Positions 1 to 64,000 of a stretch of 64,000 nt of DNA are shown piece after piece. The position numbers and the translations under genes were made by a program. Below the pieces are notes generated by a model, which was not told where the DNA came from, made no database searches, and was given only the letters and a program-made list of their open reading frames with translations. Source of the DNA: Haloplanus ruber. Lineage in GTDB: Archaea > Halobacteriota > Halobacteria > Halobacteriales > Haloferacaceae. How positions within the stretch are numbered: position 1 is the stretch's first letter; every line of letters starts with the position of its first letter. The DNA lies in NCBI RefSeq assembly GCF_024494725.1, contig NZ_JANHDK010000001.1:372001-436000 (forward strand), read 5' to 3'.

Positions 1-316
1 TACAGAAGCCGGTGTAGCCGTTCTCGCAGTTCTCACAGTGGCCACAGGCGACGTTGAAGGGGGCGACGACGCGGTCGCCCACTTCGAGACTCGACACCGC
101 CTCGCCGACTTCGCTGACGACACCCATGTTCTCGTGGCCGAAGACGATCCCCGGCTCCGCGGCCGTCCGCCCCTCGTACATGTGGAGGTCGGAGCCACAG
201 ATACACGTCGTCGTGATGTCGATAACGACGTCGTTCGGGTGTTCGATCTCCGGTTCGTCGACCTCTTCGACAGCGACTTCGTGTGGTCCCTTGTAGACCA
301 CGGCGTTCATTGACAT
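1..316 (-). CDS. Zinc-dependent alcohol/formaldehyde dehydrogenase (MDR family), 3' part outside window
   Basis: Only the N-terminal 105 residues are present; the gene runs off the left edge. Seen: the catalytic-zinc segment with Cys40-Gly-Ser-Asp-Leu-His45, the Gly-His-Glu motif at 60-62, and four structural-zinc cysteines (91, 94, 97, 105). These define the zinc MDR alcohol dehydrogenase family; the arrangement resembles glutathione-independent formaldehyde dehydrogenases, but the substrate cannot be fixed from this fragment. The start at 316 (MSMN) is 4 bases past the stop of the upstream GlcG-like gene, so the two are probably co-transcribed; an in-frame ATG at 310 is the alternative. Confidence 0.85.
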   Translation of the reverse strand, partial: MSMNAVVYKGPHEVAVEEVDEPEIEHPNDVVIDITTTCICGSDLHMYEGRTAAEPGIVFGHENMGVVSEVGEAVSSLEVGDRVVAPFNVACGHCENCENGYTGFC

Positions 317-319
317 TCG

Positions 320-745
320 TTACTCACCTCGGATCTCTTCCCAGTGGCTGACGCCAGCTTCCGCGACTTCCATGTCCTGCTCGACTGCGCCGCCCGAGAC
401 GCCGAACGCCCCGACGACGTCTCCGTCCTCGTCGAGCAGCGGATATCCGCCGCCGAAGATCACCATACGACCCTCGTCGGTCGTCTGGAGGCCGTACAGG
501 GAGTTGCCGGGCTCGGACGGTTCGGCGAGCTCGTGTGTCGGCATGTCCAGCGCGGCCGACGTGTACGCTTTGTTCCGCGAGATGGAGACGGACGCCAGCC
601 AGGCGTCGTCCATCCGATGCTGAGCGATGAGGTTACCCTCGCTGTTCGCGACGGTAATTACCATCGGGTTGTCGATTTCTTCGGCCTTCTGCTCGGCCGC
701 GTCGATCAGTTCTTTCGCCGTATCAAGATCAATGGATTGGACCAT
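320..745 (-). CDS. GlcG/HbpS family (heme-binding-like) protein
   Basis: A 141-residue protein of the GlcG/HbpS (DUF336) family, a small alpha/beta fold found beside oxidoreductases and sometimes shown to bind heme or corrinoids. Seen: the family's central segment around IFGGGYPL and the C-terminal glycine-rich AFGVSGG stretch. Length matches the family. I start at the ATG at 745; the codon at 746-748 is TTG, and the AT-rich box near 776 would place transcription start almost at this ATG. It lies directly upstream of the dehydrogenase gene with 3 bases between them, so a role in the same oxidation pathway is inferred. The exact ligand is unknown. Confidence 0.8.
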   Translation of the reverse strand: MVQSIDLDTAKELIDAAEQKAEEIDNPMVITVANSEGNLIAQHRMDDAWLASVSISRNKAYTSAALDMPTHELAEPSEPGNSLYGLQTTDEGRMVIFGGGYPLLDEDGDVVGAFGVSGGAVEQDMEVAEAGVSHWEEIRGE

Positions 746-771
746 CAATTATTCATTTTCGAGAACACCGA

Positions 772-781
772 CATAAGTATT
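772..781 (-). promoter_or_regulatory. Putative TATA box for the GlcG-dehydrogenase pair
   Basis: On the minus strand this reads as an ATACTTAT core centred about 31 nt before the ATG at 745, as expected for a leaderless haloarchaeal transcript. No ribosome binding site precedes the ATG. Confidence 0.45.
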
Positions 782-1126
782 TGCCTTTACATACCCTCCG
801 CCGGCTTGACAACTATCGTACATCGAGTTTATCGAGACGACCGTACGAAGACGAGACGCTCAGCGTCTCTGGGATGCGTACACCCCAAATATGGGTCGAG
901 CGTGTTCGACGACAACCGGTGCGCCCGAGCCGACAACAGATAACTGGAACCAATTACTGACGGCGCTCTACACCCGCGATTCGCCAGATGTGGGACCGCC
1001 GCCCGAGTTCGTTCGTCCTCTCGGCGATGACACGGCGGTGGGGGTCCCGGGGACTCGACGGGTCGCAGCGAGCGACTCGACGGCCCGGCGTGACACCGGT
1101 TGGCGCCGTGGCGCCGACAGCTAGGA

Positions 1127-1146
1127 AGTAACCGTCAGTAGTTACT
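1127..1146. repeat. Inverted repeat AGTAAC-N8-GTTACT
   Basis: Perfect 6-bp arms at 1127-1132 and 1141-1146 with an 8-base spacer, about 130 bases upstream of the CoxL-like gene. The core GTAAC-N8-GTTAC recurs at 6608-6625. It could be a dimeric regulator site or chance. Confidence 0.3.
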
Positions 1147-1276
1147 CTTTTGCGGACAAACGCCGTACGTGGCGAACGCGACGAATCGTTTTTGGTTTCG
1201 CACCCGCAATAGCGATACAGAAGCGATGCACTACACACGTTCACAGTTCCCGACGACCGGGGGAGGACACTGACCG

Positions 1277-3646
1277 ATGGACTTCGAGACGGTCGACGCC
1301 GACGACGTCGATCCGACAGAGCTGTTCGGCTCCGCGGTGCAGCGCCGAGAGGACCCACACCTCCTCACCGGCGACGCGGAGTACACCGACGACATCGGCT
1401 ATCCCAACGAGACACACCTCGCCTTGCTCGGGAGCCAGTACGGGCACGCCACCGTCGAAGCTATCGACACGAGCGACGCCGAGGCGATGGACGGCGTCCT
1501 CGCCGTTCTCACCTGGGCGGACATCCAAGCCTCGGACGCACCGGGGTACGTCCGGACGGACGACCCCGCGGGTGGCTCGACCGAGTCGGACGCCGAAACG
1601 GGCGCCACGTCACCGAACCAGCCGCTATTGGCCGACGGCTGGGCCGCCTACCAGGGCCAACCGGTCGCCGCTGTCGTCGCCGAGGACCGCTACCGCGCCC
1701 ACGATGCGCTCGACGGCATCGACGTGACCTACGACCGCCGCGATGCCGTCATCGACCCGCGGGAGGCGACGGCCGACGACGCCCCGACGATTCACGACGA
1801 CGCACCGGGGAACGTCGCGTTCACGTGGGACACGGGCGACGAGGCGGCCGCCGACGCGGCCCTCGACGCCGCGGACAACGTCGTGGAACTGGACCTCGAG
1901 ATCAACCGCGTGATTCCGACGGCGATGGAACCGCGCGCGGCGGCGGCGCGGTACCGACCGTCCGACGACGCCCTCGACGTTGCGCTCTCGACGCAGAAAC
2001 CACACGGGATGCAGGGTGACCTCTCGCATACGCTCGGCGTCCCGGACCACCGAATCCGCGTTCGCGCCCCGGACGTTGGCGGGGGCTTCGGCGCCAAACT
2101 GTTCCCGTACACCGGCTATCTGCTCGCCGGGTGGTGTGCCATGCACGTCGAGCGACCGGTGAAGTGGGTCGCCCCGCGAACCGAGGACTTCCTGTCGATG
2201 ATTCACGCCCGTCACCACCTCGTCCACGCCGAGGCAGGGGTCGACGACGACGGTCGACTCCGGGGATTCCGCGCCGAGACGACCGCCCCGGTCGGCGGTT
2301 TTCTCGTCCCCGCCGGCTCCGGCGTCCCGACCAATCTCGGGCTGATGGCCAACGGGCAGTACGACGTGCCCGGTGCGTACGTCCACACGACGGGAGTGTT
2401 CACCAACACGGCGCCGCTCTCGGCCTATCGTGGCGCCGGTCGCCCGGAGGCCACCTACTTCATCGAGCGGCTGATCGACGAGGCGGCGCGGGAACTCGAC
2501 GTGGACCCGGCGGCAATCCGCCGGCGGAACTTCGTCCCCGCGGACGCCTTCCCCTTCGAGACCGGTCTGGGGCGCACCTACGACTCCGGCGACTACGACG
2601 CGACGCTTTCCCGGGCGCTGGAGATGATCGGCTACGAGGACTTCCGCGAGCGACAGGCTGCCGCCCGAGAGGAGGGTCGGTATCTCGGCATTGGCCTGTC
2701 GTGTTACGTCGAGGCCTGTGGGAACGCGCCCGGCATGTACGAGAATGGTGCCGTCCACGTCAAACCCTCCGGACGAGTGGTCGTCACGACCGGGACCGCC
2801 GAAATCGGGACCGGCCACCACACCGGCTACGCTCAGATCGTTGCACACGAACTGGGCGTCCCGGCCGCCGATGTGGAGATTCGCGAGGGCGATACCGCCG
2901 AAATCGAGGAGGGCAACGGCACCGGCGGGAGTCGGGCGATGGCTGTCGGCGGAAGCGCGATCAAGCGAAGCGCCGAAAAGGTCGTCGAGAAGGCCCGCCG
3001 GATCGCGAGCCACCGTCTCGAAGTCGCCGACGCGGACCTCGAGTTCGCGGACGGCGAGTTCTTCATCGCCGGTGCGCCGGAGCGGTCGATGAGTTTCCGG
3101 GAGGTCGCGGACGTCGCCTACGGCGGCGCCGACGCCCTGCCCGAGGGGATGGAACCGGGGCTCGACGAGACGACGTTTTTCGACCCCGCGAACTACACCT
3201 TCCCCTTCGGGACGCACATCGCCGTCGTGGCGGTGGAGCCGTCGACCGGCGAGATCGAGATCGAGCGCTACGTCGCCGTCGACGACGTGGGCGAGCAGAT
3301 CAACCCGAAGATCATCGAGGGGCAGATTCACGGCGGGGTCGCTCAGGGCGTCGGCCAGGCGCTCCAGGAGGAGGCCGTCTACGACGACAACGGCAACCTG
3401 CTGACCGCTTCCCTGCAGGACTACGCGATGCCAAAAGCCGCGGACGTGCCGGAGGTCGAGTGGGACTCGACGGTCACACCGTGCCCGCACAACCCGCTAG
3501 GGGTGAAAGGCGTCGGTGAGGCGGGCGCCATCGCCGCCCCGCCGGCCGTCGTCAACGCCGTCCACGACGCCCTCGATCCGCTCGGTGTCGACACCATCGA
3601 CATGCCGCTGACCGCCGAGCGGATCTGGGCGGCGGTCGAAAGCTGA
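1277..3646 (+). CDS. Xanthine dehydrogenase-family molybdopterin-binding subunit (CoxL type, form II-like)
   Basis: Large catalytic subunit of a molybdenum hydroxylase (xanthine dehydrogenase/aerobic CO dehydrogenase superfamily), 789 residues, full family length. Seen: GGGFGAK at 268-274, AYRGAGRPE at 383-391, and a C-terminal GVGEAG with the conserved catalytic-type Glu near 748. The AYRGAGR motif is the form II type rather than the AYxCSFR of true CO-oxidising CoxL, so the substrate is probably a heterocycle or aldehyde and is not known. A good GGAGG precedes the ATG. The usual FAD subunit and 2Fe-2S subunit are not next to it: the upstream gene is divergent and the downstream gene convergent, one base away. 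It therefore probably needs partners encoded elsewhere. Confidence 0.9.
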   Translation: MDFETVDADDVDPTELFGSAVQRREDPHLLTGDAEYTDDIGYPNETHLALLGSQYGHATVEAIDTSDAEAMDGVLAVLTWADIQASDAPGYVRTDDPAGGSTESDAETGATSPNQPLLADGWAAYQGQPVAAVVAEDRYRAHDALDGIDVTYDRRDAVIDPREATADDAPTIHDDAPGNVAFTWDTGDEAAADAALDAADNVVELDLEINRVIPTAMEPRAAAARYRPSDDALDVALSTQKPHGMQGDLSHTLGVPDHRIRVRAPDVGGGFGAKLFPYTGYLLAGWCAMHVERPVKWVAPRTEDFLSMIHARHHLVHAEAGVDDDGRLRGFRAETTAPVGGFLVPAGSGVPTNLGLMANGQYDVPGAYVHTTGVFTNTAPLSAYRGAGRPEATYFIERLIDEAARELDVDPAAIRRRNFVPADAFPFETGLGRTYDSGDYDATLSRALEMIGYEDFRERQAAAREEGRYLGIGLSCYVEACGNAPGMYENGAVHVKPSGRVVVTTGTAEIGTGHHTGYAQIVAHELGVPAADVEIREGDTAEIEEGNGTGGSRAMAVGGSAIKRSAEKVVEKARRIASHRLEVADADLEFADGEFFIAGAPERSMSFREVADVAYGGADALPEGMEPGLDETTFFDPANYTFPFGTHIAVVAVEPSTGEIEIERYVAVDDVGEQINPKIIEGQIHGGVAQGVGQALQEEAVYDDNGNLLTASLQDYAMPKAADVPEVEWDSTVTPCPHNPLGVKGVGEAGAIAAPPAVVNAVHDALDPLGVDTIDMPLTAERIWAAVES

Positions 3647-3647
3647 T

Positions 3648-4799
3648 CTACAGGTCGAAGTGCTCCGCGGCCGTCTGCATGTCCTTGTCGCCCCGCCCCG
3701 AGAGGTTCACGAGGATGCTGTCGTGCTCGCCCGTCTCCGCCAGTTCGATGGCCCGCGCCACGCCGTGACTCGTTTCGAGCGCTGGGATGATCCCTTCCGT
3801 CTCGGAGAGTTCGCGGAAGGCGGCGAGCGCCTCGTCGTCGGTGACGGCGGTGTACTCGGCGCGGCCGACCGCCCGGAACATGGCGTGTTCGGGGCCGACA
3901 CCCGGATAGTCCAGCCCCGCCGATACCGAGTGGACCTCGGTGTCGTCGTCGATCACACGGGTCTTCATCCCGTGGATAACCTCGTCTTCGCCCTCGGCGA
4001 GGGGCGCGGCGTGTTGGCCCGAGCCCTCGCCCTTGCCGCCGCCCTCCGCCCCGTAGAAGGCGACGTCGTCGTCGCGGAGGGGATGGAAGAGACCGATGGC
4101 GTTCGAGCCGCCGCCGACGCAGGCGACCGCCGCGTCGGGCAGGGAGCCGGTGCGGTCGAGCATCTGCTCGCGGGCCTCCTCGCCGATGACCGACTGGAAG
4201 TCACGGACCATCCGCGGGAAGGGGTCTGGACCGACGACGCTCCCGACGAGATAGTGGGTGTCCTCGATGTTTTCGGCCATGTCCTCCAGCGCGGCGTCGA
4301 CGGCGTCGGCGAGGCCGGCTCCGCCGCGGCTCACCTCGTTGACCGTCGCGCCCATCAGCCGCATCCGGAAGACGTTCATCCGCTGGCGCTCGACGTCCTT
4401 CTCGCCCATGTAAATCTCGGTGTCCAGATCGAGGAGGGCGCCGGCCATCGCCGTGGCCGTCCCGTGCTGACCGGCCCCGGTTTCGGCGATGAGGCGGTCC
4501 TTGCCCGCCCGCTTTGCGAGTAGCGCCTGGCCGAGCGTGTTGTTGATCTTGTGGGCACCGCCGTGGAGCAGGTCCTCTCGCTTGAGGTAGATGTCGGCGC
4601 CGTACCGCTCGCTCAGGTTTCGAGCGTAATGTAGCGGCGTGGGCCGCCCGGCGAACGTCTCCAGGAGGTCACGGAGGTCCGCTTGGAACGACTCCGAATC
4701 CGCTACCTCGTCGTAGGCCTGTCCGAGGTGTTTGAGCGGCTCTTCGAGCATGTCGGGGACGTGACGACCGCCGTAGCCGTCGAAGGTACCGTCGGCCAT
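3648..4799 (-). CDS. trpB: Tryptophan synthase beta subunit
   Basis: PLP enzyme that condenses indole with serine to give tryptophan; cytoplasmic. The 383-residue length fits the TrpB1 type. Seen: the PLP lysine Lys84 in [13 protein letters not shown] at 106-113 (its Glu corresponds to the catalytic acid near E. coli Glu109) and the phosphate-binding VGGGSNAIG at 228-236. No trpA or other trp gene lies beside it in this window, whereas trpB is often next to trpA; a complete trp operon may be elsewhere, making this either the sole relocated copy or a second one. Convergent with the CoxL-like gene, one base apart. Confidence 0.92.
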
Positions 4800-4826
4800 G
4801 AGCGTCGGATGCTCACCGGAGGGACA

Positions 4827-4836
4827 TAAACGCTAC
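4827..4836 (-). promoter_or_regulatory. Putative TATA box for trpB
   Basis: Minus-strand GTTTATGT-like box about 32 nt before the trpB ATG at 4799, in the overlap-free divergent region shared with gatC. Confidence 0.4.
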
Positions 4837-4880
4837 CGACCGCGGATCGGTTCGCGGCCGGCGCTCGGCGGGTGGACCGA

Positions 4881-4890
4881 AACCCTTAGT
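4881..4890 (+). promoter_or_regulatory. Putative TATA box for gatCA
   Basis: CCTTAGT-like element centred about 29 nt upstream of the gatC ATG at 4915. It supports that ATG over the longer open frame beginning at 4798. Confidence 0.35.
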
Positions 4891-4914
4891 GCCAGCCCGA
4901 AAGTGGCCACACAC

Positions 4915-5193
4915 ATGAGCGAGACGCCCGTCGATCCCGACGAGGTCCGCCACACTGCGGATCTGGCCCGGATCGACTTAGACGAGGACGAGGTGGAGCG
5001 ATTCGCCGTGCAGTTCGCGGACATTCTCTCCTACTTCGACGCCCTCGACGACGTGCCGGAGGTCGACGCCGAGGCCGACCTAGTGAACGTCATGCGCGCC
5101 GACGAGGTGCGTGACGGGCTCTCACAGGAGGAGGCACTGCGGAACGCCCCCGAGACCGAAGACGGCTACTTCAAGGGGCCGAGCGTCTCATGA
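4915..5193 (+). CDS. gatC: Asp-tRNA(Asn)/Glu-tRNA(Gln) amidotransferase subunit C
   Basis: Small (92 aa) scaffold subunit of the GatCAB amidotransferase, which converts misacylated Glu-tRNA(Gln) or Asp-tRNA(Asn) to the correct amide form. Seen: the family's N-terminal helix region (VRHTADLARIDLDEDE) and the C-terminal DGYFKGP signature. The open frame extends 39 codons further upstream, but the MSETP start fits the family and the TATA-like box. Its stop overlaps the gatA ATG by 4 bases, so translation is probably coupled. gatB is not in the window. Confidence 0.92.
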   Translation: MSETPVDPDEVRHTADLARIDLDEDEVERFAVQFADILSYFDALDDVPEVDAEADLVNVMRADEVRDGLSQEEALRNAPETEDGYFKGPSVS

Positions 5194-6461
5194 GCGTCGA
5201 CGCCTTCATCACCGAGGAGACGATTCAGGGCGCCGACGACGGCCCGCTCGCCGACCGGACCGTCGCGATCAAGGACAACATCTCGACGGCGGGCGTCCGC
5301 ACCACCTGTGGCTCCGAGATGCTCGCCGACTACGTCCCGCCGTACGACGCGACGGTGGTCGAACGCCTCAAGCGCGCCGGCGCAACGCTCGTCGGCAAGA
5401 CCAACATGGACGAGTTCGGGATGGGGACGACCACCGAGACGTCGGCCTTCGGCCCGACGAAGAACCCGGTCGACGAGTCACGGGTTCCCGGGGGATCCTC
5501 CGGGGGAAGCGCCGCGGCCGTCGCCGCCGGCGAGGCCGACGTCGCCCTCGGGAGCGACACCGGCGGCTCGGTTCGCTGTCCGGCGGCGTTCTGTGGCGTC
5601 GTCGGGATCAAGCCCACCTACGGGCTGGTCTCCCGGTACGGGCTCGTCGCCTACGCCAACTCGCTGGAACAGATCGGGCCGCTGGCGCCGACCGTCGAAG
5701 GGGCCGCCGAGGTCCTCGACGTGATCGCCGGTCCCGACGAGCGCGACGCCACTACCCGCGAGGCGGGCGCCGACGCCGACTACGCGAGCGCCGCCGACGG
5801 CGACGTCGAGGGACTCTCTATCGGCGTCCCGACCGAGTTGATCGAGGGCGCCGACGAACGGGTCATCGAGCGGTTCGAGGCGACGCTCGACGACCTGAGA
5901 GCACAGGGCGCGGAGACCCACGAGGTGAGCCTCCCCTCTGTCGAACGTGCCGTCCAAGCCTACTACGTGATCGCCATGTCCGAGGCGTCCTCGAATCTCG
6001 CGCGGTTCGACGGCGTCCGCTACGGCCCCGAGACCGACGCCGACGGCAACTGGAACGACTCGTTCGCACAGGTCCGCGAGGAGGGCTTCGGCGACGAGGT
6101 GAAACGGCGTATCCTGCTCGGGACGTACGCCCTCTCGGCCGGCTACCACGACAAGTACTACGCGAAGGCACAGGACGCCCGCGCGTGGCTCAAGCAGGAC
6201 TTCGACGAGGCGCTTGCCGAGGCGGACGTGCTCGCGTCGCCGACCATGCCCGTGTTGCCGTTCGAACTCGGCGAGAGCCTCGACGACCCGCTTCAGATGT
6301 ACCTCGCGGACGCCAACACGGTGCCGGTGAACCTGGCGAACCTCCCGGCGGTCTCCGTGCCCGCGGGACGGGCCGACGGTCTCCCTGTCGGCTTCCAGTT
6401 GATCGGGTCGGCCTTCGGCGAACGTGAGATTATTCGGGCGGCGAGTGCCGTCGAGAACTGA
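5190..6461 (+). CDS. gatA: Asp-tRNA(Asn)/Glu-tRNA(Gln) amidotransferase subunit A
   Basis: Amidase-signature subunit that hydrolyses glutamine and channels ammonia to GatB. The Ser-cisSer-Lys triad is visible: Lys28 in AIKDN, Ser103/104 in GGSSGGS, and nucleophile Ser127 in the SDTGGSVR segment. At 423 residues it is shorter than bacterial GatA (about 480), as is usual in haloarchaea. It is translationally coupled to gatC (ATGA overlap). Downstream is a convergent unknown gene separated by about 210 bases containing palindromes. Confidence 0.93.
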   Translation: MSVDAFITEETIQGADDGPLADRTVAIKDNISTAGVRTTCGSEMLADYVPPYDATVVERLKRAGATLVGKTNMDEFGMGTTTETSAFGPTKNPVDESRVPGGSSGGSAAAVAAGEADVALGSDTGGSVRCPAAFCGVVGIKPTYGLVSRYGLVAYANSLEQIGPLAPTVEGAAEVLDVIAGPDERDATTREAGADADYASAADGDVEGLSIGVPTELIEGADERVIERFEATLDDLRAQGAETHEVSLPSVERAVQAYYVIAMSEASSNLARFDGVRYGPETDADGNWNDSFAQVREEGFGDEVKRRILLGTYALSAGYHDKYYAKAQDARAWLKQDFDEALAEADVLASPTMPVLPFELGESLDDPLQMYLADANTVPVNLANLPAVSVPAGRADGLPVGFQLIGSAFGEREIIRAASAVEN

Positions 6462-6547
6462 GCGAATCGGGTAGGGGTACTGAGGAGTGTCACACGCGAT
6501 GGGCATCCCGATCCAACGACGCGTTCCCCCCGGAGCCGCGTCGTGTC

Positions 6548-6569
6548 GGCGTCGACGAACGTCGACACC
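6548..6569. repeat. Near-perfect GC-rich palindrome downstream of gatA
   Basis: Arms at 6548-6557 and 6560-6569 match at nine of ten positions around a 2-base centre. Too tight for a normal RNA hairpin loop; it may be a DNA-binding site or incidental. Confidence 0.25.
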
Positions 6570-6605
6570 GAAGTGGTGATCGGAAGGCCCACCTGCAACG
6601 GAGGT

Positions 6606-6627
6606 GCGTAACAGTATAACGTTACGC
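6606..6627. terminator. Inverted repeat GCGTAAC-N8-GTTACGC between convergent genes
   Basis: Perfect 7-bp arms (6606-6612 and 6621-6627) separated by 8 bases, between the 3' ends of gatA and the convergent unknown gene. Position suggests a transcription-end or roadblock element; the GTAAC-N8-GTTAC core also occurs at 1128-1145, so a protein-binding site is an alternative. Confidence 0.3.
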
Positions 6628-6671
6628 CCCGAGTTCTCATCGCTGATATCGGGGGGTGACGGCCGGAACGG

Positions 6672-7097
6672 TCAGTCCGCGGCGCCGTTACGGACCCCGT
6701 CGCGAATCTTCTGTGCCCGCTTGCGGACCCGCTCGACGTATCGCTTGGCTCGCTCTGGTTTGTGGCCGTAGTAGGACGCGACCCACTCGACGTCACCGTA
6801 ATGCTGGGTCACGAAGTACGCCGCGAGGGTGTCCCGGCCAGCTTGGATAATCTCCGGCGGCACGCCCCGCTCGCCGACCCCCTGTTCGTCGAACCCGTTC
6901 ACGTCGAAGTAGACGTCGGCGTACAGCTCCGCCGTCTCCGCGTCGGTGAACGTACAGCCGTCGTGGTGGGGTGCTTCGAACCGGTAGGCGGCGTCGCCCG
7001 CCGCGGTCGTCACCTCGACGATCCGCACGTCGAGGACGTACTCCCGGTGGATTCGTTCGGTTGAGTCGTCGGTCGTCCCGTTGGGTGATCGTGACAT
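6672..7097 (-). CDS. Conserved-looking haloarchaeal hypothetical protein
   Basis: A 141-residue soluble, charged protein that I do not recognise. It has a hydrophilic N-terminus, a mixed central part with aromatic residues (EAPHHDGCTF, ADVYFDVNGFD) and a basic, helical C-terminus rich in Arg/Lys (KPERAKRYVERVRKR), which could bind nucleic acid or a membrane surface. I use the ATG at 7097; the open frame continues to a TTG at 7148 but that would overlap the upstream gene. It lies 31 bases after the cohesin-like gene on the same strand, so it may be the third gene of that operon. Function unknown. Confidence 0.6.
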   Translation of the reverse strand: MSRSPNGTTDDSTERIHREYVLDVRIVEVTTAAGDAAYRFEAPHHDGCTFTDAETAELYADVYFDVNGFDEQGVGERGVPPEIIQAGRDTLAAYFVTQHYGDVEWVASYYGHKPERAKRYVERVRKRAQKIRDGVRNGAAD

Positions 7098-7128
7098 CGT
7101 TGGCGTGTGAGGTGGTCGGCAAGCGGTG

Positions 7129-7851
7129 CTACCGGCGGCGCCGGACAAGCGCGACGGCGACGAGTGCGGTAATCGCGACGACGACCAGCGCCGGGGACAA
7201 CGGCCCGGAGCCGGCGGTTTCGGCCGCGTCGTCGGTCCCCGCGTCGCCCCGTGTCGCGGTCGTCGATTCGGAGGCCGATCCGCCGTCGTCGTCGATAGCC
7301 GTCCCGCTCGCCGTGTCGTCGGACGCCGGGGCGGTGTCGCCGCCGCTTCCGTCGACGGTCACGGTGCCTGCTGCCGTCGCGGGTTGGAACGCGTTTCCGT
7401 CGTCGTCGTCGAACTGCGACGGCGTGACGGTGATGGTCGTCTCGCCGGCTGCGACGCCGCTGATCTCGACGGCCGCGAGTGTCACGTCGGTCGCACCGGG
7501 GTCGATCTGTCCCTCCATATCGGCGGCTTCGAGGGTGGCCGTCGCCCCGTCGTCACCGACGCTCGGCGAGGTGGTCAGCGCGAATTGCTCGGGGTAGCTC
7601 GCCCCCTCGATCTGCGCCACCTCCGGATTCTCGACGGTGATATCGAGGTAGTATCCTGCGAGACCGTTCGGGGCGTTCGTCAGGACGACCCCGACGGTCG
7701 TCGTCCCGTCGGCGGCCACCGTGTCGCCGACGACGCGGACGGTCGGTTGTTCGCTCTGTGCCGTGACGGTCCCCGCCGTCGCCACCGCCCCGAGGAGGGC
7801 GAGCGCCGCCAGGGTGACCGCGAGTATCGAAACGTGTCGTGGGTGAGTCAT
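7129..7851 (-). CDS. Membrane-anchored protein with an extracellular cohesin-like domain
   Basis: 240 residues: signal peptide at about 1-31, a cohesin-like beta domain at about 37-168 (NPEVA, VGDDGATATL and DDDGNAF landmarks), a low-complexity Ser/Thr/Asp/Gly linker at 169-215, a hydrophobic helix at 219-236 and a terminal RRRR. That architecture holds the domain outside the cell on a stalk. The tail resembles a PGF-CTERM archaeosortase signal in layout but lacks the Pro-Gly-Phe, so simple membrane anchoring is more likely. The domain is clearly related to the one in the upstream dockerin-bearing PhoX-like protein (69 bases away, same strand). Inferred role: a surface receptor for the neighbour's dockerin. 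Confidence 0.75.
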   Translation of the reverse strand: MTHPRHVSILAVTLAALALLGAVATAGTVTAQSEQPTVRVVGDTVAADGTTTVGVVLTNAPNGLAGYYLDITVENPEVAQIEGASYPEQFALTTSPSVGDDGATATLEAADMEGQIDPGATDVTLAAVEISGVAAGETTITVTPSQFDDDDGNAFQPATAAGTVTVDGSGGDTAPASDDTASGTAIDDDGGSASESTTATRGDAGTDDAAETAGSGPLSPALVVVAITALVAVALVRRRR

Positions 7852-7920
7852 CGTGTGTGGTAATATTCTGGGGGGTGGGTGGGGTGGGGCCGCGTGGTGC
7901 GGCGCCCGAGCGACGGGCCG

Positions 7921-10608
7921 TCAGTTGATATCTTCGTAGAGGGAGACGATGTCGTCGAAGTCCAGCCGGCCGTTCTCGTTGAAGTCGTAGGCGGACTTGT
8001 TCATCGTGACGCTGTCGGCGTCGAAGTTATCGAACAGGATCTGGATATCCTCGTAGTCCAGCCGTCCGTTGCCGTTGAGGTCCTCGAAGAAGCCGTCGCC
8101 GTCGACGTCGGTCGGGGCGCTCCCGCCGGCGACCGTCGGCGGGCCAGTGACGAGGACGCCACGCCGGGTCTGGGCGTCGATAGCGTTCCCGCTCTCGTCG
8201 TCCATCTGGGTGACTTCGAGTTCGAGGTCGGTAGTGCCGGTGTCGACGCCGCGGAGCGTCAGCGTGGCGACGGGGATATTGCGGCCGCCGGCCTCGACGT
8301 TGCCGTCGACGTCGGCGAACCGAAGCGTCGCCGAGGTGCCGTCCGAGCCTACCGTGCTTTCGGTGAGACCGAGTTCCTCGGGGAACTCGACGCCGGTGAT
8401 GGTCGCCACCTCGGGGTTCGTCACCGAGACGGTGACCTCGGCGCCGGAGAAGCCGGTCGGGAGCGATGAGGCCGTCAGTTCGGCCGCGCCGGTTGCGCCG
8501 TAGCCGACAGCGATAGAGTCGACGTCGAGCGAGACGTTCGGCTGGAAGACATAGAGTCCGTCGTTGGGGTACGAGCGGGCGGGACCGCCGAAGCCGTCCT
8601 CACAGCAGAGGACACGGCCGTCACGCATCGCGTAGACGTTGTCGATGTTGCGAAGTCCGTCGTCGGCGTCCTGGGGGCTGTCGGTGAAGTCGGGACCGGT
8701 GATGACCGGTTCGAGCGTCGAGACGTTGTAGTTGGGCTCGAGTTCCGCGCGGAAGACCACGCCGCCGTCGACGCGGTCCATCCGGATGTCGCCCGTCTCG
8801 TCGGCGAGGTCGTCGTTGAACTCGGAGATGCCGAAGTACACGAAGTCGCCGGGCTGGGAGTCGTCGACGCTGTCGACGCCCTCGGCCTTGTTGAACTCGA
8901 TGGACGCACCGATCTCCTTTGCGGCCGCGCGCATCTCGAGGAACGGCACCTTGCGAAGCTCTTCGTCGACGCCGTCGGGACCCGCCTCCTCGTACTGGGC
9001 GGCCCACTCGACGATTTCCTCGTTCGAGATGTAGTTCTGGTTGCCGTTCTCGATGACTTCGAGGTCGGCCTCCCGGATGGCCTGGTTGTAACTGACGTCC
9101 AGGCCGAGTTCGTCCTCGCTGTACTCGGTGTGGGTCGTGAGGTAGTCCGTCTGCGTCACGTCGTCGTACTCGGCGATCCACTCCTTGACCTCGCCGTTCG
9201 TGGCGTGACCCAGTTCGATCCACTCGACTTCGAGGTTCGTGTTGGCCGGGGAGTTGCGCTGGCCGGCTTCTTCGGCGTTCGCGGCGTCGTTCGTGATCTT
9301 CGGGGCGTAGATCGTGCCCGCGATGTTGTCCGTGTTCTCGTAGCTCGGGATCGGCTCGTCGGCGACGAACTTGTAGATCCCCTTGCTGTCGCCGTCGGAG
9401 CAGCCGTAGAGGGTCTTGTTGTCGCCCTGGAAGTCGGGGGCCTCCCAGGAGGCGCGGCCCGCAACCCAGTATTTCATCGGCTCCGGCTCCTCGGCGGTCG
9501 GCTCGCGGACGTCAACGTGGTAGCCGTAGCGGTAGGGGTTCGGATAGACGTCGTCGATGGGCGTCACGACGCTCTCGCCGGGCTCTTCGTCGCCGTCGGG
9601 TACCTCGGCGCCCAGATAGTACGCGAGGAACTCGACGCCGGTAAGCGCCCAGTAGCCCTGCGGTCCCCAGGCTTCGTCCAGGTCGCCCTCCTCGGCGTAG
9701 GTGCCGATGGCGCCGGCGATTTCCGACGGATTCGGCCGGTTCCAGAACTGACAGCCGCCGAGCAGCCCCTCACCGCTACCGGCCTCGACGACGTCGCCGA
9801 CCGTGTTGGTCAGCGAGACGCGGGGATGCGCGTAGTTCTCCTCGGAGGAGATGGGCGTCTCCCACGGGCTGAGGTCGCCGTAGCAGTTGATACGGGTGCC
9901 GCCGAGTTCGCGAAGCCCGTCGGTGTTCGGGATGTTCATCGCGTCCTCGGGATCGGCGCTCCACTCGCCGTTCTCGTCCTGGCTGATGTAGACTCGCGAG
10001 AGACCACCGGGGCTGTTCTCCCAGTTGGTGTACAGGTAGCCCTCGGTCCCCTCGTCGTCCGTCGGGACGAACTGATTGCAGTCCGGGTTCGTCGCCGCGC
10101 CCCCGTACTGCGTGCCCGCGAAGTTGTCCTGCGTGATGTCGGTACCGTCCGGCGTCTGGGCGACGCCGAGGCGTTCTGCGCCGCCGTTGATCGGCTCTCG
10201 ACCCTGGATCAGAATCTCGTAGTCGCCCACCTCGGATCGAACTTCGCGCTGTTTCGCCTCGGTGTCGGGAATCCCGACCTCGGAGAAGTCGTCGTTGTTT
10301 CCGTCGAACTCGAAGTTGAAGCCGCTGAAGTATCCGACCGCCGCCCGGTCGAAGGGCTCGGTGTTGGCTTCCTCCGGGTGCTGGAGGCTGTACAGCAGGG
10401 AGCCGTCTTCGAAGACGAACGGTCCCGTCACCTCGGCGCCGAACGCCGTCGTCGAGAGGCGCTTGAGACTCCCCTTGACGCTCGGCGCCCCCGGCGTGTC
10501 ACCCTCCGAAATCTCCGATTCGCTCGCGCTTGCGACCCCTGAGACGCTCGCGCCGAGCGCGGCAGCTGTTGACGTTGCCATCAATCGTCGTCGAGTCAAA
10601 TCGACCAT
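7921..10608 (-). CDS. Secreted PhoX-family (DUF839) protein with cohesin-like and dockerin domains
   Basis: 895 residues. A Tat-type signal peptide (TRRRLMATS at about 5-13, cleavage near 28) implies folded export. Residues about 40-690 resemble PhoX/DUF839 beta-propeller phosphatases: the SPWETPISSEENYAHP segment matches the PhoX motif around its Glu-Glu-Asn, and cofactor-type aspartates and a late CCEDG occur. Residues about 691-832 form a cohesin-like domain; 833-895 form a type I dockerin with two Ca-binding loops starting at Asp843 and Asp875 (DxNxNGxLD). PhoX enzymes release phosphate from organic esters using calcium and iron, so phosphate scavenging is plausible but activity is unproven. 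The following gene encodes an anchored cohesin-like protein. The three-domain combination is unusual. Confidence 0.82.
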   Translation of the reverse strand: MVDLTRRRLMATSTAAALGASVSGVASASESEISEGDTPGAPSVKGSLKRLSTTAFGAEVTGPFVFEDGSLLYSLQHPEEANTEPFDRAAVGYFSGFNFEFDGNNDDFSEVGIPDTEAKQREVRSEVGDYEILIQGREPINGGAERLGVAQTPDGTDITQDNFAGTQYGGAATNPDCNQFVPTDDEGTEGYLYTNWENSPGGLSRVYISQDENGEWSADPEDAMNIPNTDGLRELGGTRINCYGDLSPWETPISSEENYAHPRVSLTNTVGDVVEAGSGEGLLGGCQFWNRPNPSEIAGAIGTYAEEGDLDEAWGPQGYWALTGVEFLAYYLGAEVPDGDEEPGESVVTPIDDVYPNPYRYGYHVDVREPTAEEPEPMKYWVAGRASWEAPDFQGDNKTLYGCSDGDSKGIYKFVADEPIPSYENTDNIAGTIYAPKITNDAANAEEAGQRNSPANTNLEVEWIELGHATNGEVKEWIAEYDDVTQTDYLTTHTEYSEDELGLDVSYNQAIREADLEVIENGNQNYISNEEIVEWAAQYEEAGPDGVDEELRKVPFLEMRAAAKEIGASIEFNKAEGVDSVDDSQPGDFVYFGISEFNDDLADETGDIRMDRVDGGVVFRAELEPNYNVSTLEPVITGPDFTDSPQDADDGLRNIDNVYAMRDGRVLCCEDGFGGPARSYPNDGLYVFQPNVSLDVDSIAVGYGATGAAELTASSLPTGFSGAEVTVSVTNPEVATITGVEFPEELGLTESTVGSDGTSATLRFADVDGNVEAGGRNIPVATLTLRGVDTGTTDLELEVTQMDDESGNAIDAQTRRGVLVTGPPTVAGGSAPTDVDGDGFFEDLNGNGRLDYEDIQILFDNFDADSVTMNKSAYDFNENGRLDFDDIVSLYEDIN

Positions 10609-10640
10609 GCGGGTGAACCCGGGGAGAGGTGCACAAAAGC

Positions 10641-10650
10641 GTTTTATATG
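10641..10650 (-). promoter_or_regulatory. Putative TATA box for the PhoX-dockerin operon
   Basis: Minus-strand CATATAAAAC centred about 38 nt before the ATG at 10608, implying a short leader of roughly 10 nt. One of the best TATA matches in the window. Confidence 0.5.
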
Positions 10651-10822
10651 ATCCCTACGTCGTGGTGTGATCCGTCCACCCAGTCGGGTATGGGGATATA
10701 TCTCATCGGACCACTTCTAACGGGGCGACCCGACCCGGGCGATCAAGCCGTTACCGGCGGCTACGACGGGTCGAGTAATAAGTGTACGCCGAAGATTTTC
10801 AGCTGTGATATTCGGCCGCCAG

Positions 10823-10854
10823 GTGACGGCCGTTGACGGCGCCCCGGCCGTCAC
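10823..10854. terminator. Hairpin at the trkA stop codon
   Basis: Perfect 10-bp GC-rich arms (10823-10832 and 10845-10854) with a 12-base loop; the trkA stop codon lies inside the right arm. A candidate transcript-end structure for trkA, though no clear T tract follows. Confidence 0.35.
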
Positions 10855-12188
10855 AGCCTCGGGGTCACGTCGTCCGCGACGCAGGCATCGAGGAAGACGA
10901 CGACGTGATCCCCCGACTGGATCACCGTGTCCCCGCGCGGGGTGATCAGACTCGCGTTCCGGGTGATGGCGCCGATGACGACGCCGTCGGGGAGGTCGGC
11001 GACGGACTCGTGGATCGGCCGGCCCGCGAGGACGCTCGCCTCGTCTACCTCGACTTCGAGCACTTCGGCTCGGTCGCTCTCGATAATGGCGACGTTCTCG
11101 GCGCCGCCGTCACGGGTGAATCGGGTAATCTCCTCGGCCACCACCTCTCGGGGGTTGATCCCGACGTCGACGCCGACAGTCTCGAACAGTTCGACGTACG
11201 CCGCGGTATCGATGACGGCCACGGTTCGCTCGACGCCGAGACGGCGCGCCAGCAGCGACATCAAGAGATTCTTCTCGTCGGAGTCGAGTGCCGCGACCAC
11301 GAAGTCGGCATCGCCGACGTGTTCGCGCTCCAGGAAGTCGACGTCCGTGGCGTCGCTTTGCATCACCACGGCGTTCGGGAGGTCCTCCGCGAGTTGCCGG
11401 GCACGCTCCGGGTCCCGTTCGATCAGCCGTGGCTTGAACCCGCGCTCGCCGAGCAGTCGGGCGACGTGATAGCCAATCTCGCTCCCGCCGATGATGACGA
11501 CTTCCTCGGCCGTGCCAGGGCGTTCGTCCGGGGCGATGGTCGTCGCGAACCCCCGAACCGACTCGGGACTCCCGATCACGACCACGCGGTCGCCTTCTCC
11601 GAGGATCGTATCTCCGTGGGCGATTTCCACGTCGTCGTCCCGAAGAACGGCGGCGAAGGTGAGGCTCTCGAAGCGGTCGGCCTCGGCGATGGACTGATCG
11701 GTCACCGGGCTTCCCGTCGGAATCTCGAACTCCGCCATCTGCACGTGGCCGTCCGCGAAGGAGTCCACGTCGCGGGCGGCGGGAATGCCGACCACTCGAA
11801 CGATGGATTCCGCCGCGAGCAGGTTCGTACAGACCATAAAGTCGATGCCGAAGGCCCGCTGTGATCGCTCCCACGTCCGCAGATACTCCGTGTTCTTGAC
11901 GCGAGCGATGGTGAACGAGTCGCTCACCGCACGCACCGTCGAGCAGATGACGATGTTCGTCTCGTCGTCGTCGGTGCTGGCGATGACCATGTCGGCCTCC
12001 TCGATGTCGGCTTCTTCTAGCGTCGATAGGGAGGTGCCGTCCCCCTGAACCGTCAACACGTCGAGCGAGTAGGCCAGATCCTCGGTCCGGTCACCGTCGC
12101 GGTCCACGACGACGATGTCGTGTGAGTCTGCGAGGTCGGCCGCGATGCTCGATCCGACCTGGCCCGCGCCGACGACGATTATGTGCAC
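10851..12188 (-). CDS. trkA: Trk potassium transport regulatory subunit TrkA (two tandem RCK units)
   Basis: Cytoplasmic NAD(H)-binding gating subunit of Trk/Ktr potassium channels. Full-length, 445 residues, with the duplicated TrkA plan: RCK_N at about 1-135 with GAGQVG at 7-12, RCK_C at about 150-215, second RCK_N from about 229 (IIGGSEIGYHVA) and second RCK_C to the end. The start is GTG (MHIIVVGAG), fitting the family N-terminus exactly. The membrane subunit TrkH is not adjacent. In a haloarchaeon, which accumulates molar potassium, this is central to ion balance. A SRPBCC protein gene lies 64 bases upstream on the same strand. Confidence 0.93.
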   Translation of the reverse strand: MHIIVVGAGQVGSSIAADLADSHDIVVVDRDGDRTEDLAYSLDVLTVQGDGTSLSTLEEADIEEADMVIASTDDDETNIVICSTVRAVSDSFTIARVKNTEYLRTWERSQRAFGIDFMVCTNLLAAESIVRVVGIPAARDVDSFADGHVQMAEFEIPTGSPVTDQSIAEADRFESLTFAAVLRDDDVEIAHGDTILGEGDRVVVIGSPESVRGFATTIAPDERPGTAEEVVIIGGSEIGYHVARLLGERGFKPRLIERDPERARQLAEDLPNAVVMQSDATDVDFLEREHVGDADFVVAALDSDEKNLLMSLLARRLGVERTVAVIDTAAYVELFETVGVDVGINPREVVAEEITRFTRDGGAENVAIIESDRAEVLEVEVDEASVLAGRPIHESVADLPDGVVIGAITRNASLITPRGDTVIQSGDHVVVFLDACVADDVTPRL

Positions 12189-12252
12189 GCTTCGACGCTC
12201 CCGAGTGACATACCGTCACCTCCTCACGCCCGTGGTTTCACCATTTCGCTTC

Positions 12253-12795
12253 TCACGTCACCCCTCCCGGTGTCTCGTGAACGACGAGGTCGACCTCGCG
12301 CCGTCGCCCCTCGACGTCGGCGACGATCCGTTCGACCACCTGTTCGGCCTCCTCGACGAGTATCGGCTTCACCTTCTCGACGACCCAGTCGAAGGAGACG
12401 AACCGTGGCAGATCTAGGATTCCTCCGCCGACGGAGTGGGGATCGAACTCGACTTCGAGGTGGACGCGACACGCCGGACCCGACGCGGCCGGCACCGCTG
12501 CGGGAACCGTATCGAGCGGGTCGACCCGCCATCGCCCTCGGGCGTCGAGGTCCTCGATCACCCGCCAATCCAACTGCGTCGGTGGGTCGGCCTCGGTCAC
12601 CTCGGTGTGGGCGGTATAAGCGAGCTTCCACCACGCGAACCGGAGCCGATACCGGGTACCCGGTGATCCATCGCCGTCGGCCCGCACGTCGGTCAGGTAC
12701 TCGGAGTACCTAGCATATCGCGGGAAGTCCACGAGAAAGTCGAACACCTCCTCGGCTGGCAGGCAGACGACCGTACTGACGTGGATACGGTCCAC
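12253..12795 (-). CDS. SRPBCC (START-like/COQ10-like) superfamily protein
   Basis: 180 residues with the helix-grip fold pattern of polyketide cyclase/COQ10 proteins: N-terminal VSTVVCLPAEEVFDFLVDFPRY matches the typical start of these hydrophobic-ligand-binding domains, followed by alternating strands and a long C-terminal amphipathic helix (residues about 135-165). Such proteins bind lipids or quinones; the ligand here is unknown. The start is a GTG at 12795, supported by a TATA-like box about 29 nt upstream. It precedes trkA on the same strand with 64 bases between, so co-transcription is possible without an obvious functional link. Confidence 0.75.
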   Translation of the reverse strand: MDRIHVSTVVCLPAEEVFDFLVDFPRYARYSEYLTDVRADGDGSPGTRYRLRFAWWKLAYTAHTEVTEADPPTQLDWRVIEDLDARGRWRVDPLDTVPAAVPAASGPACRVHLEVEFDPHSVGGGILDLPRFVSFDWVVEKVKPILVEEAEQVVERIVADVEGRRREVDLVVHETPGGVT

Positions 12796-12820
12796 GTAGG
12801 TCCCTAGAACGCTAGCGTCC

Positions 12821-12828
12821 TAATACTG
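12821..12828 (-). promoter_or_regulatory. Putative TATA box for the SRPBCC gene
   Basis: Minus-strand CAGTATTA centred about 29 nt upstream of the GTG start at 12795, consistent with a leaderless message and supporting that start. Confidence 0.4.
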
Positions 12829-12884
12829 CCGGCTCCCTCAGTCAGCGACGCCCACCACCGTGGGTGGCATCCCGCGAGTCTCCC

Positions 12885-12907
12885 CCGGCCGGGTGACCGC
12901 CGGCCGG
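12885..12907. terminator. GC-rich hairpin downstream of the tct operon
   Basis: Perfect 8-bp arms (12885-12892 and 12900-12907) with a 7-base loop, 11 bases beyond the TctA stop. A candidate transcript-end structure. Confidence 0.35.
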
Positions 12908-12917
12908 ACCGACTCGA

Positions 12918-14414
12918 TCAGGCACGCCCCTCGGCGGTTCGGCGCTCGCGGACGCGCTGGACGATGGGGTAGGCAAGCGAGATGAGGCTCAACCCGAGGA
13001 TCACCATCGCGAGCGGGCTGTCGGTGAAGATGCTCACCTCGCCGCCCGATAGCTGTAGCGACCGGCGCAGGTTCACCTCCGCGATGGGGCCGAGTATCAG
13101 CCCGAGTACCATCGGAGCGAGGGGGTAATCCTCGACGCGCATGACGTAGCCGAGCATCCCGGCTCCGATGGCAGTCCAGATATCCAGGGGATTCCCTCTG
13201 AGTGCGTACGCACCGACGAGCGAGAGCACGAGGATGACTGGCCAGAGGTATTTCGACGGGAAGTCGACGATCCGTGCCCAGAACCGTGCCCCCAACAGGC
13301 CAACGATCAGGATGACGATGTACACTAGGAAGAAGCCGACGAAAATCGAATAGACGAGTTCGGGCTCCTCCTGGAACAGCCCCGGTCCGGGGCGAATGCC
13401 GTGGACCATCAGCGCCCCGATGAGAATCGCCGTGACGGAGTCACCGGGGATGCCGAGCGTGAGCGTCGGGATCAACGCACCGCCGGTCGAGGAGTTGTTC
13501 CCTGATTCGGCGGCCGCGACACCCCTGGTGTCTCCCTCTCCGAACGTGTTGTCCTTGATCCACCGCTTGGACTCGTTGTACGTGACGAACGAGGCAATGT
13601 CGCCGCCGGCGCCCGGAATCGCGCCGACGATAGTGCCGACGACGCTCGACGCCACCGCGACCGGGAGGATGCGTTCGAGCACCGCCCACCCGGGCAGGAT
13701 ATCCGAAATCTCCTGACTGGCACCGTCGTCGGCGAGTCCCGACTGGTACCGATACAGCCCTTCGGCGATTCCGAACAGGCCGATCATCACGGCGATAAAC
13801 TGGATGCCGGACGTGAGCACTTCGTAGCCGAAGGTGAACCGTGGCGCGGCCATCACCGGATCGAGGCCGACCGTCGCCAGGAACATCCCGAGCAACCCCG
13901 AAATGAGGCCCTTGATCAGTGAGTCGCCGCTCACGCTGGCGATGATCGACAACCCGAAGACCGCCAGCGCGAAGTATTCCGGCGAGGCGAAATTCAGGGC
14001 GAACGCGGCGATCTGCGGGGCGACGAACATCAGCAGCAGGACGCTGATGGCGCCGCCGACGAACGACGCGACCGTCGCGACGGAGATGGCCTGCCCCGCT
14101 TTCCCCTGTTCGGCCAGCGGGAAGCCGTCGAACACGGTGGCCGCGGCACTGGGCGTCCCGGGCGTTCGGATGAGAATCGCCGGAATCGACCCGGCGTACA
14201 GCGCGCCCCCGTAGATACCCAAGAGGAGCATCATTCCGGGGATCGGGTCCATGCTGAAGGTAAACGAGACCAACACGGCCACCGTCATCGTCGCCGTCAT
14301 CCCGGGAAGTGACCCCCTGAAGATTCCGATGAGCACGCCCATGACCAACAGGAGCAGCGTCACCGGCTCTGCCACGGCGCCGACCGCGCCCCACACGCTT
14401 CCACTAGCTACCAT
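12918..14414 (-). CDS. Tripartite tricarboxylate transporter large permease (TctA family)
   Basis: 498-residue polytopic membrane protein with about a dozen hydrophobic segments. Seen: the family's N-terminal GSLPGMTATMTVA and GIYGGALYAGSIPAILIRTPGTPSAAATVFDG segments, and the repeated IPGAGGDIA and LGIPGDSVTAI motifs typical of TctA. It is the large permease of a secondary, binding-protein-dependent carboxylate transporter. Third gene after the binding protein and TctB on the same strand; 27 bases separate it from TctB. Family substrates include citrate and other carboxylates; this one's substrate is not evident. Confidence 0.9.
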   Translation of the reverse strand: MVASGSVWGAVGAVAEPVTLLLLVMGVLIGIFRGSLPGMTATMTVAVLVSFTFSMDPIPGMMLLLGIYGGALYAGSIPAILIRTPGTPSAAATVFDGFPLAEQGKAGQAISVATVASFVGGAISVLLLMFVAPQIAAFALNFASPEYFALAVFGLSIIASVSGDSLIKGLISGLLGMFLATVGLDPVMAAPRFTFGYEVLTSGIQFIAVMIGLFGIAEGLYRYQSGLADDGASQEISDILPGWAVLERILPVAVASSVVGTIVGAIPGAGGDIASFVTYNESKRWIKDNTFGEGDTRGVAAAESGNNSSTGGALIPTLTLGIPGDSVTAILIGALMVHGIRPGPGLFQEEPELVYSIFVGFFLVYIVILIVGLLGARFWARIVDFPSKYLWPVILVLSLVGAYALRGNPLDIWTAIGAGMLGYVMRVEDYPLAPMVLGLILGPIAEVNLRRSLQLSGGEVSIFTDSPLAMVILGLSLISLAYPIVQRVRERRTAEGRA

Positions 14415-14441
14415 CGTCGAGGATACCTTGCGTTGTAACCA

Positions 14442-14924
14442 TCAAAACAGAGTTACCAGATCGCCGAGTCCGAGTGGCCCCTCCGGGAGGGGAACGCGGA
14501 GGAAGCCCACGAACACGTTCTGAAGGACGATACTGATGCCAATCGCGAGCGTCGGACCCACCCTGGGGTCACGCACGCCCGAGTAGAACATAACCACGGC
14601 GAGAAAGCCGACGGTCGTGAGCAGAAACCCCATCACGGGCAGGAGACCCGCGTAGCCGACGAGGAACGCGGCGGGGACGATGAACCGAACGACATCGTCA
14701 CGGGTGACGGACCGTTCAGCGGTCCCCTCCAAGAGCACGGCGTTGACGAACTGAAGCGCCGCGAGTCCGGCGATGGTTCCGACGATAAACCGCGGAAACA
14801 GCGCCGGTCCCGGGGTTCCGGCGACGCCGCTCGGAAAGCTCTCGCTGACGAGATAGACACCCGCAGCGAAGGCTACGAGCAGCACCGAGGCAACCTCGTC
14901 GGTTCGCGTGATCCGGATCGGCAT
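14442..14924 (-). CDS. Tripartite tricarboxylate transporter small permease (TctB family)
   Basis: 160 residues with four predicted membrane helices (about 13-33, 42-62, 82-110, 118-150), the normal TctB layout. TctB is the poorly conserved small membrane subunit that partners TctA. Assignment rests on topology, the SFPSGVAGTPGPALFPRFIV segment between helices 1 and 2 (TctB proteins often have a G..GP..FP pattern there), and position between TctC and TctA. Confidence 0.82.
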   Translation of the reverse strand: MPIRITRTDEVASVLLVAFAAGVYLVSESFPSGVAGTPGPALFPRFIVGTIAGLAALQFVNAVLLEGTAERSVTRDDVVRFIVPAAFLVGYAGLLPVMGFLLTTVGFLAVVMFYSGVRDPRVGPTLAIGISIVLQNVFVGFLRVPLPEGPLGLGDLVTLF

Positions 14925-14934
14925 GACGACTGGA

Positions 14935-16020
14935 CTACGCCTCGAGATCCAAGTTCGAGATGAGGTTCTCGAATTCGCCGTACTGTTGATTCATGAACTG
15001 GTCGAACTCGTCGGGACTGCGGTACACGAGTCCGAACCCGTTGTTGCTCATGAACTCCTGGAAGGCGTCCGACTCGTACACCGACTGGTAGGTCTCGTGG
15101 AGCGCGGCGACCGCGTCGTCGGGCGTGTCGGCCGGCACTCCCAGCCCCCGCCAGGCGCCGACGATGATGTCGTAGCCCGCGTCCTGGAACGTGGGGGTGT
15201 CCGGGAAGATGTTGACCGGTTCCTCACCCATGACGCCGAGTACCTTGAGGGGGCCGTCCTCGACCTGGGGGGCAACCTCCGCGGCGCTGGCGGTCGTCGC
15301 GTCGACCTCACCGTTTACCACGGCCGTCGTCGCCGGCGCGCCGCCGTCGTAGCCGATGTGGTTGACCTGGTCCGAGATTCCCGCCGCCTGCGCGAATCGA
15401 GCGGCCGAGAGGTGCCAGATGGCGCCGATGCCGGAGTTGGAGATCTGGACCCGCTCGTCGCTGTCTTGGACGTGCTCTACGAACCCCTCGATGGTGTCGT
15501 AGGGTTCGTCCTCGTGAACGGTCAGTGACGCAGGATCGAAGTTGTACTGCATGACCGCTTTGAAGCTGTCCGGCGAGATGTCGGAGATGTCGAGGTGTGA
15601 GATCGTACACACTTCGACGGTCAGGACGCCGACCGTCGAGCCGTCCGGCTCGGCGTTGGCGGCCCGCCGGAAGCCTGCACTCCCGCTTCCCCCCGTGACG
15701 TTGCTCACGAAGAAAGACGAGTCGGACTGTTCTTCGGCCAACGACGCCAACTGCCGGGCGGTCCGGTCGGTGCCGCCGCCGGACGCCCAGGGGCAGATCA
15801 TCTCGACTTCGCTGGCGAGGCCGCCACTGTCTCCCGATCCGCTGGTCGCGGTCCCGTCCGTGTCCGTCGCTGTCGCTTCGTCGTCGCTACCGCTCGTCTC
15901 CGTCGTCGATTCTCCGTCTCCGCCATCGCCGCCCATACACCCTGCGAGGCCGACAATAGCCGCCGAGCCACCGATACCTTTGAGAAACCGCCGTCTCCGA
16001 GTCGCTGTTTCGTGTGTCAC
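14935..16020 (-). CDS. Tripartite tricarboxylate transporter substrate-binding lipoprotein (TctC/Bug family)
   Basis: 361 residues, the extracytoplasmic receptor of the tct operon. Seen: a Tat motif (RRRRFLKG at 8-15), a lipobox LAGC with Cys28 as predicted lipid anchor, a Ser/Thr/Asp-rich spacer, then the Bug domain with the conserved early ICPWASGGGTDRTAR segment and VTGGSG. Start codon is GTG. First gene of the operon with a good TATA-like box about 31 nt upstream. Bug proteins bind carboxylates such as citrate, glutarate or aromatic acids; the ligand here is unknown. Confidence 0.9.
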   Translation of the reverse strand: MTHETATRRRRFLKGIGGSAAIVGLAGCMGGDGGDGESTTETSGSDDEATATDTDGTATSGSGDSGGLASEVEMICPWASGGGTDRTARQLASLAEEQSDSSFFVSNVTGGSGSAGFRRAANAEPDGSTVGVLTVEVCTISHLDISDISPDSFKAVMQYNFDPASLTVHEDEPYDTIEGFVEHVQDSDERVQISNSGIGAIWHLSAARFAQAAGISDQVNHIGYDGGAPATTAVVNGEVDATTASAAEVAPQVEDGPLKVLGVMGEEPVNIFPDTPTFQDAGYDIIVGAWRGLGVPADTPDDAVAALHETYQSVYESDAFQEFMSNNGFGLVYRSPDEFDQFMNQQYGEFENLISNLDLEA

Positions 16021-16045
16021 AGTAACCCGGCGGTTCGTAATCTTC

Positions 16046-16056
16046 CGTTATAATGT
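16046..16056 (-). promoter_or_regulatory. Putative TATA box for tctCBA
   Basis: Minus-strand ACATTATAACG centred about 31 nt before the GTG at 16020; supports a leaderless operon start. Confidence 0.45.
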
Positions 16057-16157
16057 TTGTTTTCGAGCCTGCGCTACGACACTCAAGACGGTGGGCAAAG
16101 CGAACGTCGAGACTCGGAAGCCGGCCGTCGCCGGCGGCCAGTGATCCACGGCCGACG

Positions 16158-16165
16158 CTTAATAC
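16158..16165 (+). promoter_or_regulatory. Putative TATA box for coaBC
   Basis: CTTAATAC centred about 28 nt before the ATG at 16189; it selects that ATG over the longer open frame starting at 16057. Confidence 0.45.
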
Positions 16166-16188
16166 CCTCGCCACGAAAGTGCGGACGA

Positions 16189-17361
16189 ATGCTCGAGGGG
16201 ACCAACGTCGCGCTCGGGGTGACGGGAAGCATCGCGGCGGTAAAGACGGTCGAACTCGCCCACGAACTCCGCCGCCACGGCGCGAGCGTCAGGGCCGTGA
16301 CGAGCGACGCCGCCCGCGGGATTATCCACCCCTGGGCGATCCAGTTCGCCACCGACGCGCCGCCGGTGACGGAACTGACCGGTGCGGTCGAACACGTCGA
16401 ACTCTGCGGACGCGAGGGGTGGGCCGACGTCCTGTTGATCGCCCCGGCCACCGCTGACACCGTCGGGAAGGTGGCTGCGGCAGTCGACGACACACCCGTG
16501 ACGACGTGTGCGACGACGGCCCTCGGCGCGGGGCTACCGGTCGTCGTCGCGCCCGCTATGCACGAACCGATGTACGACCACCCGGGGGTGCTCGACGCCA
16601 TCGACCGCGTCGCGTCGTGGGGCGTCGACTTCGTCGACCCCCGGATCGAGGAGGGGAAGGCAAAAATCGCGAGTGAGGACGCCATCGTCACCGCCGTCGC
16701 GCGGGCGACGACGCCCGATCCGCTCGCGGGCCGACACGTCGTCGTCACGAGCGGGGCGACCACGGAGTCGGTCGATCCAGTCCGGACGCTCTCGAACCGC
16801 GCTTCCGGGCGCACCGGGCGAGCGGTCGCCCGCGCCTGTCACGTCAGCGGTGCCGACGTGACGCTCGTCCACGACGGTCCCGATGTCCCCTACGCCGACG
16901 TGCGCGCCGTCGAGAGCGCGGCGTCGATGATCGACGCCGTCGCCGCGGCGGTGGCGGGCGACGGCGACGGTAAGCCGGCCGACGCCCTCGTCTCGGCTGC
17001 CGCCATCTCCGATTTCACGGTCGCGCGCGCGGCGGACAAGATCCGCTCGGGCGAGGCCATCACCCTCGAACTGGAGCCGACGCCGAAACTCCTCGATACG
17101 GTGCGTGCAGACCACCCCGACCTTCCGATGGTAGGGTTCAAAGCCGAAACCAGCGGCGACGACGCGGCGATGATCGAGCGCGCGCGCACCCTCCGCGACC
17201 GGGTCGATCTGGCCTTCGTCGTCGCCAACGACGCGTCGGTGATGGGCGACGACGACACACGAGTGCTGGTGGTCGACGGGGACGAGGTGGACCGGTTCAG
17301 GGGGTCGAAAACCGGGCTAGGGCGCCGGATCGCCGACCGCCTCGCTACAGTCATCGACTGA
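16189..17361 (+). CDS. coaBC: Bifunctional phosphopantothenoylcysteine decarboxylase/phosphopantothenate-cysteine ligase
   Basis: Two consecutive steps of coenzyme A synthesis in one 390-residue protein. The N-terminal flavoprotein (CoaC) half starts with LGVTGSIAAVKTVEL and contains PAMHEPMYDHP (the PAMN-like flavin motif, here with His in place of Asn); the C-terminal ligase (CoaB) half contains VTSGATTESVDPVRTLSNRASG, AAISDF and VGFKAET motifs. Length matches the family. Chosen start is MLEGTNVALGVTG, which fits both the family and the TATA-like box. Single-gene unit between the divergent tct operon and the Mrp operon. Confidence 0.92.
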   Translation: MLEGTNVALGVTGSIAAVKTVELAHELRRHGASVRAVTSDAARGIIHPWAIQFATDAPPVTELTGAVEHVELCGREGWADVLLIAPATADTVGKVAAAVDDTPVTTCATTALGAGLPVVVAPAMHEPMYDHPGVLDAIDRVASWGVDFVDPRIEEGKAKIASEDAIVTAVARATTPDPLAGRHVVVTSGATTESVDPVRTLSNRASGRTGRAVARACHVSGADVTLVHDGPDVPYADVRAVESAASMIDAVAAAVAGDGDGKPADALVSAAAISDFTVARAADKIRSGEAITLELEPTPKLLDTVRADHPDLPMVGFKAETSGDDAAMIERARTLRDRVDLAFVVANDASVMGDDDTRVLVVDGDEVDRFRGSKTGLGRRIADRLATVID

Positions 17362-17481
17362 CGGCGGCACTGTGACGTTCGGCGGCCGTATAGCAATAGT
17401 TATGAAACCGGAAGCGAAGGCTAACCATGATACGAATGCACGGGAGAGCCACCGCTCGGGTCGCCGGAGGTCGACCCCCAG

Positions 17482-18555
17482 ATGGCGGCTGAGGGCGAAC
17501 AAGACGTGCTCGTCCCGGTTGGTGAGTCCGAGACACTGCGGCGGTCAGTGACGTACGCGGTCGAACGCGCCCACGAGTCCGCCACCGAGACGGGAACGCT
17601 GGTCACGGTTCACTTCGTCTTGCCGGCGCGCTGGCGCACCGTCCAGGCCGACCCCGCGGACGTCGAGGCCGCCACGTCGCTACTCGACCGGGTCCTCGCT
17701 TGGGCGCGAGAGGATATCGACGAACTCACCGCCGAGGACGCCCCCCAGACTGTCGTCTTCGAGTCGGCGACTGTCGGGACGAACGAGTACGTCTTCAGTC
17801 CCGGCGACTTCGCCGACGTGATTGCGGGGTACGCCGCGACAAACGGCGTCCGACGGATCGTCGTCGATCCGTCCTTTCGCCCCGGTGGGAGCGCCCCGAT
17901 CCTGCGCTCCTTCGAGACGGAACTCGCCGACCGGGGGTTCGACGTGCTGGAGGCACCGGTCACCCGCCGGACGCGCCGGAGCCTCCCGTTTACCGACATC
18001 GGTCTCCCCGAATTTTTCGTCGTCTTCTCCGCCTCGTTTCTGTTCTATCTAGCGCTCGGCGGGTGGCACGTCACCGATCCGTACGAACTCCTTACCGGAG
18101 TCGCGACGGCTGGGGTCGTGACGGTCACACTCGCCAGCGTGGCGCTCAAAGGTGACGTGCCAAACCTGCGAGTCGTCGGCTACACGGTTGGCCGGCTGGC
18201 GGCGTACACACCGATCCTACTCTGGGAAATTGCAAAGGCAAACGTCTCTCTCGCGTACGTGGTGTTGCACCCCCGCCTCCCGATCGATCCGCGGATGGTC
18301 GAGTTCGACGCCGCGGTGTGGGGTGATCTCCCCGTCACCACACTCGCCAACTCGATTACGCTGACTCCGGGGACGGTAACCGTCGACGTGAGCCGCCGAC
18401 ATTTCCTCGTCCACGCGCTGATCCCCGACGCCGAGACGGACCTTCTCGGGGGAAAACTCGAACGCCTCGTTCGCTTTGTCTTCTATGGCCGCGAGTCCGC
18501 GCGCATCGCCTCGCCGCGTGAACGACTCGACGATCAGCAGGAGGGGGACTCGTGA
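17482..18555 (+). CDS. mnhE: Cation/proton antiporter subunit E with N-terminal USP-like domain
   Basis: 357 residues, about twice the length of ordinary MnhE/MrpE (about 160). Residues about 1-163 look like a universal stress protein-type domain (DVLVPVGESETLRRSVTYAV opening and hydrophobic strands), although the classic G2xG9xGS nucleotide motif is not obvious. Residues about 170-340 are the MnhE domain: hydrophobic helices followed by NSITLTPGTVTVDV, a strong MnhE signature. GGAGG at 17466-17470 lies 11 bases before the ATG. First gene of a nine-gene Mrp-type operon in which neighbours overlap or abut. The fusion suggests ligand or stress control of the antiporter, which is inference. Confidence 0.88.
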   Translation: MAAEGEQDVLVPVGESETLRRSVTYAVERAHESATETGTLVTVHFVLPARWRTVQADPADVEAATSLLDRVLAWAREDIDELTAEDAPQTVVFESATVGTNEYVFSPGDFADVIAGYAATNGVRRIVVDPSFRPGGSAPILRSFETELADRGFDVLEAPVTRRTRRSLPFTDIGLPEFFVVFSASFLFYLALGGWHVTDPYELLTGVATAGVVTVTLASVALKGDVPNLRVVGYTVGRLAAYTPILLWEIAKANVSLAYVVLHPRLPIDPRMVEFDAAVWGDLPVTTLANSITLTPGTVTVDVSRRHFLVHALIPDAETDLLGGKLERLVRFVFYGRESARIASPRERLDDQQEGDS

Positions 18556-18875
18556 CGTCCGTCCTCCTCGCGGCCTCGGGTGGTCCCGAGGTAACCGTCT
18601 CCGAGACGTTCTCGCTGATCCTCCTCGCCGCGGCCGCGGCCTTCACGCTGTTTGCGGTCGTCCTCCTCTACCGGGTCGTCCAGGGGCCGACCACTCAGGA
18701 CCGCATCGTCGCCATCAACGTCGTCGGGACGAACACCGTCATCGTCATCGCGCTGGTGAGCGTCGCCCTCGGCGAGTACGGCTACCTCGACGTGGCCCTG
18801 GTGTATGGCCTGCTCAACTTCGTCATGAGCATCGCCGTCTCGAAGATCACCGTCGAGTGGGGTGGTGTCCTGTGA
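18552..18875 (+). CDS. mnhF: Cation/proton antiporter subunit F
   Basis: 107 residues with three hydrophobic helices, the MnhF/MrpF layout. The segment RVVQGPTTQDRIVAINVVGT is the recognisable family core (usually GPtx.DRvvalD). GTG start overlapping the mnhE stop by 4 bases, so translation is coupled. Membrane subunit of the hetero-oligomeric Mrp antiporter; its precise role within the complex is not settled in the family. Confidence 0.88.
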   Translation: MTSVLLAASGGPEVTVSETFSLILLAAAAAFTLFAVVLLYRVVQGPTTQDRIVAINVVGTNTVIVIALVSVALGEYGYLDVALVYGLLNFVMSIAVSKITVEWGGVL

Positions 18876-19204
18876 CGCCGATAGAGATTCTGGCGACCGT
18901 CTTCGTGGTCGTCGGCACCTTCTTCGGTTTCGTCGCCACTGTCGGGATCGTTCGCCTGCCCGGGCTTTACGCCCGCCTGCACGCGGCGTCGAAAAGCGAC
19001 ACGCTGGGCTCGGTCCTGTCGCTGGCCGGGATCGCCCTCGTCCTCGGGGTGACCACCGAGTCGCTGAAGCTCGTCTTCCTGCTCGTGTTCCTGTTCGTGA
19101 CGAGTCCGACGGCCGCCCACGCCATCGCCCGCGCCGCCAAGGAGGAAGGGATCGAACCAATCGGCGAGGACGCCCGACTCGGCGACGAGGAGGGTGAGCC
19201 ATGA
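18872..19204 (+). CDS. mnhG: Cation/proton antiporter subunit G
   Basis: 110 residues, three hydrophobic helices and an acidic C-terminal tail. The core GIVRLPGLYARLHAASKSDTLG is the MnhG signature (RLPDxYtRlHAatKa.TLG). GTG start at 18872 overlaps the mnhF stop; the open frame is continuous further upstream but the overlap and the family N-terminus fix the start. Part of the Mrp operon. Confidence 0.9.
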   Translation: MTPIEILATVFVVVGTFFGFVATVGIVRLPGLYARLHAASKSDTLGSVLSLAGIALVLGVTTESLKLVFLLVFLFVTSPTAAHAIARAAKEEGIEPIGEDARLGDEEGEP

Positions 19205-19737
19205 GTCTCTCGGTCCCGGTCGCGGTCGTCCTCCTGTTCATGCTGGGGAGCGCGCTCGCGGCCGCCGTGATCCGCGACGTGGTCGGCAGCATCGTCGCAT
19301 TCGCGGGATACAGCTTCGGTGTCGCCGTCCTCTGGGCGCTTCTCCGGGCGCCGGACGTGGCGCTCACGGAGGCGGCCGTCGGCGCCGGTATCACGACGGT
19401 CCTGTTTTTGCTCACTCTTGCCCGGACGACGGTCACCCGTTCCGACCGCTTCGAGGGGATCAGCCTCCGTTCGGGGCTGGCCGTCGTCGCCATCGTCGTC
19501 ACCGTCGGCGCGACGGTGCCGGCGCTCCCGGCGGTCGGTGACCCGTCGGCGCCCATCCTCGCGGGGGACGTAAGTCAGTATTACCTCACCAACGCCTACG
19601 ACCAGACCGGCGTGACGAACGTCGTCACGGCCGTACTCGTCGGCTACCGCGGGTTCGACACTCTCGGCGAGGTGGCCGTCGTCTTCGCGGCCGGCATCGC
19701 CATGTTGCTCGTCCTGCGACGGGAGGCGTTCGTATGA
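19201..19737 (+). CDS. DUF4040 (MnhA C-terminal/MbhD-like) antiporter subunit
   Basis: 178 residues, about five hydrophobic helices. The first half (FAGYSFGVAVLWALLRAPDVALTEAAVGAG) is the DUF4040 domain that in bacteria sits at the C-terminus of MrpA and in hydrogenase-like complexes is MbhD. The second half, with YLTNAYDQTGVTNVVTAVLVGYRGFDTLGE, matches the MbhE/MnhB N-terminal type region, including the conserved RGFDTLGE. Here it is a stand-alone gene, as in other archaeal Mrp operons. ATGA overlap with mnhG. Confidence 0.85.
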   Translation: MSLSVPVAVVLLFMLGSALAAAVIRDVVGSIVAFAGYSFGVAVLWALLRAPDVALTEAAVGAGITTVLFLLTLARTTVTRSDRFEGISLRSGLAVVAIVVTVGATVPALPAVGDPSAPILAGDVSQYYLTNAYDQTGVTNVVTAVLVGYRGFDTLGEVAVVFAAGIAMLLVLRREAFV

Positions 19738-20324
19738 GCGACCGCGACTCACCCACCGATGCGACGGCCGACTCCGGCCGACCCGACGGTGCGGACGAGA
19801 GTCAGCCCGACGCCGTCGACGGCGAGGGGTCCGTCTCCCGCCCCGCCGACGAGCGTCCGCCTTACGTCGAGAGTACGATCATCATGACGACCGTCCGGGT
19901 GATCGCTCCATTCGTCCTCACCCTCGGTCTCTTCGTGATGTTCCACGGAGCGAGCTCCGCGGGCGGTGGGTTCCAGGGCGGGGTCATCGCCGCGACAACT
20001 GTCGTCATGCTCGGCTTCGCGTTTGGTATCGAACCCATCGCCTCACGCCTGCGAAACGAGCACCTCGCACTCCTCGTCCTCTCGGGGGTCGGAACCTTCC
20101 TCGTCGTCGGCTTGGGTGGGTATCTCGTCGGCGACAACTTCCTCCAGGTTTCCGAATACGAGACGCTATTCCATCATGGAAGCAAATACAGCATCGAACT
20201 CGTCGAAGTCGGCATCGGCGTCGTGGTGTCGGGTGTCATCACCAGCCTCTTTTTCCTCCTGGGGACGGGCATCGACGCCGCCGACGCCGCCGATCCCGAC
20301 ACTGACTCGGAGGAGGATCGGTAG
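19734..20324 (+). CDS. mnhB: Cation/proton antiporter subunit B (MnhB domain)
   Basis: 196 residues: a polar acidic N-terminal extension of about 45 residues, then four hydrophobic helices. Signature: LTLGLFVMFHGASSAGGGFQGGVIAA, matching the MnhB motif (HGh.sPGGGFqgG), with the usual Pro replaced by Ala. Overlaps the DUF4040 gene by 4 bases and abuts mnhC directly (TAG then ATG). Membrane subunit of the Mrp complex. Confidence 0.9.
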   Translation: MSDRDSPTDATADSGRPDGADESQPDAVDGEGSVSRPADERPPYVESTIIMTTVRVIAPFVLTLGLFVMFHGASSAGGGFQGGVIAATTVVMLGFAFGIEPIASRLRNEHLALLVLSGVGTFLVVGLGGYLVGDNFLQVSEYETLFHHGSKYSIELVEVGIGVVVSGVITSLFFLLGTGIDAADAADPDTDSEEDR

Positions 20325-20690
20325 ATGATCGAACTCCTCACGACGAAGTACACGTACCTCGTCGTGGTGGCGCTGCTCGGTATCGGCGCGTACGTCATGA
20401 TCGAGAGCGACAACTTCGTGAAGAAGATCATCGGGATGAACGTCTTTCAGACCGGCATCTTCGTGTTCTTCATCTCGTCGGCCTTCCACACGGCGGGTCG
20501 GTCGCCGGTGGTCCAGAGCGGCGGCGGTGGCGGCCCCTTCGTCTCGCCGCTCCCGCAGGTGCTCATCCTGACCGCCATCGTCGTCGGCGTGAGCCTGACT
20601 GCCGTCGCGCTCGGTCTCGTCGTCCGCATCTACGAGCGCTACGGGACGATCAACGAGCGCACGCTCGAGGAGGTGCGGGCCGATGAGTGA
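20325..20690 (+). CDS. mnhC: Cation/proton antiporter subunit C (NuoK-like)
   Basis: 121 residues, three helices, homologous to NuoK of complex I and MnhC of Mrp antiporters. Seen: KKIIGMNVFQTGIFVFFISSA (family N...l..a.nL..v), and the second half with PLPQVLILTAIVVGVSLTAVAL (family P.pqALvLTaIVIg.a.ta..l), a strong match. Gene order B-C-D is standard. Confidence 0.92.
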   Translation: MIELLTTKYTYLVVVALLGIGAYVMIESDNFVKKIIGMNVFQTGIFVFFISSAFHTAGRSPVVQSGGGGGPFVSPLPQVLILTAIVVGVSLTAVALGLVVRIYERYGTINERTLEEVRADE

Positions 20691-22209
20691 CACCCTCCTT
20701 CCGCTCCTCGTCGCCCTCCCGTTGCTCGGGGCGGTGCTCGCCGTCGCGGCTGGCCTGGCCTCCGAACGGGCCGCGGCGGCTGTCACGACGCTCGTCCTCG
20801 CCGCACAGACGGGGCTGGCGGGCTGGCTTGGCTCCCAGGCCGTCCTCGACGGCCCGCTTTCGGTCGGCGTCGGCGGCTTCGTCGCCCCCTACGGCATCGA
20901 ACTCGTCGTCGACGGCCTGTCGGCCGCGGTGCTCGTCCTCGTCGCCGTCGTCTCGCTCGCGGTTCTCGCGTTCGCCACGGAGGACGCCCCCGGCGGGACG
21001 GCCTTCTACGCCCAGTATCTCCTCCTCGTGACCGGTCTCTCGGGGATGGCCGTCACCGGCGACGTGTTCAACCTCTATGTCTTCCTCGAAATCACGGGGC
21101 TGGCGACCTACGCGCTGGTGGCGAGCGCCGGGACCGGCCGCTCGGCCGTGTCGGCGCTCAAATATCTCCTCTTCGGCACCGTGGCCGCCTCACTGTACCT
21201 GCTCGGGGTCGGCTACGCGCTGATGGCGACGGGGACGCTCAACATGGCCGACCTCGCGACGGAACTGGCGGCCGCCGGCTACGACTCACCGCTCGTGCTC
21301 GCCTCGTTCGGGTTCATCGTCGTCGGTCTCGCCACCAAGACGGCGCTGTTCCCGCTTCATACCTGGCAGCCCGACGCCTACGCCGACGCTCCGGACAGCG
21401 TGAGCGCGCTCATCGCCGCGCTCGTCTCGACGGTGGCGGCCTACGCGCTTCTTCGGCTGATCTACACCGTCTACACGCCGGCCTTCTTCGAGGCCGTCCC
21501 AGTCGCTCGCGACGCTCTGGTCGCCTTCGCGGCCGTCAGTATCGTCGTCGGGAGCGTCCTGGCAGTCACCCAATCGGAGATCAAGCGGATGCTCGCCTAC
21601 TCCTCGGTGTCACAGTACGGCTTGGTGGTCGTCGGCCTCGCCATCGGCACCCCGGCGGCGGTTTTCGGCGCCGTCGTCCACCTGCTCGGCCACGCGATCA
21701 TGAAGGGTGGCCTGTTCGTCGCCGCCGGCGCCGTCGCCGACCTGACCGGCGCCCGAACCGTCGACGAGTACGCCGGCCTCGCTGACCGGTTCCCCGTCCT
21801 CGGCGGGGCGAGTGCCGTCCTCATGCTCGCGATGGTCGGTGTCCCGCCGGCCGTCGGGTTCGCGGGCAAGTGGTACATCGCGCTCGGTGCCGTTCGCGCA
21901 GGCTCTTGGCCCGTCGCCGTCGTCATCTTCGCGTCGACCCTCCTGACGCTGGCGTACTTCGCGCTCCTGGTCGAACGGATGTTCGTCGCGCCGGCCTCCG
22001 AGAGCGTCCTCGCCGCGACCGACGGGGGACGTGACGGCGACGACGACACCGACGCCCTCGGCCCCTCGCCGCCGTCGGCCTCCCGCCCCAGCCGCCGGGC
22101 GCTCGCGCTCGTCGTCGGCGCCGCCGTCGTCGCCATCGTCCTCGGCGTCGTCGTCACCGACCTCGGGACCGCGCTGGAACCGACCATCGATACGCTCCTC
22201 TCGCCATGA
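20683..22209 (+). CDS. mnhD: Antiporter-type proton/cation channel subunit (MnhD/NuoN-like)
   Basis: 508-residue polytopic protein of the ND2/ND4/ND5 antiporter superfamily, about 14 helices. Seen: GDVFNLYVFLEI with the conserved Glu of helix 5, the FPLHTWQPDAYADAPDSVSALIAALVSTVAAYAL segment with the proton-channel Lys/His region, and HAIMKGGLF with the conserved Lys. These are the charged residues used for ion translocation in complex I antiporter subunits. A polar linker at about 445-470 precedes the last helix. Overlaps mnhC by 8 bases. Confidence 0.92.
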   Translation: MSDTLLPLLVALPLLGAVLAVAAGLASERAAAAVTTLVLAAQTGLAGWLGSQAVLDGPLSVGVGGFVAPYGIELVVDGLSAAVLVLVAVVSLAVLAFATEDAPGGTAFYAQYLLLVTGLSGMAVTGDVFNLYVFLEITGLATYALVASAGTGRSAVSALKYLLFGTVAASLYLLGVGYALMATGTLNMADLATELAAAGYDSPLVLASFGFIVVGLATKTALFPLHTWQPDAYADAPDSVSALIAALVSTVAAYALLRLIYTVYTPAFFEAVPVARDALVAFAAVSIVVGSVLAVTQSEIKRMLAYSSVSQYGLVVVGLAIGTPAAVFGAVVHLLGHAIMKGGLFVAAGAVADLTGARTVDEYAGLADRFPVLGGASAVLMLAMVGVPPAVGFAGKWYIALGAVRAGSWPVAVVIFASTLLTLAYFALLVERMFVAPASESVLAATDGGRDGDDDTDALGPSPPSASRPSRRALALVVGAAVVAIVLGVVVTDLGTALEPTIDTLLSP

Positions 22210-23855
22210 CCGACATCGCCTCACTCAGACCGGCTCTGGCCGTCGCCGTCGCGGCGGCCGCCGTAGTACCGATCCTCGTGTCCGCCCGCCGACCGAACCT
22301 CCGCGAGGGGTGGACCGTCCTCGCGGCCGTCGGATCGTTCGCCCTCGTCGCCAGCATGCTCCCTGGCGCCCTCGACGGAACGGTCTACGTGGCCGACTTC
22401 GGGCCGCTCGTCGCCGGCGTGGAGTTCTCCCTGCGGGCCGACCCGCTGGGACTGCTCTTTGCCACCGTCGCCAGCCTGCTCTGGCTAGTGACCAGTTTCT
22501 ACAGCGTCGGCTACATGCGTGGCCTGGACGAGGACGATCAGACCCGTTACTTCGCGGCCTTCGCCGCGAGCGTCGCGGCCGCCCTCGGTGTCGCCTTCGC
22601 CGCCAACCTCGTCACCGTCTTTGTCTTCTATGAACTCCTGACCGTCGCGACGTACCCGCTGGTCACCCACGACGAGACGCCCGAGGCACGGGCCGCCGGT
22701 CGAAAGTATCTCGCGTACACCTTCGGCGGCGGCGTGGCCGTCCTCGCGGGGACCGTTCTGGTCGCGACGATGGCGGACACCACGGCCTTCACCGCCGGCG
22801 GCATCGGCGCGCTCGCGAACGCCGACCCCGTTCTCGCACGGGTCGCGTTCGTCCTGTTGATCGGTGGCTTCGGCGTCAAGGCGGCACTCATGCCGCTACA
22901 CTCGTGGCTCCCGGACGCGATGGTGGCGCCGACCCCCGTCTCGGGGCTGCTCCATGCCGTCGCCGTCGTCAAAAGCGGCGTCTTCGGCATCGCGCGGGTC
23001 GTCCTCGACGTCTACGGTGTCGACCTCACCAGTGCGCTGGGCGTGGGTCTCCCGCTGGCTATCGTCGCCGCCGCAACGCTCCTGATCGCGAGCGTCATCG
23101 CACTTCGTCAGGACAACCTCAAGCGCAGGCTGGCGTTCTCGACGGTGAGCCAGCTCTCGTACATCGTCCTCGGTATCGCGGTCCTCCACCCGACGTCCAT
23201 CGTGGGTGGGCTCATGCATATCCCCGCTCACGCCTTCATGAAACTCACCCTCTTCTTTACCGCCGGCGCCATCCACGTCGAGACCCACACCGACGACATC
23301 AGCGAGATGGCTGGCATCGGCAAGCGGATGCCACTGACGATGCTGGCCTTCGGCGTCGCCGCCGCGGGCATGGCGGGTATCCCGCTCGTCGCCGGCTTCG
23401 TCAGCAAGTGGTATCTCCTCTTGGGGAGCGTGGGCGCGGGACAGACCGTCTTCGCCGTTGCTCTCCTGCTCTCGGGCGTGCTCAACATCGCCTACTTCTG
23501 GCCTGTCTTCTACCAGGCCTTCTTCGAGAGCGCGGACGACCACGACGCTAAGCCGCTCGTCGAGTTCTCGCTCGGCGGCGAGTCGCGGTCGCTCCTCCCC
23601 GCGGAGTCGGAACCTGACCCGGGGACCGTGACCGACGGTGGGCACGAAGACGAGGACGACCACCACCACGGTGGGCCGCCCGCCGGCGGCTGGGAGCACC
23701 GCGGCTGGCGCGGCGGTGAAAGCACGTGGTTCATGCTCGGTCCCATCCTCGCGGCGATGACGGGCGCCGTCGTCCTCGGGGTGATCCCGGGGACCGCCGT
23801 CTTCCTCCGACTGGTGAAGGTCATCGTGACCGCGGCGACGGGGGTGGCGGTCTGA
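22206..23855 (+). CDS. Antiporter-type subunit (NuoL/M-like), second of three
   Basis: 549 residues, same superfamily as the preceding gene. Seen: VTVFVFYELLTVATYPLVTH with the helix-5 Glu, MPLHSWLPDAMVAPTPVSGLLHAVAVVKSGVF with Lys and His channel residues, and HIPAHAFMKLTLFF with the conserved Lys. An acidic His-rich loop (several Asp/Glu followed by three consecutive His) at about 477-495 precedes the last helix. Overlaps the previous gene by 4 bases. It could correspond to the antiporter part of MnhA, with the MnhA C-terminal part split off as the DUF4040 gene. Confidence 0.9.
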   Translation: MTDIASLRPALAVAVAAAAVVPILVSARRPNLREGWTVLAAVGSFALVASMLPGALDGTVYVADFGPLVAGVEFSLRADPLGLLFATVASLLWLVTSFYSVGYMRGLDEDDQTRYFAAFAASVAAALGVAFAANLVTVFVFYELLTVATYPLVTHDETPEARAAGRKYLAYTFGGGVAVLAGTVLVATMADTTAFTAGGIGALANADPVLARVAFVLLIGGFGVKAALMPLHSWLPDAMVAPTPVSGLLHAVAVVKSGVFGIARVVLDVYGVDLTSALGVGLPLAIVAAATLLIASVIALRQDNLKRRLAFSTVSQLSYIVLGIAVLHPTSIVGGLMHIPAHAFMKLTLFFTAGAIHVETHTDDISEMAGIGKRMPLTMLAFGVAAAGMAGIPLVAGFVSKWYLLLGSVGAGQTVFAVALLLSGVLNIAYFWPVFYQAFFESADDHDAKPLVEFSLGGESRSLLPAESEPDPGTVTDGGHEDEDDHHHGGPPAGGWEHRGWRGGESTWFMLGPILAAMTGAVVLGVIPGTAVFLRLVKVIVTAATGVAV

Positions 23856-25603
23856 TGGCGGCCTCACCGCTGACCGCCCTCCCGCCGGCCGTCCTCGTCC
23901 TCGCGGCGGCGCTCGTGACCGCCCTGGCGGGGCGCCGTCTCGGCCACCTCGTGGCCGGCCTCACGACCGGCCTGGTCACCGTCTGGGTGTGGGTCGCCCC
24001 TGCGGGCACACACCTCACCGGCACCCTGTTTGGCTTCGACGCCGTGTTCTTCCAGATCGACCCCTTCTCCCGGATCGTCGGTCTCGTGTTCGCGTTCATC
24101 GCCACCGCCGCCATCATCTACTCGTGGGCGACCGACGCGAGCGAGCGCCAGACCGCCTACGCGCTCACTTACGTCGGCTCCAGCCTCGGCGCCGTCTTCG
24201 CCGGCGACTGGCTGACGATGGTGGTCTGGTGGGAGCTGATGGCGGTGACGAGCACCATCCTCGTCTGGGACTACGGCGGGAAGGCCGTGCGGGCGGGCTT
24301 CCGGTACGCCGTCCTCCACGGCATCGGCGGGAGCCTCGTTCTCGGTGCCATCGCGTGGCACTACGCCGCCGTGGGATCGTTCCTCTTTTCGGCGGCCCCC
24401 GGCGGCATGGTGGGGACGATTCCACAGGTGCTCGCGGCCGTCGGTATCGGCGTCAACGTCGGCTTCATCGGCCTGCACGCGTGGCTCCCCGACACCTACC
24501 CACGCCCCCACATCGCCGCGAGCGTCTTCCTCTGTGTCTACACCACCAAAACCGGCGTCTACGCCATGTACCGCGCGTTCCCCGACGGACACCTCATGAT
24601 CGCCTACATGGGTGGGGCGATGGCCGTCTTCGGCGCCGGCGCGGCGCTCCTCCAGAACGACATGCGACGCCTGCTCTCCTATCACATCCAGTCGCAGGTG
24701 GGATATATGGTCGCGGGCATCGGCATCGGCAGCGCGCTGGCACAGGCGGGGGCGTTCGGCCACGTCTTCAACCACATCCTGTATAAGAGCCTCCTGTTCA
24801 TGACCGCCGGTGCCGTGCTCTATCAGACCGGCGAGGAGAATCTGAAGTACCTCGGCGGCCTCGCACGGAAGATGCCCGTCACCGCCGCGGCTTTCACGAT
24901 TGCGGCCCTCTCTATCGCCGGCTTCCCCGGGTTCAACGGGTTCGTCAGCAAGGGCATCGTCATCTCCGCGAGCCACTACACGTTCGTGAAGGGGCCGCTC
25001 GTCGTCGGCGAGTTCTACACGCTCGAACTGCTGCTTCTCCTCGGCGGTGTCGGGACCTTCCTCTCCTTTATCAAGTTCGGCTACTACGCCTTCCTCCACG
25101 GACCGTACGAGGGCGACCCCGTGACGTCGGCCCCGCGGCCACAGCAGGCCGCGATGGTTCTGGTCGCGGCGCTGTGTGTGTTCTACGGCGTCTTCGACGG
25201 TGCGCTGTTCGGGCTGCTGCCGTTCGACGTGACCGACGAGGCTGTCGTCCACCACGTCTACCACACCTACACCGTTCCTCACGTGGTCGAGGGACTCGCT
25301 CTCGCCGCGGCGGGTGTCGTGGGCTTTGCGGTGCTCAAAAAGCCGCTGTCGAAGATCGGCCGGGTGCCCGACGTGGACGCGGGGTACAACCCCCTCGTCT
25401 TCTACGGAACACGAGCGCTCGTCCACGGCGTGACCGAGACGTACGCGGCCGTCGACCGGGCCGCCGTCGGTCTCGCCGACCGAGCCGCCGCCGTCCGCGC
25501 CGATCCTTCCCTCCTCTCCCGGTTCCGCGCCGACATCGGCGGGAGTATCTTCATCCTCATGCTCGTCCTCGGCGGCGTGTTAGCGTGGTTGGGCATCGTA
25601 TAG
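23855..25603 (+). CDS. Antiporter-type subunit (NuoL/M-like), third of three
   Basis: 582 residues, polytopic. Seen: DWLTMVVWWELMAVTSTILVW with the conserved Glu, FIGLHAWLPDTYPRPHIAASVFLCVYTTKTGVYAM with Lys channel residue, and HVFNHILYKSLLFMTAGAVLYQTGEENL with His/Lys. The start is the ATG at 23855, overlapping the previous stop as TGATG; the open frame extends upstream but this start is standard. Last gene of the operon, followed by a strong hairpin at 25660. Three antiporter modules in one operon exceed the two (MrpA, MrpD) of bacterial Mrp. Confidence 0.9.
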   Translation: MAASPLTALPPAVLVLAAALVTALAGRRLGHLVAGLTTGLVTVWVWVAPAGTHLTGTLFGFDAVFFQIDPFSRIVGLVFAFIATAAIIYSWATDASERQTAYALTYVGSSLGAVFAGDWLTMVVWWELMAVTSTILVWDYGGKAVRAGFRYAVLHGIGGSLVLGAIAWHYAAVGSFLFSAAPGGMVGTIPQVLAAVGIGVNVGFIGLHAWLPDTYPRPHIAASVFLCVYTTKTGVYAMYRAFPDGHLMIAYMGGAMAVFGAGAALLQNDMRRLLSYHIQSQVGYMVAGIGIGSALAQAGAFGHVFNHILYKSLLFMTAGAVLYQTGEENLKYLGGLARKMPVTAAAFTIAALSIAGFPGFNGFVSKGIVISASHYTFVKGPLVVGEFYTLELLLLLGGVGTFLSFIKFGYYAFLHGPYEGDPVTSAPRPQQAAMVLVAALCVFYGVFDGALFGLLPFDVTDEAVVHHVYHTYTVPHVVEGLALAAAGVVGFAVLKKPLSKIGRVPDVDAGYNPLVFYGTRALVHGVTETYAAVDRAAVGLADRAAAVRADPSLLSRFRADIGGSIFILMLVLGGVLAWLGIV

Positions 25604-25659
25604 GTCGTCTATTCCCCGTCCGCCCGCGGAATGTTCAGGGATACTCACACCACGCAGCC

Positions 25660-25685
25660 CACCCCGAAACACCCCCTTCGGGGTG
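25660..25685. terminator. Hairpin downstream of the Mrp operon
   Basis: Perfect 9-bp stem CACCCCGAA/TTCGGGGTG (25660-25668 and 25677-25685) with an 8-base loop, 57 bases after the last Mrp gene. It could mark the transcript end; weak outer pairing also exists. Confidence 0.45.
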
Positions 25686-25736
25686 TCTGTGGCCCACTCG
25701 CCTCACCCGAACCGTACTGGTGACGGGATGCACAAG

Positions 25737-25745
25737 CTATTTTAC
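25737..25745 (+). promoter_or_regulatory. Putative TATA box for the PAPS-reductase-like gene
   Basis: CTATTTTAC centred about 31 nt before the ATG at 25772. A second AT-rich stretch at 25752-25760 is too close to the ATG to be its TATA box. Confidence 0.45.
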
Positions 25746-25771
25746 TCCCGCTAATTATATGTCATTACACG

Positions 25772-26740
25772 ATGAGCGAGTTCCCCGACTACCTCGACGT
25801 CGACTACACCGACGGCGAGGGCGAGACGCCGGACGACTATCCGACGCTCGAGGACAAGATCGAGAAGGCTATCGACGTGACCCGCCAGGGTCTCGAACAG
25901 TACGAGACGCCCGCCGTCATGTGGACCGGCGGTAAGGACTCGACGCTCACGCTCTATTTCATCAAGGAGGTCGCCGAGCAGTTCGACCTCGAAACGCCGC
26001 CCGCGGTGTTCATCGACCACTTCCAGCACTTCGACGCCATCCACGACTTCGTGGACCACTGGGCCGAAGAGTGGGACCTCGATGTCATCTACGCCCGTAA
26101 CGAGGATGCGGGGGCGTACGTCGACGAACACGGCTTGGAACCGGGCGACGACATCCCCGTCGCCGAACTCTCAGACCACAACCAACATCACGTCCGAAAC
26201 ATCCTCGAGTACGAGGAGGACACCTTCCCGTTCCTGCTTGACACCTACGTCGGCAACCACCTGCTGAAGACCGTCGCGCTGAACGACGCCCTGGAGGAGT
26301 ACGGCATCGACGGCGTCATCTCCGGTGTCCGTTGGGACGAGCAGGAAGCCCGGGCCGACGAGACGTTCTTCAGCCCGCGTCACGATCCGGACATCTACCC
26401 GCCCCACGACCGCATTCAGCCGATCCTTCAGTTCGCGGAACGAGACGTGTGGGACACCTTCTGGAACTACGTCGTCCCCGACACGGTCGAGGGCTTCCCG
26501 GCAGAGGGCTACGTGCCCCAGGGTGCCGACGACCTGCCCAACGGCCTGACGCAGGCCGACATCCCGGTCAGTCCCAAGTACTTCGCCGGGTTCCGCTCGC
26601 TCGGAAGCGAGGTCAGCACCGAGAAGTCCGACGAGGAACCCGCTTGGCTCCAGGACATCGAGAACACGACCGAACGTGCCGGCCGCGCCCAGGACAAGGA
26701 GGACCTCATGGAGCGCCTCCGCGACCTGGGCTACATGTAG
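25772..26740 (+). CDS. PAPS reductase/sulfotransferase-family PP-loop protein
   Basis: 322 residues of the adenine nucleotide alpha-hydrolase superfamily. Seen: PP-loop WTGGKDSTL at 51-59, then FIDHFQHFDAIHDFVDHWAEEWDLDVIYA, the CysH/CysD-like continuation, and SGVRWDEQEAR in the second half. The family includes PAPS/APS reductase (CysH) and ATP sulfurylase small subunit (CysD). I do not see the CysH cysteine pair or C-terminal ECGLH, so true reductase activity is doubtful; an AMP-forming ATP-dependent role is possible. Followed after 59 bases by another PP-loop gene, dph6. An own leaderless promoter is likely. Confidence 0.75.
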   Translation: MSEFPDYLDVDYTDGEGETPDDYPTLEDKIEKAIDVTRQGLEQYETPAVMWTGGKDSTLTLYFIKEVAEQFDLETPPAVFIDHFQHFDAIHDFVDHWAEEWDLDVIYARNEDAGAYVDEHGLEPGDDIPVAELSDHNQHHVRNILEYEEDTFPFLLDTYVGNHLLKTVALNDALEEYGIDGVISGVRWDEQEARADETFFSPRHDPDIYPPHDRIQPILQFAERDVWDTFWNYVVPDTVEGFPAEGYVPQGADDLPNGLTQADIPVSPKYFAGFRSLGSEVSTEKSDEEPAWLQDIENTTERAGRAQDKEDLMERLRDLGYM

Positions 26741-26799
26741 ACGCCGCTCCCGAAGGCGAACCACAGTTTCTAACCGCCCACTTCATGTAGCATTCGCCG

Positions 26800-27522
26800 A
26801 TGACCAACCAGTGGGCGAGCCTCTTTTCGGGCGGCAAAGACTCCTCGTGGGCGCTGTACCAGGCGCTCGAAGACGGATTGAACGTGACGCGACTGGTGAC
26901 CGTCCACCCCGGCGAGGACTCCTATATGTACCACACTCCGGCGACCGACCTCGCCGCGCTGGCCGCCGAGAGCATCGGGATCGACCTACTCGACGTCGAC
27001 CCGGGTGACCTCGGCGCCGCGGCCGCCACCGACGCGGGCGCGCAGGGTGACGCCGAACTCGAACCGCTAGAGGCGGCGCTCCGGGAGTTGGCCGAAACGG
27101 ACGGCCTGTCGGGGGTCACCGCCGGCGCCGTCGAGAGCGAGTTCCAGACCAGTCGCATCGAAGCCATGTGCGACCGACTGGGGATCGACCTGTTTGCCCC
27201 GCTCTGGCAGCGGGACCCGGTCGAACTCGGCGAGGCGATGCTCGACGCCGGCTTCGAGATACTGATCGTCCAGGTGGCGGCCGGCGGACTGGACGAGTCT
27301 TGGCTCGGCCGCCGACTCGACGCCGACGCCCTCGACGATTTGGTCGCCCTCGAGGACTCACACGGCGTTCACCCACTCGGGGAGGGTGGCGAGTTCGAGA
27401 CGCTCGTGATCGACGCCCCCCACATGCGACGACCCATCGAACTGGAGTGGGAGTCGGTGTGGGAGGGGACCCGCGGCCACCTGCGAATCACCGACGCCCG
27501 TCTCGGCCCCGTGGACGGGTGA
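26800..27522 (+). CDS. dph6: Diphthine-ammonia ligase (Dph6, DUF71 family)
   Basis: 240 residues. The ATP-binding PP-loop SGGKDSS is at 10-16, followed by the Dph6/DUF71 landmarks: GEDSYMYHTP, SGVTAGAVESEFQTSRIE and DRLGIDLFAPLWQRDP, and a late GEGGEFETLVIDAPHM, which is the family's hallmark GExGEfeTlv. It performs the last step of diphthamide formation on elongation factor 2. Length is as expected. Placed just after another PP-loop gene. Confidence 0.9.
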   Translation: MTNQWASLFSGGKDSSWALYQALEDGLNVTRLVTVHPGEDSYMYHTPATDLAALAAESIGIDLLDVDPGDLGAAAATDAGAQGDAELEPLEAALRELAETDGLSGVTAGAVESEFQTSRIEAMCDRLGIDLFAPLWQRDPVELGEAMLDAGFEILIVQVAAGGLDESWLGRRLDADALDDLVALEDSHGVHPLGEGGEFETLVIDAPHMRRPIELEWESVWEGTRGHLRITDARLGPVDG

Positions 27523-27787
27523 GATCCGCAGGCTCGGTGTGTCCGCCGACATCCGCACTCTCGGACACTGTCACCGGGGGGAGGCGTCGGCACTCGTCGT
27601 CCTCGTTGGTCCTGGCGACGCTCGTGGTCGGCGTCGCGCGGCCACGCCGACGGCAACGAAAGCGACGGCCGCACTAACCCCGGCGAGGATTGAGCTGTAC
27701 GGTTCGTCTACTGGTCGAACACGGCGGAAAGTGCGGTGTTGGTGACGATGTCAACCGTTCGGCGGTCGGTCCCGCCGTAGCGCGCCG
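27523..27787. other. Intergenic region, no gene supported
   Basis: 265 bases between the convergent dph6 and nucleotidyltransferase genes. On the minus strand a short stretch encodes a hydrophobic helix followed by three Arg, but the frame has a stop just upstream and no start codon, so it may be a decayed fragment. Nothing else recognisable. Confidence 0.4.
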
Positions 27788-28768
27788 TTAGTCAGCGTCC
27801 CCGTCCCCGTTCGTCATCGTCGAGTGCGCGCCGATGAGCGCGTCGGCCAGGTCGAGGTTCTCGATCCGCGTGTTCTCGTCGATGATCGACCCGCGGACGT
27901 CGGCGTCGCGGATGGTCGCGTCGGGGAAAACGACGGTGCGTTCGAGCGTCGAATCGGTTACCTTGGCCCCTTGCATCACGTGGACGTTGCCCCGGAGCTG
28001 GGAGCTTTCGACGGTCGCCGTTGGGTGGACGCTAACGTCGCCGTCGAGTTGCCAGGCGACAGCGTCGAGATAACTCTCTGGGGTCCCGATGTCGAACCAC
28101 GCACCGTCGAAGGTGAAGGCGTGGACCGCCTGTCGGGCCTGCATCCACTGGATGAACCACCCCGGTTCGTCGGGATTCTCCCCCGCGTTCAGATACTCCT
28201 CGAACAGCGGGAGCGAGTCGGCGGGGAAGGCATAACAGGCGATAGAGACGAGCGTGCTCTTGGGGTCGTCGGGCTTCTCTTGGAAGTCGACGACTCGGTC
28301 GCCGTCGAGGTCGACCAGCCCGTACGACCGGGCCCGCTCTTTCGATCCCACATCGTAGGCGGCGAGGGTGGGTGTCCCTCGGTCCTCGAAGAAGTCGACG
28401 AAGTCCGTGAGGTCGAAACTGATGAGATTGTCGCCAGCAATGACGATGAGGTCCTCCTCGACGTTCTCACGGTCGATGAGTTGGGCGATGGCGCCGACGA
28501 CGCCGAACTTCTCGTCTTCGGCCGTCGTCTCCTCGACGGAGAGGGTCGGCTTCTCGAACGCGCTGTCGGCCAGATACGACTCGAAGTCGTCGGCGAAACG
28601 CTCGTTGGTGCTGACGTACACCTCGGAGATGCGGTCGTCGGCCTCGAGGTCGGCAAAGACGGTGTCGATGACCGTCGACTCGCCGACGGGCAGGAACATC
28701 TTCGGCCGATGCTTGGTGATCGGCCAGAGCCGCGTTGCATACCCTCCCGCCAGAACGATAGCCTTCAT
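27788..28768 (-). CDS. Sugar-1-phosphate nucleotidyltransferase with C-terminal left-handed beta-helix
   Basis: 326 residues. Rossmann-like nucleotidyltransferase domain at 1-235 with GGYATRLWPITKHRPKMFLPV (family GGxGTRLxPxTxxxPKxxxPV), the metal-binding Asp in AGDNLISFD, and FDIGTPESYLDA late in the domain. Residues about 245-320 have hexapeptide-like repeats. It activates a sugar phosphate (probably glucose-1-phosphate) with UTP or dTTP for glycan or glycosylation pathways; substrate not determinable. The start MKAIVLAGG at 28768 is used; the frame extends nine codons upstream but the family start is clear. Confidence 0.88.
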   Translation of the reverse strand: MKAIVLAGGYATRLWPITKHRPKMFLPVGESTVIDTVFADLEADDRISEVYVSTNERFADDFESYLADSAFEKPTLSVEETTAEDEKFGVVGAIAQLIDRENVEEDLIVIAGDNLISFDLTDFVDFFEDRGTPTLAAYDVGSKERARSYGLVDLDGDRVVDFQEKPDDPKSTLVSIACYAFPADSLPLFEEYLNAGENPDEPGWFIQWMQARQAVHAFTFDGAWFDIGTPESYLDAVAWQLDGDVSVHPTATVESSQLRGNVHVMQGAKVTDSTLERTVVFPDATIRDADVRGSIIDENTRIENLDLADALIGAHSTMTNGDGDAD

Positions 28769-28863
28769 ACGAATCTCGACCGACCGCAGTACCAAGATTG
28801 TTTTGTATCACGGGGCCACGGCGGTGCGGAAAGGGCTTTGTCTGCCACCCGCAAACGGGGTGT

Positions 28864-29142
28864 ATGGAGTCGACGACCCGTGAACGGATCGCGGCCGACC
28901 TTCGGGACGGCGCCGCGACGGCGAGTGATCTCTCGGCCAGTCACGGCACCGCCAGATCGGCCGTCTACGACCACCTGCGACACGTCGCCCGGTCGCTACC
29001 CGACGACGAACAGTTACTCGTTTCGCCGCCGACCTGTCGGGACTGTGGCTTCGACGCCTTCGACGACCGGATCAACCACCCCTCGAACTGCCCCGAGTGT
29101 CGGAGCGAGAACGTCGCGGAACCCGCTTTCCGGATCGACTAG
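28864..29142 (+). CDS. Small HTH plus zinc-ribbon transcriptional regulator (COG3357-like)
   Basis: 92 residues. N-terminal winged-helix-type segment (TTRERIAADLRDGAATASDLSAS...SAVYDHLRHVARSL, residues 3-46) joined to a C-terminal zinc ribbon with CxxC pairs (CRDCGF near 59-62 and CPEC near 78-81). This is the fold pair of a family of small archaeal predicted regulators. Divergent from the nucleotidyltransferase with about 95 bases between, so it may regulate itself or its neighbour, but no target is shown. Convergent overlap of 4 bases with the OppF-like gene's end. The open frame extends upstream of the chosen ATG. Confidence 0.78.
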   Translation: MESTTRERIAADLRDGAATASDLSASHGTARSAVYDHLRHVARSLPDDEQLLVSPPTCRDCGFDAFDDRINHPSNCPECRSENVAEPAFRID

Positions 29143-30686
29143 CCGAGGTGACAGGCGCTCTCGCGGAGCGGACCGAACGCGTCGTACAGTTCGTCGGCGG
29201 CGTCGCCGGCCCGACCGGCGAGAAGCGCGTCGACCGCCGCCCCAACCGCCCGCTCGGCGGCCGAATCCGAAAGGGGTTCGGGGAGTCGAAACGCCGCACG
29301 CACCGCGAGGCGGTCGACCTCACCCTCTCGGTCGGCCCCCTCGCCGCACCGCTCGCGCACCCGCCCGGTGACCGTCTCGGCCGATTCGTCGACGAGTGTC
29401 GCCACCCACACGCGGAACCCCTTGATCGCCCGCCACTCCGCTGCCGCGAGATCCGTGTCGGTCGGGACGAGTTCGGGGCGCTCACGCCGACAGACCGTCG
29501 GGAACGCCTCGCCGAGTCGGTCGGCCGCCGCCTCGACGTCGCCGTCGACGATCCGGTCGAGCGCGGCCGCCACCGCCGCCTCGGCGTCCGGGTCGGGCAG
29601 TTCCGCGGGGACGTCGAACTCCTCGCGGATCGCCGCCCGCACCGCCGCCGGATCGACCGCCGTGGTATCGTCGTCGTCGTCCGCGGCGGCGTACTCCCGG
29701 ACCGCCGCGACGTCGATGCCCGCTGACTCGGCACGGAGTCGGAGATTCAACACCGCCCGCCAGGTCGCGTCGTCGAGGTCGTAGGACTCGTCGGGGATGA
29801 CCTCCGGACAGCGGGTGTGGAACCGACAGCCTGGTGGCGGGTCCGACGGACTCGGCACGTCGCCGCTGAGGCTCGCCCCCTGCCCTCGCTGTCGGGGATC
29901 GGCAACCGGCGTCGACGCCAGCAACGCCCGGGTGTAGGGGTGTTTGGGGTCTTCGAACAGTTCCTCCGTCGACGCCGTCTCGACGATTTCGCCGAGATAC
30001 ATCACGGCCACCCGATCACAGACCTCGCGGACAACGCCCATGTCGTGACTGATGACGAGGATAGCGAGGCCGAACGCCGACTGGAGGCGGTCGATCAGGT
30101 CGAGGATATCCGCCTGCACGCTCACGTCGAGCGCGCTCACGGGTTCGTCAGCGACGATCAGATCTGGGTTGATAACCAGCGCACGCGCCAGGCCGATCCG
30201 CTGTTTTTGCCCGCCAGAGAACTCGTGAGGGTAGCGATCCATGTCGGCGGCGTCGAGTCCCACCCGTTCGAGCAGGTCGCCGACGATGCGACGCCGCTTC
30301 GCCCGGTCGCGCATCCCGTGGACGCGGAGGGGTTCGGCCACCGACTCCCCGATACTCATCCGCGGATCGAAACTCGACGTGGGGTCCTGAAACACCATCT
30401 GGGCGCGCCGACGGAACCGCTTGAGTTCCGCGTCGCCGAAGGCGGTCACGTCCGCGCCGTCGAAGACGATGCGGCCGTCGGTCGGCTCCTCCAGTCGGAG
30501 CGCCGCCGTCGCCGCCGTCGACTTCCCACAGCCGGACTCGCCGACCAGACCGAGTGTCTCGCCGCGGTCGACGGTGAAGCTCACGCCGTCGACGGCGCGG
30601 ACCCGCCCCACCTCGTTCCGGAGCACGCCCTCCGTGATCGGGTAGTGTTTTGTTAACCCCTCGATGTCGAGCAGTGGGCGGGTCAC
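29139..30686 (-). CDS. Oligopeptide/dipeptide ABC transporter ATPase (OppF/DppF type) with duplicated C-terminal extension
   Basis: 515 residues; normal OppF is about 320. Residues 1-300 are canonical: Walker A GESGCGKS at 49-56, signature FSGGQ at 156-160, Walker B LIVADEP at 176-182, and the oligopeptide-type C-terminal GCRFHTRCP at 286-294. Beyond it come two related helical repeats at about 308-399 and 417-512, each opening with a (T/E)WRA motif and closing on a Cys (399, 512). The terminal ACHLG resembles the normal family end, so the repeats look inserted inside the usual C-terminal cap. GTG start overlapping the OppD stop. Last gene of the A-B-C-D-F operon. Confidence 0.9.
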
Positions 30687-31837
30687 GCGCGGTCCTCCCG
30701 GTCGGCGTCGGACCCGTCGTCCCCGAGAGACTCGGCGCGGAGCGTCCGGTCGGCCGGTGGCGTGCCGACCGCGCCCGAACCGCGGCCGTCACCACCGTCG
30801 TCGTCGACGGCGTCTCCGGACCCGGCGTCGTCGCCCCCGCCTCGAACCACCGACGGGTCGCCCCCGGGTTCGTAGTGGACACAGGAGACGACGTGGTCGT
30901 CGTCGCCGTCGACCGCATAGTCGGGGGGTTGCTCGCCCTCCCGGCAGGCGTCGACCGCGTGCTCGCATCTTGGGTGGAACCGACAGCCGGCGGGTGGATC
31001 GGTTGACGACGGGAGCCGTCCACCGATGGAGGCGGCGCCGTCGCCGCGACCGGGCAAGCAGTCCAAGAGCGCCCGGGTGTACGGGTGCGATGGCTGCTCG
31101 AACACGTCGAAGACGCCACCTCGCTCCATCACCTTGCCGGCGTACATCACCACCACGCGGTCGGCCACCTCGGCGACGACACCGAGGTCGTGGGTGATCA
31201 ACAGCACGCTCATGTCGAACTCGGTCTGGAGGTCATCGAGCAGCGAGAGGATCTGGTTCTGGATCGTCACGTCGAGGGCGGTCGTCGGCTCGTCGGCGAT
31301 CAGGAGGTCGGGGTTCGTCGCCAGCGCCATGGCGATGGAGACCCGCTGTTTCATGCCGCCGGAGAACTCGTGGGGGTAGTCGTCGAACCGCCGGGTCGCC
31401 TCCGGGATTCCGACCCGGTCGAGGAGGTCGACCGCCCGGTCGCGGGCGGCTCCCTTCGAGACGTCTTCGTGGAGGCGGATCGCCTCGACAATCTGCCAGC
31501 CGACGGTGTAGACCGGGTTGAGTGCGCCCTGCGGGTTCTGGAACACGTGAGCGATACGGTCGCCCCGGAGCGCCCGCAGCGCCTCGTCGGAGAGCGCCGT
31601 CAGGTCCTGCCCGTCGAAGACGATTTCGCCGGCCGCAATCTCGCCGGGCGGCGTCCGGATCAGGCGCGTAATCGACTCGCCGGTGACCGTCTTCCCGCTG
31701 CCCGACTCGCCGACGATGCAGACGGTCTCGCCGCGGCCGATATCGAAGCTCACGCCGTCGACGGCGCGGACGAGGCCGTCGTCGGTGTGGAAGACGGTTC
31801 GCAGGTCGCGGATCGAGAGCAGTGGTTCGGCGGACAT
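30683..31837 (-). CDS. Oligopeptide/dipeptide ABC transporter ATPase (OppD/DppD type)
   Basis: 384 residues. Walker A GESGSGKT at 43-50, signature [16 protein letters not shown], Walker [13 protein letters not shown], and the C-terminal [15 protein letters not shown] peptide-transporter cap. A long acidic low-complexity tail of about 65 residues follows the cap. Start taken as MSAEPLLS at 31837, two bases from the OppC stop; the frame extends 52 codons upstream into OppC. With OppF it forms the ATP-hydrolysing pair that powers peptide import. Confidence 0.92.
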
Positions 31838-31839
31838 GG

Positions 31840-33006
31840 CTATGTCTCCTGTCGCGGGTCGAGTGCGTCGCGCAGCGCGTCGCCCATGAAATTGAACGCG
31901 AGGATGGTCGTAAAGAGGAAGACGCCGGGGAACGTCGACACCCACCACGCCGTCGAGAGGTCGCCCCGCCCGGTGGCGATCACCTGTCCCCACGAGGGGA
32001 CGGTCGGGTCGCCAAGCGAGAGAAAGGAGAGCGATGCCTCGAAGAGAATGAATCCGGGGATCAGCAGCGTCGCCGCGGTGATGACGCTGTTCGAGACGTT
32101 AGGGATCAGATGTCGGCGGATGACATAGAGCGTTCCGGCGCCGGCGCTCCGGGCGGCCGTGATGTACTCCTCCTCGGCGCGCTGGAGCGCCTCCGAGCGA
32201 ACCAGGCGTGCGATGGAACCCCACCCCGTCAGCCCGAAGATGACGATGAACATGAACAGGCTCCCCCCGAAGAGGTAGGTGAGCAGGAGATAGAGGAAGA
32301 AGGCGGGAAAGACAAGTTGCACGTCGACATAGCGCATCAGCAGTTCGTCGACTAGCCCGCCACCGTAGGCGGCGACGGTGCCGACAGCCGTCCCGATGGT
32401 CACCACCAGGAGCGTCGAGATCAGCCCGACTTTCATGCTGACCTGCATCCCGTAGACGACGAGGACGAGGATGTCCTTGCCGTCGCCGGTCGTGCCCAGC
32501 GGGTGGGCCATCGTTCCCTGGCAGCGGCCCTCAACGACGGCGCCGAGACAGTCGACCGGCACCGCGGCGTCGACGCTCGTGAACACCGGCGGCTGGTAGG
32601 CCCGTTCGACCGCCAGCACCGGCTTGTCCAGAAACAGCGGCCCGACCACGCCGATCAGGAAGACGACGAGCAAGTACACTAGGCTCAGGATAGCCATGCG
32701 GTTCTTGCGGAACTCTCGCCAGTAGTATGCGGTCAGCCGGCGGTTGTTGTAGAGCGGGACGGCGACATAGAGCAGGAGCGCAAGCAGCGTCGAGACGAAC
32801 AGCCAGTCGAGTTGTGTGACGTTCCACTCCACCGGGACTGTGATCGTGGGGCGGTCGGCGGGCAAAATTGCGTAGTCGTAGACGAAGGCGGCGAGCAGTC
32901 CGACGACAGTCGCGAGCGCCCAGCGGTCCCGCCGCGAGAGCGTCGAGAATCGTCCCCCGGTCTCCTCCCAGTCGACGGACTCGAAGGTGTCTGACTCCCC
33001 CGCCAT
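31840..33006 (-). CDS. Peptide ABC transporter permease (OppC/DppC type)
   Basis: 388 residues. The BPD-transp domain occupies the C-terminal half, with the EAA loop around EALQRAEEEYITAARSAGAG and the ending GDALRDALDPR, typical of OppC. The N-terminus is longer than usual: two hydrophobic helices (about 28-48 and 66-86) precede the standard first helix after FRKNRMAILSLVYLLV. Start overlaps the OppB stop by one base. Inner-membrane channel partner of OppB. Confidence 0.9.
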   Translation of the reverse strand: MAGESDTFESVDWEETGGRFSTLSRRDRWALATVVGLLAAFVYDYAILPADRPTITVPVEWNVTQLDWLFVSTLLALLLYVAVPLYNNRRLTAYYWREFRKNRMAILSLVYLLVVFLIGVVGPLFLDKPVLAVERAYQPPVFTSVDAAVPVDCLGAVVEGRCQGTMAHPLGTTGDGKDILVLVVYGMQVSMKVGLISTLLVVTIGTAVGTVAAYGGGLVDELLMRYVDVQLVFPAFFLYLLLTYLFGGSLFMFIVIFGLTGWGSIARLVRSEALQRAEEEYITAARSAGAGTLYVIRRHLIPNVSNSVITAATLLIPGFILFEASLSFLSLGDPTVPSWGQVIATGRGDLSTAWWVSTFPGVFLFTTILAFNFMGDALRDALDPRQET

Positions 33007-33974
33007 CAGCGATCACCGTAGTCGATCCGTGGGTCCAGCACGGTGTACGCCACGTCCTGAACGAGGTTGCCGACGACCGAGACGAAGGTGAAAATGAGCG
33101 TCGTCCCGAGCACCAGCGACGTGTCTTGGGCGAGGATGGCGTTGTACGACAGTTGGCCGAGACCGGGGATGCCAAAGACCACTTCCACGAGATAGGAGGC
33201 CGCGAGGAAGATGCCGAGGATGTCTCCGACGAGAATGGTCATCAGCGGGACCGCCGCCGGCCGCAGGATGTGGCGGGTGAGGATGCGGTAGCCGTCCGCT
33301 CCCTTCGATTTGGCCGTCTTGACGAACTCCGCCTCGACGTACTCTAAGGCCTCGGCGCGGGAGTAGCGCATCACGCCCGCGATGGTCCCCGTCACCAGCA
33401 CGACGACCGGCAGGACGAGTTGGCGGGCCATCCCGAGGCTGAAAAATGGAATGTCGGAGTCGAACACGACGGGGAACCAGCCGAGTTGGACCCCGAAGAC
33501 CAACAGGAGGATGATGCCGAACCAGAAGTTGGGGATGGCGTATCCGAAGAAGGCAAAGAAGGTTGCCGCGTAGTCGCTTTTGGTGTACTGATTGGTCGCG
33601 GAGTAGAGACCGATGGCCAGCCCCAAGAGTATCGAGAGGATTGTCGTCGGCACCGAGTAGATAGCCGTATAGGGTAGCGCCGCGGCGATGGCCTCGATGA
33701 CGGGTTGCGAGCGGCTCTGTGACCACCCCCAGTTGAGCGTCACCATGTTGGTCATATACTCTTGATAGCGAACCCACGGGGAGCGATCTAGGCCGCGGCG
33801 GGCCTCGAAGGCCTCCTCGGCGGCCTCGGCGGAGCCGCCGCTGGCGGCGGCCTGGAACTGCATCTGCTCGGCCGCGGGATTCGGCGTGACCGCGAGGAGC
33901 CCCCACGTAACCGAGAGGATGAGGAACGTCGCGACCACCGCCCACAGCACCCGCCGAACCACGTACCAGCGCAT
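33006..33974 (-). CDS. Peptide ABC transporter permease (OppB/DppB type)
   Basis: 322 residues from the ATG at 33974 (a GTG two codons earlier at 33980 is the alternative). Typical OppB: N-terminal RWYVVRRVLWAVVATFLIL helix, an extracytoplasmic loop, then the permease core with EALEYVEAEFVKTAKSKGAD EAA loop and the closing VLDPRIDYGDR. About six membrane helices. Second gene of the operon, 26 bases after the binding protein. Confidence 0.92.
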   Translation of the reverse strand: MRWYVVRRVLWAVVATFLILSVTWGLLAVTPNPAAEQMQFQAAASGGSAEAAEEAFEARRGLDRSPWVRYQEYMTNMVTLNWGWSQSRSQPVIEAIAAALPYTAIYSVPTTILSILLGLAIGLYSATNQYTKSDYAATFFAFFGYAIPNFWFGIILLLVFGVQLGWFPVVFDSDIPFFSLGMARQLVLPVVVLVTGTIAGVMRYSRAEALEYVEAEFVKTAKSKGADGYRILTRHILRPAAVPLMTILVGDILGIFLAASYLVEVVFGIPGLGQLSYNAILAQDTSLVLGTTLIFTFVSVVGNLVQDVAYTVLDPRIDYGDR

Positions 33975-33999
33975 ACTCACCGGTCCGGTCGCCTCCCGA

Positions 34000-35880
34000 T
34001 CACGCGAAGTACCACGCCTGGGAGTCCCAGCCGGTGTTGAACTCCTCGTCGTACCCCCTGACCGACTCGGCGTACCCGGTCACGCTCGACGGCATGGCGA
34101 GAAAGCCGAAGGGCTGTTCCTCGCTGATGAGGCCGAACGCCTCGCCGAAGAGTTCACGGCGCCGCTCCTCGTCGGTCGTGGCGGTCGCCTCCTCGTACAG
34201 CGCCGAGATGTCCTCGTCCGGATAGTAGCCGTAGAAGTTGATGCCGCCACGCCGCTCGAAAAAGCCCTTGCTGGAGGCCGGCGTGAAGGGGTAGGTGTTG
34301 AACTGAAGGTTTATCGACATGTCCCACGAGTCGGCGCTGGTAGCTACGTCACGGGGGCCGCCGTTGAACGTTCCCGCGGTCCACTCGGGGTCGGTCCCGT
34401 CGGGGGCCGACGTCTGCACGTAGTTGCTCTGGAACGTCGACGACGAGACGGCCTCGGGTTGGACGTCGATGCCGGCGTTCTCACCGAACTCCTGGGCGAC
34501 GAACTCCGCGATGGTGCCTTCGGTCGGCTGGCCGGAGTCGTAGTAGATGGAGAGGGTGACTTGCTCGCCCGACCCGTCGACGAGGCGCTCGCCGTCGTAC
34601 CCGTACTCGGTGCCCGACAGCGCCGATTCGAGGCGGGTACGCGTCTCCTCCGGGCCGTACCGGTCGCCGACGCCGAACTCCTCGACCTGGCTGTCGTCGT
34701 ACCAGTCCGACCACTCCGGTTGCATCGTCTGAGCCACGTCCGCGTACCCTCGAAGGACGTTCTGCACGACGCTCTCTTTGTTCACCGCGAAGCCGAGCGC
34801 CCGCCGAACCGCCTTCGAGCGGAACGGCTCCCACCCGTTCGACCGCATATTGTAGACGATCATACGGAGGTACGGCTGTGGCGTGACGTTGACAGTGACG
34901 TTCGGCAGGTTCTCGAACCGGTTGGCCTTGTCCGGGGGGATACCCGAGGAGTCCACCTCCCCCGACTCCAGCGCGCCCAAGCGCGTGCTCTCCTCGCTGA
35001 TGACCCGCACCGTCTGCTGATCGAAGTACGGCGCCTCCGCGAACCGATCCGGGACTCCCTCCACGTCCTGGAGGTAGTAGTCCTCGTTGCGGGTAACCGT
35101 GTACCGTGCGGATCGCTCCCATGTGTCGTACGTGTACGGGCCGAGGTTGCCGGCGTACGCGAGCGTGTTGAGTTCCTCGTCCTGCTGGAGTCCCTCGGCG
35201 TCCTGATCCTCGACGTACTGCTCTAAGATGCCCCGCGGGATGCACTGTTGCCGCCACAGAATCGGCTTGAACGGAAGCGAGGGGTCGACCTCGAACAGCC
35301 TGATCTCGAAGGTGAGTTCGCCCGTCTGCTCGACCGGAATCGGCTCTCGTTGCCCCGACTCGGGATTCGTCCGGAACCAGTCGGCGGCGTTGGGATACCC
35401 GCTCCAGTTGGGCCGGGCTTGGAAGACGTTCTGGATCATGTACACCCAGTCGTCGGCGGTCATCTGGCCGTAGCCCGCCCCCCACTCCAGGTTGTCGCGG
35501 AGTTGTATCTCGTAGACTCGCCCGTCGTCGGTGGAGTAGTCACCCCAGAGCGGGAAGATTTCGCGGTTCGGTTTGATCGCCCAGATTCCATCGAGCGTGG
35601 CGGTGACAAACGAACCGGAGGTAGCGTCGGCGATGGTTAGCCAGTTGAGCGACTGTGCGTCGACGCTCGACGCAGAGACGTAAGTCCCGCCGACGCTCCG
35701 GGTGGCGCTCTCCGTAGACGCCCCGTTCCCGTCGCCACCGTCGCCCTCGCCGTTCCCCGAACAGCCCGCCAACCCGGCGACGCTCGTCGCTCCGAGCAGT
35801 TTCAACACGTCGCGGCGTCCCCGCCGGCCCCGACGCTCCGCCGTGCCCGACGTACCTCGGCGGTCGTTACCAGACGGCAT
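34000..35880 (-). CDS. Peptide ABC transporter substrate-binding lipoprotein (SBP_bac_5/OppA type)
   Basis: 626 residues. Tat motif GRRGRRDVLKLLG near 18-30 and lipobox LAGC with Cys40 as anchor, then a Gly/Asp spacer and the family-5 binding fold. Seen: FPLWGDYSTDDGRVYEIQLRDNLEWGAGYGQMTADDWVYMIQ, a classic segment of this family (here given in part), and a late ALGFAVNKESVV. It binds peptides or another small solute outside the cell and delivers them to OppBC. First gene of the operon with a leaderless-type promoter. Confidence 0.92.
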   Translation of the reverse strand: MPSGNDRRGTSGTAERRGRRGRRDVLKLLGATSVAGLAGCSGNGEGDGGDGNGASTESATRSVGGTYVSASSVDAQSLNWLTIADATSGSFVTATLDGIWAIKPNREIFPLWGDYSTDDGRVYEIQLRDNLEWGAGYGQMTADDWVYMIQNVFQARPNWSGYPNAADWFRTNPESGQREPIPVEQTGELTFEIRLFEVDPSLPFKPILWRQQCIPRGILEQYVEDQDAEGLQQDEELNTLAYAGNLGPYTYDTWERSARYTVTRNEDYYLQDVEGVPDRFAEAPYFDQQTVRVISEESTRLGALESGEVDSSGIPPDKANRFENLPNVTVNVTPQPYLRMIVYNMRSNGWEPFRSKAVRRALGFAVNKESVVQNVLRGYADVAQTMQPEWSDWYDDSQVEEFGVGDRYGPEETRTRLESALSGTEYGYDGERLVDGSGEQVTLSIYYDSGQPTEGTIAEFVAQEFGENAGIDVQPEAVSSSTFQSNYVQTSAPDGTDPEWTAGTFNGGPRDVATSADSWDMSINLQFNTYPFTPASSKGFFERRGGINFYGYYPDEDISALYEEATATTDEERRRELFGEAFGLISEEQPFGFLAMPSSVTGYAESVRGYDEEFNTGWDSQAWYFA

Positions 35881-35903
35881 ACCTCTTCAAAACGGCGGTG
35901 CGC

Positions 35904-35913
35904 ACTAATACCC
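35904..35913 (-). promoter_or_regulatory. Putative TATA box for the opp operon
   Basis: Minus-strand GGGTATTAGT centred about 28 nt before the OppA ATG at 35880. Confidence 0.4.
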
Positions 35914-35954
35914 ATCGGTCAGTAGAACCACCCGACGCCGTCGGGCTGTGACGG

Positions 35955-36521
35955 TTACCCGTCTCCGTGGGCGTCGACGATAACGACCTCGCCGTCCTCG
36001 ACGGTAACGTTGATCAGCGTCTTGACGCTGTAGCCGGCGTCGTCCAGGTCGTTCGGCCCAGCCTTCTTGATCACCGCGACCACGTCGATCACCTCGGAGC
36101 CGATGTGTTCGAGGGCGTCGAGGATCGCCTTCATCGTCCCGCCCGTCGAGAGCACGTCGTCGAGGACGAGCACTCGGTCGCCCGCCTCCACGTCGTTGAT
36201 GTACATCTCGCTCTCGGAGTAGCCGGTCTGGGCCGACAGCGACACCTCGCCGTCGAGGCCGTACTGTCGTTTCCGGATCACAACCAGCGGGATGTCGGTC
36301 ATCAGCGAGACGGCCGTCGAGATGTGAATGCCCATCGCCGCCGGCGTGACGATCTTGTCGATGTCCTCTAGGTCGGCCTTTCGGATGATCTTGATGACGA
36401 TCTCCCGCAGGAGTTCGGGGCGAAGCATCGGAACCCCGTCGCTGACGGGATGGACGAAGTACTCGTAATCCCCTTTTTCGATGATCGGCGCGTCGAGGAG
36501 CGACTGCCGCAACTGGTCCAT
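35955..36521 (-). CDS. hpt: Hypoxanthine/guanine phosphoribosyltransferase family protein
   Basis: 188 residues. PRPP-binding loop [13 protein letters not shown] at 117-129, preceded by the ATP-AMG segment ([10 protein letters not shown] at 59-68) and [10 protein letters not shown]. This is the archaeal HPRT type, closer in sequence to adenine phosphoribosyltransferases, which salvages purine bases with PRPP to nucleotides in the cytoplasm. Base specificity cannot be read from the sequence. It has its own promoter with a TATA-like box about 26 nt upstream. Confidence 0.88.
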
Positions 36522-36541
36522 GTCGACCGTACCGAACGTCG

Positions 36542-36552
36542 AGAATAAAAGC
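36542..36552 (-). promoter_or_regulatory. Putative TATA box for hpt
   Basis: Minus-strand GCTTTTATTCT centred about 26 nt before the ATG at 36521; leaderless type. Confidence 0.45.
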
Positions 36553-36637
36553 TGGCGGTTCCGGGAGCGACGGTCATCGTCACCGACAGGTTACGCCTGT
36601 GCAGGGGCCGTCGCCACGTGGCTGCGCCGACTGCCGA

Positions 36638-37201
36638 TTACTCCGAGATGAAGTCGTTGTCCCGCCAGTTGACGCCGTTTTTCTCGGCTTGGGACTGGCT
36701 GGGGTTCTCGACGACTTCGACCGAGGCGGGCCGCTCCTCGCCTTCCACGATCCGTGTCGCCTTGAGTTCGTCGTCCTCTTCGACGATGGCGGTCAGCGTC
36801 CCCTTCTCGGACATTCGGGCGATGTCTCGCAACACGAGGAACATGGGATACTGGAGCGCCGTGTTCTGGAGCACCGTCTCGCGGTCGCCCTTGAAGCAGG
36901 CGAACTCGACGAGTTCCGAGGGGATCTCCTCCTCCTCTTCCTGCCACGGGCCGCCGGCACGCGGCGGCTCCTCCTCGTAGACCCGCGTCTCGGTGACGCT
37001 GGCTTTGAGTTGGGCGGTCGGGGTGTATTTGCTCAGGTCCTCGTCCTCGGCGGCGGCTTTCAGGATGAGTGTGTTGTTTCGTCGAGTGATTGTCACGTCG
37101 GCGATTTCGGGAGGGAGTTCGGGATCCCCCTCGAAATAGTCTTGCACGTCTTCGAGTGGCAGTTCGAGCGTCGAATGGAGTCGATATACGCGGCCTGACA
37201 T
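36638..37201 (-). CDS. Haloarchaeal protein of unknown function
   Basis: 187-residue soluble, acidic protein that I cannot assign. N-terminal half (RVYRLHSTLELPLEDVQDYF...VTITRRNNTLILKA) looks like a small beta-alpha domain; a glutamate run (WQEEEEEIP) sits in the middle; the second half (FACFKGDRETVLQNTALQYPMFLVLRDIARMSEKGTLTA) has a buried hydrophobic core, followed by a polar tail. No signal peptide or membrane helix. A TATATAAG-like box near 37263-37272 (minus strand) may be its promoter, giving a leader of about 35-40 nt. Neighbours hpt and glutaredoxin are on the same strand but probably separately transcribed. Confidence 0.65.
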   Translation of the reverse strand: MSGRVYRLHSTLELPLEDVQDYFEGDPELPPEIADVTITRRNNTLILKAAAEDEDLSKYTPTAQLKASVTETRVYEEEPPRAGGPWQEEEEEIPSELVEFACFKGDRETVLQNTALQYPMFLVLRDIARMSEKGTLTAIVEEDDELKATRIVEGEERPASVEVVENPSQSQAEKNGVNWRDNDFISE

Positions 37202-37308
37202 AGTTTGTTCTCGGCGAGGGTAGCGCCACTACGCCCGTCTACGGGGACGTACGGGGCGTATGCTTATATGACCTACTGTTCCCGTTGCGCGGCGAACACG
37301 TCGCCCCG

Positions 37309-37653
37309 TCACTCGCCGGCGAGGGTCGTCTCGAGTTCGCCCCGCTCGTCGAGTTCCGCGAGCACGTCGCTCCCGCCGACGAACTCCCCCTCGACGTACG
37401 TCTGTGGCGTCGTTTCCCACCCACTGTGGGATTCGAGCGCCGCCCGGAACTCCGGCAGCGCCGGCAACACGTCGACTGTCTCGAAGTCGTCGACATACTG
37501 GTCGATCAGTTCGAGCGCCCGCTTGGAGTAGCCACACTGGGGCATCAGTCGGTTCCCCTTCATGAACAGCACCACGTCGTTTTCGTCAATGGCCGCATCG
37601 ACACGCGACTGTACGTCCTCGTCGTCGAGGTCACTTCCGGGTTGGAACGTCAT
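37309..37653 (-). CDS. Monothiol glutaredoxin-like protein (CGYS)
   Basis: 114 residues with the thioredoxin-fold of PICOT/Grx4-type monothiol glutaredoxins: VVLFMKGNRLMPQCGYSKRA with the single active Cys40 in a CGYS site (consensus CGFS), TTPQTYVEGEFVGGSDVL matching the cis-Pro and glutathione-site GGxD motifs. Such proteins carry or transfer Fe-S clusters. Haloarchaea use gamma-glutamylcysteine rather than glutathione, so the cofactor thiol is probably that. Leaderless-type promoter 26 nt upstream. Confidence 0.88.
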   Translation of the reverse strand: MTFQPGSDLDDEDVQSRVDAAIDENDVVLFMKGNRLMPQCGYSKRALELIDQYVDDFETVDVLPALPEFRAALESHSGWETTPQTYVEGEFVGGSDVLAELDERGELETTLAGE

Positions 37654-37673
37654 ACCGTTATGTACGGTACCGT

Positions 37674-37683
37674 GGGTAAAAGG
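37674..37683 (-). promoter_or_regulatory. Putative TATA box for the glutaredoxin gene
   Basis: Minus-strand CCTTTTACCC centred about 26 nt before the ATG at 37653. Confidence 0.4.
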
Positions 37684-37773
37684 GGTTGTGCACCCCGACC
37701 CGCTCCGGAGTCGGTGATGACCCCTCGCGACGGAACCGATAGTCTCAGGAATCGCGGCGTCGAACCGTTCGGC

Positions 37774-39435
37774 ATGGAGTTCTCGGAGTTCGCCGACCGC
37801 GTCGCCGCCGTCGAAGCCGAGACGGCGGACCTCGAAATCACGTCGCTGGTCGCGGGGTTGTTCGCCGACGCTGGCGACGACCTACCCGTTGTCGTCCGAC
37901 TCCTGCTCGGGCGGATCGTCCCCGCCTGGGACGGAACGACACTCGACGTCGGGCCACAGCTCTGTCATACGGCGCTCGCACGCGCCGCCGGCCCGAACGT
38001 GACCGCCGACGACGTGGCCGACCGCCTCGCCGAAACGGGCGACATCGGGGCCGTCGCCGAGTCGCTCGAGACGGGCGGACAGCGCGGTCTCGCCGCCTTC
38101 GGTGCCGCCGACCCCGACCCCCTCACCGTCGCCGACGTGGACGACCGCCTGCGGGCGCTGGCGAGCGCCGACGGGTCGGGAAGCCAGGATCGAAAGGTCG
38201 ACACCCTGTTCGGCCTGTTCAACCGCGCCGATCCGCTCGCGACTCGGTATCTCGCCCGTCTCGTCCTCTCGGAGATGCGGATCGGCGTTGGCGAGGGAAC
38301 GGTTCGGGACGCCATCGCCGAGGCGTTCGACGTGCCCGTCGACGCCGTCGAGAACGCACTCCAGGTGACCAACGACTACGGCGCGGTGGCGGTCCGCGCT
38401 CGCGACGAGGGGAAAGCGGGACTGGCGGACGTGGCGCTGACCGTCGGCCGGCCGGTGCGGGCGATGCTGGCCCAGACTGGCACCGCCGACGACGCCCTCG
38501 ACGCTTGGGCGGCCGTCGCCGTCGAGACGAAGTTCGACGGCGCGCGGGTCCAGGTCCACCACGACCCCGACGGCGAGACGGCTGTCTACTCCCGGAATAT
38601 GGCGGACGTGACCGACGCGCTTCCCGAAATCGTCGAGTTCGTTCAGGACGCGGTCGACGTGCCGGTCATCCTCGACGGCGAGGCACTCGCCGTCGACGAC
38701 GACGGCGACCCGCTCCCCTTCCAGGCGGTGCTCCGTCGGTTCCGGCGCAAACACGACGTGGCCCGGATGCGCGAGGAGGTAGCCATTGAACTGCGGGCGT
38801 TCGACTGCCTCCACGCGGACGGGACGGACCTGCTCGATACCCCACTCCGGGACCGCCGCGATCACCTCGAATCGGTGCTCCCGACCGGCGTCTCTCCGCT
38901 CACGATCACCGCCGACCCCGACACCGTCGCGGCCCGTGAGACCGAGGCGCTGGCGGCGGACCACGAAGGGATCATGCTGAAAAACCCCGACTCGGCGTAC
39001 ACGCCGGGCAAACGGGGACAAAATTGGCTGAAGCGGAAACCGGAGGTCGAGACGCTCGATCTGGTCGTCACGGGCGCCGAGTGGGGCGAGGGACGGCGGG
39101 CGAACCACCTCGGCACCTTCCTCCTGTCGGCCCGAAACGACGCCCCCGACGGCGACGACTTCGTCACCATCGGCAAGGTGGCAACGGGCATCTCCGACGA
39201 GCGACTAGCCGAGTTGAGCGACTTACTGGAGCCGCTGATCCAACACCAGGACGGGACCGAGGTGACACTCGATCCCGCGGTGGTCTTCGAGGTCGGCTAC
39301 GAGGAGATTCAGGCGTCGCCCACCTACGGATCGGGCTACGCGCTCCGCTTTCCCCGGTTCGTCGCCGTCCGCGAGGACAAGCGACCCGCAGACGCCGACT
39401 CGCTGTCGCGAATCGAGCGGCTGGCGGGCGAGTAG
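37774..39435 (+). CDS. lig: ATP-dependent DNA ligase
   Basis: 553 residues, the standard length of archaeal replicative ligases. Domains: N-terminal DNA-binding helical domain (1-230), adenylation domain with the AMP-accepting Lys253 in ETKFDGARVQ (KxDGxR motif I), motif IV EGIMLKNPDSAYTPGKRGQNWLKRKP with motif V Lys residues, then an OB-fold to the end. It seals nicks in replication and repair. The frame is open for 163 codons upstream, but MEFSEFADR is the family start. Divergent from the glutaredoxin. Confidence 0.93.
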   Translation: MEFSEFADRVAAVEAETADLEITSLVAGLFADAGDDLPVVVRLLLGRIVPAWDGTTLDVGPQLCHTALARAAGPNVTADDVADRLAETGDIGAVAESLETGGQRGLAAFGAADPDPLTVADVDDRLRALASADGSGSQDRKVDTLFGLFNRADPLATRYLARLVLSEMRIGVGEGTVRDAIAEAFDVPVDAVENALQVTNDYGAVAVRARDEGKAGLADVALTVGRPVRAMLAQTGTADDALDAWAAVAVETKFDGARVQVHHDPDGETAVYSRNMADVTDALPEIVEFVQDAVDVPVILDGEALAVDDDGDPLPFQAVLRRFRRKHDVARMREEVAIELRAFDCLHADGTDLLDTPLRDRRDHLESVLPTGVSPLTITADPDTVAARETEALAADHEGIMLKNPDSAYTPGKRGQNWLKRKPEVETLDLVVTGAEWGEGRRANHLGTFLLSARNDAPDGDDFVTIGKVATGISDERLAELSDLLEPLIQHQDGTEVTLDPAVVFEVGYEEIQASPTYGSGYALRFPRFVAVREDKRPADADSLSRIERLAGE

Positions 39436-39480
39436 CCCCTTCGACCGACCGTTTTTGACCCGCCGCCGAGTATCCCCGGT

Positions 39481-40248
39481 ATGATCCGCCACCGTGACCT
39501 CCGCGTGCGCTGGCTCGGCTACGCCACCGCCCGCGTCGACGACGGCGAGACGGTCGTCTACACCGACCCCGGCCGGTACGGCGTGGTGACCGGCGACTGG
39601 GAGCCACCCGCGGGGGTCGACACCCGTCACCCCGACGGCCCCGCATACGACGCCCGCGACGGCGACGTGGTGCTCGTCACCCACGATCACCACTACGATC
39701 CCGACGGGGTCCGTCGCGTTGCAGCGCCGGACGCCACGCTCGTCGTCTACGAGGGCGTCGACGCCGACCGCGCCGGGCGGCCGCCGTCACCCGAGACGCT
39801 GGCGGCCGAAGAGGGGTACGACCTGCGCCGGATCGGCGAGGACGACCGGATCGAGGCCGCGGGCGTCCCCGTTCGGAGCCTCCCGGCGTACAACGACCCC
39901 GATGGACCGCAGGCGAACCCGGACGGCTCGGTTATGCATCCGAAAGGGTCCGGCGTCGGCTACCGCTTTGTCGTCGGGGACGCTCCGACCCCGGTTTTCT
40001 GGCCGGGCGACTCGGACGCCCTCCCTCACCACGACGGCCTCGACGTGTCGCTGTTTCTCGCGAACATCTCGGGGTCGGTCTGTATGGATCGCCACGAGGC
40101 CGCCGCCCTCGCCGAGCGACTCGATCCGGATCTCGTCTGTCCGATCCACTACGACACGCAGTCGTTCCTCGCGGCGGACGCGCGGGCGTTCGCGGCCGAC
40201 GTTGCCGGCCGCGGGGTTCCGGTCGTCCTCGACGAAGGGTGGGCATAG
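39481..40248 (+). CDS. MBL-fold metal-dependent hydrolase (UlaG-like)
   Basis: 255 residues. N-terminal RWLGYATARVDDGETVVYTDPG is the UlaG/RNase Z-like MBL opening; metal motif THDHHYDPDG at 67-76 has His68, His70, His71 and Asp73/Asp75, a displaced version of the usual HxHxDH; FWPGDSD and a late PIHYDT supply the other typical metal ligands. Substrate unknown; UlaG-like proteins act on lactones, phosphates or nucleotides. Stand-alone gene 45 bases after the ligase, same strand, possibly co-transcribed. Ends at a strong convergent hairpin. Confidence 0.8.
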   Translation: MIRHRDLRVRWLGYATARVDDGETVVYTDPGRYGVVTGDWEPPAGVDTRHPDGPAYDARDGDVVLVTHDHHYDPDGVRRVAAPDATLVVYEGVDADRAGRPPSPETLAAEEGYDLRRIGEDDRIEAAGVPVRSLPAYNDPDGPQANPDGSVMHPKGSGVGYRFVVGDAPTPVFWPGDSDALPHHDGLDVSLFLANISGSVCMDRHEAAALAERLDPDLVCPIHYDTQSFLAADARAFAADVAGRGVPVVLDEGWA

Positions 40249-40274
40249 CGGCTCATACGGAGTATCTTGACTGT

Positions 40275-40316
40275 GTGCCGGTGGGTCGCCGAGACGGTCT
40301 GGCGACCCACTGGTAC
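40275..40316. terminator. Long hairpin between convergent genes, probable bidirectional terminator
   Basis: Arms 40275-40290 and 40301-40316 pair over 16 positions (two G-T wobbles) around a 10-base loop; the inner ten base pairs are perfect. An outer pair of arms (40255-40260 with 40331-40336) also matches. It sits exactly between the 3' ends of the MBL gene and the unknown gene. Confidence 0.5.
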
Positions 40317-40335
40317 CGATGCATCATAAACCGTA

Positions 40336-40860
40336 TCAGGCGCCGGCGTCCACAGTGACCGTCGAGTCCGGCGACGCGGCGTCCGTCCCCTCCCAGTCAC
40401 CGATCCGCCGGAACTCCACGTTCGCTTCCTCCAAGATGCCGACGAGCGTCGCGTTCCCCCGTGGCACGTCGATGTAGTCTCCGGAGACGTGAGCGTCGGG
40501 GTGTTCGGCGGGTTCGGGTTCGACGTGAGCCGCGAGTTCGAGGCCGTCAGGGTGGCTGTAGCCGCGGATGTGGGTCTGCCACCAGTGCATCCCCGACGGG
40601 TGGTCGCGGACGTATCGCACTCGCCGCACGTTCACGATTTCGTTGCGGTAGCTGTAGGACAGCTCCCAGCCCGGTTCGAAGAAGCGCTCGCCGAGAAACG
40701 CCTCCGCCTCGGACTCGTCCATCGCGACGACGACGGCCGGGTTCTCGGGCTTGGGCTTCGAGAAGAACGTCTTGCGGACCCACCAGAACGAGCGTCGGAG
40801 TGCCTTGAGCGGCGTCTCGGGCAGGTGACGCAGCCGCTCGATGTCGAATTCGAACTGCAT
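40336..40860 (-). CDS. Haloarchaeal protein of unknown function
   Basis: 174 residues, soluble, not recognised. Features: basic-aromatic segment ALRRSFWWVRKTFFSKPKPENP at about 19-40 that might contact membrane or nucleic acid, then a central region rich in aromatic and charged residues (WELSYSYRNEIVNVRRVRYVRDHPSGMHWWQTHIRGYSHPDG) and a C-terminal acidic part. No signal peptide or membrane helix. Start MQFEFDIERL at 40860 is supported by a TATA-like box 28 nt upstream; the frame extends 38 codons further into top6A. Immediately downstream of top6A on the same strand, so partial read-through is possible. Confidence 0.65.
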   Translation of the reverse strand: MQFEFDIERLRHLPETPLKALRRSFWWVRKTFFSKPKPENPAVVVAMDESEAEAFLGERFFEPGWELSYSYRNEIVNVRRVRYVRDHPSGMHWWQTHIRGYSHPDGLELAAHVEPEPAEHPDAHVSGDYIDVPRGNATLVGILEEANVEFRRIGDWEGTDAASPDSTVTVDAGA

Positions 40861-40882
40861 ACTCCCGGTACGTCGCCCGAAC

Positions 40883-40891
40883 GAATAAGTG
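40883..40891 (-). promoter_or_regulatory. Putative TATA box for the unknown gene after top6A
   Basis: Minus-strand CACTTATTC centred about 27 nt before the ATG at 40860, in the 40-base gap after the top6A stop. Confidence 0.4.
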
Positions 40892-40900
40892 TATGTTAGT

Positions 40901-41989
40901 CTATAATACGCCCATCTCGGACAGCCGTTCGGGCAGGTACTCGTCGGTGACGAAATCGAGCCCGCGGGAGGCAAGCGCCTGCTGTTCGGCCTTCTTCCCG
41001 ATGTCGAGTTGGAGTTCGATCTGCTCTTTCCAGTAGTCGGTGGTAAAGCGTGGATCGTCGAGTTCCGACTCTAGGGCGTTCACGTCAGAGTCGGCGAGGG
41101 GATCGGTCGGCAGGTCGTACTCGACGATATCCTCGGGCTGGATGCCGACGAAGTCCGCCTCCGGCGTGGCGAGATACTCCGAGAGGTGGGCGCTTTTGAT
41201 CGAGCCGTAGGCGACTGAGCCGTAGATGCGATACGACCAGGGGTCGCCGTCGGTAAAGACCACGACCGGCACGTCGAGTTCGTCGTGGAGACGCTTGGTG
41301 ATTCGGCGGGTCGCCCGCGCCGGCTGTCCCTTCAGGTGGACGATCAGGGCGTTGTAGTCGGTGTCGAAGCCGTTCTCGACGAGACGGTCTCGCATACCGC
41401 CGGTCTCGACACAGAGGATGAACTCGATATCGTGATCCAGAAAGTCGATCGTATCGGGATTGTTCGGAATCTGGTAGCCACCCTCACCGACGTCTTTCTG
41501 GCAGTGGATCTCGCGTTCGCCACGACGGGTCTGTTCGCGCAACTCCAGGGGACCCATCAGCGTCGCGCCCGACTCCTCGGGCCGCATGTGGAAGTCCTCG
41601 CGGGTCACGTCCGAGACGATTTCGAGGTCCTCGATCAGTTGGTTGGACTCGTCCTGATCGGCAAAGGCCGCCTCGTCGGAGTCCCACGACTCCGAGAGGT
41701 AGTAGAGTTCACGGAGAGTAGAGGAACGCCCCTCCTCCAGTTGGCGGGCGAGGAAGTCGATTGTGTAGGTGGCTTTCAGCAGCTTCCGAGCGCCACGCAC
41801 GGAGTTAGCCGAGCGCGTCGAGGTGCGGTCACCGTAGACCCACACGCCGCTGTCCTCGTCGTACTCGATGTTGCTTTTCGTCCGCGTCGGGAGCGTCATC
41901 TCCGGGACCTCCCCCTGGTCGAATTGGTCGTAAAACGCCGCCGCGAGGTCGATCAACTGCCGCCGTGCGCGTTCGTCTTGGGTACTCAT
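40901..41989 (-). CDS. top6A: DNA topoisomerase VI subunit A
   Basis: 362 residues; Spo11-like DNA-cleaving subunit of the type IIB topoisomerase. Seen: the 5Y-CAP active site in [12 protein letters not shown], where the second Tyr (Tyr97) is the likely DNA-linked residue by analogy with Spo11; the TOPRIM acid cluster with [11 protein letters not shown] (Glu) and [20 protein letters not shown] (DxD). It makes two-base staggered double-strand breaks to relax and decatenate DNA. Overlaps top6B by 4 bases, so both are translated together. Confidence 0.95.
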
Positions 41990-44394
41990 GTATCCACCGT
42001 GAGCTTCTCGCCTTCGATTCCCTCGACGTCGACGTCGAAGGTCGCCCCGTCGCCGTCGCTCACCTCGTAGGTGAGCTGGGCTGTCTCACCCGCCGACACC
42101 GACGGGGACCACTGCACGAACCACTCGTCGTCGAGGTCGACCACCGACGCACCGTCGCTCACCGCCGTCGGCTCCTGATCGACGATATCGGTCACGTCGA
42201 GTTCCTCCTTTCGCTCGGAGTGGTTCCGCACCGCGAGTGTCACCGCCCCCTCCTCGACCGTCCGCTCGACGAGGACGTTGTTCATGATGCGTCCGAGTGC
42301 GCCGTCGATGTTCGGGCGCTCCTGTCCGGTCACCGCCGCCAGCTTGTCCGCCATCTCGGGGAGGATTCGTCCCAGTACCTCCTGTTTGCGCCGGCGTTTC
42401 TCTAGCGACCGCCGGCGGTTGAGGTAGGATTTCAGCTCTCGGGCGGCCTCGCGGATAGCGAGTTCGATCTCGTCTTCGATTGTGGGGACGTTCGCCACCG
42501 CGTCCTTCGACTCGCTGGTAAAGGGGACGTTCGTCGACGCGACGTGGACCATCACCACCGCGGGGCCGGAGGGGAGGCCGCGTCCGCCCGGCTGATCGAG
42601 GCCGTAGTTCCGCCAGCCGATATCCTTGACCACGTCGGTGATGGCACACGCGCCGCGCTGGTACACGAGGGGCACGCGGTTGGCAAAGCGCATCACGTTG
42701 GCCGAGCCGTCGCTCTCTAACTCGCCGCCGTAGGCGATGCCCGCCTCGACGATGAAGGGGTCGCCACCGTGGACCTCGGCGTCGCGGGTCGCGGCCGCGT
42801 AGAAGTCGGCATCGAACTCCTTTCGCAGGCCAGCCTCGACGAGGTCCGCCGTGATCGGCGAGAGACAGTCCGTCGGGGGAGCGAGGATATCCGTCGCGCG
42901 CATCGCCTCCAGCAACTCGGAGGCAGTGTCTCGGTCGTCGGCGACCGTCTTCACCTTCGGGAGGTCGTCCGGGACTGTCTGCATGATCGCCCAGCAGGCT
43001 TCGACGACGTTCTCGCGGGCGGTGTCGCCGAACGTGGCCTCGGTAGCCTCCTCGATCCGATCCGCCGAGCGGTCGACGTACGCCACGAGTTCGTCGCGGG
43101 TCGCCCGGTGGCGCGGGTCGTCGGTCGCGGCGAACTTATCCGCGAGGCGTTCGGCCACGCCCTGTACCGTCGCGTCGTCCTTCCGGGTGCTCGTCGCGTT
43201 GTCGATCCGCTCGTACAGGGTCGTGGTCAGAAGATCGGTCCGGGTACACTCCGCCCAGGCCGCGTCGACGGCGTTTTCACGCACCGTTTCGCCGAACGTC
43301 TCGTCGAACTCCGCCTCGGCCGCGTCGGCGAGGTTCCCGACGATTTCGACGAGTTCGTGGTGGGAGATGCGCTCCCGGTCGCCGACCGTCTCCTCGACGC
43401 GCGCCGCGAACCAGTCGGTCGCGGCGGCGCTCTTGTTGGCGACGGCGTCGATCAGGGCGTCCTCGATGTCGGCCTCGTCGTGGGGGGCTGGCGTCCCCCA
43501 CGCCATCTCTCGGCCGAAGTGGCGGTCCCGGAAGCGGTTACACACCTTCGTCGACGTCTTGTTGCCGACGCGCGTGAACTCCTCCTGCAGAAAGCCCGAT
43601 ACCGAGTACGACTCCGTCGCCTCTAGCATCTTCAGGAGCGTCCCGAGTTCGACGCCGTGTGGGTGAGGGCGGATTTCCTCCGTCTCGTCGGGCAACGTGT
43701 CGGTGCCGCGCTCGAACTTCAGTGGCTCGTCGAGGCCCGGTTCCCGGAGTTCGACCCGGGCGTGTGGGTTGACGACCGCCGTATGTTTGATGTAGTCGTG
43801 CAGTTGCGCGCGGGCCCGCATGTTCGCCTCCATCTCCAGTTCGATCCGCGTCCCGTGGGGTCGATCCCACGAGGTGGTCTGCTCGTTCCGGATCTCAGGT
43901 TCGTTATCGTCGGTGTCGACGACGAGTTCGAAATACTGGGCGTCGGCGCTGCCCCTCGTTCGGCTGGTGATCTTGGCGGGTTTCCCGGAGGTGAGCTGCG
44001 AGTAGAGCACGGCCGCCGAGATCCCGATCCCCTGCTGGCCGCGGGACTGTTCGCGCGCGTGAAATCGGGAGCCATACAGCAGTTTGCCGAACACCCGCGG
44101 AATCTGTTCTTTCGTGATCCCCGGCCCGTTGTCCTCGACGATGAGCCGGTAGTAGTCGTCGGCCTCGGCGATTTCGACGTAGATGTCGGGGGCGATGCCG
44201 GCCTCCTCCGTGGCGTCGAGGGCGTTGTCCACCGCCTCCTTGACGGCGGTCACCAGCCCCCGGGCCCCGGAGTCGAACCCGAGCATGTGCTTGTTCTTCT
44301 CGAAAAACTCGGCGATGGAGATGGCCCGCTGGTTCTCGGCCAACTCCTCGGCGATGCCCCCGTCCTCGCCGAGCGTCGACTGGAACGATGTCAT
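41986..44394 (-). CDS. top6B: DNA topoisomerase VI subunit B, with duplicated insert
   Basis: 802 residues versus roughly 530-670 in many archaea. GHKL ATPase features: [13 protein letters not shown] with Asn57, DNGPG at 88-92 and GQQGIG at 119-124; a transducer domain near 500-680 with the switch Lys region; and a C-terminal Ig-like domain. Residues about 310-470 contain two copies of a helical segment (341-380 and 428-468, both with ELV...A...A.F..TFG.T.REN.V.A.W), within the H2TH region. It captures the transported DNA segment using ATP. Divergent from gyrB across 254 bases. Confidence 0.94.
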
Positions 44395-44418
44395 CCGTGC
44401 GCCCCCTACCCGGACGAC

Positions 44419-44428
44419 GTTTAAAAGG
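44419..44428 (-). promoter_or_regulatory. Putative TATA box for top6BA
   Basis: Minus-strand CCTTTTAAAC centred about 30 nt before the top6B ATG at 44394; leaderless type, a strong match. Confidence 0.5.
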
Positions 44429-44585
44429 CCACCGCCAGCGGGGTGAAAGTGGAACGCCGGGCGCGCCCGAGCGCGGCCGACCGGGCTGTCCCGCCGAACG
44501 CAACGGGTCGTGGCCGGTGTACCCGGAGAACGACGAACTCAGCTTGTCGAATCGAAATCCGAACTTCGTCTTGGTGTAATCGTAA

Positions 44586-49033
<4,448 letters not shown>

Positions 49034-49340
49034 CCGTCGCTGGCATTCGTTCGCCCGGCGCACTCGGCATGTCGCACGCCGAGGCTCCGTGTCGACGCCG
49101 CGGCGACTCGCGCCGTAGTCGATACCGGGATGCGACCCGTCTCGTCCGTGCCTGGCAGGGCGGGATCGTACAAGACGGGTCGGTGTCGACGGTGGAATCG
49201 AACCGTGTCTTCCCGCGCTACCCCTGCGAGGGTGCGTTTTTCCGCCCGGCGCGGGGTGAAATCCCGACAGACCCAAAGCTGTACTGCGTTCACCCTGACG
49301 GGGGGGAGAAAATCGGACGCTGTTTTCGCACATCCATCGA
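49034..49340. other. Intergenic region after gyrA, no gene supported
   Basis: About 310 bases before the promoter of the Rrf2-like gene. An open frame continuous with that gene crosses it, but composition is unlike a conserved haloarchaeal N-terminus and a TATA-like box lies downstream at 49341. A GGTTCGATTCC string on the minus strand near 49191-49204 mimics a tRNA T-loop but its flanks do not pair. Nothing else seen. Confidence 0.5.
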
Positions 49341-49350
49341 ATTTAATAAC
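49341..49350 (+). promoter_or_regulatory. Putative TATA box for the Rrf2-like regulator
   Basis: ATTTAATAAC centred about 27 nt before the ATG at 49372; leaderless type, fixes the start. Confidence 0.5.
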
Positions 49351-49371
49351 GCTAGTCACCAACCTAAAGCC

Positions 49372-49905
49372 ATGTCATCAATCGAACTGACTTCGAGTCA
49401 GAAGACGATCCTGACGGCCCTCATCAACCTGCACCGCGAGACCGAGGACGCGGTGAAAGGAGAGGATATCGCCGACGAGGTCGACCGAAACCCGGGCACG
49501 ATCCGTAACCAGATGCAGAGTCTCAAAGCCCTCCAACTCGTCGAGGGCGTACCAGGGCCAAAAGGCGGGTACAAGCCGACAGCCAGCGCCTTCGAGGCTC
49601 TCGACGTAGACCAGATGGACGAACCGGCCGCCGTCCCTCTACTTCACAACGGCGAACCCGTCGACACGGCGAACATCGGCGAGATTGACCTCTCGTCGGT
49701 TCACCACCCCGATCTGTGTCGCGCCGAGATCCACGTTCAGGGCTCGGTCCGGGAGTTCCACGAAGGCGACGAGGTGCGTGTCGGTCCCACGCCGCTCTCG
49801 AAACTCGTCATCGACGGGACGGTCGACGGCAAAGACGACACCGACAACATTCTGATCCTCCGCATCGACGACATGCGGGCGCCCGCGGAACCGACCGACC
49901 ACTGA
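49372..49905 (+). CDS. Rrf2-like winged-helix transcriptional regulator
   Basis: 177 residues. N-terminal winged helix at about 1-75: SQKTILTALINLHRE...VKGEDIADEVDRNPGTIRNQMQSLKALQLVEGVPGPKGGYKPTA (shown here in part), which resembles Rrf2/TrmB-type DNA-binding domains with a recognition helix around GTIRNQMQSL. The C-terminal half (about 90-170) has a small domain with HPDLCRAEIHVQGSVREF and TPLSKLVIDGTVDG, whose ligand is unknown; a single Cys lies in it. The residues preceding this ATG in the open frame are not coding-like. Probably a monocistronic regulator. Confidence 0.78.
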   Translation: MSSIELTSSQKTILTALINLHRETEDAVKGEDIADEVDRNPGTIRNQMQSLKALQLVEGVPGPKGGYKPTASAFEALDVDQMDEPAAVPLLHNGEPVDTANIGEIDLSSVHHPDLCRAEIHVQGSVREFHEGDEVRVGPTPLSKLVIDGTVDGKDDTDNILILRIDDMRAPAEPTDH

Positions 49906-49945
49906 GCGACTCGACGGTCGTCGTCCCGTCCGTTGCCGCCACCGC

Positions 49946-51124
49946 TTACATGTCCGACCAGGCGTCGATAGCCCGGCCGATAGAAGAGACGTCCGCGATC
50001 CAGCGGGCGGCGACGGCTTTCTTCAGCAGTTCGGCACCGATGCCGCCGAACGTGTCGACGGGGAGCGGGTCGACACCGTGGGCGACCGCCTTATCGCCGA
50101 CGGAGACGAGTGTCCCCTTGTCGTTGTAGGTCCAGGTCCGGAGCGATTCGCCGCGCGCTGCGCGGGCGAGATTCTCGCCAGCGACCTCGGCTGCCTGCCA
50201 GGCGGCCTGTGCGGTCGGGGGGGCGAAGTCCTCGGGTCCCTGCTCGATCATCGCCGTGTCGCCGATGGCGAACACCCGGTCGTCGCTCGTCTGGAAGTCG
50301 CGGTCGGCGTACATCCGGTTGCTCCGGTCGTCCTTGTCGACGGCCGTGCTCGTGAGTTCGTCCTGTCCCGTGATGCCGCCGGTCCAGACGAACACGTCGT
50401 AGTCGAGTTCGGTCGGCTCCTCGTCTTCGCCACCGCCGACGTAGATGGTGTCCTCGTCGACCTTCGAGACGAACTCGCCGGTCATGATGTCGATTCCGGC
50501 AGCCTCCAGTCGCTTGCGGAGCGCTCCCTGGAGTTCGGGATCGTTGCCGGGGAGCACCTCGTCGAGTCCCTCAACGAGTGTCACCTCGACGGGCGCGCGG
50601 TGTTCGTCCCGGTAGGCGGCGACTTCGCCGGCCGACTGGATCCCCGAGAGACCGGCCCCGCCGACGACGACCTGTGCGGGGTCCGACCGCGTGGCCCCGG
50701 CCACCGCGTCGGACAGATCGTGATGGATCTCCTGGGCGTCGTCGAGACTCTTGAGGGTGTGGGCGTACGCCTCAAGCCCTTCGATACCGTAGAAGGCGGT
50801 GCGACTCCCCAGCGCGACGAGCAGGTAGTCGTACGAAACCGGTTCGCCGTCACGGAGGTGAACCTCTCGTTCGTCGACGTCGATCTCTGTAACGTGATCC
50901 TGTTTGAACGTCGTATCTGGGGACTTGATCTCGTCGACAGGGATCGAGATCTTGGAGGCGACGTTCGTGTCTCGAATGACGCGATGAGATTCGTGGAGAA
51001 CGAGATGATAGTCGTGCTCGGAGATCCAGGTGAGGTCGGCGCTGTCGTCCGACGCTTCTTCGAAGGAAGTCACGGCGCCGGCACCGGCGTACCCAGACCC
51101 GAGAACGACGACCTGAGCGGTCAT
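49946..51124 (-). CDS. NAD(P)/FAD-dependent oxidoreductase, type II NADH dehydrogenase-like
   Basis: 392 residues. Rossmann opening VVVLGSGYAGAGAVTSFEEA binds FAD; a second nucleotide site is seen near VVVGGAGLSGIQSAGEVAA; the segment VFAIGDTAMIE is the usual second FAD contact. This is the NDH-2/sulfide-quinone reductase branch; such enzymes pass electrons from NADH to quinone at the membrane. No extra cysteine pair for sulfide oxidation is evident. I start at the ATG at 51124 rather than the GTG at 51133. Convergent with the Rrf2-like gene. Confidence 0.85.
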   Translation of the reverse strand: MTAQVVVLGSGYAGAGAVTSFEEASDDSADLTWISEHDYHLVLHESHRVIRDTNVASKISIPVDEIKSPDTTFKQDHVTEIDVDEREVHLRDGEPVSYDYLLVALGSRTAFYGIEGLEAYAHTLKSLDDAQEIHHDLSDAVAGATRSDPAQVVVGGAGLSGIQSAGEVAAYRDEHRAPVEVTLVEGLDEVLPGNDPELQGALRKRLEAAGIDIMTGEFVSKVDEDTIYVGGGEDEEPTELDYDVFVWTGGITGQDELTSTAVDKDDRSNRMYADRDFQTSDDRVFAIGDTAMIEQGPEDFAPPTAQAAWQAAEVAGENLARAARGESLRTWTYNDKGTLVSVGDKAVAHGVDPLPVDTFGGIGAELLKKAVAARWIADVSSIGRAIDAWSDM

Positions 51125-51183
51125 GACGAGCACTCTGAATCCCTACGTTATAGGGGTGTTGAAACGGCGCCGAACGGCGACGA

Positions 51184-51987
51184 CTACAGCGAGAGGTCGG
51201 CGTGCCACGCCCCGGCGTCCGCCGTCTCGCGTCGCTCTCCCATCCGGTGGAGGAGCGCGGCCGCGAGGCTGCCTACCTCCGCGGCTCGGCCTTCCCCTTC
51301 GGTCCGGAACTCGCCCGTCGTCCGGTTGGCGAAGGCGGTACACACCTCGCCTGCCCGGAGGCCATAGAGGTTCGCGAGTGTCAACACGGCACTCGCCTCC
51401 ATCTCGATGTTCTTGACGTTCGCCGCCCGCAGGTCGTCGAGCAACGAGCCACTTCCCGGCGCCTCGAACCCTTCGAACCCCGGGCGCGCCTGGCCGGCGT
51501 AGAAACTGTCCGTACTCAGGGTGATCCCACAGTGGTAGTCGTACCCGAGGCGTTCGGCGGCCGCTACCAGCGCCGAGACGACCGCGTGGTCCGCGACGGC
51601 TGGATACTCCGGCCGGACGTACTCCTTGCTCGTTCCCTCACCCCGCACCGCGCCGGTCGTGATGACCAAGTCGCCCACCGATATCTCGGGGTGAATGGCG
51701 CCACAGGAGCCTACCCGGAGAAACGTCTCCGCGCCGACGCGCGCGAGTTCCTCGACGGCGATGGCGGCGGAGGGACTCCCGATACCCGTCGAGGTGACCG
51801 AGAGCGGCGCGTCCTCGTACGTTCCGGTCGCCGTGCGGTACTCGCGGTGGGTTGCGACCGTCTCCGCGTCGTCCCAGCGGTCGGTCACGACGTCGACCCG
51901 GTCGGGGTCACCGGGGAGCAACACCGTCTCGGCGACATCCCCCGGCGCGACTTCGAGATGGTACTGGCGCTCGCTCTCGTCTACCAT
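51184..51987 (-). CDS. udp: Uridine phosphorylase/nucleoside phosphorylase family
   Basis: 267 residues of the trimeric/hexameric nucleoside phosphorylase family. Seen: VLLPGDPDRVD with the phosphate-binding Gly-Asp-Pro-x-Arg, FLRVGSCGAIHPEISVGDLVI, and VKNIEMEASAVLTLANLYGL (the MExEaa motif that binds ribose). The Udp-type spacing suggests uridine as substrate, but purine phosphorylase activity cannot be excluded. Functionally fits with cytidine deaminase nearby: cytidine to uridine to uracil plus ribose-1-phosphate. Leaderless-type promoter. Confidence 0.88.
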   Translation of the reverse strand: MVDESERQYHLEVAPGDVAETVLLPGDPDRVDVVTDRWDDAETVATHREYRTATGTYEDAPLSVTSTGIGSPSAAIAVEELARVGAETFLRVGSCGAIHPEISVGDLVITTGAVRGEGTSKEYVRPEYPAVADHAVVSALVAAAERLGYDYHCGITLSTDSFYAGQARPGFEGFEAPGSGSLLDDLRAANVKNIEMEASAVLTLANLYGLRAGEVCTAFANRTTGEFRTEGEGRAAEVGSLAAALLHRMGERRETADAGAWHADLSL

Positions 51988-52010
51988 GCAAGCCCCTACG
52001 GCGACGGGGC

Positions 52011-52020
52011 GAAAATAACT
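52011..52020 (-). promoter_or_regulatory. Putative TATA box for uridine phosphorylase
   Basis: Minus-strand AGTTATTTTC centred about 28 nt before the ATG at 51987. Confidence 0.45.
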
Positions 52021-52045
52021 GCGGTGGGCGACGCTCGACTGCCGG

Positions 52046-52177
52046 TTACTGGTACTCGGGGACGACCCAACTACAGCTCGAACAGGCGTGGATCCCTTGG
52101 ACGTTCAGTACCTCGTTTTCACAGGACGGACAGGCGGCTAGCTCGGACGGATCGGTGGATCGACTACTGAGGCTCAT
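52046..52177 (-). CDS. 43-residue zinc-finger microprotein
   Basis: A gene too short for usual length cut-offs. It encodes MSLSSRSTDP...VVPEYQ with two CxxC pairs, CPSC (16-19) and CSSC (32-35), separated by 12 residues, a compact zinc-ribbon. Haloarchaea are known to encode many such small CPxCG-type proteins, some needed for biofilm or stress responses, most uncharacterised. Support: an ATG, a TAA stop, zinc-ribbon spacing, and a TATA-like box 28 nt upstream within an inverted repeat. It lies 58 bases upstream of uridine phosphorylase on the same strand. Confidence 0.75.
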   Translation of the reverse strand: MSLSSRSTDPSELAACPSCENEVLNVQGIHACSSCSWVVPEYQ

Positions 52178-52196
52178 CCTGATAGTACGGTGTCAT

Positions 52197-52220
52197 CCAC
52201 AGCATAAAAAGCTGCTGTGG
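52197..52220 (-). promoter_or_regulatory. TATA box of the microprotein gene flanked by an inverted repeat (candidate operator)
   Basis: Arms CCACAGC (52197-52203) and GCTGTGG (52214-52220) are perfect inverted repeats that bracket the minus-strand TATA element CTTTTTATGC (52202-52211), centred about 28 nt from the ATG at 52177. A dimeric repressor bound here would block TBP. Confidence 0.45.
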
Positions 52221-52298
52221 GTATGTATTCCATATCGGTAATACTGTTTAAGGTATTTTGCTATATCTGACTACAATGCCCGAACGTTGGCTATTTTG

Positions 52299-52712
52299 CT
52301 ACTTTCCGCCACGTTCCGCAGCTTCGAGGGTTCCGGTGTCGATGGCGGCGGGGAGCAGTTCGCCCAGGGTGTACTCGCTCACGCGCCCGTCACCCTCGTC
52401 ACAGCGAATCGGCAGGTCGTCGTCACAGAACTCCGCGAGCGTCTGCCGACACATTCCGCAAGGAGTTACGCCGTCGCGGGCGCCCGAGGCGACGGCGAGG
52501 GCGTCGAACGACCGGTGACCGCGTTTGACCGCCTCGGCGAGCGCGACTTCCTCAGCGTGGAGGCTGTTGCTGTAGTTCGCGTTCTCGACGTTACAGCCGG
52601 TGAACACGGTGCCGTCGGCGGTCCGAAGCGCCGCGCCGACGCGGTAGTCGGAGTAGGGGACGTACGCGGCGTCGAGGGCCGCCCGAGCGCGTTCGACGAG
52701 TTCGTCGGTCAT
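52299..52712 (-). CDS. cdd: Cytidine deaminase
   Basis: 137 residues, the tetrameric class by length. Zinc site: HAEE at 52-55 (catalytic Glu54) and PCGMC with Cys85 and Cys88. The first zinc ligand is His rather than the Cys that small tetrameric enzymes usually have (CAE), resembling the dimeric E. coli type at this one position. Deaminates cytidine/deoxycytidine to uridine for pyrimidine salvage; the uridine phosphorylase gene is about 310 bases downstream on the same strand. Confidence 0.9.
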   Translation of the reverse strand: MTDELVERARAALDAAYVPYSDYRVGAALRTADGTVFTGCNVENANYSNSLHAEEVALAEAVKRGHRSFDALAVASGARDGVTPCGMCRQTLAEFCDDDLPIRCDEGDGRVSEYTLGELLPAAIDTGTLEAAERGGK

Positions 52713-52770
52713 GCCGCGCCCGTACTCGCTATGGGCGCATAGGGGTTGTCCCCGACGCGTACCCGAGGGA

Positions 52771-52779
52771 CTTTTACTC
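52771..52779 (+). promoter_or_regulatory. Putative TATA box for the small membrane protein gene
   Basis: CTTTTACTC centred about 25 nt before the ATG at 52800. Confidence 0.35.
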
Positions 52780-52799
52780 GCGCAACGACGACTCTAACT

Positions 52800-53015
52800 A
52801 TGGCACTCTCCGAGAGCGAAGCGCCGACGCCGAACCGCCGGCGCGCACTGCTCGCGGTGACGCCCTTCCTGTTGCTAGGGCTCGCCGACGTTCTCCTCTT
52901 GCTGTTCTGGGGGATCGAACCCCTCTGGGCCTTTGCCATCCTCCCGCCGATCCTCTTTTCGACGGTGCTCGCGTGGCTGGCGTTCAGCACCGACTTCCTC
53001 GAAGACCGGACCTAG
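52800..53015 (+). CDS. Small membrane protein (71 aa, two helices), unknown function
   Basis: Polar N-terminus (about 16 residues) followed by two hydrophobic helices at about 18-35 and 40-60 and a short acidic end. Helix 1 LLAVTPFLLLGLADVLLLLFW and helix 2 PLWAFAILPPILFSTVLAWLAF leave only a tight turn, so it probably forms a hairpin in the membrane. Not recognised. It has a leaderless-type promoter and its last 4 bases overlap the 3' end of the convergent GNAT gene. Confidence 0.65.
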   Translation: MALSESEAPTPNRRRALLAVTPFLLLGLADVLLLLFWGIEPLWAFAILPPILFSTVLAWLAFSTDFLEDRT

Positions 53016-53596
53016 CGCCCGGTGTCGTATTTGTAGGTCGCGCTGTCCGGATCGATCCCGAAGTCCTCGGCGTCGGCCTCCGTCGACTCCGCGCCCACCT
53101 CGTGGGGGCTGGCGTTCTTGAACGCCTCCCGCAACTGTGCGGGCATCTCGAACGTGTCGACGTCGAGGCGTGTCGCGACGGCGTCGGGTTGGACCGACTC
53201 CCGTTTCTCCGCCAGTCGCTCGCGTATCCGCGCCGGAAGGGCGTCCGACTCGACCGGTTCGAACCCAAACTGGACGAGGTAGTTCGGCTGGTCGGTCACC
53301 GAGTAGACGACGTCGAACTCCTCTGTAGCCGCCGTCTCGACGAGGCGCTCGACGACGTGTGCTCCCACTCCCTGACCGCGCCACGCGGGCAGCACGCCGA
53401 CACCCGTTAGCTCACAGTAGTCGCCGTCCTCGGTCTTGTGGATGCGGACGCGGCCGAACCCCGCCCGCTCGTCTGTCTCCTCGTCGACCGCGATGACGTA
53501 ATCCCGGGATCTGAAGGCGACATCGTCCAGGGCCATCTCCTCGATGTGGTCGAGCAACCAGGCCTCGTCTCTGTTCTTGGCGTCCCGGACGTACAT
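53012..53596 (-). CDS. GNAT family N-acetyltransferase
   Basis: 194 residues. The GNAT acetyl-CoA loop is seen in ELTGVGVLPAWRGQGVGAHVVERLV (motif A, R/Q-x-x-G-x-G/A), preceded by DEETDERAGFGRVRIHKTEDGDYCELTGV strands, and followed by the C-terminal motif B region FDVVYSVTDQPNYLVQFGFEPV. The acceptor is unknown; the C-terminal extension of about 60 residues (after residue 130) is helical. Monocistronic, convergent with the small membrane protein. Confidence 0.85.
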   Translation of the reverse strand: MYVRDAKNRDEAWLLDHIEEMALDDVAFRSRDYVIAVDEETDERAGFGRVRIHKTEDGDYCELTGVGVLPAWRGQGVGAHVVERLVETAATEEFDVVYSVTDQPNYLVQFGFEPVESDALPARIRERLAEKRESVQPDAVATRLDVDTFEMPAQLREAFKNASPHEVGAESTEADAEDFGIDPDSATYKYDTGR

Positions 53597-53636
53597 GGCC
53601 CGACGTAGTGAGCGGCGAACTAAAAGGATTTGCCGG

Positions 53637-55034
53637 TCAGTACGGCAGGAAGTAGAGTCCGACCGCGAACACCGGAAGCAACACCAGCATGACGACGATG
53701 GTGTAACCGAGGATGTCCCGCGCGCGAACCTGTGTCAATCCCAACAGCGGGATGGCCCAGAACGGCTGGAACATGTTCGTCCACATGTCGCCCACGCCGT
53801 AGGCGACGATGGCCTTCCCCGGCGCCACGCCGAGTTCGACCGCCGCACTCCCGACGACGCCGCCGATGATGCCCCACTCCCCGCCCCCGCTGGGGACGAA
53901 CAGATTCATCAACCCACCGAGCAGCCACGCGATTACCGGAAACGTCTGCGGTGTCGCCACCGCGAGCAGCCCCTCGGCGATCAGATCGGAGAGCCCGGAG
54001 TTGCTGATGATTCCCAGAATCCCCGCGTAGAAGGGAAACTGTAGGATGATTCCGGCCGCACCCTCGGTCGCGTCACGGATCGTCTCCATGTACGCCGCCG
54101 GCGTCTTGTGTAAGAACAGCCCGAGTGCGATGAAGGTGAAGTTGAACACGTTGAGGTCGAGCGCTTCGCCGATGCCGCCGGCGTTGACGAAGTAGTTGAT
54201 CACGTACACCATCATCCCGATGCCGATGAGGTAGGCGACGGCCCGACTGTCGTTGATCCGATCCGCCGGTGACCGGGGGGCGTTCGCCGTGGCCGTCGTC
54301 CCGCCGTCCGAGACGGCCTCCTCGGGGTCGTCGCCGCGGAGGAGTTCCGGTGCGTACTCCTCGATGCCGGTCGCGTCCTTCTCGTCGGGGGCGAGAAACG
54401 CCAGCACTGGGACGACCGTCACAAACACCAGGACGGCGATGCCAAACGCGTAAATCGTGAACACACTCTCGTTGAGCGGGACAATGCCGATGACGTCCTG
54501 GAAGGGGTGACCGTCTGTCGCCGACAGCAGCCCTGCGCTCGTCGACGGGCCGACGTGCCAGATGGTCTGACTCGTGTAGCCCGCCGCACAGAGGATGGGA
54601 TAGTGGAACGTCTTGCCTCGTTCGTGGCCCGCCCGCGCCACGAAGATGGCGAAGATGGCCCCGACGATGAGGCCGATGCCCCAGTGGAAGTAGCCAAAGA
54701 GCAACGCGACGGCCGCCACGAGCGCCGCTGCCTGGGTGTTCGTGTCCGGCACCGCCGCGAGTCGATCCAGATAGCTACTGACGAAATCGGAGTCGGCGAC
54801 GGCGTAGCCCGTGACCAGAATCAGCACCATCTGCATCGCGAAGGTCAACAGCGTCCAGAAGCCGTCGTACCAGTTCTGGATGTTCTGATAGGGACCGTCG
54901 GGTGTAAGCGCAATTGCGGCGACGTACGCAATCAGCGTCAGGATCACCGCGAACAGGAACGGACTCGGGACCCACCGCTCCGACCAGTCGGCCATCGAGC
55001 GACCGAACGATTGTACCCGCTGTCGTGTTGACAT
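53637..55034 (-). CDS. AtoE-like short-chain fatty acid transporter
   Basis: 465 residues with about ten membrane helices. Recognised as the AtoE/short-chain fatty acid family by FGYFHWGIGLIVGAI, the polar AAGYTSQTIWHVGPSTSAGL segment and the late VPSGGGEWGIIGGVVGSA and MWTNMFQPFWAIPLLGL motifs. It likely imports short-chain acids (acetoacetate, butyrate) for catabolism. A TATA-like box at 55062-55070 makes the ATG at 55034 the better start; the alternative ATG at 55046 would be upstream of the predicted transcription start. Not obviously tied to its neighbours. Confidence 0.85.
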   Translation of the reverse strand: MSTRQRVQSFGRSMADWSERWVPSPFLFAVILTLIAYVAAIALTPDGPYQNIQNWYDGFWTLLTFAMQMVLILVTGYAVADSDFVSSYLDRLAAVPDTNTQAAALVAAVALLFGYFHWGIGLIVGAIFAIFVARAGHERGKTFHYPILCAAGYTSQTIWHVGPSTSAGLLSATDGHPFQDVIGIVPLNESVFTIYAFGIAVLVFVTVVPVLAFLAPDEKDATGIEEYAPELLRGDDPEEAVSDGGTTATANAPRSPADRINDSRAVAYLIGIGMMVYVINYFVNAGGIGEALDLNVFNFTFIALGLFLHKTPAAYMETIRDATEGAAGIILQFPFYAGILGIISNSGLSDLIAEGLLAVATPQTFPVIAWLLGGLMNLFVPSGGGEWGIIGGVVGSAAVELGVAPGKAIVAYGVGDMWTNMFQPFWAIPLLGLTQVRARDILGYTIVVMLVLLPVFAVGLYFLPY

Positions 55035-55061
55035 CGATACTCCCATCCGACATGATCTTTG

Positions 55062-55070
55062 GATATAAAG
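55062..55070 (-). promoter_or_regulatory. Putative TATA box for the AtoE-like gene
   Basis: Minus-strand CTTTATATC, centred about 32 nt before the ATG at 55034 and only 20 from the ATG at 55046, so it favours the shorter start. Confidence 0.5.
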
Positions 55071-55135
55071 GTATGGTGCCCGGTGACGTTGGTCGTGACT
55101 CCGAGGCGTCGGTGATCGACCTCCTCACCCGCGTC

Positions 55136-55831
55136 TCACACCGAGTCAAGGGCGATGTGGCGGGCCTCGGGGACCTCGGTGTCGCTCACCGCCACCGGCG
55201 CCGCCGTCTCCGGTCCGGGGAGGACGACTGTCCCGCCTGCGAGCAACGGGGCGATCACGCCCGCGATCACCGCCCGCGGATCGGCGAGCGACGCCCGAAG
55301 CGCGACGGCCGTCTCGTCGTCCAGCCCTGCCGCGTCGACGACAGTCTCGGCCCGCGTCGACAGGTCGCGGTGTGACCACGTCCGCTCTCCGCGGATCAAC
55401 GCCGGATCGTCCGGTGACCGCTCGCCGGGGGGCATCGCAGGGTTCTCGCTCCAGACGACCTTCTCCCAATGGGTCGTCGTCGTCGCCGCCGGCGCCCCGC
55501 CGTAGACGAGAACCTTCCGCCCGTCGACGTCGAGTTCGGTCTCTCGGTCGACGTGGCCCATCACGACCCGTGCGTCGGCGTCGACATCGAACGTGACGGG
55601 GGCGCCGAGCAGCGCCGCTCCGAACAGCGTCTCGACGACCGGTGGCGCCGGATCGGGCGCGAGCGCCACCCGTGCCCCCTCGTGGACGCCCAGATGGCTG
55701 AGTGCGTGGCCGGCCTTCCACGCCGTCGTGCAGAAATCGCGGTAGCTCACCGCGCGGTCCCGGGTCACGACACGCAACGCGACCCGGTCGCTTCGCCGGT
55801 CGCGGCCGACCAGATCACCGAGGACGCACAT
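55136..55831 (-). CDS. Truncated AMP-binding (ANL) homologue without the P-loop
   Basis: 231 residues resembling only the N-terminal domain of adenylate-forming enzymes. The first part (RAVSYRDFCTTAWKAGHALSHLGVHEGARVALAP...LFGAALLGAPVTFDVDADA) matches the ANL N-terminal subdomain. Where the phosphate-binding TSGTTGxPKG should be, PALIRGERTWSHRDL joins directly, so the loop is absent, and the rest of the domain (AP-LLAGGTVVLP) ends before any A5-A10 motifs. It is thus probably not an enzyme. Its ATG overlaps the dnaJ stop by one base, so it belongs to the dnaJ transcript; a role as a regulator or binding protein is speculation. Confidence 0.7.
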   Translation of the reverse strand: MCVLGDLVGRDRRSDRVALRVVTRDRAVSYRDFCTTAWKAGHALSHLGVHEGARVALAPDPAPPVVETLFGAALLGAPVTFDVDADARVVMGHVDRETELDVDGRKVLVYGGAPAATTTTHWEKVVWSENPAMPPGERSPDDPALIRGERTWSHRDLSTRAETVVDAAGLDDETAVALRASLADPRAVIAGVIAPLLAGGTVVLPGPETAAPVAVSDTEVPEARHIALDSV

Positions 55832-56994
55832 CAGAAACTGCTCTTGATCCGCTCGAAGAAGCCTTCCGTCACGTCGACCTCCTCGCCGCCGGCCTCGGCG
55901 AACGCTTTGAGCGCCTCGCGTTGTTCCTCGTTCAGGTCGTCGGGTGTCACGACCTGCACCTGTACGTAGAGGTCGCCACGGCCCCGCCGCCGGAGTCGCG
56001 GCATGCCCTTCCCCTTCAGGCGGAACGTCTCGCCGCTCTGGGTGCCCGCGGGAACGTCCATCTCGACGCTGCTGTCGATGGTGGGCACCTCGACGGTGTC
56101 ACCGAAGGTCGCCTGCGGGAAGGAGATGGGATGCTGATAGCGGAGATCGTCGCCGTCGCGTTCGAAGTCCGGGTGGTCGGCGACCGACACCTCGATCAGC
56201 AGGTCGCCGTTCGGCCCGCGGTTCTGTCCCGGTGCGCCCTCACCCTCCATCCGGAGGGTCTGCCCGTCGCGGATGCCGGCCGGGATGTCGACCGAGAGCG
56301 TCGACTCCTCGCGGATCTGCCCCTCGCCGCTACAGGTCGAACACGTCTCGCTGTAGAGAGAGCCATCGCCGCCACACCGGCGACAGGTCCCCGTCTGTTG
56401 GACTCGCCCGAACGGCGTCTGTTGCACCTGCGTGACCTGCCCGCGACCGTCGCAGTTGGGACACGTCCGCGTGTCGGCGTCCGGCGGGTGACCCTCGCCG
56501 CCACAGTCGGAACACCGCGACGGCCGCGTGACGGTGAACTCTCGTTCCACACCCTCGAACGCCTCCTCGAGGTCGAGTTCGAGGGACGTGCGGAGGTCCT
56601 GTCCCTGCCGGGGTCGGTCGCCGCCGCCACCGCCGCCGCGGCCGCCACCGAAGAACTGCTCGAAGATATCTTCGAAGCCGCCGGCGCCGCCACCCGCGCC
56701 GCCGAAGGGGTTGCCGCCACCGGCGCCGGCGCCGCCACCTGCGCCACCGTCGAAGCCGCCGCGCTTTTCGGCCTGTTCGAAGCGCTCGTGACCCATCTGG
56801 TCGTAGGCCTGCCGCTTCTCTTCGTCGGTGAGCACCTCCTTTGCCTTCTGTATCTGCTTGAACTTCTCCTCGGCGTCGGGGTCGTCGCTCACGTCCGGGT
56901 GGTACTCCGAGGCCTTCTTGCGGTACGCCGCCTGGATGTCCTCCTCTGAGGCGTCCCGGGATACGCCGAGCACGTCGTAGAAATCCTCTGTCAT
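55831..56994 (-). CDS. dnaJ: Chaperone DnaJ (Hsp40, type I)
   Basis: 387 residues. J domain at 1-70 with HPD at 32-34; Gly/Phe-type linker around 80-110, extremely Gly-rich; a zinc-finger region with four CxxCxGxG repeats (CSDCGGEG, CPNCDGRG, CRRCGGDG, CSTCSGEG); and a C-terminal substrate-binding domain. Stimulates DnaK ATPase and delivers unfolded proteins. Gene order grpE-dnaK-dnaJ, 51 bases after dnaK. Confidence 0.96.
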   Translation of the reverse strand: MTEDFYDVLGVSRDASEEDIQAAYRKKASEYHPDVSDDPDAEEKFKQIQKAKEVLTDEEKRQAYDQMGHERFEQAEKRGGFDGGAGGGAGAGGGNPFGGAGGGAGGFEDIFEQFFGGGRGGGGGGDRPRQGQDLRTSLELDLEEAFEGVEREFTVTRPSRCSDCGGEGHPPDADTRTCPNCDGRGQVTQVQQTPFGRVQQTGTCRRCGGDGSLYSETCSTCSGEGQIREESTLSVDIPAGIRDGQTLRMEGEGAPGQNRGPNGDLLIEVSVADHPDFERDGDDLRYQHPISFPQATFGDTVEVPTIDSSVEMDVPAGTQSGETFRLKGKGMPRLRRRGRGDLYVQVQVVTPDDLNEEQREALKAFAEAGGEEVDVTEGFFERIKSSF

Positions 56995-57045
56995 CAGTTA
57001 TCCATCCGTATCGTCCCTACCTATTTCAAAAACGCGGCTCGGGGA

Positions 57046-58947
57046 CTACTCCTCGTCCTCGTCGTCTTTCTCCTCGAAGTCGGCGTCGACGTACTCGTCG
57101 TCGGCACCGGCGTCCGGGCCGGGACCGGCACCTGCGCCGGGACCGGCACCCGCACCGCCCATGCCAGCGCCTGCACCGCCGGCGCCGGCCTGTGCCTGTT
57201 GGGCCTGCTCTTGGTACATCTGCTTGCCGATCTCTTGGAGTTCCTCGGACAGCGCCTCCGTCACGTCCTGCAGTTCGTCGGCCGTCGCGTCCTCGTCGTC
57301 GAGGGTCTCCTCGACGTCCGCGATGGCGTCCTCGACGGACCCTCGGATCTCGTCGTCGATCTCCTCTTCGTTTTCCTCGAGGAGCGTCTCGGCGCGCTGG
57401 ATCGAACTCTCGGCGTCGTTGCGGGCCTCGATCCGCTCACGGCGCTGCTGGTCCTCCTCGGCGTGTTCCTCGGCCTCTTCCTGCATCTGCTCGATCTGCT
57501 CGTCGGAGAGACCGGCACCGCCCTCGATGGTGATGGACTCGGCGTTGCCCGAGCCTTTGTCTTCAGCCTCGACGTTGACGATGCCGTTCTCGTCGATGTT
57601 GAAGCCAACCTCGATCTGGGGCGTTCCCGCGGGCGCCGGCGGGATGCCGGTCAGCTGGAACTCGCCGAGCAGTTCGTTCTCCTCGGCGATCTCGCGTTCA
57701 CCCTGGAAGACCCGCACCTGCACCATCGTCTGGTTGTCCGCCGCGGTGGTGAAGATCTTCGACTCCTCGGTCGGGATGGTGGTGTTTTTCTCGATCAGAC
57801 GCTCGAACAGACCACCCTTGACCTCGATCCCCAGCGACAGGGGCGTCACGTCCAGCAGGACGATGTCGTCGACCTCGCCGCCGAGAACGCCGCCCTGGAT
57901 GGCCGCGCCCAGCGCGACCGCCTCGTCGGGGTTGACGTTTTTCTTCGGCTCCTGACCGACGAGGTCCTCGACCTTCTCTTGGACCTGCGGCATCCGCGTC
58001 GACCCGCCGACGAGGATGACCTCGTCGATGTCGCCTTTCGAGTAGCCGGCGTCCGCCAGTGCCTGTTCGGTTGGCTCGACCGTCCGCTCCAGCAGGTCGC
58101 CCGTCAGCGACTCGAACTTCGCGCGGGTGAGCGACGTTTCGAGGTGGATCGGGCCGTCGTCGGTCGCGGTGATGAAGGGAAGGTTGATCTCCGTCTCCTT
58201 GCGCGAGGAGAGTTCAACCTTGGCCTCCTCGGCGGCGTCGTTCAGCCGCTGGAGGGCCTGGCGGTCCTCGCGGAGGTCGATCCCGTGGTTGCTCTCGAAC
58301 TCCTCGGCGAGATGGTCGATGATCGCCTCGTCCCAGTCGTCGCCCCCGAGGTCGTTGTCCCCGTTGGTCGCGACGACCTCGTAGACGCCGCCACCCAGAT
58401 CGAGGACGGACACGTCGAAGGTCCCGCCACCCAGGTCGAACACGAGGACGGTCTGGTCGGACTCGTCGTCGAGACCGTAGGCCATCGAGGCCGCTGTCGG
58501 CTCGTTGACGATGCGCTCGACCTCGAAGCCGGCGATCTCGCCGGCGTCCTTGGTCGCCTGGCGCTGCCGGTCGTTGAAGTACGCCGGCACCGTGATGACC
58601 GCCTTTTTGACGTCGTCGCCGAGGTACTCCTCGGCGTCGCGTTTGATCTTCTGGAGGGTCATCGCCGAGATCTGCTCGGGTGTGTACTCGTCGTCGTCGA
58701 TCTCGACGGTGTAGTCCTCCTCACCCATGTGGCGCTTGATCGACTGGATCGTGCGCTCGGGGTTCTGGACGGCCTGATTTTTCGCCGGCTTCCCGACGAG
58801 TCGCTCGTCGTCGGTGAACGCGACGACGGAGGGTGTCGTCCGATCACCCTCGCCGTTTACGATGATCTCCGGATCGCCGCCCTCCATGACCGCGAACGCG
58901 CTGTTCGTGGTCCCGAGGTCGATGCCCAGAATTTTGTTGCTCGCCAT
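57046..58947 (-). CDS. dnaK: Chaperone DnaK (Hsp70)
   Basis: 633 residues. ATPase domain with [13 protein letters not shown] near the N-terminus, [13 protein letters not shown] and [11 protein letters not shown]; linker [13 protein letters not shown]; substrate-binding and lid domains; and a C-terminal Gly/Ala-rich then strongly acidic tail. The start [12 protein letters not shown] at 58947 is chosen; the frame extends 46 codons upstream. A TATA-like box lies about 31 nt upstream, so dnaK can be transcribed apart from grpE. Confidence 0.97.
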
Positions 58948-58972
58948 CTTGTCCGTGATTACCGGTTTAGTT

Positions 58973-58983
58973 CGGTTAAAGGT
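58973..58983 (-). promoter_or_regulatory. Putative TATA box for dnaK
   Basis: Minus-strand ACCTTTAACCG centred about 31 nt before the ATG at 58947; similar TTTA-type repeats follow toward the start. Plausible heat-responsive promoter; heat control is not shown. Confidence 0.45.
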
Positions 58984-59109
58984 TACTAGACGGCCCGAAT
59001 TCGTCGTCCGAACCGGGCCGCTCCCGTCTCCCGATTCGACGGTTGCGCGTGGGTCGTTACCAACACCATTTATGTAGAACTGCAATCCACCGGGACCGCC
59101 CCGGCCGCG

Positions 59110-59715
59110 TTACGCCGAGTCGTCGCTGACCGTCACCTGTGCTTCTTGGATGACCGATCCCGCCATCTCGTAGCCCGGGCGGAACACGTCGGCGATAGTC
59201 CCTTCGGGTTCGTCGCTCTCGACTTTCATCATCACCTCGTGGCGGACCGGGTCGACCTCGTCGCCGGCCGAGGGCTCGATGGCCGCCACGTTCTCCGATT
59301 CGAGGACCCGGTCGAGCGACGCCAGCGTCGACTCCACGCCGTCTCGGATGTCGACGTCGTCGTCCTGTTCGAGCGCTCTGACCAGGTCGTCACGCACCGG
59401 GACCACGCGGGCCACGAAATCCTCCGTCGCACGCTCCTTGAGCTGCTCTTTTTGCTCCTCGGTGCGCTTCTTGTAGTTCTGGAAGTCGGCCTGCTTGCGC
59501 TTCAGTCGTGACTCCAGGTCCTCGGCACGGTCCCGTTCAGCCTCCAGTTCCGCTTCGAGGCCCTCGATCCGTGCTTCGAGGTCCTCGACGGCCGCGCCGA
59601 GGTCGGCGTCGTACTCGGCGACGCGGTCAGCGAGGCTGGTCGTCTCGTCCTCGCCGTCGTCCGCGTCGGGGGCGTCGCCGTCGGTCGTCGTTCCGTCCGC
59701 CGCATCCTCTTGCAT
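59110..59715 (-). CDS. grpE: Nucleotide exchange factor GrpE
   Basis: 201 residues. A long N-terminal coiled coil rich in Glu/Arg (about 35-95, LEARIEGLEAELEAERDRAEDLESRLKRKQADFQN) and the GrpE signature FQNYKKRTEEQ and VRDDLVRAL, ending with a beta domain containing VFRPGYEMAGSVIQEAQVTVS. It releases ADP from DnaK. An acidic, low-complexity N-terminus is typical of haloarchaea. Leaderless-type promoter. Confidence 0.95.
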   Translation of the reverse strand: MQEDAADGTTTDGDAPDADDGEDETTSLADRVAEYDADLGAAVEDLEARIEGLEAELEAERDRAEDLESRLKRKQADFQNYKKRTEEQKEQLKERATEDFVARVVPVRDDLVRALEQDDDVDIRDGVESTLASLDRVLESENVAAIEPSAGDEVDPVRHEVMMKVESDEPEGTIADVFRPGYEMAGSVIQEAQVTVSDDSA

Positions 59716-59738
59716 GGTCGAAGGAAACGCCTCGGGTC

Positions 59739-59747
59739 GCTTAAGGC
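59739..59747 (-). promoter_or_regulatory. Putative TATA box for grpE
   Basis: Minus-strand GCCTTAAGC centred about 28 nt before the ATG at 59715. Confidence 0.4.
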
Positions 59748-59760
59748 TTGCAGAACGCGC

Positions 59761-60501
59761 TCACTGATACATCCCGAGCGGCCGCGCCTGCGAACTCGTC
59801 TCGTCGGCCTCCTGCATCTGTCGGGCCAGCCGCCGTTTGGCACTCCTGATCTCCGCCGCGCGGTCGGTCAACTCCGCGACTGGCACCGTCGTCCCCACCA
59901 GCGGTCCGATCCCCTCCTGAAGCAGGTGGGCGGCCGCTTCCGGGTCCGGGAACTGGGGTGTCGCCTCCACGATCAGTCCGACGGCCGTCCGGTCGGTCCG
60001 CACCGCGTGATTCAGGAGCGCCCCCGTCGGCCCCGACACCAGCCCCGACTCCTCGGGGGACTCGATTCCTACGGCCGCGAGGCTGTCGCTCCCGCCCGCG
60101 GTGCCGACGCCGTACATCGCGGGTGTCGTCCCTTCCTCACGTTTCCGGCCGATGCCGCTCAGGTAGACGTGTGTCCCGCCGCCGCCGTCCCACGCCGACA
60201 GGCACTCGGCGAACTCCAGGGCGGCCGGCGGCGTGACCGGCACGTCGCTTCGGAGGGCCAGCAGCTCACGCTCTTGGTCGGCGTACAGTCGAACGGGCGT
60301 CACCAGTTCGCGGTCGTCGCCCTCGTAGGTCGCCACCGGCGGCAACCCCTCGCAGTGGACGTTCGCGTAATGTACCATCTCGAACGTCTCCGCGAGGTGG
60401 TCGGTGGCGAGTTTGCCCACGAGACCGACCCCCGGTAGTCCCTCGACGAGCGTCGGGTCGTCGAGCGATACGTCGTCGCGGAGTACCTCGATATCGCCCA
60501 T
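59761..60501 (-). CDS. PAC2 family protein (proteasome assembly chaperone-like)
   Basis: 246 residues. Seen: the N-terminal [27 protein letters not shown] (PAC2 family GlpGvGlVg), a middle [22 protein letters not shown] and [13 protein letters not shown] typical of archaeal PAC2 (COG2047/COG1938-type) proteins. These are suspected or known chaperones of proteasome assembly, and this copy sits directly upstream of the grpE-dnaK-dnaJ genes on the same strand, which suggests a proteostasis role. The frame extends far upstream but [10 protein letters not shown] is the natural start. C-terminal part has a basic helix. Confidence 0.8.
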
Positions 60502-60598
60502 AGGTTGGTCTTCGGTCGGAGGGGTCCTAAGCGTGGCGCGTGACCGAACGGGCTTCCCGACCCCAAAGGCACAAAGCCGCCCGTCCGCTACGGCGCGC

Positions 60599-61591
60599 AT
60601 GGTCACGTTTCTCGCCGGCGGGACGGGCACGCCCAAACTCCTCGACGGCGTGGGCGCCGCCTTCGATCCCGAGACGGTCACGGTCGTCGCCAACACCGGC
60701 GACGACGTGGAACTCGGCGGTCTGCTGGTCTGTCCCGACCTCGACACCGTCCTCTTCGGTGGCGGGGGGGTCCTCGACCGCGAGCGGTGGTGGGGCATTG
60801 ACGGTGATACGACCGCGACCCACGACGAACTCGCGCGAATCGCCGACGCCGCCGACCTTCCAGACGGTCCGCGGTATCTTCCGCCTGATCGACAGACTGC
60901 CGGTCGACGGCTCGCCCGCTGGCGGCGGTTCTCGGGGGTCGCCGAATTCATGGAGATTGGTGACCGTGATCGGGCGGTCCACCTCACCCGTACCAGCCTG
61001 CTGGACGAGGGGGTGTCCCTGACCGCGGTGACCCGCCGTCTCGCCGACGCCTTCGACCTCACGGTCGACCTCCTGCCGATGAGCGACGACCCCGTCGCCA
61101 CCATCGTCCACACTGAGGACGGCGCGATGCACTTCCAGGAGTACTGGGTGGCACGCCGTGCCGCCCCCGCGGTCGAGGACGTCGAGTTCCGGGGCGCCGC
61201 CGACGCCGCACCCACCGCCGCGGTCCGTGCGGCGCTCGACGACCCGGTCGTGATCGGCCCCTCGAACCCGGTCACCAGTGTCGGGCCGATCCGCGCGCTC
61301 CCCGGTGTCGAGGATGCCCTCGCCGACGCGCCGGTCGTCGCCGTCTCGCCTTTCATCGAGGACCGCGTCTTCTCCGGGCCGGCCGACGACCTCATGCGCG
61401 GTGTCGGCCGCGAACCCTCGACCGCCGGCGTCGCCGACGCCTACCCCTTCGTCGACGCCTTCGTCCTCGACACCGACGACGGCACGGCTCTCGACCGCCC
61501 GGTCGTCCGCACCGACACCCGGATCGACGACGCGGCGGACGCCGAACGCGTCGTCGGCGCCGTCGCGTCGGCGCTCGCGGAGGTGACCTGA
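60599..61591 (+). CDS. cofD: 2-phospho-L-lactate transferase (F420 biosynthesis)
   Basis: 330 residues. Family motif [15 protein letters not shown] at 5-19, [14 protein letters not shown], and [14 protein letters not shown]. CofD joins Fo to lactyl-(or enolpyruvyl-)phospho-guanosine in coenzyme F420 synthesis. The first gene of a four-gene operon with overlapping stops and starts: Dus-like (TGATG), CitG-like (GTGA) and DUF447 (GTGA). Divergent from the PAC2 gene. The start [10 protein letters not shown] is fixed by the family; the frame extends 65 codons upstream. Confidence 0.93.
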
Positions 61592-62364
61592 TGCTCGCTC
61601 TCGCCAGCCTCAGCGGCGCCGCCGACGCGGCGTGGGCGCGACACGGCGCACCCTTCGCCGACCTCGCCTTCCTCGGCGGCCTCGCCCTCGACGCGGAGAG
61701 CCGTGCGGCCGCTCGCGACTTGGTTGCCCGCGGCCGCGAGGAGTTTCTCCCCGACGACCCGCTCTCGTTCGCCGACGCCCAACTCGCCGCGCTGGCGGGC
61801 GCGCCGATCCGTCCCGGGCTGAACGTCCGGAGTGCGACTGTCGACCCGATCCGGGCCGCCGCGACCGTCTGTGCCCGCCACGACGCGGTCGTCGAGATCA
61901 ACGCCCACTGCCGGCAGGCGGAACTGTGTGCCGCCGGCTGTGGCGAGACGTTACTTCGCGACGCCGACCGCCTCGCCCGCTACGTCGCCGCCGCGGCCGA
62001 GACGGGCGCGACCGTGAGCGTCAAGGTGCGCACCGAGATCGACGGCGTCGACCTGCCGGCGACCGCCAGACGGGTCGCCGCCGCAGGGGCCGATATCGTC
62101 CACGTCGACGCCATGGACAGCGAACCTGTCGTCGCCGACGTCGCCGCCGTGACGCCTGACACTCGCGTCCTCGCCAACAACGGCGTCCGTGATCGGGAAA
62201 CGGCGTGGGAGTACCTCGCCTACGGCGCCGACGGCGTCAGCGTCGGCCGGCCGAGCGACGACCCGGCGGTGCTTCGGCGGGTCGCCCGCGCCGTCGACGA
62301 CTGGGACCGCCGGGCCGCCGAGCCACCGACGGCCGACCGCCGCGACGGGAGGGTCTTGGAGTGA
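61591..62364 (+). CDS. Dus-related TIM-barrel protein
   Basis: 257 residues. Similar to tRNA-dihydrouridine synthases: VVEINAHCRQAELCAAGCGETLLRDADRLARYV (Dus NxGCP and GaaLL parts, here altered), VSVKVRTEID, and VHVDAMD, then NNGVRDRETAWEYLAYGADGVSVGR (phosphate-binding end of an FMN barrel). It lacks the C-terminal helical domain that binds tRNA in true Dus enzymes, as do the archaeal nifR3-related proteins. It could be a flavin-dependent reductase. Position after cofD suggests a cofactor-biosynthesis job, which is inference. Confidence 0.78.
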   Translation: MLALASLSGAADAAWARHGAPFADLAFLGGLALDAESRAAARDLVARGREEFLPDDPLSFADAQLAALAGAPIRPGLNVRSATVDPIRAAATVCARHDAVVEINAHCRQAELCAAGCGETLLRDADRLARYVAAAAETGATVSVKVRTEIDGVDLPATARRVAAAGADIVHVDAMDSEPVVADVAAVTPDTRVLANNGVRDRETAWEYLAYGADGVSVGRPSDDPAVLRRVARAVDDWDRRAAEPPTADRRDGRVLE

Positions 62365-63236
62365 CCGACGCGGCTCGGTCGGCGGCGCACCCCCGGCCCG
62401 GGATGTCACCGGTCGATCACGCCGAACTCGCCCTGTTGCTGGAGGTGGCGAGTACGCCCAAGCCGGGCAACGTCGACCGTCGTCGGGACCACGCGGACCT
62501 CCGGTTCGAACACTTCCTCGCGGGTGCCGTGGGCGCCCGCCCCGGTCTCGGCGCGGCGGCCGATCCCGACCGCCCGCTCGGCGACGCCTTCGAGCGTGCG
62601 GTCCAGGGCATGAGCCAGCAGGACGGCGACAACACGCAGTTCGGCTGCCTCCTCTTGCTCGTCCCGCTGGTCCGGGCCGCCTCGACGGATCGACTCTCGC
62701 CCGCGGGCGTCGACGCTGTCGTCGACGCGACAACTGTCGACGACGCCGTCGCCTTCTATCGCGCGTTCGAACACGTCGACGTGGCGGTCGACGACCCGCC
62801 GCCGGACGCGACGGCCCTCGACGTGCGCCAGGGTGCCGACGCGGAACCGGCGATCAGAGAGCAGGGGGTGACGCTCGCGGACGTGATGGCCACGAGCGCG
62901 GACCGCGACGGCAACGCCGCGGAGTGGACGGGAGGCTTCGAGCGGACCTTCGCGGCCGCCACCGCCGTCCGCGACGATACGGGGCCGGTCACCGACCGTC
63001 TGGCCCGCGCCTTCCTCGACCTGTTGGCCGAGCGGCCGGACACACTCGTGGCCACCGAACACGGCTCCGAGACGGCCGCAGCGGTGAGCCGACGGGCCGC
63101 GGCCGTCCGCGGTGACCTCGACGCCGCCGAGGATCTGGCCGCGCAGTTCCGCGCCGAGGGGATCAACCCCGGGACGACCGCCGATCTCACCGCGGCGGCG
63201 GCCTTCGTCGCGCTCGAACGGGGGGTGCCGGTGTGA
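62361..63236 (+). CDS. Triphosphoribosyl-dephospho-CoA synthase-like (CitG/MdcB family) protein
   Basis: 291 residues from the GTG at 62361 that overlaps the preceding stop (an ATG at 62403 is the alternative). Seen: LLLEVASTPKPGNVDRRRDH, the CitG family's signature EvsatPKPGnVd, and a QDGDNTQFGCLLLLVPLV segment. In bacteria CitG makes the prosthetic group of citrate lyase; no citrate lyase gene is near, so another substrate is likely. Homologues of this and the next family occur in archaeal and methylotroph cofactor clusters, as far as I recall. Confidence 0.8.
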   Translation: MTDAARSAAHPRPGMSPVDHAELALLLEVASTPKPGNVDRRRDHADLRFEHFLAGAVGARPGLGAAADPDRPLGDAFERAVQGMSQQDGDNTQFGCLLLLVPLVRAASTDRLSPAGVDAVVDATTVDDAVAFYRAFEHVDVAVDDPPPDATALDVRQGADAEPAIREQGVTLADVMATSADRDGNAAEWTGGFERTFAAATAVRDDTGPVTDRLARAFLDLLAERPDTLVATEHGSETAAAVSRRAAAVRGDLDAAEDLAAQFRAEGINPGTTADLTAAAAFVALERGVPV

Positions 63237-63841
63237 CCGCCACCGACGGCTGGCCGGCCGACCTCGCGGGGGTCACCGAGTCGGTGGTGGCGACGCTCGG
63301 CCCCAACGAGCGCTGGAATCAGGCGGCCCTCGGCCTCCACGCGCCCGAGGAGGCGGACGACCCCGTGACTGCGACGACGTGGGGTCACACGCGAACCCGT
63401 GGCAACTTCGAGCGGCGGGGTGGTGGCGTCGTCCAGTTCACGACCGACCCTCGCGAGTTCGTCGCCGCTGCCCTCGACGTGACCGAGACGGACGAGCCGG
63501 TTCGGGACGGGGCGGCGGCGTGGGTCGAGGTGACCGCCGAACGCCTCGACGAGGGGGAAGAAGGCGGCACCGAGTGGGTACGCTGGGCGCTCACGCCGGC
63601 CGAGGCGACGGTTCGGGAGCGACGGGTACCGACGATCAACCGCGGGTTCTACGCCGTCATCGACGCGACAGTGGCGGCCTCGCGCCTCGACGTGCCAGCG
63701 TACGACACCGACGCCCTGCTCGACCGCCTAGCGTACTTCGCGGAGACGGTCGAGCGGTGTGGCGGGCCGGCAGAGCGTGAAGCCTTCGACCGGATCGACG
63801 AACTGACCGACTGGCGTGCGCGGCGGAACGAATCGCTTTAG
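63233..63841 (+). CDS. DUF447 family protein
   Basis: 202 residues starting at a GTG that overlaps the CitG-like stop by 4 bases. Recognised as DUF447 by ESVVATLGPNERWNQAALGLH (family opening, flavin-reductase-like split barrel), RTRGNFERRGGGVVQFTTDPREFVAAALD, and PTINRGFYAVIDATVAASRLD. Members are thought to bind FMN, but the activity is unknown. Its stop lies within the TATA-like box of the following S17e gene, so that gene probably has its own start. Confidence 0.78.
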   Translation: MTATDGWPADLAGVTESVVATLGPNERWNQAALGLHAPEEADDPVTATTWGHTRTRGNFERRGGGVVQFTTDPREFVAAALDVTETDEPVRDGAAAWVEVTAERLDEGEEGGTEWVRWALTPAEATVRERRVPTINRGFYAVIDATVAASRLDVPAYDTDALLDRLAYFAETVERCGGPAEREAFDRIDELTDWRARRNESL

Positions 63842-63843
63842 TG
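63835..63843 (+). promoter_or_regulatory. Putative TATA box for rps17e
   Basis: GCTTTAGTG overlaps the DUF447 stop codon and is centred about 27 nt before the S17e ATG at 63866; leaderless type. Confidence 0.4.
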
Positions 63844-63865
63844 GCCCAGTAGCACAACTGTCCGT

Positions 63866-64000
63866 ATGGCCATCAAACCCAAATACGTCAAACAGCTCGG
63901 CGGGCTCCTCCTGGAGCGATATCCGGAAGCGTTCAACACCGACTTCGAGACCAACAAGGACAGCGTCTCCAAGCTGACGAACGTCGAATCGAAGGGCGTT
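63866..64000 (+). CDS. rps17e: 30S ribosomal protein S17e, 3' part outside window
   Basis: The first 45 residues are present (MAIKPKYVKQLGGLLLERYPEAF...SKGV). They match the N-terminus of archaeal/eukaryotic S17e, which opens with a basic segment followed by LLERYPEAFNTDFETNK. A small-subunit ribosomal protein absent from bacteria, in agreement with an archaeal genome. The remaining C-terminal part lies beyond the right edge. Confidence 0.9.
   Translation, partial: MAIKPKYVKQLGGLLLERYPEAFNTDFETNKDSVSKLTNVESKGV

Follow-up and report, generated by a model that had tools for sequence, protein, structure and literature searches.

The window analysed here, a stretch of 64,000 nucleotides from Haloplanus ruber, contains two adjacent genes, which, like all the features described below, lie on the minus strand. 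The first, PhoX-CohX-Doc (7921..10608), encodes a protein of 895 amino acids with a Tat-type signal, a PhoX catalytic region, a cohesin-fold module, and a C-terminal dockerin. The second, CohA (7129..7851), lies 69 nt downstream and encodes a protein of 240 amino acids with a signal peptide, a cohesin-fold module, an acidic stalk, and a C-terminal membrane helix. Both open reading frames, and the gap of 69 nt between them, were recovered just as an earlier, sequence-only reading had placed them. A TATA-like box (TATAAAA; 10642..10648) was seen by eye approximately 35–40 nt 5' of the PhoX start codon, and none was seen by eye in the 69-nt gap before CohA, an arrangement which is consistent with the presence of the two genes on a single transcript. 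No RNA family was found by the Rfam search of positions 6500–11000. A third conserved gene, encoding 142 amino acids (6672..7100), is found downstream in the PhoX locus, and had been left unmentioned by the earlier reading. No signal peptide was seen in this protein, and no Pfam or NCBIfam family matched it. It is linked to PhoX, and is present in the same genomes (all 47 PhoX genomes) and in equal copy numbers. It represents a family that tracks the haloarchaeal PhoX one-to-one, and a candidate for a dedicated PhoX partner.

The first protein had been proposed to carry a Tat signal and a PhoX-family region, and both assignments were borne out by the profiles and alignments. The PhoX family (PF05787) matched the protein at 50.6 bits, above the curated Pfam cut-off of 24, and the profile comparison identified the solved PhoX structures 3zwu and 4a9v as homologous (E 1e-9). 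The Tat-type signal (LTRRRLMA...ASA, residues 1–28; 10525..10608) was recognized from the sequence, and its two arginines, R6 and R7, are invariant across 21 aligned sequences, with the NCBIfam TAT_signal_seq model scoring 10.8 bits, under its cut-off of 16.7. The catalytic region, defined by the profile alignment to 3zwu (residues 41–688; 8545..10488), includes C242, E389, and D405, which are also invariant in the 21 aligned sequences. These residues are the counterparts of C179, E273, and D292 in the active site of the Pseudomonas fluorescens PhoX. Judging from its sequence, PhoX-CohX-Doc is probably an active phosphatase. In the PhoX proteins that carry a dockerin, the chain terminates with this module, and no built-in anchor is seen in their sequences.

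The dockerin (residues 829–895; 7924..8124) was identified through Dockerin_1 matches in the relatives, profile matches in the PDB, and modelled helices. It contains two calcium loops, DLNGNGRLDYED (8047..8082) and DFNENGRLDFDD (7951..7986), as expected from its description as a two-loop type I dockerin at the C-terminus, and the ligand positions 1, 3, 5, 9, and 12 of both loops are conserved across 30 sequences. The two 20-residue loop segments share 10 identities with each other in the window protein, and a mean of 10.1 over the 30 sequences, in comparison with 2.0 when shuffled, while the AlphaFold models place a helix after each loop. The Pfam profile of the type I dockerin (PF00404) scored 9.6–10.8 bits on the window protein, against a cut-off of 22.9. 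The same profile matched all 25 members of alignment A3 (from which the CohA-only rows were left out) at E<=1, with a best value of 5.6e-6, and one relative (L066) reached 30.0 bits, above the cut-off. The top matches in the PDB profile search were also dockerins (6kgc_B, 2mte, and 1daq; E 0.05–0.08). These loops would be expected to bind calcium.

The cohesin-fold modules are CohX (residues 689–822; 8143..8544), immediately before the dockerin, and the module of CohA (residues 34–166; 7354..7752). The two are mutually homologous (BLASTP E 8e-19), as had been suspected from their sequences, and represent paralogues, each of which is kept separately. The AlphaFold models have a pLDDT of mostly about 90 for CohX and mostly over 90 for CohA, and the top matches of both modules in the Foldseek and VIA-align comparisons were cohesins, so that the predicted structures show a shared cohesin-type beta-sandwich fold. 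By VIA-align, the best solved match of CohX is the type I cohesin 6kgc_A (Z 17.0, rmsd 1.9), with the archaeal cohesin 2xdh at Z 16.2 (some 15% identity over the fold match), and that of CohA is the type I cohesin 5nrk_A (Z 15.5, rmsd 2.4). The Pfam Cohesin family (PF00963) did not match the single sequences of either protein, and the single-sequence search of CohA in Pfam, NCBIfam, and the PDB returned no significant match. The family was matched by 5 of the 25 members of alignment A3 (best E 5.2e-6) and by 5 of the 39 members of alignment A4 (best E 6.3e-5), where it was the top family; in a further alignment, A6, CohX was left out. The PDB profile matches include scaffoldin cohesins (E 0.013–0.13). 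The Pfam check suggested for the two window proteins thus succeeded for PhoX, with Dockerin_1 (9.6 bits against 22.9) falling short and Cohesin absent, and because the single-sequence matches are below the cut-off or absent, the assignment of the cohesins and the dockerin rests on the relatives and the folds. The locus provides two candidate sockets, and CohX, as a competing partner in the same chain, had not been considered by the sequence-only reading.

The remaining parts of CohA are those of a surface anchor, and were recognized in the sequence as had been claimed. The signal peptide (residues 1–32; 7756..7851) is of the Sec type, without a twin arginine, and the N-terminus is also hydrophobic in the CohA orthologues. 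The cohesin-fold module is followed by a Ser/Thr/Asp/Gly stalk (residues 167–216; 7204..7353), which is composed of approximately 60–90% S/T/D/E/G/P in the haloarchaeal orthologues, and by a membrane helix and RRRR at the C-terminus (7144..7200). The hydrophobic C-terminal helix is retained in the haloarchaeal orthologues, some of which have a PGF-CTERM motif (39.5 bits against a cut-off of 24.5 in orthologue L081).

The pairing of the two genes is conserved across many haloarchaea. Among the distinct loci where PhoX carries a dockerin, 37 of 43 have CohA directly downstream, in one case as a frame-shifted copy, and CohA adjoins none of the dockerin-less PhoX genes in 25 informative loci. The association between CohA and the dockerin has a Fisher probability of about 1e-13, counting 26 controls and uncorrected for relatedness. 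A chance co-location of PhoX and CohA was rejected on the basis of the absence of the anchor from these dockerin-less loci. Orthologous pairs were found in Haloplanus, Haloarcula, Halorubrum, Halorientalis, and Natrinema, among others, with the loci L073 and L074 representing Haloarcula amylolytica and Haloarcula vallismortis, and the haloarchaeal origin read from the sequence is thereby strengthened. One dockerin-less PhoX (L171) has a PGF-CTERM-like tail, at a sub-threshold match, and related anchors adjoin nuclease, protease, and PKD proteins that carry a dockerin, both in haloarchaea and in ANME.

The surface anchoring of PhoX through docking appears to be the likeliest reading of this arrangement, with a probability of roughly 0.6 for a minimal plug-and-socket display, in which the dockerin of PhoX sits on the cohesin of CohA and the enzyme is kept at the surface. 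The phosphatase would be folded and then exported by the Tat route, while CohA would be exported by Sec and retained by its C-terminal helix. Two calcium ions would order the C-terminal dockerin of the phosphatase, which would then dock on the CohA cohesin, retaining the secreted phosphomonoesterase at the cell surface. Archaeal cohesin–dockerin pairs are described as binding specifically in PMC9012536, which cites Bayer 1999 and Haimovitz 2008, and the Archaeoglobus pair functions as a tool for surface attachment (PMC9705933).

The partner of the dockerin is probably CohA rather than CohX, and a dockerin that binds CohX, either as a calcium-dependent clamp within the same chain or by joining PhoX molecules into dimers or chains, with CohA capping or weakly tethering them, appears unlikely. 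In the PhoX proteins, CohX does immediately precede the dockerin, and six PhoX-CohX-Doc genes lack CohA (L055, L056, L057, L077, L089, and L179). In genomes G008, G009, and G043, no cohesin besides CohX was found, which leaves CohX as the only candidate partner of the dockerin there, and cargo with the cohesin–dockerin unit also occurs with no adjoining anchor (L061–L063). This arrangement would not account for the retention of the anchor beside most of the dockerin-bearing PhoX genes and its absence beside the dockerin-less ones, nor for the separate conservation of CohA and CohX. In other archaea, moreover, a cohesin protein of this family can directly follow a dockerin protein that has no cohesin of its own, within 300 nt in 11 of 49 cases, several of these 11 pairs overlapping by 4 nt, and the cohesin of the neighbor is therefore a natural receptor.

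The docking of the phosphatase on a surface anchor, as proposed by the sequence-only reading, is favored by the domains and the pairing, but received no confident placement from AlphaFold. The constructs were single read-through chains, in which the phoX stop codon TGA was rendered as Trp purely as a device, with no biological meaning. All of the modules were folded in both CohX-Doc-linker-CohA (pTM 0.45) and Doc-linker-CohA (pTM 0.57), and the dockerin was not placed confidently on CohA in either chain, these values being close to the expectation for separate domains, as estimated rather than computed. By the same kind of uncomputed estimate, the three-module value of 0.45 is slightly above that for wholly independent modules, which would be compatible with binding to CohX. 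The lack of a confident interface in the single chains would also fit modules that do not dock at all, and act as calcium-stabilized spacers or as tails that bind substrates or glycans, in line with the interpretation of the dockerins of haloarchaeal polysaccharide enzymes as substrate-binding (PMC10963439, PMC13260240). The strict pairing of dockerin cargo and cohesin anchor, not seen where the dockerin is missing, would be unexpected for independent tails, and makes this explanation very improbable.

The profile searches of the genome recovered one dockerin of this family, on PhoX, and two cohesins, those of CohX and CohA. All three thus lie in this gene pair, which favors the docking on CohA. 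The same numbers invite a further arrangement, in which the single dockerin is recognized by either cohesin: an initial PhoX would dock on CohA, and others would be added through CohX to form a surface phosphatase chain. In Archaeoglobus, likewise, a single dockerin is reported to be bound by each of two cohesins. There is no direct evidence of multimers, however, and the models give no confident interface, so that such chains are a remote prospect. It is also distinctly doubtful, although conceivable, that the haloarchaea have a general calcium-dependent surface platform, with no scaffoldin, in which different nutrient-scavenging enzymes (a phosphatase, a 5'-nucleotidase, and a nuclease) ending in a cohesin–dockerin unit dock on single-cohesin membrane anchors and can form chains through the cohesin of the cargo.

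If the docking of PhoX on CohA is correct, the haloarchaeal dockerins would gain both a receptor and a role, the retention of secreted enzymes at the surface, in a cohesin–dockerin system with a phosphatase cargo. As the set of parts is minimal, with one plug and two sockets, the long-standing puzzle of the role of the non-cellulosomal archaeal cohesins would become directly testable in culturable species, Haloarcula among them.

In relation to known systems, the clostridial (type I) cellulosome shares the cohesin fold, the duplicated calcium loops, and the logic of enzyme and anchor, but the H. ruber system has no multi-cohesin scaffoldin, no carbohydrate-active cargo, and one dockerin in the genome. 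The comparison with the cellulosome made by the sequence-only reading was thus overstated, given that this locus has no multi-cohesin scaffold, and a cellulosome is ruled out by the genome profile searches, with two cohesins in two proteins and the single dockerin on PhoX. The bacterial PhoX of P. fluorescens (3zwu/4a9v) has the same family, Tat-type signal, and equivalents of C179, E273, and D292, whereas the protein described here is far diverged (profile E 1e-9) and has additional C-terminal cohesin and dockerin modules. Anchoring by PGF-CTERM and archaeosortase is an alternative route of retention for haloarchaeal surface proteins, and is represented by the motif in some CohA orthologues, but the CohA of the window has no PGF motif, and PhoX would be held non-covalently, by a partner protein. 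The dockerin and cohesin proteins of ANME and methanogens are found by the same profiles, and their cargo and cohesin genes are also adjacent, although the binding proteins of ABC transporters are reported as a common cargo there, and some of the scaffoldin-like proteins hold as many as five cohesins (PMC9012536), in contrast with the one-socket anchor and phosphatase cargo of the haloarchaea. The non-cellulosomal proteins of Archaeoglobus fulgidus are similarly archaeal and non-cellulolytic, with few modules, and the CohX fold resembles 2xdh, the solved cohesin of that species, but in the pair described here the dockerin belongs to a PhoX phosphatase, and the second cohesin to a membrane anchor with a stalk. 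The system belongs to a kind already known from Archaeoglobus and ANME, the non-cellulosomal archaeal cohesin–dockerin, while its phosphatase cargo, one-socket membrane anchor, and haloarchaeal breadth appear to be new.

The phosphatase gene PhoX-CohX-Doc (positions 7921–10608, minus strand, 895 amino acids) and the gene of its putative membrane anchor, CohA (7129–7851, minus strand, 240 amino acids), are separated by a gap of 69 nt, as the sequence-only reading had placed them. The architecture proposed there is also found in the products: the longer protein runs from a Tat-type N-terminus through a PhoX region and a cohesin-like domain (CohX) to two C-terminal calcium loops (Doc), and in the shorter one a signal peptide and a cohesin-like domain precede a stalk that leads to a membrane helix. 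The proposed Pfam search recovered PhoX in the window's protein (50.6 bits, against a cut-off of 24), but left the dockerin below its cut-off and the cohesins unmatched, so these modules were tested through their relatives and structures. The two cohesin-like domains are related to each other (E 8e-19).

The top PDB matches to a profile of 39 anchor-type sequences include scaffoldin cohesins (5lxv_A, E 0.013; 5aoz, 0.042; 5m2o, 0.13) and one unrelated chain (E 0.12). Pfam Cohesin was the family with the most member matches, in five of these 39 sequences (best 6.3e-5) and in five of the 25 members of the CohX-Doc-CohA alignment (best 5.2e-6), all 25 of which matched Dockerin_1 (best 5.6e-6). 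In the AlphaFold model of CohX-Doc-CohA, built from 25 sequences as a read-through chain that is a modelling device only, the three modules have pLDDT values mostly above 85, and the best PDB matches are cohesins (target-normalised Foldseek TM up to 0.79). In VIA-align, CohX matched cohesins at up to Z 17.0 (rmsd 1.9), with the archaeal cohesin 2xdh at Z 16.2, and CohA reached Z 15.5 (rmsd 2.4). Ligand positions 1, 3, 5, 9 and 12 of the dockerin loops are kept in nearly all of 30 sequences, in which the two halves have on average 10.1 of 20 residues in common, versus 2.0 with shuffled halves. In the phosphatase region, C242, E389 and D405 are invariant in 21 aligned sequences and correspond in the alignment to the metal ligands C179, E273 and D292 in PhoX from Pseudomonas. 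An Fe-thiolate has been described in PhoX (PMC4223295).

Strong matches to the CohX-Doc-CohA profile are present in 133 of 392 genomes, from 45 of the 95 genera of the order. The co-occurrence of the gene pair was borne out, with CohA directly downstream of 37 of 43 distinct PhoX-CohX-Doc genes (frame-shifted in one of the 37, locus L050), and adjoining none of 26 dockerin-less PhoX genes from the same family; one control locus (L168) is cut off by the end of its contig and carries no information on this point. The association of dockerin and CohA has a Fisher probability of about 1e-13, uncorrected for relatedness.

Profile searches of the genome for these families found one dockerin and two cohesins, all in the PhoX/CohA pair, and on these grounds PhoX probably docks on CohA. 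The phosphatase would leave the cell by Tat, and its calcium-loaded dockerin would then dock on the membrane-held CohA, a reading to which we assign a probability of roughly 60%. CohX is the sole cohesin found in three genomes, where it may therefore be the partner of the dockerin. The linked AlphaFold constructs, with and without CohX, gave pTM values of 0.45 and 0.57, respectively, near our own estimate for unlinked modules.

Six PhoX-CohX-Doc genes lack CohA (L055, L056, L057, L077, L089 and L179). In a cohesin tree of moderate weight, given the quick method and short alignment, L055, L056, L077 and L089 form one group of CohX modules (SH-aLRT 95) and L057 is placed elsewhere (L179 was left out), which suggests that CohA was lost about twice. 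The tree also sets 38 PhoX-linked anchors (SH-aLRT 94) apart from the CohX modules (SH-aLRT 87); both kinds of socket thus appear to be ancient paralogues that were kept distinct.

A third, unannotated gene (6672–7100, minus strand, 142 amino acids) follows 28 nt past CohA; no signal peptide was seen in its product, and family searches gave no match. Its homologues adjoin PhoX, upstream or downstream, with the dockerin present or absent. Among 167 genomes of the family, a close homologue occurs in all 47 that bear PhoX, in copy numbers equal to those of PhoX (1, 2 or 3), and in only one other; more distant homologues are present in PhoX-less genomes. This single extra genome (G068, of the window's genus) has an intact small gene beside a PhoX remnant, a natural deletion (L180:2288–3489) that retains the PhoX N-terminus, traces of the dockerin and the C-terminus of CohA. 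It is a reasonable guess that the third protein is a cytoplasmic partner that folds or loads PhoX ahead of Tat export; it is a candidate for a dedicated PhoX maturation factor.

Other cargo bears the same kind of cohesin-dockerin or dockerin tail: a choice-of-anchor I protein (L061), a 5'-nucleotidase of the ExeM/UshA-like type (L064), SNase proteins (L053, L099), PKD proteins (L066) and an ANME subtilase (L103). A cohesin gene lies at most 300 nt downstream of 11 of 49 cohesin-less dockerin proteins, mostly from methanogens and ANME, with one Aenigmarchaeon; many of the remaining genes belong to multi-gene arrays or come from short contigs. Cohesin-dockerin proteins of ANME-2, Syntrophoarchaeum and Methanophagales (L101:2493–4517, L102:807–2843, L103:3823–7493, L106:1828–6427 and L112:3358–8087) are directly followed, in some cases, by a cohesin gene, and that of L112 has an Rv2525c-like glycoside-hydrolase domain.

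Most haloarchaeal anchors have a C-terminal helix, and some a PGF-CTERM signal (above the cut-off in L081). A dockerin-less PhoX with a sub-threshold PGF-CTERM-like tail (L171:2108–4540) suggests a swap of anchoring mode, and another PhoX has CohX, no dockerin and no adjoining CohA (L178:2033–4531). A haloarchaeal protein of 2378 amino acids (L059:207–7343) combines two cohesin-like modules with a C-terminus of the PGF type and is possibly a two-socket anchor, and a cluster of cohesin-bearing and dockerin-bearing proteins, several in tandem (L071:2997–17846, genome G045), is possibly a larger haloarchaeal scaffold.

Haloarchaeal dockerins have been interpreted as substrate-binding (PMC10963439, PMC13260240), and a literature search, with most subscription papers outside its scope, found no paper on haloarchaeal cohesin anchors. 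The identification of the PhoX/CohA system as a cellulosome was rejected. Cohesin-dockerin pairs are already known from Archaeoglobus and ANME (PMC9012536, PMC9705933), and the PhoX/CohA system is therefore a variant of this known archaeal kind.
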